A stretch of DNA of 35,934 nucleotides from Flavobacteriales bacterium. Lineage in GTDB: Bacteria; Bacteroidota; Bacteroidia; Flavobacteriales_F; PHOS-HE28. The notes beneath the pieces are model-generated. The model did not search any database, was not told the origin of the DNA, and saw nothing but the letters and a program-made list of their open reading frames with translations. This document shows, in pieces, positions 1 through 35,934 of this stretch (the stretch's first letter is position 1; each line of letters starts with the position of its first letter). The stretch is from contig JAEUTB010000053.1 of assembly GCA_016787995.1 (NCBI GenBank), forward strand, positions 1-35,934, written 5' to 3'. The position numbers and the translations under genes were made by a program.

Positions 1-1167
1 CTCAACCACTGCTCCGGCTCCATCAGCGACAACGACTTCAGCACCACCGTCGGCGACTGGTACGTGGGCATCCGCACCACCTTCTTCGATGGCGGCAGCC
101 AGATCCGTCGCAACGATATCCAGGCCTACGCCACCAACGGCTGCACCGGCATCGAGGTGGGCAACACGCAGAGCACCACCGGCAACATGATCAGCAACAA
201 CATGGTGTACGTCAACGGCACCGGTGATGTGTGGGGCCTGGCCGTGTACAACCTGTGGGACATGAAGATCGTGCATAACAGCGTGCTCGTGGCCAATGGC
301 CTGCCAGAACAGTCCTTCGCCTTCTACCATCTCAGCGAGTTCCAGGATGGTGAGGATGCGCTCGTTCGCAACAACCTCTTCGCCAACAACACCGGCGGTC
401 TCGCCTACAAGGCCAACCGCCAGCAGAACATCGCCTTCGAGGACCACAATGGCCTCTTCACCAGCGGGCCAGTGCTGTCAATGGTAGGTCCCAACGCGTA
501 TGAAGAACTTACCGATCATCAGGCAGGCACCAGCCAGGGTGAAGGCGATAGCGACATCGATCCTGTCTTCCCTGCACAACCCGACCTGCACATGAACAAC
601 TGTGCGCTGGACGATCTGGGCGAGTACTTCTTCGTCGTGGCAGCTGACATGGATGGTGACGCGCGCGGCAACCCGGCCTGCGACATGGGTGCCGATGAGT
701 TCGAGCCAACATCCGTGATAGGGACCAATACCATCGTCATCGATCAGACACAATTGCCCTACGAGCTGGGCCTTGGTGCGACCTTCACCAGCTATGATTG
801 GAACACCGGGGCCAACACACCGACCATTTCGATCACGGCTGCAGGCACCTACAATTGCCTGGTGTCGGATGCCAATTTCTGCCAGTATTCGGTGTTCGTG
901 ACCGTGGTGGTGGAGATCAGTACCGGAGTGGAAATGCAGACGGACCGTGATCCGAACGTATATCCCAACCCGGCCAGCGACCAGGTCTGGATCGATGGCT
1001 TGCAGGCAGGGGTGGCTTACACGATCCATGATGCCTGCGGTCGTGCCGTTGCTCATGGAAGTGTGCTGCAGGGTGGAGCGATACCCATCGGTTCATTGCT
1101 GCCCGGCGCCTATCTACTTCGCCCCTCCGATACCGCCGTGGGCTCGGTGCGCTTCGTGAAGCAGTAA
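1..1167 (+). CDS. T9SS-sorted right-handed beta-helix protein, 5' end outside the window
   Basis: The reading frame is open from base 1, so the gene begins upstream; the first possible start inside the window (GTG at 64) is only an internal valine. The visible part, about 388 residues, has the Asn-rich ladder of parallel beta-helix proteins (MISNNMVYVNGTG, IVHNSVLV, ALVRNNLFANNTGGLAYK), then the element CDMGADEF that often closes such domains in Bacteroidota. A short beta-sandwich-like stretch follows, and then a type A sorting domain (VYPNPASDQVWIDGL, then PGAYLL near the end). From family knowledge this is a surface-attached or secreted protein exported by the type IX system; the ligand is unknown. 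The stop lies only 3 nt before the LytTR gene, so the two are probably cotranscribed. Confidence 0.85.
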   Translation, partial: LNHCSGSISDNDFSTTVGDWYVGIRTTFFDGGSQIRRNDIQAYATNGCTGIEVGNTQSTTGNMISNNMVYVNGTGDVWGLAVYNLWDMKIVHNSVLVANGLPEQSFAFYHLSEFQDGEDALVRNNLFANNTGGLAYKANRQQNIAFEDHNGLFTSGPVLSMVGPNAYEELTDHQAGTSQGEGDSDIDPVFPAQPDLHMNNCALDDLGEYFFVVAADMDGDARGNPACDMGADEFEPTSVIGTNTIVIDQTQLPYELGLGATFTSYDWNTGANTPTISITAAGTYNCLVSDANFCQYSVFVTVVVEISTGVEMQTDRDPNVYPNPASDQVWIDGLQAGVAYTIHDACGRAVAHGSVLQGGAIPIGSLLPGAYLLRPSDTAVGSVRFVKQ

Positions 1168-1170
1168 GCC

Positions 1171-1503
1171 GTGAACAACGATCACAGGCTCGCCAACTCC
1201 GTCTTTCTGCGCGATGGCGCACAGCATGTGCGGGTATCCGTTCAGGAGATCCTCTACCTGGAGGCGGACGACAACAGCACGCATGTGCACGCGCTGCACC
1301 GGAGCTACACCGTGCCGCGCATGCTGAAGGAGGTGCTTGACGAGCTGCCGGCCGGCCGCCTGGAGCGGGTGCACCGCAGCTATGCCGTGAACCTGGAGCA
1401 AGTGAAGGCCATCAGTGACAACGGGCTGCATGTCGGGGAGCGCTGGCTGCCCATCGGTCGGAGCTTCCGAGGAGAAGTATTGGGTAAGCTGCGCCTGCTC
1501 TGA
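1171..1503 (+). CDS. Stand-alone LytTR DNA-binding regulator
   Basis: A 110-residue protein starting at GTG, 3 nt after the preceding stop. Nearly the whole length is a LytTR domain: ILYLEADDNSTHVH (first strands), a helix ending near VLDELPAGRLERVHRSYAVNL, and the terminal PIGRSFRGEVLGKL. No receiver domain or membrane segment precedes it, so it is a domain-only regulator rather than a two-component response regulator. LytTR domains bind DNA as beta-strand readers and control transcription. Its position between two T9SS cargo genes suggests, but does not prove, local control of surface-protein expression. An earlier in-frame start would run into the upstream gene. No obvious promoter of its own is visible. 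Confidence 0.88.
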   Translation: MNNDHRLANSVFLRDGAQHVRVSVQEILYLEADDNSTHVHALHRSYTVPRMLKEVLDELPAGRLERVHRSYAVNLEQVKAISDNGLHVGERWLPIGRSFRGEVLGKLRLL

Positions 1504-1592
1504 CGTTCACCCATCAGAAGCGTGCGTTCACCCGATCCGGGTGGACCAAAGGCTTGGTGATGGGAGAATTTGCGGGTTCTTCCGACTGCCGT

Positions 1593-4500
1593 ATGTACCG
1601 GTCTTTCCGCTCATTCCTCATCGTAGCACTGCTCAGCGCTGCGAATTCCACCCAAGCCCAGCCGCTCAATGGCACCTATACCATCGGAACCGCGGGCAAC
1701 TACACCACGTTCACGGCCGCAGTTACCGCATTGACCACCAATGGGGTCAGCGGACCGGTGGTCTTCAACGTCTTCAGCGGCACCTACACCGAACAGATCA
1801 ATATCGGTGCGGTGGCAGGCACCAGCGCCGTTAATACCATCACGTTCCAGAGCCAGGCCTTGGACAGTACCGCCGTTGTCATCAGTCACCCATCCCAGCC
1901 CACCAACGCGACCGATTGGGTGGTGCGCCTGAGCGGTGTGGACCATATCACCTTCCGGAAGCTGACCTTCCAACGCACCGGCACCAACAGCTACGGTCGC
2001 TGTTTCGACGTGACCACCGGCAGCACCGACTTCAAGCTCCTCAATAACCGGTTCCTTCCTTCCAATTCGGTGGCATCCCGCGATGCGGTGTTCATTTACA
2101 ACAACACCATCGGGAGCAGCACCATCGACCGTTGCGTCATGGTCAACGGCACAGGGATCAACTTGCAGTACATCAGCTCGGGAGCGATCAGTTGTATCAA
2201 CAACACGATGACCAACGTGTTGGTCGGTGTAACCACCTTTTCGATCAGCGTTCCGTTGACCATCGGTGGAAATCTCATCCAGACGTCCAACTCAGGAGGA
2301 ACGCGCGGGTTGGTCCTCCAGACCACCAGTGGTGGGCTTGTAGTGCGGGGCAACACCATCCGGGGCGCGGGCAACACGTTCACAGGGATGCTGCTGAGCA
2401 ACGTGAATGGCACGGCGATGCAACCCGCGCGTTTCGAGAACAATTGCATAATGAGCTCCGGTAGCTCGTTGGCGGGTTTCTTCACCAACGGAGGAACCAC
2501 CAATTACCTGGACATCGTACACAACAGCATCGCGATGCTGAACGGCGGCATCAATGCGAACGCGCTAACGTTGAACGTCGGAAGCGGCACCGGTTGCAGG
2601 CTGGTCAACAACATCTTTCTCAGCTCAGGTCCGCCGGTGAGCATTCAACCGACCGGACGAGTGTCCAACTCGGACAACAACATATTCCAGAGCACGGATG
2701 GTTACGGCGTGCAATGGGGGAGCACCTACTACTACGATATCCCATCGCTCTTCGCGGGCACCACGCGCAACGGCAACTCCATCATGGCGGATCCCAGCGT
2801 GGTGGACCCGCTCACGGACCTTCACCTGCGTGCGGGCAGTGTGTGCAGTGGCCGCGGTCAGCTATGGGCCGGTATCACGGACGATATTGATGGAGAAGTG
2901 CGCTCGCAACCAGTGGCCTCCCTGCCTGATATTGGGGCGGACGAGACCGTGCACGATTGCTCGCCGTTGAGCGGTACCTATCTGATCGGTACATCAGTGG
3001 GCGCTCACTTCAGCCAGGTGAACGGGGCCGCGGCAAAACTCAGCGCATGCGGTGTGACCGGCCCCGTGCTCATCCTGATCGAGAGTGGCACCTACAATGA
3101 GCGCGTGGTGATGAACCACATACCCGGCACCAGCGCTGTGAACACCGTGACCTTCCGAAGCCTGGCCAACGACAGCGCGGCGGTGGTGATCACGCGCCCA
3201 TCCACGACCAACAGTCTTGTGGACAATACTTTGGTGATGAGCGGGGCCGACCGAGTGATCTGGGACCAGGTCACCTTCGAACGCACCGGGACGAACACCT
3301 TCGCCCAAGTGGTGGCGTTCGTGAGCGCGGCGGGTTCGGCTGGAAGTCAATTCACCCGGTTCACACATTGCCGTCTGAAGGGTGCCACCACCTTGGTAGC
3401 CCAAGGCGCACTAGTGGGCGCCATCATCAACGGCGATGAGGATAGTGTACGCTTCGACCACACGCGCTTCGAGAACGGCACCTATGGGATCCAGTGGAGC
3501 AGCACACTGGACAACGACCTGTTGCTCGTGGAGGACAACGTCTTCGATGGTCAAAGCACGAGCGGTGTCAGTCTCGCCGTGCGCGATCGCCATTTCACCG
3601 TGCGTGGCAATCGGTTCCGGTCCACGGTCGCGGCGGCAGTGGGCATCAGCATCGGCAACTCAACGGCGGGTTTCAATATCAGCGGCAATCAGGTGCAGAT
3701 GCTCTCCAACGCGATGCTGCTCTCGGGAAGCATCCAAGCCACCACCGGTGAACCGCGCATCTATAACAACATGTTGTATTCCGCGAGCGCGGGCGGGCTC
3801 ATTGTGGGAACCTCTTCGGCCACCGGGCTGCGGATCGACAACAACTCGGTATGGTGCAACACCTTTGCGTTGCACTACCTGTCCGGCACCACCACCACGG
3901 CCTCGTTACGCAATAACATCCTTGCGAGCACGAGCAATCTCGCGTTCTACCGGCAAGTGCCAACGACCACGATCGTGTTGGCCAGCCACAACGTGTTGTA
4001 TAGGGGGAATGTTGGCCCCATCGCCTTCTGGAGCGCCAACCAGAACACGATGGCCGCGTTGCAAGCCGCATCTGGTCGATTCGCGAACAGCGCTGTGCTG
4101 CACCCGCGGTACTTTGACACGCCGAGCGCCGACCTGCATGCGTATTTGATGGAGATCGACATGGCAGGCACGCCCATTGCGCATGTCACCCACGATTTCG
4201 ACGGCCATGTACGACACCTTACCGCACCCGACATCGGTGCCGATGAATTCACCCCGCAGCTGTGGGCGGAGACATTCAACACCTGTGGGGCCGCCGATCC
4301 CATCACCAGCACCGGCAGTGGTCTCGATCAATGGATCTACAAGGACCGCAAGGTGGTGGCGCGTTTCAATGATAATGGTCAGGTGCTCGGCACGGTGACG
4401 ATGAGCGTTTATGTGAACAATGGTCCGGTTCGCCAAAGCCTCATCGGTCAACATTACATGGACCGCAATTGGCACTTGGTCACGCAGCACCCCATCACTA

Positions 4501-5309
4501 CGGCCGCGATCGTGCGGCTGTTCCATAGTGCCGATGAATTCAACACGTTCGCAGCGGTGGACCCGGTCGTGGGGCTGTATGGGGATGCCGGAGTGGCACA
4601 GTACGCTGGAGCCAACGAGAACTGCCAGCTCATGGATGGTTCAGTAGCCAGCAGTTGGGTGCCATTGTACCCTGCGTTACCAGGGTTGGAGCCGCGCATC
4701 GAAAGCGCTGGTGGTACACATGGATTCACCGCTGTCGTGACTTTCGATGGCGAGTTCTACATCACCTCCATGGGCTCGCCGCTACCCGTCGAACTGCTTT
4801 CCTTCACAGCGGAACGCAAGGATGAGCGCATTGTGTCCTTGGCGTGGATCACCGCTACCGAACGCGAGAACGCCGGGTTCGAGGTGTGGCGGATGATCGA
4901 AGGGGAAGAGGCCTTCAAGCAGGTGGGATGGGTCGAGGGTTCCGGCTACAGCCAGCAGATCATCCGATACTCGTTCAACGATGACAATGGCACTGACCGC
5001 ACGAGCTACTACCGGATCGTGCAGGTGGACTTCAATGGTGCGTCGACACCTTCCGAAGTGCTGCCCGTAGAAGGTGCCGCAGTGCAGACGCCCTGGTCGT
5101 TGTTCCCGAATCCGGCCCATGAACGATTCTCCATACAAGGGCTGGCCGATGCGGTGGAAGTGCGGTTGCTGGATGGCGCAGGCCGGGAAGTCCAGCGATG
5201 GGTAGGGGGGGAGGGGCTCCTACTGTCAGACCTTGTCCCAGGCGTCTACCTGGTGCAGGTACGACTAACCTCGGGACGGTCGGAACAGCAACGACTTGTG
5301 CTGCACTAG
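1593..5309 (+). CDS. Large T9SS type A protein with duplicated beta-helix domain
   Basis: 1238 residues from ATG 1593. A TTG at 1554 would also be in frame, but the ATG gives a clean signal peptide (MYRSFRSFLIVALLSAANSTQA), so it is preferred. Two homologous halves follow, about residues 24-450 and 451-885. Each begins GTY-IGT, continues with GPV-FNV/LILIESGTY and AGTSAVNTITFQS or PGTSAVNTVTFRS, passes through Asn-rich helix rungs, and closes with DIGADE. After that come an unassigned domain, the PLPVELLSFTAERK segment common in Bacteroidota secreted proteins, and a type A sorting domain (LFPNPAHERFSIQGL to the end). Export across the outer membrane by T9SS is inferred. A weak -7-like AGAATTTG lies at 1565-1572. 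Confidence 0.88.
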   Translation: MYRSFRSFLIVALLSAANSTQAQPLNGTYTIGTAGNYTTFTAAVTALTTNGVSGPVVFNVFSGTYTEQINIGAVAGTSAVNTITFQSQALDSTAVVISHPSQPTNATDWVVRLSGVDHITFRKLTFQRTGTNSYGRCFDVTTGSTDFKLLNNRFLPSNSVASRDAVFIYNNTIGSSTIDRCVMVNGTGINLQYISSGAISCINNTMTNVLVGVTTFSISVPLTIGGNLIQTSNSGGTRGLVLQTTSGGLVVRGNTIRGAGNTFTGMLLSNVNGTAMQPARFENNCIMSSGSSLAGFFTNGGTTNYLDIVHNSIAMLNGGINANALTLNVGSGTGCRLVNNIFLSSGPPVSIQPTGRVSNSDNNIFQSTDGYGVQWGSTYYYDIPSLFAGTTRNGNSIMADPSVVDPLTDLHLRAGSVCSGRGQLWAGITDDIDGEVRSQPVASLPDIGADETVHDCSPLSGTYLIGTSVGAHFSQVNGAAAKLSACGVTGPVLILIESGTYNERVVMNHIPGTSAVNTVTFRSLANDSAAVVITRPSTTNSLVDNTLVMSGADRVIWDQVTFERTGTNTFAQVVAFVSAAGSAGSQFTRFTHCRLKGATTLVAQGALVGAIINGDEDSVRFDHTRFENGTYGIQWSSTLDNDLLLVEDNVFDGQSTSGVSLAVRDRHFTVRGNRFRSTVAAAVGISIGNSTAGFNISGNQVQMLSNAMLLSGSIQATTGEPRIYNNMLYSASAGGLIVGTSSATGLRIDNNSVWCNTFALHYLSGTTTTASLRNNILASTSNLAFYRQVPTTTIVLASHNVLYRGNVGPIAFWSANQNTMAALQAASGRFANSAVLHPRYFDTPSADLHAYLMEIDMAGTPIAHVTHDFDGHVRHLTAPDIGADEFTPQLWAETFNTCGAADPITSTGSGLDQWIYKDRKVVARFNDNGQVLGTVTMSVYVNNGPVRQSLIGQHYMDRNWHLVTQHPITTAAIVRLFHSADEFNTFAAVDPVVGLYGDAGVAQYAGANENCQLMDGSVASSWVPLYPALPGLEPRIESAGGTHGFTAVVTFDGEFYITSMGSPLPVELLSFTAERKDERIVSLAWITATERENAGFEVWRMIEGEEAFKQVGWVEGSGYSQQIIRYSFNDDNGTDRTSYYRIVQVDFNGASTPSEVLPVEGAAVQTPWSLFPNPAHERFSIQGLADAVEVRLLDGAGREVQRWVGGEGLLLSDLVPGVYLVQVRLTSGRSEQQRLVLH

Positions 5310-5361
5310 CCGTCTACTGGACCACTTCGCTTCCGCGCGAACAGGGAATGATCCCTTTTGC

Positions 5362-5369
5362 TAGTTTTG
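5362..5369 (+). promoter_or_regulatory. -7 promoter element of tRNA-Ala
   Basis: TAGTTTTG matches the Bacteroidota -7 consensus TAnnTTTG exactly and lies 31 nt before the tRNA. No convincing TTG -33 element is seen. The leader it would produce contains a perfect 7-bp hairpin (5374-5380 with 5384-5390, loop GCT). Just upstream, a 5-bp stem at 5343-5356 followed by TTTT may end the preceding protein gene. Confidence 0.55.
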
Positions 5370-5400
5370 CACTCCCGTTCGCTGAACGGGTTGGCATATT

Positions 5401-5475
<75 letters not shown>

Positions 5476-5479
5476 GAAA

Positions 5480-5504
5480 GGCGGTTCTGCGGAGCCGCCT
5501 TTTT
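5480..5504 (+). terminator. Rho-independent terminator of tRNA-Ala
   Basis: Stem arms GGCGGTTC (5480-5487) and GAGCCGCC (5492-5499), 8 pairs with one G-U, tetraloop TGCG, followed by TTTTT at 5500-5504. It starts 5 nt after the tRNA end. Confidence 0.85.
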
Positions 5505-5510
5505 CGTTCC

Positions 5511-5605
5511 TGGCTCAGTTGGCTAGAGCGTCCCGTCCGCCATACGGTGGACGAGAAGGTCACCGGCCTGCCTGCCGGAGGCAGGTTCGACTCCGGTATT
5601 CTCCA
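5511..5605 (+). pseudogene. Broken tRNA-like copy downstream of tRNA-Ala
   Basis: A D-arm-like segment (GGCTCAGTTGGCTAGAGCG) directly follows the first terminator, then an anomalous anticodon region, then the same T arm and acceptor 3' strand as the intact tRNA. It cannot be a working tRNA. The bases before the D arm (TCGTTCC) do not pair with ATTCTCC. The anticodon position is replaced by a hairpin with arms GTCCGCC and GGTGGAC and only an ATAC loop. The T arm is split after ACCGG by a 19-nt palindrome. It looks like a partial duplication, or a decayed neighbouring tRNA fused to the 3' end of tRNA-Ala. Confidence 0.7.
5567..5585. repeat. 19-nt palindrome inserted in the tRNA-like T arm
   Basis: CCTGCC (5567-5572) and GGCAGG (5580-5585) are perfect inverted arms around TGCCGGA. 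The intact tRNA 112 nt upstream lacks exactly these 19 bases, so the insertion boundaries are sharp. It resembles a short REP-like interspersed palindrome. No other exact copy was noticed in this window. Confidence 0.7.
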
Positions 5606-5640
5606 CGAAAGGCGGTTCTGCGGAGCCGCCTTTTTCGTTC
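5586..5640 (+). repeat. 55-nt direct repeat of the tRNA-Ala 3' end and terminator
   Basis: Bases 5586-5640 repeat 5455-5509 exactly (offset 131): the T-loop, acceptor 3' strand, terminator hairpin and T-tract. The second terminator has arms 5611-5618 and 5623-5630 with TTTTT at 5631-5635. Ten further identical bases (AGGTCACCGG) lie at 5557-5566 on the other side of the inserted palindrome, matching 5445-5454. Confidence 0.9.
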
Positions 5641-5905
5641 TCAAAGTGATCGTTCGGTGATCACCAGGAAGAACTGACCTCACGCACACCGGGGTCGAAA
5701 CCCTGCCCATCTGCTGATCTTGCGCCTCCGTCGGGCGCCTGATCATGCTGGTCGTTAAACCTGTGCTTGCGTGTAAAACCCTGTTGATAAGCTGGTTACG
5801 AAACGTGGTAGGATCCACGCCCGCCGCCCCCACCTTTGCCGTCGATCGATCGAAGGGTGCAGTGTGACCCTTCCGCAGTAGGCCCGAGAAGTTGGCTCGA
5901 TCAAC
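5641..5905. other. Gene-free stretch with small palindromes
   Basis: No credible coding region. Contents seen: a perfect 10-bp palindrome GGTGATCACC (5656-5665); one DnaA-box-like TGTTGATAA near 5782-5790; a weak -7-like CACCTTTG at 5831-5838; and a perfect 7-bp hairpin (GAAGGGT at 5852-5858 with ACCCTTC at 5867-5873). The last two could belong to a transcript running into the long inverted repeat that follows. Confidence 0.4.
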
Positions 5906-6020
5906 GTTCGAGGAAGGCTATGGAAGGGAGTGCGGGGAGCGGGTATTCGGAACACCAGGACCTGCTAGGGACGATCTTTCGGTAGGGCGGCTCTCCCCTC
6001 CCCTCCATTCCTCCTCGAAC
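5906..6020. repeat. 115-nt imperfect inverted repeat, candidate structured RNA or bidirectional terminator
   Basis: The outer arms GTTCGAGGA (5906-5914) and TCCTCGAAC (6012-6020) pair perfectly. Pairing continues after a bulge as GG/CC and then as TGGA (5921-5924) with TCCA, and further along a purine-rich strand to GGGGAGC (5934-5940) against the pyrimidine strand from 5991. The apex (about 5941-5990) is unstructured or weakly folded. The rod ends 1 nt before the stop codon of the minus-strand HD-PPK1 gene. It lacks the SRP RNA tetraloop core, and I could not match it to 6S, tmRNA or RNase P RNA. It could end the PPK transcript, be an sRNA, or be a MITE-like repeat. Confidence 0.55.
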
Positions 6021-6021
6021 C

Positions 6022-8706
6022 TTACCGCACCCGGAGGCGTTTTCGCGCCACCTGTTTCAGGTAGTGGTGGGTGATCTGTTGTGTGCGCGTGCTTTGGTCA
6101 CGACGGTCGCCACCGCGGTAGGGGTTCGTTTGCAGCACATCGATCTTCCGCGCCTTCGATCGGTCTTTCCACTGGATCTCCATCAGTTCAAGGATGGTCG
6201 TGCGCAGTTCCGGATCGGTAACGGGGAAGGCCACTTCCACACGACGGTCCAGGTTGCGCCCCATCCAGTCTGCCGAAGAGAGCATCACCGTAGGCTTGCC
6301 ACCGTTCACGAAGGCATAGACGCGTGTATGTTCCAGGAACCGGTCCACGATGCTGATGGCCTCGATATTGCTGCTCAGCCCTTGCACACCCGGCACCAGG
6401 CAGCAAATGCCACGGATGATGAGACGCACCTGTACGCCCGCATGGCTGGCATCGTACAGCTTGCGGATCAAGGCGCGGTCTTCCAGGCTGTTCAACTTCA
6501 ACAGGATCCCCGCCTGAACGCCGGTGCGGGCATGTTCGATCTCCTTGTCGATGGAGGCTTCCAAGCTGCCGCGAAGGCTCAACGGGGCCATCAGCAGCTG
6601 CGATAGGACCGGACGGTGACTGCGGTCCGCCAGGTACTTGAAGACTTCGGCCACTTCGCGTGTCAGTGCAGGTTGCGCGGTGAGCAGCGCCATGTCGGTG
6701 TAGATCGTGGAGGTCCGCTCGTTGAAATTGCCCGTTCCCAAGTAGGCATACCGAACGGTGCGCCCGTTCTCCGACCGTTCCACCGAACACAACTTGCAAT
6801 GCACTTTCAGGTTCTCGTAGCTGTAGAGCACATGGGCCCCCGCCTTTTCCAACGTCTCGCCCCAGAAGAGATTGCTGCGCTCATCGAAACGCGCCTGCAC
6901 TTCCACGAAGACCGTGACCCGCTTGCCACGCTCCAATGCGGTCAGTAGCGCCTTGCACACTTCAGAGCCCTCCGCTACGCGGTAAAGGGTGATCGAGATG
7001 TGTTTCACCTTCGGATCGCGCGCTGCCTGGTTCAGCCAATTCAGCACATTGCCGAAGTCATGGTACGGAAAATGCCACAGCACATCCTGGCGCTTCAACG
7101 CTTGGAAAGTGGCGGTGCCATTCCGCGTCACCGGATCCGGCACGGTCCCTAGCGGGGCATCACGCAAGTGCTTGTATCCTTTCAGGGGAACCTTCAGCAG
7201 ATCACTGAAGTTGTGGTAACGGCCACCCGCCACGAGGTCTTGCTTGGAAAGGCCGAGCAAATTGCGCAACGCACGCAGCGTGTTGCGTGGCATCTCCCGA
7301 TCGTACAGGAAGCGCGACGGAACCCCCATGCTACGCTTCCGAAGGCTCTTGCGCACTTTATCCTTCACGTTACCGACGTACTCCTCGTCCAGGTGGAGCT
7401 CCGCATCGCGCGAGAGTTTGATCGCATGGCAGGCGGTCAGCTTGAAACCCGTGAAGAGGGTGGCCAGGCACATGCGCATCGCATCGTCCAAGTACATCAG
7501 CTCCGCTCGCCCTGCGCGCGTCGGTAGCACGATGAAACGGCCCAGTTCATCGCTCGGGATGTTGACCAGTACAAGCCGCTGTTTGGTGCTCCCTTTGGGC
7601 TTGAGGCGGCAGGCGAAGTAGAGTTTGCGGTCTTCGATGAAAGGAGCATTGCCGGCTCTGACCGTGGCCGTATGCAACAAGGGCGCCACGTGGCGTTTGA
7701 AATGCGCCTGCACGAAAGCAGCCTGCTGCGCGGTCAGGCTTTCTGGCGATCGGAAATGGATCCCTTCACGCGCGAGCGCCGGCAGTAGTTCCTCTCGATA
7801 CAAGCGGCCGAACCGCTCCTGTTGGGCCATGGCCTTGCGGTTGATCCGGTCAACGCGCTTTTCAGGCGTCACCTCCAGAGCCGTGCGGTCCACTTTCTTC
7901 AGCTTCGCCAAACTGCGCAACGAGGCTACGCGAACACGGTAGAACTCGTCCAGGTTGTTCGAGTAGATGGCCAGGAATTTCAGTCGCTCCAGCAACGGCA
8001 CCTGGCGATCCATGGCTTCCTGCAACACCCGGTCGTTGAAGGAGAGCCAGCTCAGATCACGGTCGAAGTAACGATCAGCGCTTGCTGGTATGGGTGTACG
8101 TTGCTTCTTTGGCGTGCGGCCGCGTTCCAGTAGCAGGTCGAGGTTCAGTCCTTTCTGCTTGCTGTAACGCCGTTGTGCCACGGTGGTGTGGAAGCGGTGT
8201 TGCTCCAGATAGGCGATGTTCTCCTTCAGCCACGCCGCTGGTGCGATGCGTACCCGCCGGACGAGTTCGAGTTCCTTGCGCAGCTTTTCACTGCGCTCGA
8301 TGAAATCGATCTGTCCGGCCTTCGCCGAATCGGCATCGCGAAGGATGCGTTGCAATAGGTTGCGCGGCGTGGCGCCCGATCGCGTGCTCAGGATGCATGC
8401 GGCCACCCGGGCGATCTCCCGTTTGTTGGCACCTATGCGTTGCAGGTAGGCCCGCGCCAGTTCTGCGCTGGCTTCTTCGTGACCTTGGTACACCTTGGCA
8501 TAGCCCGTGTCGTGGAAAAGCGCCGCCACCTCCAGGGTATAGAGGTCTGCGGTATCCAGCTTCAGGGCCTGCCCGAGCGCAAGCGCCGTACGTGTCACGG
8601 CCAGGGTGTGCTCCAGGTCGTGGAAGTGCATGGTGCGCGGCATGTGCGCAGCGAACCACTTACGTACGTGCAACCTGCAGCGTTCCAGTTGCGCTTCGGT
8701 GAGCAT
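6022..8706 (-). CDS. ppk1: HD-domain / polyphosphate kinase 1 fusion protein
   Basis: 894 residues from ATG at 8706. The frame continues upstream to 9528, but that part is antisense to a real gene. Residues 1-195 form an HD phosphohydrolase domain: H29/H33 in FHDLEHT, HD at 65-66 in AALFHDTGYA, H76, and D124/D126 in LRDADSAK, so the metal ligands look intact. Its tail (WLKENIAYLEQHRFHTT, then YSKQKGLNLD) resembles the HD domain that Bacteroidota proteins carry ahead of the DUF5706/Pycsar-effector membrane part. From about 212 the sequence is a complete PPK1: YFDRDLSWLSFNDRVLQEA at the start, the phospho-histidine motif LKVHCK, LGTGNFNERTS, and RRVEVAFPVTDPELR near the end. PPK1 reversibly makes polyphosphate from ATP. 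PPK1 alone is usually about 690-700 residues, so the HD part is an addition. A combined nucleotide-hydrolysing/polyphosphate role is inference. Confidence 0.9.
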   Translation of the reverse strand: MLTEAQLERCRLHVRKWFAAHMPRTMHFHDLEHTLAVTRTALALGQALKLDTADLYTLEVAALFHDTGYAKVYQGHEEASAELARAYLQRIGANKREIARVAACILSTRSGATPRNLLQRILRDADSAKAGQIDFIERSEKLRKELELVRRVRIAPAAWLKENIAYLEQHRFHTTVAQRRYSKQKGLNLDLLLERGRTPKKQRTPIPASADRYFDRDLSWLSFNDRVLQEAMDRQVPLLERLKFLAIYSNNLDEFYRVRVASLRSLAKLKKVDRTALEVTPEKRVDRINRKAMAQQERFGRLYREELLPALAREGIHFRSPESLTAQQAAFVQAHFKRHVAPLLHTATVRAGNAPFIEDRKLYFACRLKPKGSTKQRLVLVNIPSDELGRFIVLPTRAGRAELMYLDDAMRMCLATLFTGFKLTACHAIKLSRDAELHLDEEYVGNVKDKVRKSLRKRSMGVPSRFLYDREMPRNTLRALRNLLGLSKQDLVAGGRYHNFSDLLKVPLKGYKHLRDAPLGTVPDPVTRNGTATFQALKRQDVLWHFPYHDFGNVLNWLNQAARDPKVKHISITLYRVAEGSEVCKALLTALERGKRVTVFVEVQARFDERSNLFWGETLEKAGAHVLYSYENLKVHCKLCSVERSENGRTVRYAYLGTGNFNERTSTIYTDMALLTAQPALTREVAEVFKYLADRSHRPVLSQLLMAPLSLRGSLEASIDKEIEHARTGVQAGILLKLNSLEDRALIRKLYDASHAGVQVRLIIRGICCLVPGVQGLSSNIEAISIVDRFLEHTRVYAFVNGGKPTVMLSSADWMGRNLDRRVEVAFPVTDPELRTTILELMEIQWKDRSKARKIDVLQTNPYRGGDRRDQSTRTQQITHHYLKQVARKRLRVR

Positions 8707-8734
8707 GGCGTTCCGGTGGATAGGAAGGTGGCCG

Positions 8735-8742
8735 CGAAGGTA
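8735..8742 (-). promoter_or_regulatory. Candidate -7 element for HD-PPK1
   Basis: On the minus strand this reads TACCTTCG, one base from TAnnTTTG, 28 nt before the ATG at 8706. The same octamer occurs upstream of the minus-strand protease gene (32257-32264), which supports it being a used variant. Confidence 0.4.
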
Positions 8743-8780
8743 GACGGCGGGCGGTGCCGCGCTCCGCAGCATCTCCCGGC

Positions 8781-8788
8781 TATCTTTG
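8781..8788 (+). promoter_or_regulatory. -7 promoter element for the SiaB-like gene
   Basis: TATCTTTG is an exact TAnnTTTG match, 20 nt before ATG 8809. It supports starting the protein at 8809 rather than at upstream in-frame codons that overlap the divergent HD-PPK1 gene. Confidence 0.55.
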
Positions 8789-8808
8789 GCCTGACCTCTT
8801 CCTCCCGG

Positions 8809-9870
8809 ATGGATCACGCCCACGTCCTTGCGCTCTACGCGAGCTTCGCTGGTGATCGGCTGACCTTCCTGTACAGTGGCAGTTTCCATGATGAGCACAC
8901 CGCGCGATTGATCGCGTTGCAAGAGGATCACCTCGAGCAGGAGGGGGCTCCGCGGCCAGCGCGTGGAAAGCTGGCGTTCGTCATGGTCGAGGCGTACCAG
9001 AACATCGTTCGGCACAGGGTCAAGGACGAGGGACTCCTCCATGGCCCGGGCCGCAGTGTCTTTCTTCTGCGGAGCACCAACGAGGCCCATGAGGTTACCG
9101 CTATCAATGCGGTCCGCCAGGAGGATGAGGAGAAGCTGAGGGTGGGTCTGGAACGGCTCGATGGCATGGACCTGCAACAATTGAAGCAGGTTTTCCTTCG
9201 GGGTTTGCAGAACGAAGAGCGCACCGATCGCGGCGGGGCTGGGCTGGGACTGATCGAAATGGCGCGCCGAACGGGCAATCCGTTGCGGTATGCGTTCGCG
9301 CCCATCGACGCGCAGCACCGCTTGTTCTCCCTGCAAGTTCTGGTCGGTGCTCAGCGCGCCTGGCGCAGCACTGGTCCAGACCTCTTCGATCTGCAGCGGA
9401 TCGTGTATAGCCAAGGCATCAGCCTCATTTGCCGGGGTCGCACGCCGGCATCGGTACAGGAGGGTCTGCTGCGGATGATCGACCGCGACCTCGACGACGA
9501 CCGGGCCCTTGCTGAACGGGCCAAACATGCCTATCTCCTCATCACGGGTGCCATGGCCGATATGGCCGTCGCGGAAGAGGGGCCGATGGTCGTGGTCGCC
9601 ATTTCGCCTGCACGGATCACCATCTCCGTAGGGGCTCCCATGGCCGCTGCCGAAGTACAGCGGGTGGTCCAGCTGGTCCGGAACGTGAATGCCTTGGATG
9701 CACCAGGCCTTCAGCGTCGCTATCGGGATATCCTGTTGGGGCGGGTGGAGACCGTGGGTGGCCTGGAGCTGAGCTTGATGGATCTGGCCAGAAGAAGCAT
9801 GGGCGACGTCCGTTGCAGTGAACTCGCATGGTCCGGCTCACCGTTCGTTGTCCTGGAAGTCGACGTTTGA
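8809..9870 (+). CDS. SiaB-family (DUF6272) protein with tandem ATPase-like halves
   Basis: 353 residues. The first half (about 1-180) carries features of the SiaB/DUF6272 family, small GHKL-type protein kinases or anti-sigma-like ATPases: an N-box-like helix KLAFVMVEAYQNIVRHR and a G-box-like DRGGAGLGLIEMARRTG. The second half (about 190-353) seems to repeat the fold with motifs worn away: YSQGISLICRG matches the early FAGDRLTFLYSG, LLITGAMADMAVA replaces the N-box, and VGGLELSLMDLARRS mirrors the G-box without its glycine loop. In Pseudomonas, SiaB phosphorylates the STAS-type protein SiaC to tune c-di-GMP signalling; no SiaC or SiaD partner is visible here. The gene is divergent from HD-PPK1 with 102 bp between starts. 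Family assignment is fairly sure; the function here is open. Confidence 0.75.
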   Translation: MDHAHVLALYASFAGDRLTFLYSGSFHDEHTARLIALQEDHLEQEGAPRPARGKLAFVMVEAYQNIVRHRVKDEGLLHGPGRSVFLLRSTNEAHEVTAINAVRQEDEEKLRVGLERLDGMDLQQLKQVFLRGLQNEERTDRGGAGLGLIEMARRTGNPLRYAFAPIDAQHRLFSLQVLVGAQRAWRSTGPDLFDLQRIVYSQGISLICRGRTPASVQEGLLRMIDRDLDDDRALAERAKHAYLLITGAMADMAVAEEGPMVVVAISPARITISVGAPMAAAEVQRVVQLVRNVNALDAPGLQRRYRDILLGRVETVGGLELSLMDLARRSMGDVRCSELAWSGSPFVVLEVDV

Positions 9871-9960
9871 CCGTCGGAGCCTACCGTTCCCTCAACTCGT
9901 CCAGGTCTTGCATACGGATCGGCATGTTCTTGGAGTTATCCGGTCATACCCTGCATCCCG

Positions 9961-10092
9961 ATGGATCTGCTCTTCTCCACGATACGCCGGATCAACCGCT
10001 TCCAACAGTGGTTCGATGACCGTTTCGGCTGGTTCTTCACCAACGGTATGAAGGCGCGTCGCAGCCCGGAGCGCAAGCAGGTCAGAGCTTGA
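9961..10092 (+). CDS. Conserved-type small protein of 43 residues
   Basis: ATG 9961 to TGA 10092 encodes a basic, aromatic peptide (RRINRFQQWFDDRFGWFFTN, then GMKARR and further basic residues). The core WF-x-x-x-FGWFFTNG resembles short uncharacterised Flavobacteriia proteins I recall of the form NWFEKNFGWFFTNGNK; this is memory, not a search. It overlaps the 3' end of the convergent aldehyde dehydrogenase gene by 11 bp and follows the SiaB-like gene by 90 bp on the same strand. No promoter or strong ribosome-binding site was recognised. There is no signal peptide or clear membrane helix. Function unknown. Confidence 0.6.
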   Translation: MDLLFSTIRRINRFQQWFDDRFGWFFTNGMKARRSPERKQVRA

Positions 10093-11524
10093 TGCAGACG
10101 TTCTTCGCCTCGGTGAAGAAGCGGAGCGCATCAACGCCACCTTCACGACCTACGCCGCTTTGTTTCACACCACCGAACGGCGTGCGCAGATCGCGGAGCA
10201 TCCAGCAGTTCACCCATACGATACCGGCTTGCAGGGCACGCGCCACCCGATGCGTGCGTTTCACATCGCTGGTCCAGACCACGCTGGCCAGGCCGTAGGG
10301 CGTGGCATTCGCCAGGAATAGGGCCTCTTCTTCCGTGTCGAAGGGCTGAAGCGTCACCACCGGGCCGAAGATCTCCTCTTGGTTCGTTCGACACTGGGGA
10401 CCCAGGTTCTCGATCACCGTGGGTGCCACGTACCAACCATTCGCCAGGGCGCCGTCCAGTTGCACCCGTTGGCCACCACAGAGCACTTGCCCGCCTTCGC
10501 GTTGCGCCAGGTCGATGTAGGCAAGGACCTTTTCCATATGATCCTTGCTCACCACGGCCCCGAGGTCGGTGGCTTCAGCACCGGGATCGCCCACGCGTAA
10601 TGCACGCACGCGCTCCACGAAGGCATCGCGGAAGCGTGCATACAGGGAGCGTTCCACCAGGATCCGCGAGCCGCAGAGGCAGATCTGACCCTGGTTGGTG
10701 AAGCTGCTCCTCACCGTGGTGTTCAACATGTCCTCGAAGTCGCAATCGGCGAAGACCAGCACGGGATTCTTCCCACCCAGCTCAAGGCTCAACTTCTTGA
10801 ATAGCGGCGCGGCCACCCGGGCGATCTCCGCTCCCGTACGTGTGCCGCCGGTGAAGGAGATGGCCGGGATCCGCGGATGTGCCGTGATGGCCGCACCCAC
10901 CTTGGGCCCGAGCCCATGTACGATGTTGAGGACACCGGGCGGTATACCGGCGGCGTTGCACAGGGTGCTCAAGCGGAACGCCGTGAGCGGGGTCACCTCG
11001 CTCGGTTTGGCCACCACGCAATTCCCCGCTGCCAGTGCCGGCGCGATCTTCCACGTGAAGAGGTACAACGGCAGGTTCCAAGGACTGATGCACCCGGCCA
11101 CACCGAAGGGCTGTCGGTCGGTATAGTTCACCGCGACATCGTCCATCAAGTGCGCTTCACTGGGGAAATGAAGGATGGCCGTGGCGAAGAAGCGGAAATT
11201 GGCCACTGCCCGTGGGATGTCCACCCGGCGCGCAAGAGCGAGCGGTTTACCGTTGTCCCGCGATTCATCCTGCGCGAAACCATCAAGGTCCGCCTCGATC
11301 AGCTGTGCAAGTCGTAGCAGGGCTGCGCTTCGTCCTTCGCGCCCCAAAGCGCTCCAAGCCGGAAAGGCGCGTTGGGCAGCCTCTACGGCCATGTCCACAT
11401 CACGCGCATCCGAGTCGGCGAGCTGCGCATGGACCGCGCCCGTCGCTGGGGCGTGTACATCCAACCATCCACCGCCCACGGCCGGGCGCAATTCACCATC
11501 GATGAGGTTGAGCAACTGTTCCAT
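10082..11524 (-). CDS. 2-aminomuconic 6-semialdehyde dehydrogenase-type aldehyde dehydrogenase
   Basis: 480 residues, the normal length of a soluble ALDH. Visible: catalytic C282 in NQGQICLCGSRI, general base E248 in LSLELGGKNP, N150 in CISPWNLPL, K173 of the cofactor site, and SFTGGTRTG of the Rossmann turn. NYTDRQPFGVAGCISPWNLP and the C-terminal RDLRTPFGGVKQSGVGREGG are typical of the ALDH8A1/AMSDH/2-hydroxymuconic semialdehyde dehydrogenase branch. The presence of 3-HAA dioxygenase and ACMS decarboxylase 11 kb away favours 2-aminomuconate semialdehyde as substrate (NAD-dependent oxidation to 2-aminomuconate, cytosolic). 2-Hydroxymuconic semialdehyde is the alternative. Transcribed away from the sensor kinase gene. 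Confidence 0.82.
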   Translation of the reverse strand: MEQLLNLIDGELRPAVGGGWLDVHAPATGAVHAQLADSDARDVDMAVEAAQRAFPAWSALGREGRSAALLRLAQLIEADLDGFAQDESRDNGKPLALARRVDIPRAVANFRFFATAILHFPSEAHLMDDVAVNYTDRQPFGVAGCISPWNLPLYLFTWKIAPALAAGNCVVAKPSEVTPLTAFRLSTLCNAAGIPPGVLNIVHGLGPKVGAAITAHPRIPAISFTGGTRTGAEIARVAAPLFKKLSLELGGKNPVLVFADCDFEDMLNTTVRSSFTNQGQICLCGSRILVERSLYARFRDAFVERVRALRVGDPGAEATDLGAVVSKDHMEKVLAYIDLAQREGGQVLCGGQRVQLDGALANGWYVAPTVIENLGPQCRTNQEEIFGPVVTLQPFDTEEEALFLANATPYGLASVVWTSDVKRTHRVARALQAGIVWVNCWMLRDLRTPFGGVKQSGVGREGGVDALRFFTEAKNVCIKL

Positions 11525-11530
11525 CTGGCT

Positions 11531-11538
11531 GCAAGGTA
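11531..11538 (-). promoter_or_regulatory. Weak -7-like element abutting the dehydrogenase start
   Basis: On the minus strand TACCTTGC lies 6 nt before ATG 11524. It matches the local consensus imperfectly. If used, transcription would begin at or very near the start codon (leaderless). Confidence 0.25.
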
Positions 11539-11565
11539 GCAGGCGCTACTCGCCCGCCGAAAATG

Positions 11566-11599
11566 TCGGAAGGCCCGCACCGTCGTACGAGCCTTCCGA
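11566..11599. promoter_or_regulatory. 9-bp inverted repeat upstream of the dehydrogenase
   Basis: TCGGAAGGC (11566-11574) and GCCTTCCGA (11591-11599) are perfect inverted arms with a 16-nt spacer, 42 nt upstream of ATG 11524. It could be an operator for a dimeric regulator or an RNA hairpin; there is no T-tract. Confidence 0.4.
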
Positions 11600-11665
11600 C
11601 CCCTTGTTGCCTTGTCCGGGAACCAAAACCCTATTCCGAGGACAGGTCTTCTAATTCCATTCCAA

Positions 11666-11695
11666 CCGGTGTTCACCGGCCGTCGAGCGTTCGAC
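11666..11695. repeat. Two adjacent palindromes in the ALDH-kinase divergent region
   Basis: CCGGTGTTCACCGG (11666-11679, perfect, 6-bp arms) is followed 2 nt later by GTCGAGCGTTCGAC (11682-11695, 5-bp arms). Both sit in the 279-bp region between two divergent genes, where terminators are not expected, so a regulatory role is possible. Confidence 0.4.
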
Positions 11696-11729
11696 GATGC
11701 GAACCTACTGGCCTGCGAGAGCGGGCGCT

Positions 11730-11766
11730 GTTAAGGCCTTGCGAACGAACGTTAAAGAGCGTTAAG
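11730..11766 (+). promoter_or_regulatory. Three helically phased GTTAA repeats upstream of the sensor kinase
   Basis: GTTAAG (11730), GTTAAA (11751) and GTTAAG (11761) are spaced 21 and 10 nt apart, about two turns and one turn of DNA, so all three face the same side. Direct half-sites with 10-11 nt spacing are typical of OmpR/PhoB-family regulators, and such a regulator is encoded in this operon. Confidence 0.45.
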
Positions 11767-11803
11767 CAGGTCGGTATTGCATGCGGCACGGTAGTTTCGG
11801 TGC

Positions 11804-13336
11804 GTGGAGAAGCACCGCATCACCCTGCTGCTCGTGGCCATCAGCGCAGCGCTGATAGGCCTCATGGGTATCCAGGTGAAATGGATGCGCGATAGCATGA
11901 TGTTGCGCGAAGCACAGTTCGAGCGCAGCATGGACCACGCGCTCTTCAACGTGAGCGATAAGCTGGAGCAACTGGAGAAGATGCACGATCTGCGTCGCTT
12001 GAAGGCAGGGAAGAAGCTCTTACGGAAACTCGATGCGTTGCGGCGCGCACACGACGAACAGGCCGCACTGAGCGGAGGTGGGCTCTCCTTGGACCCACCG
12101 TTGGATACCTCTCCGGTACCTCCTGATCCGCCCGACCTGCCAGCCGAGCCGATCAATTCCGCCACGGATGCATGGAGTGAAGAGGACCTCGCGGACCGTG
12201 AAGCGATGATCACGGAAATGGTGCGCAGCATTTACACCGATGCGCGCCCGACGGATATCAAGGAGCGCATCGTGGTTCACGTATTGGATTCGTTGCTGCG
12301 CACGGAACTTCGGACCAATGGGGTGCAAGGGGCCTTCACTTACGGGGTGTTCACCGAAGCCGGTGAAGCCGTGGAACTGGGCCAGGAGTCGCGGTTGGAG
12401 GGGACCGACAACGAAGGCGCCGTCTATCGGCAACGACTTTATCGGCATGACCTGGCAGGACCGGTCCACTATCTGCACGTCGGTATCCCTGGGCACCGCG
12501 GGATGCTCTGGCGGGATATGGCGCCGTTGTTGCTCACCAGCGCATTGTTCATGGCCATCATCGTGGTGGCCTTCTTCTTCACCATCCGCACCATCTTCCG
12601 CCAGAAACGCATCGGGGAGATCCGCAACGACCTGGTGAACAACCTCACCCACGAGCTGAAGACACCGATCAGCACCATCGGCCTGGCCTGCGAGGCGCTC
12701 GCCGACCCCAGTATGCCAAAGACCGAACAGCAGGTGCGCACCTTCGTGGCCATGATCCGAGACGAGAACAAGCGCTTGGGATCGTTGGTGGAGAACGTGT
12801 TGCAAAGCGCGGTGCTCGAAAGTGGACACATGGTGCTGAAACGGGTGGACCTCGACGTGCATGCGTTGGTGCAGGATGTGGTGCGCAGCAGCAGCATGCA
12901 GGTCTCACGACGGAACGGAAGGATCGATCTGGACCTGAAAGCGGAGATCCATCATGTGAACGGGGATCGGATACACCTGACCAACCTACTGTACAACCTC
13001 ATCGACAACGCGGTGAAGTACACCGAGCAGGAGCCCCGCATCCGCATCGCTTCGGTGAGTAATGATGAGGGCATCACCGTGAGCGTGACCGACAATGGTA
13101 TCGGCATAGCACCTTCCGAGCAACGCAAGATCTTCGACCGGTTGTACCGTGTGCCCACGGGCAACATCCACAACGCGAAGGGCTTCGGGCTCGGGCTCAG
13201 TTACGTGCGCACCGTGGTGGAGCGGCATGGTGGCCGCATCCGGCTGGAGAGCACGCCAGGAAGCGGCAGTACGTTCCATATATTCATACCGTTCGAACAT
13301 GTCAGCACCGCACAAGCTGTTGGTGGTAGAGGATGA
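11804..13336 (+). CDS. Membrane sensor histidine kinase
   Basis: 510 residues from GTG 11804; the start is chosen because the first transmembrane helix (residues 7-24) follows at once. A periplasmic sensor region of about 215 residues includes a coiled-coil-like KLEQLEKMHDLRRLKAGKKL and a proline-rich stretch (LDPPLDTSPVPPDPPDLPAEP). A second helix is at about 240-263. The HisKA H283 lies in NNLTHELKTPIS. The HATPase has N402 (NLLYNLIDNAVKYTE), G1 box VTDNGIGI, and G2 box KGFGLGLSYV. All catalytic motifs are intact. The stop lies inside the response regulator gene (38-nt overlap), indicating coupled translation. A TAGTTTCG octamer 4 nt before the GTG may be a -7 box. The stimulus is unknown. 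Confidence 0.93.
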   Translation: MEKHRITLLLVAISAALIGLMGIQVKWMRDSMMLREAQFERSMDHALFNVSDKLEQLEKMHDLRRLKAGKKLLRKLDALRRAHDEQAALSGGGLSLDPPLDTSPVPPDPPDLPAEPINSATDAWSEEDLADREAMITEMVRSIYTDARPTDIKERIVVHVLDSLLRTELRTNGVQGAFTYGVFTEAGEAVELGQESRLEGTDNEGAVYRQRLYRHDLAGPVHYLHVGIPGHRGMLWRDMAPLLLTSALFMAIIVVAFFFTIRTIFRQKRIGEIRNDLVNNLTHELKTPISTIGLACEALADPSMPKTEQQVRTFVAMIRDENKRLGSLVENVLQSAVLESGHMVLKRVDLDVHALVQDVVRSSSMQVSRRNGRIDLDLKAEIHHVNGDRIHLTNLLYNLIDNAVKYTEQEPRIRIASVSNDEGITVSVTDNGIGIAPSEQRKIFDRLYRVPTGNIHNAKGFGLGLSYVRTVVERHGGRIRLESTPGSGSTFHIFIPFEHVSTAQAVGGRG

Positions 13337-14003
13337 CCACAACCTGGGCACCTTGCTCGTGGAGTATTTACGGGCGAAGGGCTACGAAGCCGACCTCCGC
13401 AGCGATGGACAGTTGGGGAAGGCGGCATATGAACAGGGGGGCTACGATATGCTCATCCTTGATGTCATGATGCCATTGAAGGACGGGTTCACGCTGGCGC
13501 GCGAGATCCGCCAAAAGGATGCCACCACACCCATCATGTTCCTTTCGGCCAAGGCCATGAAGCAGGACACCATCGAAGGCTTCCGCAGTGGCGCCGATGA
13601 TTACATGACCAAGCCCTTCAGTATGGAAGAGCTCTTGCTGCGCGTAGGAGCGGTGCTTCGGCGGGCGAAGGGCGTGGAGCCGAAAGCGCCGGAACCGGAT
13701 GAATATGCCGTGGGGGCGTGCACCTTCCAGCCCCGTCGCCAGATCCTGCGCACACCTGCAGGTGAGCGGAAACTCACCACCAAGGAGAACGAATTGCTAC
13801 GCTTGTTGTGCATCAATCGTAACGAGGTGTTGGATCGATCCGCTGCACTGATCGCCGTGTGGGGCGATGACAGCTACTTCAACGGAAGAAGCATGGACGT
13901 GTACATCGCCAAGTTGCGCAAGTACCTGCGCGATGATCCCTCGGTGGAGATCATCAATGTGCATGGTAAAGGGTTCCGCCTGATCTCCGAAGCGCGCACC
14001 TAA
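13299..14003 (+). CDS. OmpR-family response regulator
   Basis: 234 residues. The receiver domain has acidic D12-D13, phosphoacceptor D55 in MLILDVMMP, S83 and K105. The OmpR/PhoB winged helix covers about 130-232 (LTTKENELLRLL, then SMDVYIAKLRKYL and INVHGKGFRLI). ATG 13299 is chosen because the receiver begins at once (KLLVVEDD). It overlaps the kinase gene by 38 nt, so this is a cognate pair. The last 4 bases overlap the stop of the convergent dehydrogenase/reductase gene. Likely targets include its own operon through the GTTAA repeats at 11730-11766, and possibly the divergent aldehyde dehydrogenase; both are inference. Confidence 0.94.
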   Translation: MSAPHKLLVVEDDHNLGTLLVEYLRAKGYEADLRSDGQLGKAAYEQGGYDMLILDVMMPLKDGFTLAREIRQKDATTPIMFLSAKAMKQDTIEGFRSGADDYMTKPFSMEELLLRVGAVLRRAKGVEPKAPEPDEYAVGACTFQPRRQILRTPAGERKLTTKENELLRLLCINRNEVLDRSAALIAVWGDDSYFNGRSMDVYIAKLRKYLRDDPSVEIINVHGKGFRLISEART

Positions 14004-14788
14004 AGACAAGCCGTGCGGCCTCCATCCACCGGCAAATTGATGCCGTTGATGTAAGCGCCGTTCGGTCCAGCCAGGAAAGCCACGGCGGCTGCGATCTCCG
14101 CAGGCCTTGCGAATCGCCGCAAAGGGATCTCCGCGAGCATCTCCGCACGGACCTCATCCAACGTGGCGCCGGTCTTCTGGGCCTTGTTGCTGATGATCGC
14201 CGCGAGCCTGTCGGTCTCCGTGGCACCGGGCAGGACATTGTTCACGGTGATGTTGAACGGCCCCAATTCGTTCGCCAACGTCTTGCCCCAATTCGCCACC
14301 GCACCCCGTATGGTATTGCTCACGCCAAGGTTCGGCAAGGGCTGCTTCACGCTTGTGCTGATCACGTTGATGATGCGACCGTGTCGTCGTTCTTTCATGC
14401 CGGGTACCAGCGCACGAACGATGGTCTGGAAACCGATCAAGTGCTGGGTGAACGCGGCGAGGAAAGCGCTGACCTCCGCTTCGTGCGCAGGACCGGGTGA
14501 TGGTCCGCCTGTGTTGTTCACGAGGATATCGGTACGGTGCTGTCCTGCGTAAGCGCTGATGGCGGTGCGCAAGGCCTCCGTGTCGGCCATGTCACAGGCG
14601 AGCACGCGGTGATCCTGTCCTGCTGATATGTCCAATTCGCCCTGCACGATGGCAAGTGCAGCGGTGTCACGTGCAAGCAAGGTGACGGTAGCGCCCATGC
14701 CCGCCAATTCAAAGGCTACGGCTCTGCCAATGCCCTGGGTGGCACCGCAGACAAGGGCGGATCGTTCTTTCAGCGGATAGTGGACCAT
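14000..14788 (-). CDS. Short-chain dehydrogenase/reductase with altered active site
   Basis: 262 residues. The classical SDR cofactor motifs are present (GATQGIG at 15-21; NNTGG at 91-95; catalytic-type Ser 144 in NVISTS). The C-terminal part is standard (NNVLPGATETDRL, then LAGPNGAYINGINLPVDGG). However, the YxxxK active-site pair is replaced: the aligned positions read S157-N-T-I-R161 (GVSNTIRGAVANWGKTLA). Members with an SN-x-x-R version are known to me as a FabG-like side branch often annotated as oxidoreductases; whether they reduce the usual substrates is unclear. The gene shares a region with the aminomuconate-type aldehyde dehydrogenase, so a role in the same catabolism is possible. 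It converges on the response regulator gene. Confidence 0.85.
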   Translation of the reverse strand: MVHYPLKERSALVCGATQGIGRAVAFELAGMGATVTLLARDTAALAIVQGELDISAGQDHRVLACDMADTEALRTAISAYAGQHRTDILVNNTGGPSPGPAHEAEVSAFLAAFTQHLIGFQTIVRALVPGMKERRHGRIINVISTSVKQPLPNLGVSNTIRGAVANWGKTLANELGPFNITVNNVLPGATETDRLAAIISNKAQKTGATLDEVRAEMLAEIPLRRFARPAEIAAAVAFLAGPNGAYINGINLPVDGGRTACL

Positions 14789-14798
14789 GTTGTGGGGA

Positions 14799-14806
14799 CA
14801 AATGTA
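14799..14806 (-). promoter_or_regulatory. -7 promoter element of the SDR gene
   Basis: Minus-strand TACATTTG is an exact consensus match. It lies 10 nt before ATG 14788, so the 5' leader would be only a few bases long. Confidence 0.5.
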
Positions 14807-14862
14807 TCCGCGCGGTGGTCGATGGAAAGGCTAGAGGATGTCGGCAAGCGTGGAGAGCGGAT

Positions 14863-14870
14863 TAAATTTG
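14863..14870 (+). promoter_or_regulatory. -7 promoter element of the GEVED T9SS gene
   Basis: TAAATTTG is an exact match to TAnnTTTG, 33 nt before ATG 14904, inside the 115-bp divergent region shared with the SDR gene. Confidence 0.55.
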
Positions 14871-14903
14871 CCCGACCGGTCCCTAACGACCGGTATCGAT
14901 CGC

Positions 14904-16592
14904 ATGAAGCATCCTTACATTCTATTGCCTGTTCTCGCCATGATGTTCACGGCGAACACGGCCAATGCCCAAGCGGCCAAACCCCGTCCTGAGAAAGAGT
15001 CGCGGGTGCAGCGCACATTCAGACCTGTTGGTGGTACGACCACTGCTGCTCCGCTCCGTGGTGGTGCCAATGATGAATGCGCTACGGCCATCCCCGTCAC
15101 GGTGACCAGCGAGTGCTCCGGTTCGTTGGCCACCTACGATGCCACTTCGGCCACACAATCACTGGACCCCATCCTGTGCAACGGGTACACTTCGCCGGAG
15201 GCGCGTGATCTGTGGTTCTCGTTCGTAGCGACATCGCCCATCACCAATGTACAGGTGGAAGGTACCCTCACCTTCGATCCAGTTCTGGAAGGTTTTGCTG
15301 GCAGCTGTGGCGACCTGCAGTCCTTGGGCTGTGCCGATGCCACCTTCCCTCCTGCAGAACCGGAGAACACGACGGAAACGTTGACCATGGCCACCCAAGT
15401 GGGTAGCACCTACTATGTGCGCGTCTATTCGTACTGGTCACCTGAGCCGACGGATCTCACCTTCACCTTGTGCATCTATTCCGTCACCAACGCGGCCACT
15501 AATGACCTGTGCACCAGTGTAAGCCCGGTCGCCATCGCGGCTGGCGGAAGCACCACCTTCACCGGCGACAACACGAACGCGTATGATACCGAAGGGCTGG
15601 GCGATGCATCCGTCTGGCATTCCTTCAGCATCAGCGAATGCTTGAACGTCTCCGTGGACTATTGCGGCACGACCCCGGCCTTCGGGAACGGTTTCACTGC
15701 GTTGTACATCGGCTGCCCGATCACTGATCAAGTGGCGCCTACGAGCTTCAACGGGGATGATTGCACCGACGGCAATTTCACGATCTACTACAACAGCCTG
15801 CCCGCTGGGACCTACTACTATGCCGTCATGCTCGACGCGGAGAACGGAGCCATCGGCCCCTACACCGTGAACGTTTCGGCGAACGCCATCACCACGTATT
15901 GCGATGCCGCTCTGGAGGAGTGCGACGAGACCATCGGCCGCGTTGTGGTGGGTTCAATTGACAACACCAGTGATTGCGAGGCAGGCAGTGTGGTCGATTA
16001 TACGGCCCAGAGCACCGACATCATCCAAACGGAGATCGTCCCGATCACCGTGGAGAATGGTGGGTCGAACTACGCGGGCAACACGGTCTCCGTCTGGGTG
16101 GACTGGAACCAGGATAACGCGTTCTGCGACGCGAATGAGCTCCATGTTCTGGCTTCCACCGATGAGGGAGTGACCTTCACCGGCAACATCAGCTGCCCAC
16201 CGGACGCCCTGCCAGGCTCCACCCGGATGCGCGTGCGCATGGCGTTCAATGCGGACCCTCAGGCGTGCGGCACGGTCACCTACGGCGAGATCGAGGATTA
16301 TACCGTCAACGTGCTCTTGGGCAACAGTGTCCGTGAGAATGCCTTGATCGAATGGAGCGTGTTCCCCAACCCGAGCAACGGGGATATGACCATCACCTAC
16401 GCGGGCAAGGATGCGGTAGTTGCCATCGAGCTCTTCGACGTGGCTGGGCGCATGGTCCACCAGGAGCAGCGTCAGTTGGCCAATGGCCAGCGGACCGACC
16501 TTGGTTTGGCGGGCACCCTCGCCCACGGCAGCTACACGCTTCGTCTTACCACGGCCAAGGGCCGGAGCGAGCAGCGTGTGGTGGTGCAATAA
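14904..16592 (+). CDS. GEVED-domain T9SS type A secreted protein
   Basis: 562 residues from ATG 14904, which gives signal peptide MKHPYILLPVLAMMFTANTANAQA. Two Cys-containing beta domains follow: NDECATAIPVTVTSECSG with LWFSFVATS, then VWHSFSISECLNVSVDYCGT to LPAGTYYYAV. A GEVED domain (about 395-470) runs from WVDWNQDNAFCD to YGEIEDYTVNV, and a type A sorting domain from VFPNPSNGDMTITY (about 485). The second beta domain is paralogous to the N-terminal domain of the next two genes (YCGTTP, GCP, GDxNF, LPAGTYYY). It is predicted to be exported by T9SS and attached to the cell surface or released. A start at 14838 is in frame but would lie upstream of the -7 box. Confidence 0.88.
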   Translation: MKHPYILLPVLAMMFTANTANAQAAKPRPEKESRVQRTFRPVGGTTTAAPLRGGANDECATAIPVTVTSECSGSLATYDATSATQSLDPILCNGYTSPEARDLWFSFVATSPITNVQVEGTLTFDPVLEGFAGSCGDLQSLGCADATFPPAEPENTTETLTMATQVGSTYYVRVYSYWSPEPTDLTFTLCIYSVTNAATNDLCTSVSPVAIAAGGSTTFTGDNTNAYDTEGLGDASVWHSFSISECLNVSVDYCGTTPAFGNGFTALYIGCPITDQVAPTSFNGDDCTDGNFTIYYNSLPAGTYYYAVMLDAENGAIGPYTVNVSANAITTYCDAALEECDETIGRVVVGSIDNTSDCEAGSVVDYTAQSTDIIQTEIVPITVENGGSNYAGNTVSVWVDWNQDNAFCDANELHVLASTDEGVTFTGNISCPPDALPGSTRMRVRMAFNADPQACGTVTYGEIEDYTVNVLLGNSVRENALIEWSVFPNPSNGDMTITYAGKDAVVAIELFDVAGRMVHQEQRQLANGQRTDLGLAGTLAHGSYTLRLTTAKGRSEQRVVVQ

Positions 16593-16612
16593 CGAAGGAC
16601 TTTTCAGAACAG

Positions 16613-16640
16613 GGAACGGCGGGCATTTGCCCGCCGTTCC
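16613..16640 (+). terminator. 12-bp perfect hairpin after the GEVED gene
   Basis: Arms GGAACGGCGGGC (16613-16624) and GCCCGCCGTTCC (16629-16640) with loop ATTT, 20 nt after the stop. The stem is very strong, but no real T-tract follows (TCATTC), so termination is inferred from position. Confidence 0.65.
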
Positions 16641-16672
16641 TCATTCATGGAGCGTTCGGAGACTTGGTCGGC

Positions 16673-16689
16673 CTGGATCGTGGATAACG
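16673..16689. repeat. 17-nt element shared by two T9SS gene leaders (copy 1)
   Basis: CTGGATCGTGGATAACG is identical to 19929-19945. It lies 39 nt before the -7-like box of the following gene. It contains TTATCCACG on the other strand, one base from a DnaA box. Confidence 0.6.
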
Positions 16690-16728
16690 TACGAATGGTC
16701 GGGGCTGACAACGCGGTCCGTGACGTCG

Positions 16729-16736
16729 GAACTTTG
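16729..16736 (+). promoter_or_regulatory. -7-like element before the 1025-residue T9SS gene
   Basis: GAACTTTG, 28 nt before ATG 16765. The first base of TAnnTTTG differs, but the paralogous gene has GACCTTTG in the equivalent place. Confidence 0.35.
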
Positions 16737-16764
16737 TACCGTCCCAATTGCTCCATTCCAACCG

Positions 16765-19700
16765 ATGTCCAACGTTCTCTTTCGCCTACGAACGCCGCTT
16801 TCATTCCTGGTCTTCTGCGCGGCCAACATGGTGTGGGCCCAGCTGCCTGCTGTATCAACACAACCCGCCACAGTCTCACCAGCGCTTTTAGGCAGCGCGC
16901 CTCCCAATGGATCCTGCGCCGGCGCTTCTGTGGTTTCCGTACCCATGAGCACACCGGTCACGGTGACCGGGAACAACCAGAATGCGCCAACGGACCCGGT
17001 CTTCGTGGCCAATCTGGTATGGGAGGGATTCACCACCACCGGTTGCTCGGACCTCACGGTGAGCTATTGTGGTACCACTCCCAACTTCCAAGGCGGTCTC
17101 GTATACCTGGCCACCGGCTGCCCGTTGACGAACCTGGTGTTCAATTCCGCGGCCAACATCATCCCCAACATCTGCGGCGATGCCAACTTCGGCGTTCGCT
17201 TCCCTGGCCTGCCAGCGGGCACGTATTACTACCCTGTGCTTGAGGCACCGGGGAGCAGTGGTGATTACACGCTGGTGTTCACGGCGGAGCCCTGTACGGT
17301 CACCCCGCCGGCCAATGCCCTCTGCTCCGGGGCCATACCATTGATGGAGTCCGCTACCTGCGAGCCCGTGAGTGGCACCGTGGAGAACGCCACCGCCGCG
17401 AACATCACCGGTTCCGCATGCGGTAACGGCAACGTGTCCGATGGTGTCTGGTATTCCTTCGTAGCCACGAGCCCTTCCAACGAGATCACGGTGGATCCGA
17501 GCGATGAGTTCAACGTGCACCTCAGCTTGATCAGCGGTTCCTGCGAGGGGCAGACCTTGCTGGCCTGCGCCATCGGGCAGAACTTCGGCACCACCACCAC
17601 GCTATCCGCTACAGGTCTGGTGGTCGGCAACACGTATTACATCCGCGTGGCCGATTGGTATGCGGGTGTGCCCCGTACCAGCACCTTCGACATCTGTGTG
17701 GTGGCCGTAGCAACGGCGGAGTGCGATGCAGCCGCAGGGAACGTGATCCCCGACCAGGCCAATGTCTGTTATGCCGGACCGAGCACCACCATCACCGCCA
17801 CGCCTTCGGGAACGTCCATCGTACCGGAGGGCTACGCGACGAAGTACCTGTTGGTATCCTCGTCCGAAGTGGTCTTGCAGGTGAGCGACCTGCCAACGTT
17901 CTCCGCCTTGGCGGTCGGAAGCTTCTCCATCCGCACACTCGTCTACGACCCGCTCATGTATGATCCAGCTACGATCACGCTGGGCGGATCCACGATCGGA
18001 TCGCTGAACGAGCTCTTCATCCAAGGTGGCGGACCCATCTGCGCAAGTCTGGATATCACCGGTGCGGGCTTCACCGTGGAGAACTGTTGCACCGCCAATG
18101 CCGGCACCCTCGTGGCGGCCGCGACCCCTCTTTGTTACGAAGAGGGTGGTGTCGCCATCGCTGCGCTGGTGGGCGATGATCCGCTGGTTCCCGCAGGATC
18201 GGTGGTGAGCTACCTGCTCGTCGAGGACGTGGAAGGAACGGTCGTCGATACCTCCTCCACACCAGCGTTCATCGTGGACACGCTTGGCACCTTCTCCATC
18301 CACACCATCGTTTACGACACGCTCACGTATTCACTGGATAGCTTGGTAATGGATACCACGACCATCATCGAGGTCGGCGCGAACTTCGTAGCGGGAGGCG
18401 GTTCGCTTTGCGGTGCTCTTGACTTCCAAGGTGCGTCCATCGCGGTGGTGCGATGCTGCCCAGGGGCTCTCGGCGAAGTGATCGTGACCAACGATTCGCT
18501 CTGCTTCACTCCCGAGGGTGCCACATTCACCTGGGAGGTGCAGAACGCGGACGTGCCGGAAGGCTATACGTTCATTCACCTGATCGCCGATGAGAGCGGT
18601 TCCGGTCTGGACACCACTTCGTTGAGCACCCTCCAACGCGAGGCGATAGGGGGCTACACGGTACACCAGCTGATCTACGACACAGCGACGTTCGACCTCG
18701 CGACCGCCATCGCCGGCGGCCTCGCCATCGCCGACATGCATGCATTGTTCGTGCAGGGCGGGGGAGATATCTGTGCCTTGTTGGATACGATCGGCACACC
18801 GCTCCGGGTGATCGACTGCGCCCCTGCGAATGACGATTGTTCGGCACCGGAGTACATCACGGTGCAAGTGGTGGAGAATTGCAATGCGGGCCTTATCCAA
18901 GGTGACAATACCTACGCAACGGCGGGTGATGCTGCGGCTCCTTCCTGCGCGGATCCCGAGGCCGCGATCGCCGACGTGTGGTACGCCTTCAACAGCGGCG
19001 AGAACACCGGCATCACCATCAACTTCGATCCCGGCACCATGACGGCCTGGGGCATCGCCGTGCAGGACGCCTGCGATGGCACCGAACTGGTTTGTGTGGT
19101 CCAACCCAGTGCACCGGTGGACCTCGACGTCGCTGCGGGCACGTCACTGTTGATCCGCGTGTTCACCGATCGGACACAAGGTGCACCGGGAGCTTTCGCC
19201 ATGTGTGTGACCGGGGCTGTGCCTTCCACCATTTGCAATGGCGGGCTCGTCTCCACCACGGACCAGCAGGGGCTGCTCTCCATTTGCCAGGACAGCGCAC
19301 CCGATGTGATCGACTTCACCACGAGTAGTGCGGCGCCGGTGAACTACGCCTATGTGGTCACCGATATGGATAGCGTGATCGTGGCGGTGATCGCTGGCAA
19401 TTCCCTCGACTTCAATGGCCTTGTGGTGGGGAACTATCTCGTGCATGGGGTCTCCTTCGATGGCGCTTTGGAAGGAACTGCGGTAGGAGGGCTGCTGGAT
19501 GGGCTCACCACCACCGGACAATGCCTCGCTAACTCGGCCAATGCCGTAGAGGTGCGCGTGGAGATCTGTAGCGGCCTATCCGAACGGAAGGGTGATGACA
19601 TGGTCATTTGGCCCGTACCGAACGATGGGCGATTCAACCTCCTGCTGCCGGTCGGCGCGACCCCAATGACCATCGAGGTGGTCAGTGCCGATGGCCGTAT

Positions 19701-19842
19701 CGTGCACGAGCAACGGGCCATGGTCCCCGCCTCGGGCACGTTGCAGATGGACCTTTCCGGTTCCATCGAGCCCGGCATGTATCTGGTCCGCATGCGCGTC
19801 AACACGCGCGTGCTTTCCACTGTGCGCATGCAAGTGGTGTAA
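16765..19842 (+). CDS. T9SS type A protein with three Cys-bounded repeats
   Basis: 1025 residues from ATG 16765, with a signal peptide ending near ANMVWAQ. An N-terminal domain (about 35-180; SYCGTTPNFQGG, FNSAANI, LPAGTYYYPV) and a WYSFVATS domain (about 185-315) are paralogous to the next gene. Three repeats of about 120 residues follow (about 320-441, 441-565, 566-685). Each has a VPEG or VPAG start, a G-x-F/Y-x-I/V-H-T/Q-x-I/V-YD core (GTFSIHTIVYDTLTY), and an end like FVQGGGDICALLD plus a Cys. Next come another WYAFNSG domain, a domain with NYAYVVTDMDS and GNYLVHGVSF, and a sorting domain (VIWPVPNDGRFNLLLP). Secreted or surface-displayed by inference; the adhesive ligand is unknown. Confidence 0.87.
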   Translation: MSNVLFRLRTPLSFLVFCAANMVWAQLPAVSTQPATVSPALLGSAPPNGSCAGASVVSVPMSTPVTVTGNNQNAPTDPVFVANLVWEGFTTTGCSDLTVSYCGTTPNFQGGLVYLATGCPLTNLVFNSAANIIPNICGDANFGVRFPGLPAGTYYYPVLEAPGSSGDYTLVFTAEPCTVTPPANALCSGAIPLMESATCEPVSGTVENATAANITGSACGNGNVSDGVWYSFVATSPSNEITVDPSDEFNVHLSLISGSCEGQTLLACAIGQNFGTTTTLSATGLVVGNTYYIRVADWYAGVPRTSTFDICVVAVATAECDAAAGNVIPDQANVCYAGPSTTITATPSGTSIVPEGYATKYLLVSSSEVVLQVSDLPTFSALAVGSFSIRTLVYDPLMYDPATITLGGSTIGSLNELFIQGGGPICASLDITGAGFTVENCCTANAGTLVAAATPLCYEEGGVAIAALVGDDPLVPAGSVVSYLLVEDVEGTVVDTSSTPAFIVDTLGTFSIHTIVYDTLTYSLDSLVMDTTTIIEVGANFVAGGGSLCGALDFQGASIAVVRCCPGALGEVIVTNDSLCFTPEGATFTWEVQNADVPEGYTFIHLIADESGSGLDTTSLSTLQREAIGGYTVHQLIYDTATFDLATAIAGGLAIADMHALFVQGGGDICALLDTIGTPLRVIDCAPANDDCSAPEYITVQVVENCNAGLIQGDNTYATAGDAAAPSCADPEAAIADVWYAFNSGENTGITINFDPGTMTAWGIAVQDACDGTELVCVVQPSAPVDLDVAAGTSLLIRVFTDRTQGAPGAFAMCVTGAVPSTICNGGLVSTTDQQGLLSICQDSAPDVIDFTTSSAAPVNYAYVVTDMDSVIVAVIAGNSLDFNGLVVGNYLVHGVSFDGALEGTAVGGLLDGLTTTGQCLANSANAVEVRVEICSGLSERKGDDMVIWPVPNDGRFNLLLPVGATPMTIEVVSADGRIVHEQRAMVPASGTLQMDLSGSIEPGMYLVRMRVNTRVLSTVRMQVV

Positions 19843-19859
19843 GTCCGGTCCCTGATCCA

Positions 19860-19890
19860 GAACGGGCGTACCCTAGCGGTGCGCCCGTTC
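19860..19890 (+). terminator. 13-bp hairpin after the 1025-residue T9SS gene
   Basis: Arms GAACGGGCGTACC (19860-19872) and GGTGCGCCCGTTC (19878-19890) with one T-G wobble and loop CTAGC, 17 nt after the stop. No strong T-tract follows. Confidence 0.65.
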
Positions 19891-19928
19891 CATTTCGGAA
19901 CCATTCATCGGTCCGGTGCGTATCCTGT

Positions 19929-19945
19929 CTGGATCGTGGATAACG
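19929..19945. repeat. 17-nt element shared by two T9SS gene leaders (copy 2)
   Basis: Exact copy of 16673-16689, 36 nt before the next -7-like box. A CATTCAT heptamer also precedes both copies, 27 and 31 nt upstream. Confidence 0.6.
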
Positions 19946-19981
19946 AGACCCGGATCTGCGCAGGTCCATGCGCTTGAAGCC

Positions 19982-19989
19982 GACCTTTG
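19982..19989 (+). promoter_or_regulatory. -7-like element before the 658-residue T9SS gene
   Basis: GACCTTTG, 34 nt before ATG 20024, is equivalent to GAACTTTG before the paralogue. Confidence 0.35.
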
Positions 19990-20023
19990 GAACGCCCCGA
20001 CCAACAGCCACATCCGACCTCCA

Positions 20024-22000
20024 ATGCTGAATACCAACCTCCGCCGCGCGCTTTTCTGCGTGGCCGTGCTCCCGTTCGTCCCGGTCCTTCCGGCGCAACC
20101 CAACGCCATGCACGGGCTGCAAGGCATGCACATCGTACCCGTCCAAGACGTCGAGCCGGCCTTGGGCGGTGCATCGAATGTGACCTGCGCAGGTGCCGTG
20201 GTCAATACCCTGGAGGTCGGAACACCCGTGGTGGTCACCGGCGATAACTCGGCTGCTGTGGCCGATCCGGTGTTCAGCGTGCCACTGGTCTGGGAGGCCT
20301 TCAGCACCACCCAGTGCGCGGATGTCACCATCGGCTATTGCGGCACCACACCGGCTTTTGCAGGTTCGCTGAACACCCTGGCCGTGGGCTGCCCGCTCAC
20401 CAGCATCGTCTTCAACTCGGCCGCCAACATCCTGCCCGATGCTTGTGGCGATGGCAACTTCACCATCAGCTTCCCGAACCTGCCTGCAGGTACCTACTAC
20501 TTCCCCGTTCTCCAAGGCAGCGGTTCGGTTGGCGCTTACACGCTCACCTTCACCGCCACGGCCTGCACGGCCACCCCACCGACGAACGCCACCTGCGCAG
20601 GGGCCATTGAATTGCCTTCCACCACGGAATGTGCTCCGCTAGCAGGCAACGTGGCCAACGCCACTGCGGCGGGCAACACCGGTATCGGCTGCGGCAACGG
20701 TGATTTCGCCGATGGCGTATGGTACTCTTTCGAAGCGACGGGCTCCACCTACGAGCTCACCGTGGCCCCGAGCGCACAGTTCAATGCCCACGTCGAGGTA
20801 TTCGAGGGGGCGTGCGGGTCGCTCACGAGCATCGCCTGTTCAGTGGGCGCCAATTTCGGCGTACCCACCGTTGCTGAATTGGAAGGGCTCACCGCAGGAG
20901 AGACCTATTTCGTGCGCGTGAACGACTGGTATGCTGGCAGCCCCGTCACCACCACCTTCTTCATCTGCCTGGAGCTTGTCCCCACCGTGGAGTGCCCGGC
21001 CAGCGCAGGCACCCTAACGGCCAACGATGATGATGTGTGCCTAGTGGATGGCGTGGCCAACATCAGCGCCACGCCCAATGATGATGCGGAGGTGCCCGAA
21101 GGGTACACCACCTTGTTCTTCCTTACCACGGGAGCGGAACCGGTCATCGTGCAAGGAGCCCTCACACCTGCGTTCAACGTGACCGCGGCGGGCAGCTACA
21201 CCATCCACACCTTGGTCTACGACGATGCCACACTCGACTTGAACGGTCTGGTATTCGGGCAGACCACCGCCGCCAGCATCCATGCGGTATTGGTGCAAGG
21301 GGGTGGGGATATCTGTGCCAGCCTCGATATGGTCGGTGCACCCATCGTGGTGGACGAGTGCCTGCCATGCGCAGCTGACGCGGGCACCTTGCAGGCCAAT
21401 GCGAGCACCGTCTGCTTCAACAATGGCACGGCCACCATGGATGCCGGTCACGCCGAAGCCCCCGTGGTGCCCGAAGGATTCGAGGTGCTCTACCTGCTCA
21501 CCTCCGGCGAGGATCTCATCATCCGCCAAGGTGCGCTTACGCCAGCCTTCACGGTCACCGCCGAAGGGGAGTACACCATCCACACCTTGGTCTATGATCC
21601 CACCACGCTGGACCTGGGAGAAGTGACCTTCGGTGTCACGAGTGGCCTGGATGTGAACGCACAACTCGTCCAAGGCGGTGGCGTCATCTGCGCCGCATTG
21701 GATGTGGCGGGTGCGCCAGTCACCGTTGAAGTGTGTACGGGAATGGCCGAAGGCTCCACCAGCACCTTGGCCATCGGCCCCAACCCGAACAACGGCCGCT
21801 TCACCCTGCAGGGATGCGAGGGCATGGTCACCGTACAGGTGATCGGCACCGATGGACGTATGGTGCACGAGCGGATCGGTAACGTCCAGCTCGGCACCGC
21901 ACTGGCGATCGAAGTTCCGGCAGGTGTAGCACGGGGTTTGTACACCGTGCGTGTGCTCAGCACCGCCGGACTCGGCACCGCACGTTTGGTGCTGGAGTGA
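20024..22000 (+). CDS. T9SS type A protein with two Cys-bounded repeats
   Basis: 658 residues from ATG 20024, with signal peptide MLNTNLRRALFCVAVLPFVPVLPAQ. The N-terminal 315 residues parallel the preceding gene almost motif by motif (GYCGTTPAFAGSLN, GCPLTSIVFNSAANILPDAC, LPAGTYYFPVLQGSGS, GVWYSFEATG, VRVNDWYAGSPV). Two copies of the same 120-residue repeat follow (about 323-448 and 449-571): VPEGYTTLFFLTTGAEPVI, SYTIHTLVYDDATLDL, LVQGGGDICASLDMVGAP. A type A sorting domain starts at IGPNPNNGRFTLQG (about 583). It is a shorter paralogue of the upstream gene and has its own similar leader, so the pair likely arose by tandem duplication. Function is probably adhesive or structural; no enzymatic motif was seen. 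Confidence 0.88.
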   Translation: MLNTNLRRALFCVAVLPFVPVLPAQPNAMHGLQGMHIVPVQDVEPALGGASNVTCAGAVVNTLEVGTPVVVTGDNSAAVADPVFSVPLVWEAFSTTQCADVTIGYCGTTPAFAGSLNTLAVGCPLTSIVFNSAANILPDACGDGNFTISFPNLPAGTYYFPVLQGSGSVGAYTLTFTATACTATPPTNATCAGAIELPSTTECAPLAGNVANATAAGNTGIGCGNGDFADGVWYSFEATGSTYELTVAPSAQFNAHVEVFEGACGSLTSIACSVGANFGVPTVAELEGLTAGETYFVRVNDWYAGSPVTTTFFICLELVPTVECPASAGTLTANDDDVCLVDGVANISATPNDDAEVPEGYTTLFFLTTGAEPVIVQGALTPAFNVTAAGSYTIHTLVYDDATLDLNGLVFGQTTAASIHAVLVQGGGDICASLDMVGAPIVVDECLPCAADAGTLQANASTVCFNNGTATMDAGHAEAPVVPEGFEVLYLLTSGEDLIIRQGALTPAFTVTAEGEYTIHTLVYDPTTLDLGEVTFGVTSGLDVNAQLVQGGGVICAALDVAGAPVTVEVCTGMAEGSTSTLAIGPNPNNGRFTLQGCEGMVTVQVIGTDGRMVHERIGNVQLGTALAIEVPAGVARGLYTVRVLSTAGLGTARLVLE

Positions 22001-22029
22001 TCCAACCTTTTCGAGGGCTCTGACGTACA

Positions 22030-22046
22030 ACGGGCAAACCGCCCGT
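22030..22046 (+). other. Small hairpin just before a start codon
   Basis: ACGGGC (22030-22035) pairs with GCCCGT (22041-22046) around AAACC, ending 1 nt before ATG 22048. It would cover the ribosome-binding region and could limit translation, or it may be a remnant of the upstream gene's terminator. Confidence 0.4.
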
Positions 22047-22047
22047 C

Positions 22048-22569
22048 ATGCGCCTCTCCCACGCAACGGTCCTGATCGGACTATCCGCCACCCTTTTCGT
22101 TCACCGCGCCGCTGCGCAGGACCTTGTGATCACCCTGCCGGTGGCTGGCCGGGTGCTCGATGCCGATAAGAAGATGGAAGGCTGCAAAGTCACCATCTAC
22201 AAAGGCAACGAGGTGGTGGGAGAACAGACCACCGACCGCAGCGGTCGCTTCGGTATGGAACTCGGCCTTCAGGAGGAATTCGCCATCGTGTTCAGCAAAG
22301 AGGGCTACCTCTCGAAGCGTGTGCTGGTGGATACCCGTGGCAATCTCCCCAAAGACCTCGTGGACATCGCACCCATCGACATGGCCATGACCATGTTGCC
22401 CGCTTCCAAATACGAAGGTGCCGACACCGACGAGCTCGACTTCCCCTTCGCCATCATCCGGTACGACCGCGGTGCCAAGGCCTTCGTGCAGGACCATGAA
22501 TACACGGCGGACATGATGCGCACCAACGGCGCCCTGTTGCTGATGTCGGGCCGGGCCACCAAGCACTGA
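22048..22569 (+). CDS. Small secreted carboxypeptidase-regulatory-like protein
   Basis: 173 residues. A signal peptide (about 1-23, ending HRAAAQ) is followed by a carboxypeptidase regulatory-like beta-sandwich: VAGRVLDADKKMEGCKVTIYKGNEVV, TDRSGRFGMELGL, AIVFSKEGYLSKRVLVDTRG. The second half (MAMTMLPASKYEGADTDELD, DFPFAIIRYD) resembles the extension seen in many short Bacteroidota proteins of this type. There is no T9SS sorting domain, so it is probably periplasmic or outer-membrane associated. It is 47 nt downstream of the T9SS gene and 52 nt upstream of the 3-HAA dioxygenase, with no evident functional link to either. Exact function unknown. Confidence 0.82.
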   Translation: MRLSHATVLIGLSATLFVHRAAAQDLVITLPVAGRVLDADKKMEGCKVTIYKGNEVVGEQTTDRSGRFGMELGLQEEFAIVFSKEGYLSKRVLVDTRGNLPKDLVDIAPIDMAMTMLPASKYEGADTDELDFPFAIIRYDRGAKAFVQDHEYTADMMRTNGALLLMSGRATKH

Positions 22570-22594
22570 CCGGAGCCGGGAATGGCCGGTGCCC

Positions 22595-22602
22595 TACATT
22601 CG
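22595..22602 (+). promoter_or_regulatory. -7 element for the 3-HAA dioxygenase operon
   Basis: TACATTCG, one base from TAnnTTTG and of the TTCG type seen elsewhere in the window, 19 nt before ATG 22622. It argues against the earlier in-frame GTG at 22589. Confidence 0.4.
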
Positions 22603-22621
22603 TAGCGCAAGAGCACGCGCC

Positions 22622-23152
22622 ATGGCCATACGCAGACCCTTCAACCTGAAGCAGTGGATCACCGACAACCGCGACCTGCTGAAACCGCCGGTGGGCAACA
22701 AGAACCTCTACCACGAGGCCGGTGACTACATCGTGATGATCGTGGGTGGCCCCAACGCCCGCAAGGACTACCATTTCAACGAGACCGAAGAGCTCTTCTA
22801 CCAACTGGAGGGCGACATCGAAGTGGGCATCCAGGAGGACGGCAAAGCGGTGACCATCCCGATCAAGGAAGGGGAGATGTTCCTGCTGCCTGCCAACGTG
22901 CCTCACCAGCCGCGACGGGGCGCCAACACCGTGGGCTTGGTGATCGAGGTGAAACGCGACGACCGCGAAATGCTCGATGGCTTGCAGTGGTACTGCGAAC
23001 GCTGCAACACCATGCTCCACGAATACCGCTTCGTGCTGCACAACATCGAGAAGGACTTCATCCCCCGTTTCCGCGAGTTCTACGGTGATGAGACCAAGCG
23101 CACCTGCACCAATTGTGGTCATGTGATGGAGGTGGATCCGCGTTTCGTCTGA
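22622..23152 (+). CDS. nbaC: 3-hydroxyanthranilate 3,4-dioxygenase
   Basis: 176 residues, the usual length of the bacterial enzyme. Visible residues match the known bacterial active site position by position: R47, H51, E57, H95, R99 and E109 of the cupin (KDYHFNETEELFYQLEGD and NVPHQPRR). The second, rubredoxin-like iron site is complete with C125/C128 (WYCERC) and C162/C165 (CTNCGH). It opens the ring of 3-hydroxyanthranilate with O2 to 2-amino-3-carboxymuconate 6-semialdehyde (ACMS) in the cytosol. The decarboxylase that uses ACMS starts 11 nt downstream, so this is an operon for catabolism rather than only quinolinate/NAD synthesis. Confidence 0.95.
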   Translation: MAIRRPFNLKQWITDNRDLLKPPVGNKNLYHEAGDYIVMIVGGPNARKDYHFNETEELFYQLEGDIEVGIQEDGKAVTIPIKEGEMFLLPANVPHQPRRGANTVGLVIEVKRDDREMLDGLQWYCERCNTMLHEYRFVLHNIEKDFIPRFREFYGDETKRTCTNCGHVMEVDPRFV

Positions 23153-23163
23153 GGGGGACTTCC

Positions 23164-24183
23164 ATGGCCGCGCCGCTCACGATAGACATCCACACGCACA
23201 TCCTGCCGGAGCACATCCCCGACTTCGGGCGGCGCTACGGCTACCGGGGCTTCATCCACCTGGACCATCACAAACCGGGTTGTGCCCGCATGATGATGGA
23301 CGACAAGTTCTTCCGCGAGGTGCAGGCCAACTGCTGGGATCCGCAGGTCCGCATCGGCGAATGCGATACGCATAAGGTGCATGTGCAGGTGCTCAGCACC
23401 GTGCCGGTGATGTTCAGCTACTGGGCCAAGCCGCACGACACGTTGGACCTCTCGATGTTCCTCAACGACCACATCGCAGGCATCGTGCACCGTTGGCCTT
23501 CGCGCTTCGTCGGCTTGGGCACCATTCCCATGCAGGAACCCGAGCTGGCCATCCAGGAACTGGAGCGCTGCAAGCGGATCGGGTTGGTGGGCATCCAGAT
23601 CGGCACGCACATCAACGGCACCAACCTCGGCGAGCCCCGCCTCTTCTCCGTCTTCCAAGCGTGCGAGGAGCTGGGTATGGCTGTGTTCGTGCATCCCTGG
23701 GACATGATGGGGGCGGACCGGTTCGACAAGTATTGGATGCCCTGGCTCGTGGGCATGCCCGTGGAGACCACCACCGCCATCACCTCCATGATCTTCAGCG
23801 GCCTCATGGAGCGCCTTCCGCGGTTGCGCGTGGCCTTCGCGCACGGCGGCGGATCCTTCCCGGCCACCATCGGCCGTATCGAGCACGGCTTCATCATGCG
23901 CCCCGACCTCTGCGCCGTGGACAACGACGTGAACCCGCGCGACTACCTGGGCCGCTTCTGGATCGACGCGCTCGTACACGACCCGGCCATGTTGCGGGTG
24001 GTGGTGGATCAGATGGGCGCCAACCGCGTGGCCATGGGCACCGATTATCCCTTCCCCTTGGGCGAACTCATCCCCGGCGAGCTGATCAATAGCATGCCCT
24101 ACGATACCGCCACCAAAGAACTCCTGCTCGGCGGTGCCGCGTTGGAGTGGTTGGCGATGAAGAGGGAGAGTTTCATTCTCTAG
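23164..24183 (+). CDS. nbaD: 2-amino-3-carboxymuconate-6-semialdehyde decarboxylase
   Basis: 339 residues of the amidohydrolase fold. Metal and catalytic residues are visible: H10 and H12 (DIHTH), H177 (VFVHPWDM), H227 (AFAHGGG), D294 (MGTDYPFP), and R51 for substrate, at almost the same positions as the Pseudomonas fluorescens enzyme. It removes CO2 from ACMS to give 2-aminomuconate 6-semialdehyde, steering flux away from spontaneous quinolinate formation. It follows the dioxygenase gene by 11 nt. ATG 23164 is chosen because the first metal motif follows at once. The next step is the aldehyde dehydrogenase at 10082-11524. The gene converges on the large T9SS type B gene with only 11 bp between stops. 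Confidence 0.94.
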   Translation: MAAPLTIDIHTHILPEHIPDFGRRYGYRGFIHLDHHKPGCARMMMDDKFFREVQANCWDPQVRIGECDTHKVHVQVLSTVPVMFSYWAKPHDTLDLSMFLNDHIAGIVHRWPSRFVGLGTIPMQEPELAIQELERCKRIGLVGIQIGTHINGTNLGEPRLFSVFQACEELGMAVFVHPWDMMGADRFDKYWMPWLVGMPVETTTAITSMIFSGLMERLPRLRVAFAHGGGSFPATIGRIEHGFIMRPDLCAVDNDVNPRDYLGRFWIDALVHDPAMLRVVVDQMGANRVAMGTDYPFPLGELIPGELINSMPYDTATKELLLGGAALEWLAMKRESFIL

Positions 24184-24194
24184 CAGGATATCCC

Positions 24195-27100
24195 TCACCG
24201 CACCAACGTCACATGCCCCACGCGCTGGATCACCTCGCCAGCGATCTCCTTGGCGCGTACGCGCCACACATAGGTATCGATGGGTGCTTCTTGCCCGCCG
24301 TAGGTGCCATCCCAGCGGCCGCGCAGATCGGCGGTGGTCCAGATCATCTTGCCCCAGCGGTCGTACACCTCCAGTTCGATCTCTACGATGTCCACACCCC
24401 AAGCGCCGAAGACATCGTTGTAGCCATCGCTGTTGGGCGTGAAGGTGTTGGGGATGAAGAGGCTGCCGGGAATGATGATGGTGACATCGTCCGAGGTCAC
24501 GCATCCGTTGGCATCCGTCATGGATACGGTGTACGTGGTGGTCTGTTCCGGTTCGGCCACCGGTGAGGCCGAAGTGCTATCACTGAGAGTGGCCGATGGT
24601 GCCCAGGTGAAGGTGCCCTCACCGACCGCGAGCAACTGGGCGGTCTGGCCTAATTCAAGCACCGCGTCCCAATAGGCCGTCACCGGTCGTACGGGATGGA
24701 TATCCAGGAACACCGATGCGTTCGCTGCGCATCCAAGATCATCGGTAACCACCACCGTGTAGGTGATCGGAGCGGTGACAAGAGCTACCGGTGTCGGACT
24801 GGTGGCGTTGTTCAGGCCTGAGGAGGGGCTCCAAGTGTGTGTGGCACCTGCATTCGCGAGCAGTTGTACGCGTTCTCCGCTGCACACGATGGTGTCGGGC
24901 TCTGCCGTGGCGGTCGGTATGCGAATGGACACGAATGCCGAGTCGCGGATGGAGCCGCATGCATTGGTGACCACCACGACGTACCATGCAGGCCCTTCAG
25001 GAGCGACGGTCACATCAGCGCGGTTCGGATCCACCACTCCGGCCGCATCCTCCCACAAGTATTGGCGCCCCCGTGGTGCAACGAAACGAGCCGTTCCACC
25101 CTCACAGATGGTGGTGTCCTCTAGAGCGGGTACCGGAAGTCCAGCATCCACGGCCACGATCACGGTGTCGCGCAGTACGCAGCCTTCCGGAGTCGTGATC
25201 AGTACGCTGTAAACCGTGCTGTCCGTGGGGCTCGCTAATGGGTCCTCCGCCGTGGTGCTGGAAAGGCTTGTGCCCGGCTCCCACACGTAGGTGCCGCCAC
25301 CCGATCCATCCAACGCGACAGCCTCGCCTGCACAAATGAGGCGATCCGGACCAGCCGTTCCATCCGGTTCGAAGATGTCCACGAATACCTCCGTCGTGGT
25401 CGTACCACAAGCACCGGTCACTGCAACGGTGTAAGTGGTGGGCAGCTGGGGTGCAAGGAAAGGGTCAGGTGCCGATGAATCGCTCACACCCACCGTGGGC
25501 GACCAGGACCAGGCCACTCCTTCGTCCACCACCACTTGCACACTGTCCCCTGGGCAGATGGGCTCTATGGGGTCGATCTCCACGGGCGGATCCTGCAGCA
25601 CGGTGATCGTCAATGTGGTGGAGTCCGGCAAGGCACAGTCGAAGCTGTCGCTCAGGCGCATGGTCACCGTGTATTCCCCAGGCTCAGCGAAGGTGTGCTG
25701 TGGGGCGGGATCCGAGCTGGTACCGCCATCGCCGAAGTCCCAGGAATAGGTGTCGCCACCGACACTACTGTTGGTGAATTGCACGGTAGTGGGTGCGCAA
25801 ACCGTCGTGGGGCCATCGATATCGATGATGGCCACCGTGGCCAGCAGATCGAACTTCAGCACGCCCAGGTTACACCCTTGGGAGCCGTTGGTGTTGCTCC
25901 ACGCGCCGGGTGTCGTGGGGAAGTCATCGTTGTTCTGGCATCCTGCGCAAACGGCATGGTAGATGGTCCCGTTCTTGTCGAACCGGCTCGTGCCTCCGTC
26001 CACATGCTCCGAGCTTTCGTTACCGCCGAAGAAGGTGGCGTAGTTCAGGCCGGTGGCATCCGGTTCCAGTACCATCAAATAGAGGTCGTTGCCGTCGGTA
26101 CTCGATTGGAACGCATCGAGGGTGGTGCTCAACCCAGTGGTGGTACTGTTGCTATTTCCAGCGGCCGCGTTCGTGGACCCGCCCCAGCCGCTGAAGTAGA
26201 TCTGCCTGCAGTTGCTCACCAGGAAAGCCGTCGGGGAGATGTCTTGGAAGTTGTTCCCGTTGCCGAAGACCGTGCTCCATTCGGAGGCGGATAGATCGTG
26301 ATCGAGCTTGTGGATGAACTGGGAACTGCCAGGTACGGCATAACGGCCCGGAGAGACCGGATATGCACCATTGGTTTGCCCGACAACGTACACTTGGTCA
26401 TCGGTGTCCAGTTGCACGAAATAGCACTGATCGTAGGCTTCCGTTCCTAAAAAGGTAGAGCTCAGCGCAGCGCCCGTCTGATCGAACCGGAGGATGAACC
26501 CATCCGTGGCACCGCTCAACGTGCTTCGGAATGGCGCGCCATACATGGGAAGATCACTGCTGTTCGTGCCACCGGAAACGAACACCTCCCCGTTCTGGTC
26601 CACCTGTACTCCGTAGGCCGCATCGGCATCGGAGCCGCCGAGGTAGGTGGCCCACAGCAGGGTGGAAAGCGAGGGGTCAAGCCGGAAACAGAAACCATCC
26701 TGTGTGCCTCCTCCGTAGGCCGGTTGGGTGGCGTTCACCGTTTGCAGCCCGGTGCTCGAGGTCACGCTGGCCACGATCGCATTGCCAGCATCATCCACGA
26801 TGATCTCTCCACGGAAGGAGTCGCCATAGTTGTGGGCAAGGATCACGTCGTTATTCACGCCATCATTGTCACTTCCGCCAACGTATGTGCTGCCGACCAA
26901 GGCTGTGGCGCTGGTATTCAAATGCGTGACGAACATGTCCGTTCCGTTCGGCTGGTTGAAGCCGTAACCGATCGTGTATTCCAACGAGGGGCCCCCATTG
27001 AAGGTGGCATCCGAACAGCCGGGTGTGGTCGGGAAATTGGAAGAACCGGTATGTCCGAAGATGAACAGTTCATCATCGTCGTTCACCACCATGCTGTGCG

Positions 27101-28058
27101 GTGCATCACTCGCCACACCGCCGATGTAGGTGCTCCAGATCAATGTGCCACCATCGGGTGCCCATTTGCTCACCCCGACATCCACAGAGGGTTCACCGGG
27201 AAGCCCGTTGTAGGTGTTGTCCTGCACACCAAGGGTGGTCGGATAGCCCTGTGCGAAAACGATACCTGCGCCGTACAAGTGGCCTGTATCATCGTATGTG
27301 GCCGTGAACCCGAAGTTGTTGGCCACGCTTCCACTGTAACTAGCGAAACTGAGCGTGGGGTCGATCACCAAAGGCCATGCGGGGTCGGTACCATCGGGGA
27401 ATGCGAAGGTCACGTGATCACCCTCTACGTGGAACGTGGAAGCGATACCGTGCCGTGTTCCTCCATCATCATGGAAGGAGATGGGCGCCTCCTCCACTAC
27501 GTCTCCCACCGAGGTCTTCACCACCAGCCGACCCTCGCGGATGAAGAGGCCATCGTGTCCTTCGTAGCGCATGCGCACCGCACTGGGATCAGCACCAGGG
27601 TCGAGCCGGAACTCGTATTTGAGCCCGGTGCGACCGTCGATGTGCAGGTCGATGCCCGGCCACACATCGCGCAAGGTCACCTCGCCGAACACGCCACACC
27701 CCGTTCCCCATCGGGAGGGATCGCTGCCGATGAAGAAATTCTCATAGTGCGGAGCCTTCGAGCCACCATCCCACTGGTGGGCGTTCCCCTCTTCAAGGAT
27801 CACCTTGAACGCGTGCGCCCTGTAAGGCTCATGAGCATGGTCAGGTTCGTCGGAACCATGGTGGTGAGCATCCCCCCCCGCATGAAGGGCATAGGTGAAA
27901 GCGCCTTTCTCGATGAAGAGAGCCCCGTTGGGCAGGAGTACCCGGTAGAGGACCTGATCCGGCCATTGGCCCTTGTTCTCGGTGAAGGAGGCCATGGCAG
28001 GGCCTGCCTGCACCCAACGGGCAAGCAACAGAAGCAGGAGCGAGCAGATCCAACGCAC
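24195..28058 (-). CDS. Giant T9SS type B (gliding-associated C-terminal) secreted protein
   Basis: 1287 residues from GTG 28058, with signal peptide MRWICSLLLLLLARWVQA. In order: a DUF7948-like N-terminal domain (about 25-235; FTENKGQWPDQVLYRV, YEFRLDPGADPS, PLVIDPTL); SBBP-type beta-propeller repeats (about 240-600; WSTYIGGVASDAPHSMVV, WATYLGGSDADAAYGVQVD); a PKD domain (about 765-800; YSWDFGDGGTSSDPAPQHTF); a series of Ig-like domains with CxG and TYTVVVTD elements; and a type B sorting domain (about 1200-1287; IPNTFTPNSDGYNDVFG, YDRWGKMIW). A His-rich patch (DAHHHGSDEPDHAHEP, about 63-78) may bind metal. T9SS type B cargo is usually surface-attached. No catalytic site was recognised. Confidence 0.9.
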   Translation of the reverse strand: MRWICSLLLLLLARWVQAGPAMASFTENKGQWPDQVLYRVLLPNGALFIEKGAFTYALHAGGDAHHHGSDEPDHAHEPYRAHAFKVILEEGNAHQWDGGSKAPHYENFFIGSDPSRWGTGCGVFGEVTLRDVWPGIDLHIDGRTGLKYEFRLDPGADPSAVRMRYEGHDGLFIREGRLVVKTSVGDVVEEAPISFHDDGGTRHGIASTFHVEGDHVTFAFPDGTDPAWPLVIDPTLSFASYSGSVANNFGFTATYDDTGHLYGAGIVFAQGYPTTLGVQDNTYNGLPGEPSVDVGVSKWAPDGGTLIWSTYIGGVASDAPHSMVVNDDDELFIFGHTGSSNFPTTPGCSDATFNGGPSLEYTIGYGFNQPNGTDMFVTHLNTSATALVGSTYVGGSDNDGVNNDVILAHNYGDSFRGEIIVDDAGNAIVASVTSSTGLQTVNATQPAYGGGTQDGFCFRLDPSLSTLLWATYLGGSDADAAYGVQVDQNGEVFVSGGTNSSDLPMYGAPFRSTLSGATDGFILRFDQTGAALSSTFLGTEAYDQCYFVQLDTDDQVYVVGQTNGAYPVSPGRYAVPGSSQFIHKLDHDLSASEWSTVFGNGNNFQDISPTAFLVSNCRQIYFSGWGGSTNAAAGNSNSTTTGLSTTLDAFQSSTDGNDLYLMVLEPDATGLNYATFFGGNESSEHVDGGTSRFDKNGTIYHAVCAGCQNNDDFPTTPGAWSNTNGSQGCNLGVLKFDLLATVAIIDIDGPTTVCAPTTVQFTNSSVGGDTYSWDFGDGGTSSDPAPQHTFAEPGEYTVTMRLSDSFDCALPDSTTLTITVLQDPPVEIDPIEPICPGDSVQVVVDEGVAWSWSPTVGVSDSSAPDPFLAPQLPTTYTVAVTGACGTTTTEVFVDIFEPDGTAGPDRLICAGEAVALDGSGGGTYVWEPGTSLSSTTAEDPLASPTDSTVYSVLITTPEGCVLRDTVIVAVDAGLPVPALEDTTICEGGTARFVAPRGRQYLWEDAAGVVDPNRADVTVAPEGPAWYVVVVTNACGSIRDSAFVSIRIPTATAEPDTIVCSGERVQLLANAGATHTWSPSSGLNNATSPTPVALVTAPITYTVVVTDDLGCAANASVFLDIHPVRPVTAYWDAVLELGQTAQLLAVGEGTFTWAPSATLSDSTSASPVAEPEQTTTYTVSMTDANGCVTSDDVTIIIPGSLFIPNTFTPNSDGYNDVFGAWGVDIVEIELEVYDRWGKMIWTTADLRGRWDGTYGGQEAPIDTYVWRVRAKEIAGEVIQRVGHVTLVR

Positions 28059-28176
28059 GGCCGGTGGAGAGGTTCTGGCAAGTTACCTTGGAAAGACAAG
28101 GCCCCCAGCAGAAAAGTTGCTTGCCGCCCGTGGTATCTTGACCAAGCGGGATGATCGACCGCCGACCCGGGCCCCG

Positions 28177-28184
28177 TACCTTTG
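28177..28184 (+). promoter_or_regulatory. -7 promoter element of the amidophosphoribosyltransferase gene
   Basis: TACCTTTG is an exact consensus match. It overlaps the in-frame TTG at 28182, so that codon cannot be the start. This supports TTG 28251, which gives a leader of about 60 nt. Confidence 0.6.
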
Positions 28185-28250
28185 CCTTGCCTGGAGCAGG
28201 GGTCCGCCAGACCGGTGGCCTCCACCTTCGGCTCCACGGCACCGAACGCC

Positions 28251-30152
28251 TTGAGCGACGCCATCAAGCACGAATGCGGGATCGCCATGATCCGCCTTCG
28301 TAAGCCCCTGGAATACTACCAACAGCGCTACGGCACCCCCCTCTACGGGCTTAACAAGCTGTACCTCTTGATGGAGAAACAGCACAATCGGGGCCAGGAC
28401 GGTGCCGGGGTAGGGTCGATCAAGCTGGATCCCGTACCGGGCGCCAATTACATCGACCGCAGCCGCAGCACGGATAAGCAGGCCATCCAGAAGATCTTCG
28501 AGCGCATCCACCGGGGCTTTGATGAGGCGGTGAAACTCGACCCCGCAGCGAAGAGCGATGCCCAAGTGCTCAAGCAGCACATGCCCTTCATGGGCGAAGT
28601 GCTCCTGGGCCACCTGCGCTACGCCACCTTCGGCAAGGATGGCGAGGAGAATTGCCACCCGCGCCGCCGCCTCAACAATTGGATGACGCGCAATCTGGTC
28701 GTCGCCGGCAACTTCAATATGACCAATGTGGACGAGCTCTTCGAACTGCTCGTCTCCATCGGTCAGCATCCCAAGGAGCGCAGCGATACCATGACCGTGC
28801 TCGAGAAGATCGGGCATTTCCTCGATGTGGAGAACGACCGCATCGCACACCTCCACCGCCAGTTGGGCTACTCCGAAAAGCAACTCACCCAGGTGATCTC
28901 GGAAAAGCTCGATGTGAAGCAGATCCTGATCAACAGCGCCTTGGATTTCGACGGCGGTTATGCATTGGCTGGCATGGTCGGCCATGGCGACGCCTTCGTA
29001 CTCCGCGATCCGGCGGGGATCCGTCCAGCATTCTGGTACGCCGATGAGGAAGTGGTGGTGGTGGCCAGCGAGCGCCCCGCGATCCAGACCGCCTTCGGCC
29101 TGCGCACTGAAGTGGTGAACGAACTCACGCCCGGCCATGCGCTCATCATCCGCAAGGATGGCACTTACAGCGAACAGAAGGTGCGTGAGCCGCTGGAAAA
29201 GCGCGCCTGCAGCTTCGAGCGCATCTACTTCAGCCGAGGAAGCGACCGCGACGTGTACCGCGAAAGGATCGCCTTGGGTCGTTCGGTATGTCCCGCTATC
29301 CTCGAGGCCGTTGATCACGACCTGGAGAACACCGTCTTCAGCTTCATTCCCAACACCGCCGAGGTGGCTTGTTACGGCATGCTGAAGGAGATGGAGGACG
29401 AGTTGGACCGGGTGAAGGAGCGTCGGATCCTGGAACTCGGTGCTGACCCCGACCCTGCGGAACTGCGCGCCATCTTGTCCTTGCGTCCACGCTTGGAGAA
29501 GGTGGCGATCAAGGATGCGAAGCTCCGCACCTTCATCACCGCCGACGATGCGCGCGATGATCTGGTGGCGCATGTCTACGACATCACCTACGGCACGGTC
29601 CGCCCGAATGTGGACAACCTCGTGGTGATCGACGACAGCATCGTGCGCGGTACGACCTTGAAGCAAAGCATCCTGAAGATGCTGGCCCGGTTGGAGCCCA
29701 AGCGCATCGTGGTGGTGAGCAGTGCGCCGCAGATCCGTTATCCGGATTGTTACGGCATCGACATGGCCAAGATGGGCGACCTCGCCGCGTTCCGCGCCGC
29801 GATCGCATTGCTCAAGGAGACCAAACAGGAGAACATCATCGATGATGTGTACGACCGCGCACTGGCGATGGTCGGTCGTCCGTTGGTCGAGCAGGAGAAC
29901 GTGGTGAAGGACATCTACAAGCCCTTCACCCCACAACAGGTGAGCGACAAGATCGCTGAGTTGCTGACCCCGGAAGACCTATCGATGGAGGTGAAGCTCG
30001 TATTCCAGAGCATCGAAGGGCTGCACGCGGCCTGCCCGGACCATACCGGCGATTGGTACTTCACGGGAGATTATCCCACACCGGGCGGCAACCGCGTGGT
30101 CAACAGGGCCTTCATCAACTACCGCGAAGGCAAGAACGTGCGCGCTTATTGA
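28251..30152 (+). CDS. purF: Amidophosphoribosyltransferase (PurF-type), long Bacteroidota form
   Basis: 633 residues from TTG 28251. This start gives (M)SDAIKHECGIAMIRLRKP, the sequence found at the start of Bacteroidota homologues. C9 aligns with the N-terminal nucleophile of Ntn-type glutamine amidotransferases; eight residues would have to be removed to expose it. The glutaminase domain shows QHNRGQDGAG, GHLRYATFG and GNFNMTN. The phosphoribosyltransferase domain shows the PRPP motif VVIDDSIVRGTT at about 458-469. The enzyme makes 5-phosphoribosylamine, the first step of purine synthesis. It is longer than the E. coli enzyme (505), with extra segments in the glutaminase half and a C-terminal extension. 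Some genomes carry this form beside a canonical PurF, so its exact role could differ. Confidence 0.85.
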   Translation: MSDAIKHECGIAMIRLRKPLEYYQQRYGTPLYGLNKLYLLMEKQHNRGQDGAGVGSIKLDPVPGANYIDRSRSTDKQAIQKIFERIHRGFDEAVKLDPAAKSDAQVLKQHMPFMGEVLLGHLRYATFGKDGEENCHPRRRLNNWMTRNLVVAGNFNMTNVDELFELLVSIGQHPKERSDTMTVLEKIGHFLDVENDRIAHLHRQLGYSEKQLTQVISEKLDVKQILINSALDFDGGYALAGMVGHGDAFVLRDPAGIRPAFWYADEEVVVVASERPAIQTAFGLRTEVVNELTPGHALIIRKDGTYSEQKVREPLEKRACSFERIYFSRGSDRDVYRERIALGRSVCPAILEAVDHDLENTVFSFIPNTAEVACYGMLKEMEDELDRVKERRILELGADPDPAELRAILSLRPRLEKVAIKDAKLRTFITADDARDDLVAHVYDITYGTVRPNVDNLVVIDDSIVRGTTLKQSILKMLARLEPKRIVVVSSAPQIRYPDCYGIDMAKMGDLAAFRAAIALLKETKQENIIDDVYDRALAMVGRPLVEQENVVKDIYKPFTPQQVSDKIAELLTPEDLSMEVKLVFQSIEGLHAACPDHTGDWYFTGDYPTPGGNRVVNRAFINYREGKNVRAY

Positions 30153-32251
30153 GCGGAGCTGATGCGTCCGCTCTTCCGTGCTTTGCGGTAGTGTTTGGCG
30201 CGTCCTTCCAAAGCCGCATCGCCATGCACGATGATGCGCGAGCCATTGTCGATCACGAGGCGGGCCTTGCGGGAGAGGAGCAATCGACTTCCAGGCAGCA
30301 GATGCAGCGTGCTGTTCTCCTTCAGTGCCAGCGTGGCTCGATCTTCCACGAGCAGGGAGGCGCCAGAAGCCACGGACATACGTGTAGGGTCGCTGAACCA
30401 GGGGCCGCCTTTGGATAGGTCCGGAGCATCCATGCGTGTTGGCGTGCGCGATCGATCCAGCGTGAGCTTGGCACCGCTTGCGATGGTAAGCGAATGCCCG
30501 TCCTTGCCGCGGAGCGGAGGAAGCGCGATGCTGTCCGCGCACCAGCGTTGATCGGTCCCCATCCGCGTATCGTTGGTGCTCACACGTACCACGGCATCAC
30601 CGTTGGTGCGCATCTCCAGCAGGTCCACGCGGATGCCGTTCAGGTGGATGGTGCGCACATTGGGGGCTTTACGGTCGTATTGGTCACGCGTGCCGTTGCT
30701 GAAGAGCGTGAGCATGTTCGCGCTGGAGGGGTTCGTGCACATGCCGATGCTGCGGACCCCGTTCATGCGGAAGGCATGGTCCGGACGTCCGAAGAGGATC
30801 AGGTCCTGGTCTGGCTTGCCCGACTCACTACGCACGCCAGGCACCCAATGCTCGCTGCGTTTGATGAGGCCATCACCATCGCGGTCATACACCGGCAACT
30901 CCTGCTCTTGGAAGCCGGTGAGCGGGTTCGCCGCTTTGGTGTCGCGTACGAAGTACATCGAATTCGTACCGAACGGACAGCTGTTGCGCAACGTGTCGCC
31001 CCGCAGGTACAGGTCGTAATTGCCGTTGGCGAGCACCGGTCGTAAATAATCCGCCGGACCGCCATAGATGCTGGCACCCACCCGCTCTTCGCGGCCCACC
31101 TGCATGGTCATGAACAAGCCGGGATCCATGCCGGTCACGCAGGTATTGATGCCTTCCCAGTGGAAGCGGTCCGTGGGGCTACCGTTGCGTTGCGATCCCT
31201 GGTGGTTCTCGATCCACAGCCATTGTTGTGCGCGGTCTTCGGGGATGAAGGGCATGCGGATGCGCAGGGCATCACCGCTGGTGACGAAGTCGCGCAGGAT
31301 GAACACACCGGTATCACCGGCGATCGGATCGAGGTCGGCGTTGATCTCCGCGCCTTGGAGAGATCGCGCCCGGATGCGGTGCACCGCGCCTTCGGGCATC
31401 CATCCCATGCGGTCGCGGTCCCAAGCGCTGCAGGTGAGCAAGCTGCTGCCGCTCGCGCCCATCATGCTCCAGCCGCCTTGCAAGGGCAGGAAGGTGCTCT
31501 CGAATTGCGCCGCATTGCCGCCACCGCTGTGGAAGTTGTTGCCGCCGAGCAGCAGATGGTTGAACTCGTGTTTGAGGATCTCGAACGGAAGGTCGTTCGC
31601 CGCACCGAAGCGCGATTGGGTATCGCTCTTGAAGCCATAGAGCTCCCCCGGTGATCCGCTATCGGTGCTACCCGTACCGTGCCGTAGGCCACTGTTGCGG
31701 ATGATCACCATCACATGATCATAACTGTGCGGATCATCGGGGCCGGTCGCTTTCGGTAGGCCAGCCTTGCCGCGCGCTTTCCAGAGGTCGAAGTCGGCGA
31801 TGCCAAGTCCGTGGCGCGTGCGGAGACTTCCCCGCTTGTTGGCCTCCTTCACGGCAGGTATGCCAATGGAATGTGCCTGATGCACGCTGGGGTACTCGCT
31901 CTCCTTCAGCGTGATGATGGTATCGATGTAGTCGCCGAGCACCGTGTACCGACCCAGGGAGATGTCCTGATAATAGCGGGACACCTCGGCCTGCTGCACC
32001 GGCAATGGATACGGGTCGAACACGCGATCTTTCCATTTGGGCAACTGCCCCTTGGGCCAATGGTCAGCGCCATTGGGCTGCGGATCCTTCTCCGGTTTCA
32101 CATCGTAGTCGATCTCCACGAATAGCACCAGGATCCGGATGGTGCCATGGGGCGAGAGGTACCAACCGTGTTCGCTGCGCTGCTCCGGCTTTTCCTGGGC
32201 GGCTAGTGCGAAGGGGAAAAGGAGCGCGAGAAGTAGGAATATCCTGCACAT
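30146..32251 (-). CDS. Secreted M6-like zinc metalloprotease-type protein
   Basis: 701 residues with signal peptide MCRIFLLLALLFPFALAAQ. The early strand TIRILVLFVEIDYD and QQAEVSRYYQDISLGRYTVLG are typical of immune-inhibitor-A/M6-like peptidases. The zincin motif is intact: H228, E229, H232 (ILKHEFNHLLLGGNNFHSGG), with H241 as a possible third ligand. The last 100 residues are repeated beta strands (SVASGASLLVEDRATLAL, GSRLLLSRKARLVIDNGS), which in related secreted proteins usually lead into a T9SS sorting domain. Here the protein ends in a basic tail (RKARKSGRISSAQ) without one. Its stop overlaps the purF 3' end by 7 bp. Probably an extracellular or periplasmic peptidase; 3' truncation is possible. 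Confidence 0.75.
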   Translation of the reverse strand: MCRIFLLLALLFPFALAAQEKPEQRSEHGWYLSPHGTIRILVLFVEIDYDVKPEKDPQPNGADHWPKGQLPKWKDRVFDPYPLPVQQAEVSRYYQDISLGRYTVLGDYIDTIITLKESEYPSVHQAHSIGIPAVKEANKRGSLRTRHGLGIADFDLWKARGKAGLPKATGPDDPHSYDHVMVIIRNSGLRHGTGSTDSGSPGELYGFKSDTQSRFGAANDLPFEILKHEFNHLLLGGNNFHSGGGNAAQFESTFLPLQGGWSMMGASGSSLLTCSAWDRDRMGWMPEGAVHRIRARSLQGAEINADLDPIAGDTGVFILRDFVTSGDALRIRMPFIPEDRAQQWLWIENHQGSQRNGSPTDRFHWEGINTCVTGMDPGLFMTMQVGREERVGASIYGGPADYLRPVLANGNYDLYLRGDTLRNSCPFGTNSMYFVRDTKAANPLTGFQEQELPVYDRDGDGLIKRSEHWVPGVRSESGKPDQDLILFGRPDHAFRMNGVRSIGMCTNPSSANMLTLFSNGTRDQYDRKAPNVRTIHLNGIRVDLLEMRTNGDAVVRVSTNDTRMGTDQRWCADSIALPPLRGKDGHSLTIASGAKLTLDRSRTPTRMDAPDLSKGGPWFSDPTRMSVASGASLLVEDRATLALKENSTLHLLPGSRLLLSRKARLVIDNGSRIIVHGDAALEGRAKHYRKARKSGRISSAQ

Positions 32252-32256
32252 CCCGC

Positions 32257-32264
32257 CGAAGGTA
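32257..32264 (-). promoter_or_regulatory. -7-like element abutting the metalloprotease start
   Basis: Minus-strand TACCTTCG lies 5 nt before ATG 32251, suggesting a transcript that starts at or very near the start codon. It sits just past the ancestral stop of the DUF2480 gene (32268-32270). Confidence 0.35.
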
Positions 32265-32267
32265 GTA

Positions 32268-32329
32268 CTAGCCTTTGGGTGCCTTGTACAACCGCACGGT
32301 GCGACGGCTCCCCGAACATCAGGCTCTTC
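32268..32329 (-). repeat. Duplicated, orphaned 3' end of the DUF2480 gene
   Basis: Bases 32304-32329 repeat 32405-32430 exactly (26 nt, inside the DUF2480 gene), and similarity continues through 32281-32303. Read on the minus strand, the orphan copy encodes SLMFGEP, then after a 2-nt frame difference VRLYKAPKG and a TAG at 32268-32270. That parallels SLMFGEP and VPLYKAPKP in the gene, so this is probably the original tail. Confidence 0.8.
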
Positions 32330-32339
32330 CTCGCGGATG

Positions 32340-32885
32340 TCACTCCGGGCTTGTCCCGGAGTCGCGTTGTGGCTTCGGTGCCTTATACAGCGGTACCGTG
32401 CTGCACGGCTCCCCGAACATCAGGCTCTTCACTACGGGCATCAATTTCGCGCTCAACTCCACGTAGGCGTTCAACGGCACAGGCAACTTGCTGCAGCCCT
32501 TCACCACCACGCGGGCATTTCGGTAGGGCTCCACATCCAGTTGCTGCACGAAGCGGGTGAACACGGCGCGTTCCAGCTGGTCCGCATCGCCTTGTGTGAC
32601 GAAGGCCGCGTACGGTTGCAGGTGCGTGGCCACCAGCATGAAGGCCCAGGTGGGGATGATCGCATCGGCACTGCAATGCACGCTGACGAACTTGCCTTGG
32701 TACTGTGCCCAGTCGTGCTCCTTGCAGAAGGCGCGCAGGTCATCCTCCTTCAGCGCGATCTCCTGCCACAACAGCGGCTTCAGGTCGAAGACCACGCGCT
32801 CGCCAACTGGGTAGATCTCTTCCAGATCAAGCGTGATGATCCCGCTGGAGGCGACCTTGTTGATGATGTGGCTTTCGTCGCTCAT
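32340..32885 (-). CDS. DUF2480 family protein with altered C-terminus
   Basis: 181 residues from ATG 32885 (an in-frame ATG at 32903 adds six residues). The sequence (INKVASSGIITLDLEEIYP, LKPLLWQEIALKEDDLRAF, SVHCSADAIIPTWAFMLVA, VVVKGCSKLPVPLNAYVEL, LMPVVKSLMFGEPCSTVPLY) fits DUF2480, a Bacteroidota family that commonly sits beside suf genes. Two cysteines (HCSAD and KGCSK) might relate to metal or sulfur handling; that is conjecture. The gene is 60 nt downstream of the DUF59 gene on the same strand. The C-terminal PKPQRDSGTSPE comes partly from a REP-like palindrome, replacing the likely ancestral ending APKG. Confidence 0.82.
   Translation of the reverse strand: MSDESHIINKVASSGIITLDLEEIYPVGERVVFDLKPLLWQEIALKEDDLRAFCKEHDWAQYQGKFVSVHCSADAIIPTWAFMLVATHLQPYAAFVTQGDADQLERAVFTRFVQQLDVEPYRNARVVVKGCSKLPVPLNAYVELSAKLMPVVKSLMFGEPCSTVPLYKAPKPQRDSGTSPE
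32342..32362. repeat. REP-like palindrome supplying the DUF2480 stop codon
   Basis: Perfect arms ACTCCGGG (32342-32349) and CCCGGAGT (32355-32362) around CTTGT. It resembles the short GC-rich REP palindromes dispersed in many genomes. On the minus strand it encodes the last residues of DUF2480 (DSGTSPE) and contributes to the TGA at 32340-32342. Confidence 0.75.
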
Positions 32886-32945
32886 GATAGGTCTGTTAGG
32901 CATTCATCTGCGAGATCTGCGAAATCGGCGGACGAGTCTTCCTCC

Positions 32946-33266
32946 TCACATGAAGCCTAATTCCAGCTGCGCCGCCTCGCTCATCATCGTCCTGTCCCAC
33001 GCCGGCTCAAAGGTGATCTCCACCTTGGCGCCGTTCACACCTTGCACACTGGCCACCTTCTGCTCCACTTCGCCGGGCAGGGTCCCCGCCACCGGGCACG
33101 CCGGACTGGTCAAGGTCATCTTGATGTACACGCTGGCGTCGTCGTGGATCACCACATCGTAGATCAGCCCCAGCTCGTAGATGTCCACGGGGATCTCCGG
33201 GTCGTACACGCTCTTGAGCATGTCGATGACACGTTCTTCCAGGTGTTTCTTGTCCTCAGGTGTCAT
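32946..33266 (-). CDS. DUF59/MIP18-type iron-sulfur assembly protein
   Basis: 106 residues, a single DUF59 domain: VIDMLKSVYDPEIPVDIYELGLIYDV, then TLTSPACPVAGTLPGEVE with the conserved C57, then VEITFEPAWDRTMMSEAAQLELGF. Members of this family (SufT-like, MIP18) help mature or insert Fe-S clusters. The ATG overlaps the sufE stop as ATGA, showing translational coupling in the suf operon. It lacks the N-terminal extension of full SufT proteins, so it is the short Bacteroidota form. Confidence 0.9.
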   Translation of the reverse strand: MTPEDKKHLEERVIDMLKSVYDPEIPVDIYELGLIYDVVIHDDASVYIKMTLTSPACPVAGTLPGEVEQKVASVQGVNGAKVEITFEPAWDRTMMSEAAQLELGFM

Positions 33267-33694
33267 GACTTGGAAGAGTAAGCGAGGGCGTAACGCTTCA
33301 TCTGATCGAGCATCGCGACCAATCCGTTGCTGCGGTTCGGGGACAAATGCTCGCGCAGCCCGATGGCATCGATGAACGTGAGCGGGGTGTTCAGGATCTC
33401 CTGCGGTGTGCGGTCGTTCAATACACGGACCAGCAAGGCAACGAGGCCCTTGGTGATCATCGCGTCGCTGTCGGCAGTGAAATGGACGAGACCGTTCTTG
33501 TGCTCAGCGTTGAGCCACACGCGCGATTGACAGCCGCGCACGATGTTCTCCTCGGTCTTCTTCTCCGGCGCAATGACGGGAAGGTCCTTGCCCAGCTCGA
33601 TCAGGTGCTCGTAGCGGTCCTGCCAGTCGGAGAACATGGCGAACTCGTCCACGACTTCTTGTTGGGCTTGGGCTAAGGAATTCATATCGGTCAT
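33263..33694 (-). CDS. sufE: Cysteine desulfuration protein SufE
   Basis: 143 residues. C55 in VRGCQSRVW is the sulfur acceptor, and flanking SufE motifs are present (FSDWQDRYEHLIELGKDLP, FTADSDAMITKGLVALLVRV, LREHLSPNRSNGL). It takes persulfide sulfur from SufS and passes it to the SufBCD scaffold. Its ATG overlaps the stop of the lipoprotein gene, and its stop overlaps the next ATG, both as ATGA. A second in-frame ATG three codons later is possible. Confidence 0.94.
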   Translation of the reverse strand: MTDMNSLAQAQQEVVDEFAMFSDWQDRYEHLIELGKDLPVIAPEKKTEENIVRGCQSRVWLNAEHKNGLVHFTADSDAMITKGLVALLVRVLNDRTPQEILNTPLTFIDAIGLREHLSPNRSNGLVAMLDQMKRYALAYSSKS

Positions 33695-34086
33695 TCAGCC
33701 GGGCTGAATTTGTTGGACGACAGATCGAAAACGAGGTTGGCGTCTCGATCATCAATGCGTCGACGGATCATAACCCGATCGGCATCAAGCCACTGCAAGT
33801 CCAGCACCCCACCCTCGTAAGAACCCTTCCCTTCACCCAGGTCGTAGTCGAAGAACCACTTGGTTCCATTCTTCTCGAAACCAAGACACCATCTCTCAGC
33901 AGCTAGAGCGTTTGCCTGGGTGTCCCGCCAATAGAACACGGTAGCCTTAATGCTGCTGTCCTGTGAAGCACGAGTCACCCAAACAGAATCAGGAAAGTTC
34001 ACCGAGGATGCAGTTCGGGCCGAGTCTGAATGACTACAGCCGTTAAGTAGCAATGTGATAAATGCTATGAATAGGACACTCTTCAT
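33691..34086 (-). CDS. Small lipoprotein inserted in the suf operon
   Basis: 131 residues from ATG 34086. The start is chosen for its lipoprotein signal peptide MKSVLFIAFITLLLNGC with lipobox cysteine C17, and for its ATGA overlap with the sufS stop. The mature part is polar (WFFDYDLGEGKGSYEGG, LQWLDADRVMIRRRIDDRDA), and I recognise no family. It is an odd member for a cytosolic Fe-S assembly operon. GC content is visibly lower than in its neighbours (about 40% at 34021-34080 and 48% at 33841-33900, against about 60% in sufS), suggesting a later arrival. Both ends nevertheless overlap neighbours by four bases, so it is translationally coupled to sufS and sufE. Confidence 0.8.
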   Translation of the reverse strand: MKSVLFIAFITLLLNGCSHSDSARTASSVNFPDSVWVTRASQDSSIKATVFYWRDTQANALAAERWCLGFEKNGTKWFFDYDLGEGKGSYEGGVLDLQWLDADRVMIRRRIDDRDANLVFDLSSNKFSPAE

Positions 34087-35366
34087 CGCAACATCTTCAC
34101 TGCTTTCTTCACCCCAGCGACCAGCGCATCCACCTCCGCGATCGTATTGAAACACGCAAAGCTCGCCCGCGTTGTCCCGCTCACACCGAAGCGCTCCATC
34201 AGCGGTTGGGTGCAGTGGTGGCCCGTGCGCACGGCAATGCCTTGTTGGTCGAGCAAGGTGCCGAGGTCGTAGTGGTGCACACCGTCAATGACGAAGCTGA
34301 TCACACCCACTTTCTCCTTCGCCGTGCCAATGATGCGCAGGCCGTCTATAGCAAGAAGTTCCTTGGTGGCGTGCTCCAGCAGCATGTGCTCGTGTGCGGC
34401 GAATGCCGACTTGCCTCGCTCCGCCGAAGCCTTGGCGAAGGCGAAGTCGTAATCCTCCATCCAGCGGAAGGCCTCGCCCAGCCCGATGATGCCGGCGATG
34501 TGCGGCGTGCCCGCCTCGAACTTGAAGGGCAGCTTGGCGTAGGTGGTCTTCTCGAAGGTGACCACGTCGATCATCTCGCCACCGCCCTGCCAGGGAGGCA
34601 TGCGCTCCAGCAGTTCCTCGCGGCCGTAGAGCACCCCGGTTCCGGTGGGACCGTAGGCCTTGTGCCCGCTGAAGGCGTAGAGGTCGCAGCTGAGGTCCTG
34701 CACGTCGATGTCCAGGTGCGCGATCGCTTGCGCGCCATCCACCACGGTGATGATGCCCCGCTTCTTGGCTTCGGCGATCAGCTCCTTCACGGGATTGATC
34801 GTGCCCAGCGTGTTGCTGACATGGCTGATGGTGAGGATGCGGGTGCGATCAGAGAATTGGTCGATCAGATGATCAGATGATCCTAATGCCAGCTCACCGG
34901 AGTCGGTCACCGGGATCACCTTCAGCTTCGCTCCATGCCGCTCGCAGGCCATCTGCCACGGAACAATGTTCGCGTGGTGCTCCATCTCGGAGATCAGCAC
35001 TTCATCACCGGGTTTCAGCAGCAACTGCCCCAGGCTGAACGCCGCCAGGTTCATGCTCGCCGTGGTGCCACTGGTGAAGATCACCTCGTGCGCGTGCTTC
35101 GCGTTGATGTGCTTGCGGATGATCTCCCGAGCGGCCTCCTGCGCCTCGGTGGCCTTGGTGCTCAGCGTATGCACGCCGCGGTGCACGTTGGCGTTGATCG
35201 TGGCGTAGTAGGCGCTCTCGGCTTTGATCACGCGGCGCGGCTTCTGGCTGGTCGCAGCGTTGTCGAAGTACACTAGCGGCTTGCCGTGCACCAGTTCCTT
35301 CAGGATCGGGAACTGCGCACGGATCTCCTCCACGTTGATGGCTGGTTGCACCGCTGCAGATTTCAT
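34083..35366 (-). CDS. sufS: Cysteine desulfurase SufS
   Basis: 427 residues from ATG 35366. Upstream in-frame codons to 35417 exist, but they fall in the palindromic spacer and match no known SufS start. PLP lysine K236 lies in AFSGHKAYGPTGTG, and the persulfide cysteine C385 in RTGHHCTQPLM. Other class V motifs are present (YFDNAATSQKP, VHRGVHTLS, FTSGTTASMNLA, SEMEHHANIVPWQ). It takes sulfur from cysteine to form alanine plus enzyme persulfide, delivered to SufE. It lies between sufD and the lipoprotein gene on the same strand. Confidence 0.95.
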   Translation of the reverse strand: MKSAAVQPAINVEEIRAQFPILKELVHGKPLVYFDNAATSQKPRRVIKAESAYYATINANVHRGVHTLSTKATEAQEAAREIIRKHINAKHAHEVIFTSGTTASMNLAAFSLGQLLLKPGDEVLISEMEHHANIVPWQMACERHGAKLKVIPVTDSGELALGSSDHLIDQFSDRTRILTISHVSNTLGTINPVKELIAEAKKRGIITVVDGAQAIAHLDIDVQDLSCDLYAFSGHKAYGPTGTGVLYGREELLERMPPWQGGGEMIDVVTFEKTTYAKLPFKFEAGTPHIAGIIGLGEAFRWMEDYDFAFAKASAERGKSAFAAHEHMLLEHATKELLAIDGLRIIGTAKEKVGVISFVIDGVHHYDLGTLLDQQGIAVRTGHHCTQPLMERFGVSGTTRASFACFNTIAEVDALVAGVKKAVKMLR

Positions 35367-35382
35367 GTAGGCGAATGCATTG

Positions 35383-35476
35383 AACCGCGACGACGCGACG
35401 ACGCAACGAATGCGCAACGCAATTCAAAGCGAACAAGAACGTAGCGTTCCCGTTGCGCCGTTGCGTCGTCGCGGTT
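35383..35476. repeat. Nested three-tier palindrome between sufD and sufS
   Basis: Outer arms: AACCGCGACGACG plus CAACG (35383-35408, with an extra CGACGACG) against CGTTGCGTCGTCGCGGTT (35459-35476). Middle arms: GCGCAACG (35412-35419) and CGTTGCGC (35451-35458). Inner arms: GAACG (35437-35441) and CGTTC (35445-35449). It fills most of the 115-bp gap and has no T-tract, so it looks like a REP/BIME-type element or an mRNA-stabilising structure inside the operon. Confidence 0.75.
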
Positions 35477-35481
35477 GGTCC

Positions 35482-35934
35482 TCATAGTGCAGCGAGCTTC
35501 CTGTCGATGAGCGCAGTCAAGACCGCCCTCCAATCCTCGTTCTGCACGCGCTCCACCACCTCGGTGATGAAGGCATGGGCCATCAGCTTGCGCGCCTCGG
35601 CCTCGCTCACCCCGCGGCTGCGCAGGTAGAACAGGCCCTTCTCGTCCAAGCGGCCGATGGTGCACCCGTGGCTGCACTTCACGTCGTCCGCGTAGATCTC
35701 CAGCTCGGGCTTGGTGTACACCTTGGCGACGTCGCCGAGCAGGATGTTCGCGTTGCTCTGGTAGGCCCGTGTGCGCTGGGCGTCCTGCTTCACATACACC
35801 TTGCCGTTGAACACGCTGGTGCCCTTGCCCGCCACGATGCCCTTGTAGAGCTCGTCGCTGGTGCAGTCCGGCACGTCGTGACCGATGTAGGTGTGGTTGT
35901 CGCAGTGCGTGGTGCCGTTCAGCAGGTACACGCC
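35482..35934 (-). CDS. sufD: SufD, Fe-S scaffold subunit, 5' end outside the window
   Basis: The last 150 residues of a SufB/SufD-family protein; the frame is still open at the window edge. Typical C-terminal motifs are seen: DELYKGIVAGKGTSVFNGKV, VKQDAQRTRAYQSNANILL, KPELEIYADDVKCSHGCTIG, LFYLRSRGVSEAEARKLM. SufD pairs with SufB and SufC to build clusters. Placement directly before sufS, as in common Bacteroidota sufBCDS order, and the short VQNEDWRAVLTALIDRKL tail favour SufD over SufB. Confidence 0.88.
   Translation of the reverse strand, partial: GVYLLNGTTHCDNHTYIGHDVPDCTSDELYKGIVAGKGTSVFNGKVYVKQDAQRTRAYQSNANILLGDVAKVYTKPELEIYADDVKCSHGCTIGRLDEKGLFYLRSRGVSEAEARKLMAHAFITEVVERVQNEDWRAVLTALIDRKLAAL

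Follow-up and report, generated by a model that had tools for sequence, protein, structure and literature searches.

Short REP palindromes carrying a CGTC tag occur in five phyla, Bacteroidetes among them, and REPs that lie inside genes, form C-termini and supply stop codons have already been published (PMC3733652). RPE-4 and RPE-6 of Rickettsia are filed as CGTC repeats in the same paper. In E. coli, REPs no more than 15 nt from a stop codon are reported to affect translation (PMC12306157).

We analyzed a DUF2480 gene whose last codons are supplied by such a palindrome, in a window of 35,934 nucleotides (the whole stretch of DNA that was analyzed) from a member of the Flavobacteriales. The gene adjoins an FeS_assembly_P gene and SufE (by Pfam, in the window). 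Its Pfam match (3.6e-69) spans residues 12-174, so that the REP-coded residues lie outside the DUF2480 domain. No mention of DUF2480 was found in the open-licence papers that were searched. The features of the locus are as follows (G numbers denote genomes, G000 being that of the window).

32340 to 32903, minus strand: DUF2480 gene (PF10652), 187 amino acids, C-terminus KAPKPQRDSGTSPE followed by the stop (open reading frame and Pfam).
32373 to 32430, minus strand: copy 1 of the gene tail, coding, ending in KSLMFGEPCSTVPLYKAPK; 26 nt exact.
32367 to 32369, minus strand: CAA codon at the presumed ancestral stop position; in G060, G067 and many loci that do not belong to the clade described below it is TAG.
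32338 to 32366, minus strand: REP element CGC-GACTCCGGGACAAGCCCGGAGTGACA, with predicted hairpin fold, including the in-frame TGA.
32330 to 32337, minus strand: 8-nt spacer TCCGCGAG from REP to copy 2; a similar spacer, TCCGCGGCG, in G063.
32268 to 32329, minus strand: copy 2 of the gene tail, outside the DUF2480 frame, ending AAG GCA CCC AAA GGC TAG in another frame.
32257 to 32264, minus strand: TACCTTCG box, recurrent in the genus, immediately 5' of the next gene's ATG.
30146 to 32251, minus strand: downstream gene, no Pfam match; its ATG lies 16 nt past the copy-2 TAG.

On the gene strand the order is thus copy-1 tail, CCA CAA, REP with TGA, TCCGCGAG, copy-2 tail KAPKG TAG, TACTACCTTCGG and the next ATG. 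The N-terminal part of the downstream gene adjoins DUF2480 in 36 of 40 loci.

A sequence-only reading of the window had described two versions of the DUF2480 3' end, about 100 nt apart and sharing 26 exact nucleotides. The pair is found at 32304-32329 and 32405-32430 with a measured spacing of 101, the second tail diverging past the exact stretch, and the window holds just one other direct-repeat family at the settings used (seed 16, length at least 22, spacing up to 400). In its own genome, which is 74% complete, the 26-mer has three copies at up to three mismatches, and its reversed control none. The further claim, that the palindrome encodes the last residues and the stop, is borne out by the 187-residue frame: ACTCCGGGACAAGCCCGGAGT at 32342-32362 supplies DSGTSPE, and the TGA at 32340-32342, in frame, is part of the REP. 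Elsewhere in the window, two exact 57-nt copies at 5453-5640, 131 nt apart, resemble tRNA 3' ends with a hairpin and T run, and are probably tandem tRNA genes.

By its sequence features the palindrome is a REP of the CGTC/TGTC type, a class already published. It is predicted to fold at -19 kcal/mol (z -4.2), with an 8-bp stem, a 5-nt loop and further outer pairs formed with flanking bases, in agreement with the stem and loop of the class. The reverse strand of the element begins TGTCACTCC, within the range of CGTC, TGTC or CCTC ends, and CGTC-ended variants are present in G003, G016 and G028. The unpaired CCA tail is absent, the gene strand reading CGC in the majority of copies (GCG from the other end) and CGG in some; this tail is not strictly required, because PMC3733652 states that "most" elements fit CCA. 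The palindrome had also been suspected to be dispersed and REP-like, and it is: the 21-nt sequence has seven copies in its own genome at up to two mismatches, and at up to three mismatches the REP occurs in 22 of 39 genus genomes, in 0 to about 16 places per genome, with no match for the reversed control in any of the 39. As to a cognate transposase that would mobilize the element, Y1_Tnp was found in 33 of 45 genomes, with none in G000 or G006; G003 has one at a distance of about 0.4 kb from a REP. A stretch of G003 (C1:1857887-1859153) holds a Y1_Tnp (RAYT-like) gene beside two CTGCGGG-variant REPs, a possible REPtron.

DUF2480 matches were obtained in 37 of 45 genomes, with two in G059, giving 38 loci within the genus. 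In a tree of four proteins, several inner nodes of which are weak (support 0.00-0.49), 16 of these loci form one clade with support 0.93. All eight loci with a recognizable REP (G000, G059a, G060, G063, G067, G024, G018 and G030, of which the diverged REP of G063 was recognized by eye) fall into this clade, for which random placement gives a probability of 0.0003, a figure that ignores relatedness. The REP has the same orientation and the same start point in all eight. Of the other clade members, three end in short extensions, possibly decayed REPs (G001, G011, G059b), two have other extended ends (G015, G066) and three stop one codon past KAPK, with other spacers (G034, G016, G061). Orthologs without the REP had been expected to end at the first tail. 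They do so in 21 of 22 loci outside the clade, which stop no more than one codon past KAPK (or KVPK, KAPR); the remaining one, G010, ends in KAPKAASSES. Nor is the RDSGTSPE-like ending broadly shared, as RDSG(S/T)SPE was found in four of the 38 congeneric loci and a diverged version in one more.

The codon at the native stop position is TAG in G060 and G067, with the REP (CGC or TGC GAC TCC) immediately behind it and the TGA in frame; G067 has an additional palindrome in the REP loop, through which the frame still reaches the TGA (read by eye). Sense codons stand at this position in G000 (CAA), G001 (CAG), G024 (TCG), G018 (TCT), G030, G011 and G059b (all GTA) and G063 (GTG), and in G059a the stop lies one codon earlier (TGA TCT CGC). 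Because the TAG is kept with the REP behind it in two congeners and replaced by sense codons in others, the DUF2480 extension most likely arose by loss of the stop codon into a REP with an in-frame backup TGA, and not by insertion into the tail. The native stop was perhaps lost several times. As a character on the tree the stop position takes six parsimony steps, whose direction is ambiguous at equal costs and fixed only if regain is costly; the TAG of G060 and G067 could thus have been regained rather than being ancestral.

The second tail is the less explained part of the case. It was detected in six of the 16 clade loci (G000, G059a, G060, G063, G067 and, as a remnant, G024), and was not seen in the 22 loci outside the clade within the approximately 200 nt displayed per locus. 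The 3' junction of this tail, in which KAPKx TAG is followed by the box, resembles that of the outside loci in G000, G060, G024 and G067, and is altered in G059a and G063. Copy 2 of G000, G059a, G060 and G063 reads CCGTCGCAC where copy 1 has CC(G/A)TGCAG(C/T)AC, a common 2-nt deletion that copy 2 of G067 lacks. We take the tail duplication to be old because copy 2 occurs in six of 16 clade loci, and in none of the six is copy 2 closest to the copy 1 of its own species, which is what an old duplication should show. A recent private duplication was rejected, as other species of the clade carry the same order. An assembly artefact was rejected as well, because the tail-REP-tail order is shared by the genomes of other species; for G060 and G059, a second collection contains the same copies as named MAG records.

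We infer the following scenario, which we consider probable as a whole. A CGTC/TGTC-type REP would have become fixed directly behind the DUF2480 stop codon, once, in an ancestor within this Flavobacteriales genus, in an orientation that put its own TGA in frame nine codons downstream of the native stop. Along with its arrival, the final ~60 nt of the gene would have been duplicated, to produce the order tail-stop-REP-tail-stop-box. Point mutation of the native stop would then have been tolerated because the TGA of the REP provided a backup, and each loss would have given DUF2480 a REP-encoded C-terminus, xRDSGxSPE. The distal tail copy would have retained the original junction with the next gene while decaying as coding sequence. 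The tail may have been duplicated when replication slipped or switched template at the hairpin, a guess that we regard as doubtful.

A single gain of the REP requires six losses, and equal-cost parsimony on REP presence prefers four changes. This preference would suit a DUF2480 3' end that is a REP hotspot with independent arrivals, sometimes accompanied by a long target duplication. Another recurrent site is known, the DapD loop, which holds a REP in 6 of 19 aligned congeners, and the variable REP copy number per genome points the same way. However, the junction after the stop position and the orientation are identical across loci, the 2-nt deletion is common to copy 2 of four loci, and G024 and G030 contain no REP copy at up to three mismatches other than that at DUF2480, which together make recurrent insertion unlikely.

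Copy 2 might have been kept because the promoter region of the next gene coincides with the DUF2480 tail, in which case an insertion would have been tolerated only if it also duplicated the tail. The TACCTTCG box, which presumably resembles the Bacteroidetes -7 element, suggests a promoter-like function, and its closeness to the ATG suggests that the transcript of the next gene may be leaderless or have only a very short leader. A similar box stands immediately 5' of the next gene's ATG in many species. A TAnYTTSG-like box starts 2-7 nt past the stop in 12 of the 22 outside loci, but the pattern was not found in 9. Copy-2 identity among G000, G059a and G060 (0.80-0.88) exceeds that at four-fold sites (0.63-0.73), a hint that copy 2 may be under constraint; these identities were, however, obtained with free gap placement within ~60 nt, and the pairs that involve G063, G024 or G067 show values between 0.63 and 0.89. 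Copy 2 is moreover absent in G018 and G030, which have the REP. Tail retention for the sake of a promoter is compatible with the scenario of stop loss into a REP, and we hold it to be quite unlikely as the reason for copy 2.

The sequence-only reading had the palindrome inserted within the tail and re-terminating it, with the downstream KAPKG as the gene's own displaced end. Taken alone, G000 gives this impression: one reading frame passes through the tail into the REP, on the far side of which KAPKG TAG is found. But all clade members have a full-length copy 1, reaching KAPK (or KRPK, KKPK), and the native TAG precedes the REP in G060 and G067; there are therefore two tails and not a single split one, and insertion within the tail is highly improbable. 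The KAPKG tail is out of frame, as had been described, but is better seen as a duplicate that retained the original 3' junction than as the original tail itself. Equally improbable is an origin of the tail copies as att-like duplications from an integrative element that targets the DUF2480 3' end, with the REP arriving later: G042, of another family, does repeat the final ~75 nt of DUF2480 ~0.8 kb downstream (L107), an XRE-type regulator lying between the copies and no REP being seen, but only REPs and short spacers, without integrase or cargo, separate the copies in any clade member, and 60 loci from named genomes outside the genus gave no flagged tail duplication within 800 nt.

A link between REPs and gene-end duplication was also sought beyond DUF2480. 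Flank scores of at least 16 were reached at five loci among 112 REP copies versus 68 of 7270 REP-free positions (binomial p 0.004 with n = 112; p 0.09 counting only three clear gene tails), while the median was 8.0 for both REP copies and random sites. The five loci are DUF2480 (which contributes five high-scoring copies, in G000, G059a, G067, G060 and G024), a GIY-YIG gene in G067 (a tail-REP-tail-REP tandem with a 171-nt unit), a WecB-like gene in G018, L316 in G067 (a duplicated 47-nt unit) and the array L104. For the WecB-like gene, G018 scores 20.5 and the other 29 genus loci examined no more than 11.0; a search of the G018 genome for a donor of the spacer matched only the locus itself. 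This modest excess over random sites is suggestive only. That REPs generally bring long target duplications is unsupported, most of the 112 flanked copies showing none. At L311 of G067, the two REPs near 1059 and 1230 belong to a near-identical 171-nt tandem of GIY-YIG-like tail plus REP, apparently recent, and L104 (G006:C75) is a tandem array of ~100-nt units with two different REP-type palindromes per unit.

REPs were also found in frame inside Pfam domains, in an Lhr-like helicase (also in G000, L088), DapD, FAD_binding_5, Aminotran_5, AlaRS, MoaE and a ketosynthase, and as the C-terminus of at least four other proteins: IPPT (MiaA-like), a TPP-enzyme, GIY-YIG (two species) and AHSA1. These assignments are based on open frames and Pfam, with REP positions relative to domains worked out by hand. 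An automatic gene-context classifier barely separated the strands, so that its labels were not used, except to help pick the 22 loci for the Pfam scan. Loci with no Pfam match were left out of the counts (L050, L073 and L115, with frames ending in the REP; L090, L095); L065, L071, L074, L092 and L109 were not counted as within a domain, and L064 was read by likeness to L088. For DapD, 30 loci were fetched and 19 aligned after a motif filter; the REP always occupies one loop, which is shorter in the other congeners, so that here, as in RPEs, a palindrome lies in frame in a conserved protein and is absent from some orthologs. Across L128-L148 this loop, between RVAEP and VNEWVKKA, carries species-specific inserts, including an apparent second palindrome of CTCGG type, and is an insertion-tolerant hotspot.

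More broadly, an in-frame REP behind a stop codon might act as a ratchet, in which the TGA makes the native stop dispensable, the same gene loses its stop in one species after another and acquires xRDSGSSPE as a stereotyped tail, and the hairpin also promotes gene-end duplication that spares the neighbor's promoter; we consider this generalization rather unlikely. The DUF2480 case itself is well resolved, but the gain is in detail and not in principle, because the general phenomenon has already been published. What it adds is a multi-species series in which the C-terminus of one protein was apparently rewritten by a short dispersed palindrome, with candidate intermediates still visible (stop kept, stop lost, palindrome decayed), and RPE-like in-frame palindromes across a Flavobacteriales genus, for example in DapD, AlaRS and the Lhr-like helicase.

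Our search of the open-licence literature (titles and abstract starts) found no paper on REP-linked gene-tail duplication with stop loss. The closest described elements are the CGTC-tagged REPs, which share with ours a stem of 8-9 bp, a loop of 4-5 nt and a CGTC or TGTC end, but differ in copy number, which is low here (0-16 per genome); the main text of PMC3733652 does not describe a stop-loss series or a tail duplication, and the string "duplicat" is absent from it, whereas a tail duplication and a probable series of stop losses are present here. The stop-proximal REPs of E. coli (PMC12306157) are alike in position, the DUF2480 REP lying directly behind the native stop; the effect on translation was reported for the E. 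coli elements. The Rickettsia RPE-4 and RPE-6 (PMC3733652, PMC10969869) are likewise in-frame palindromes in unrelated proteins, but belong to a different phylum, and the elements of the genus studied here are mostly single units of ~30 nt.
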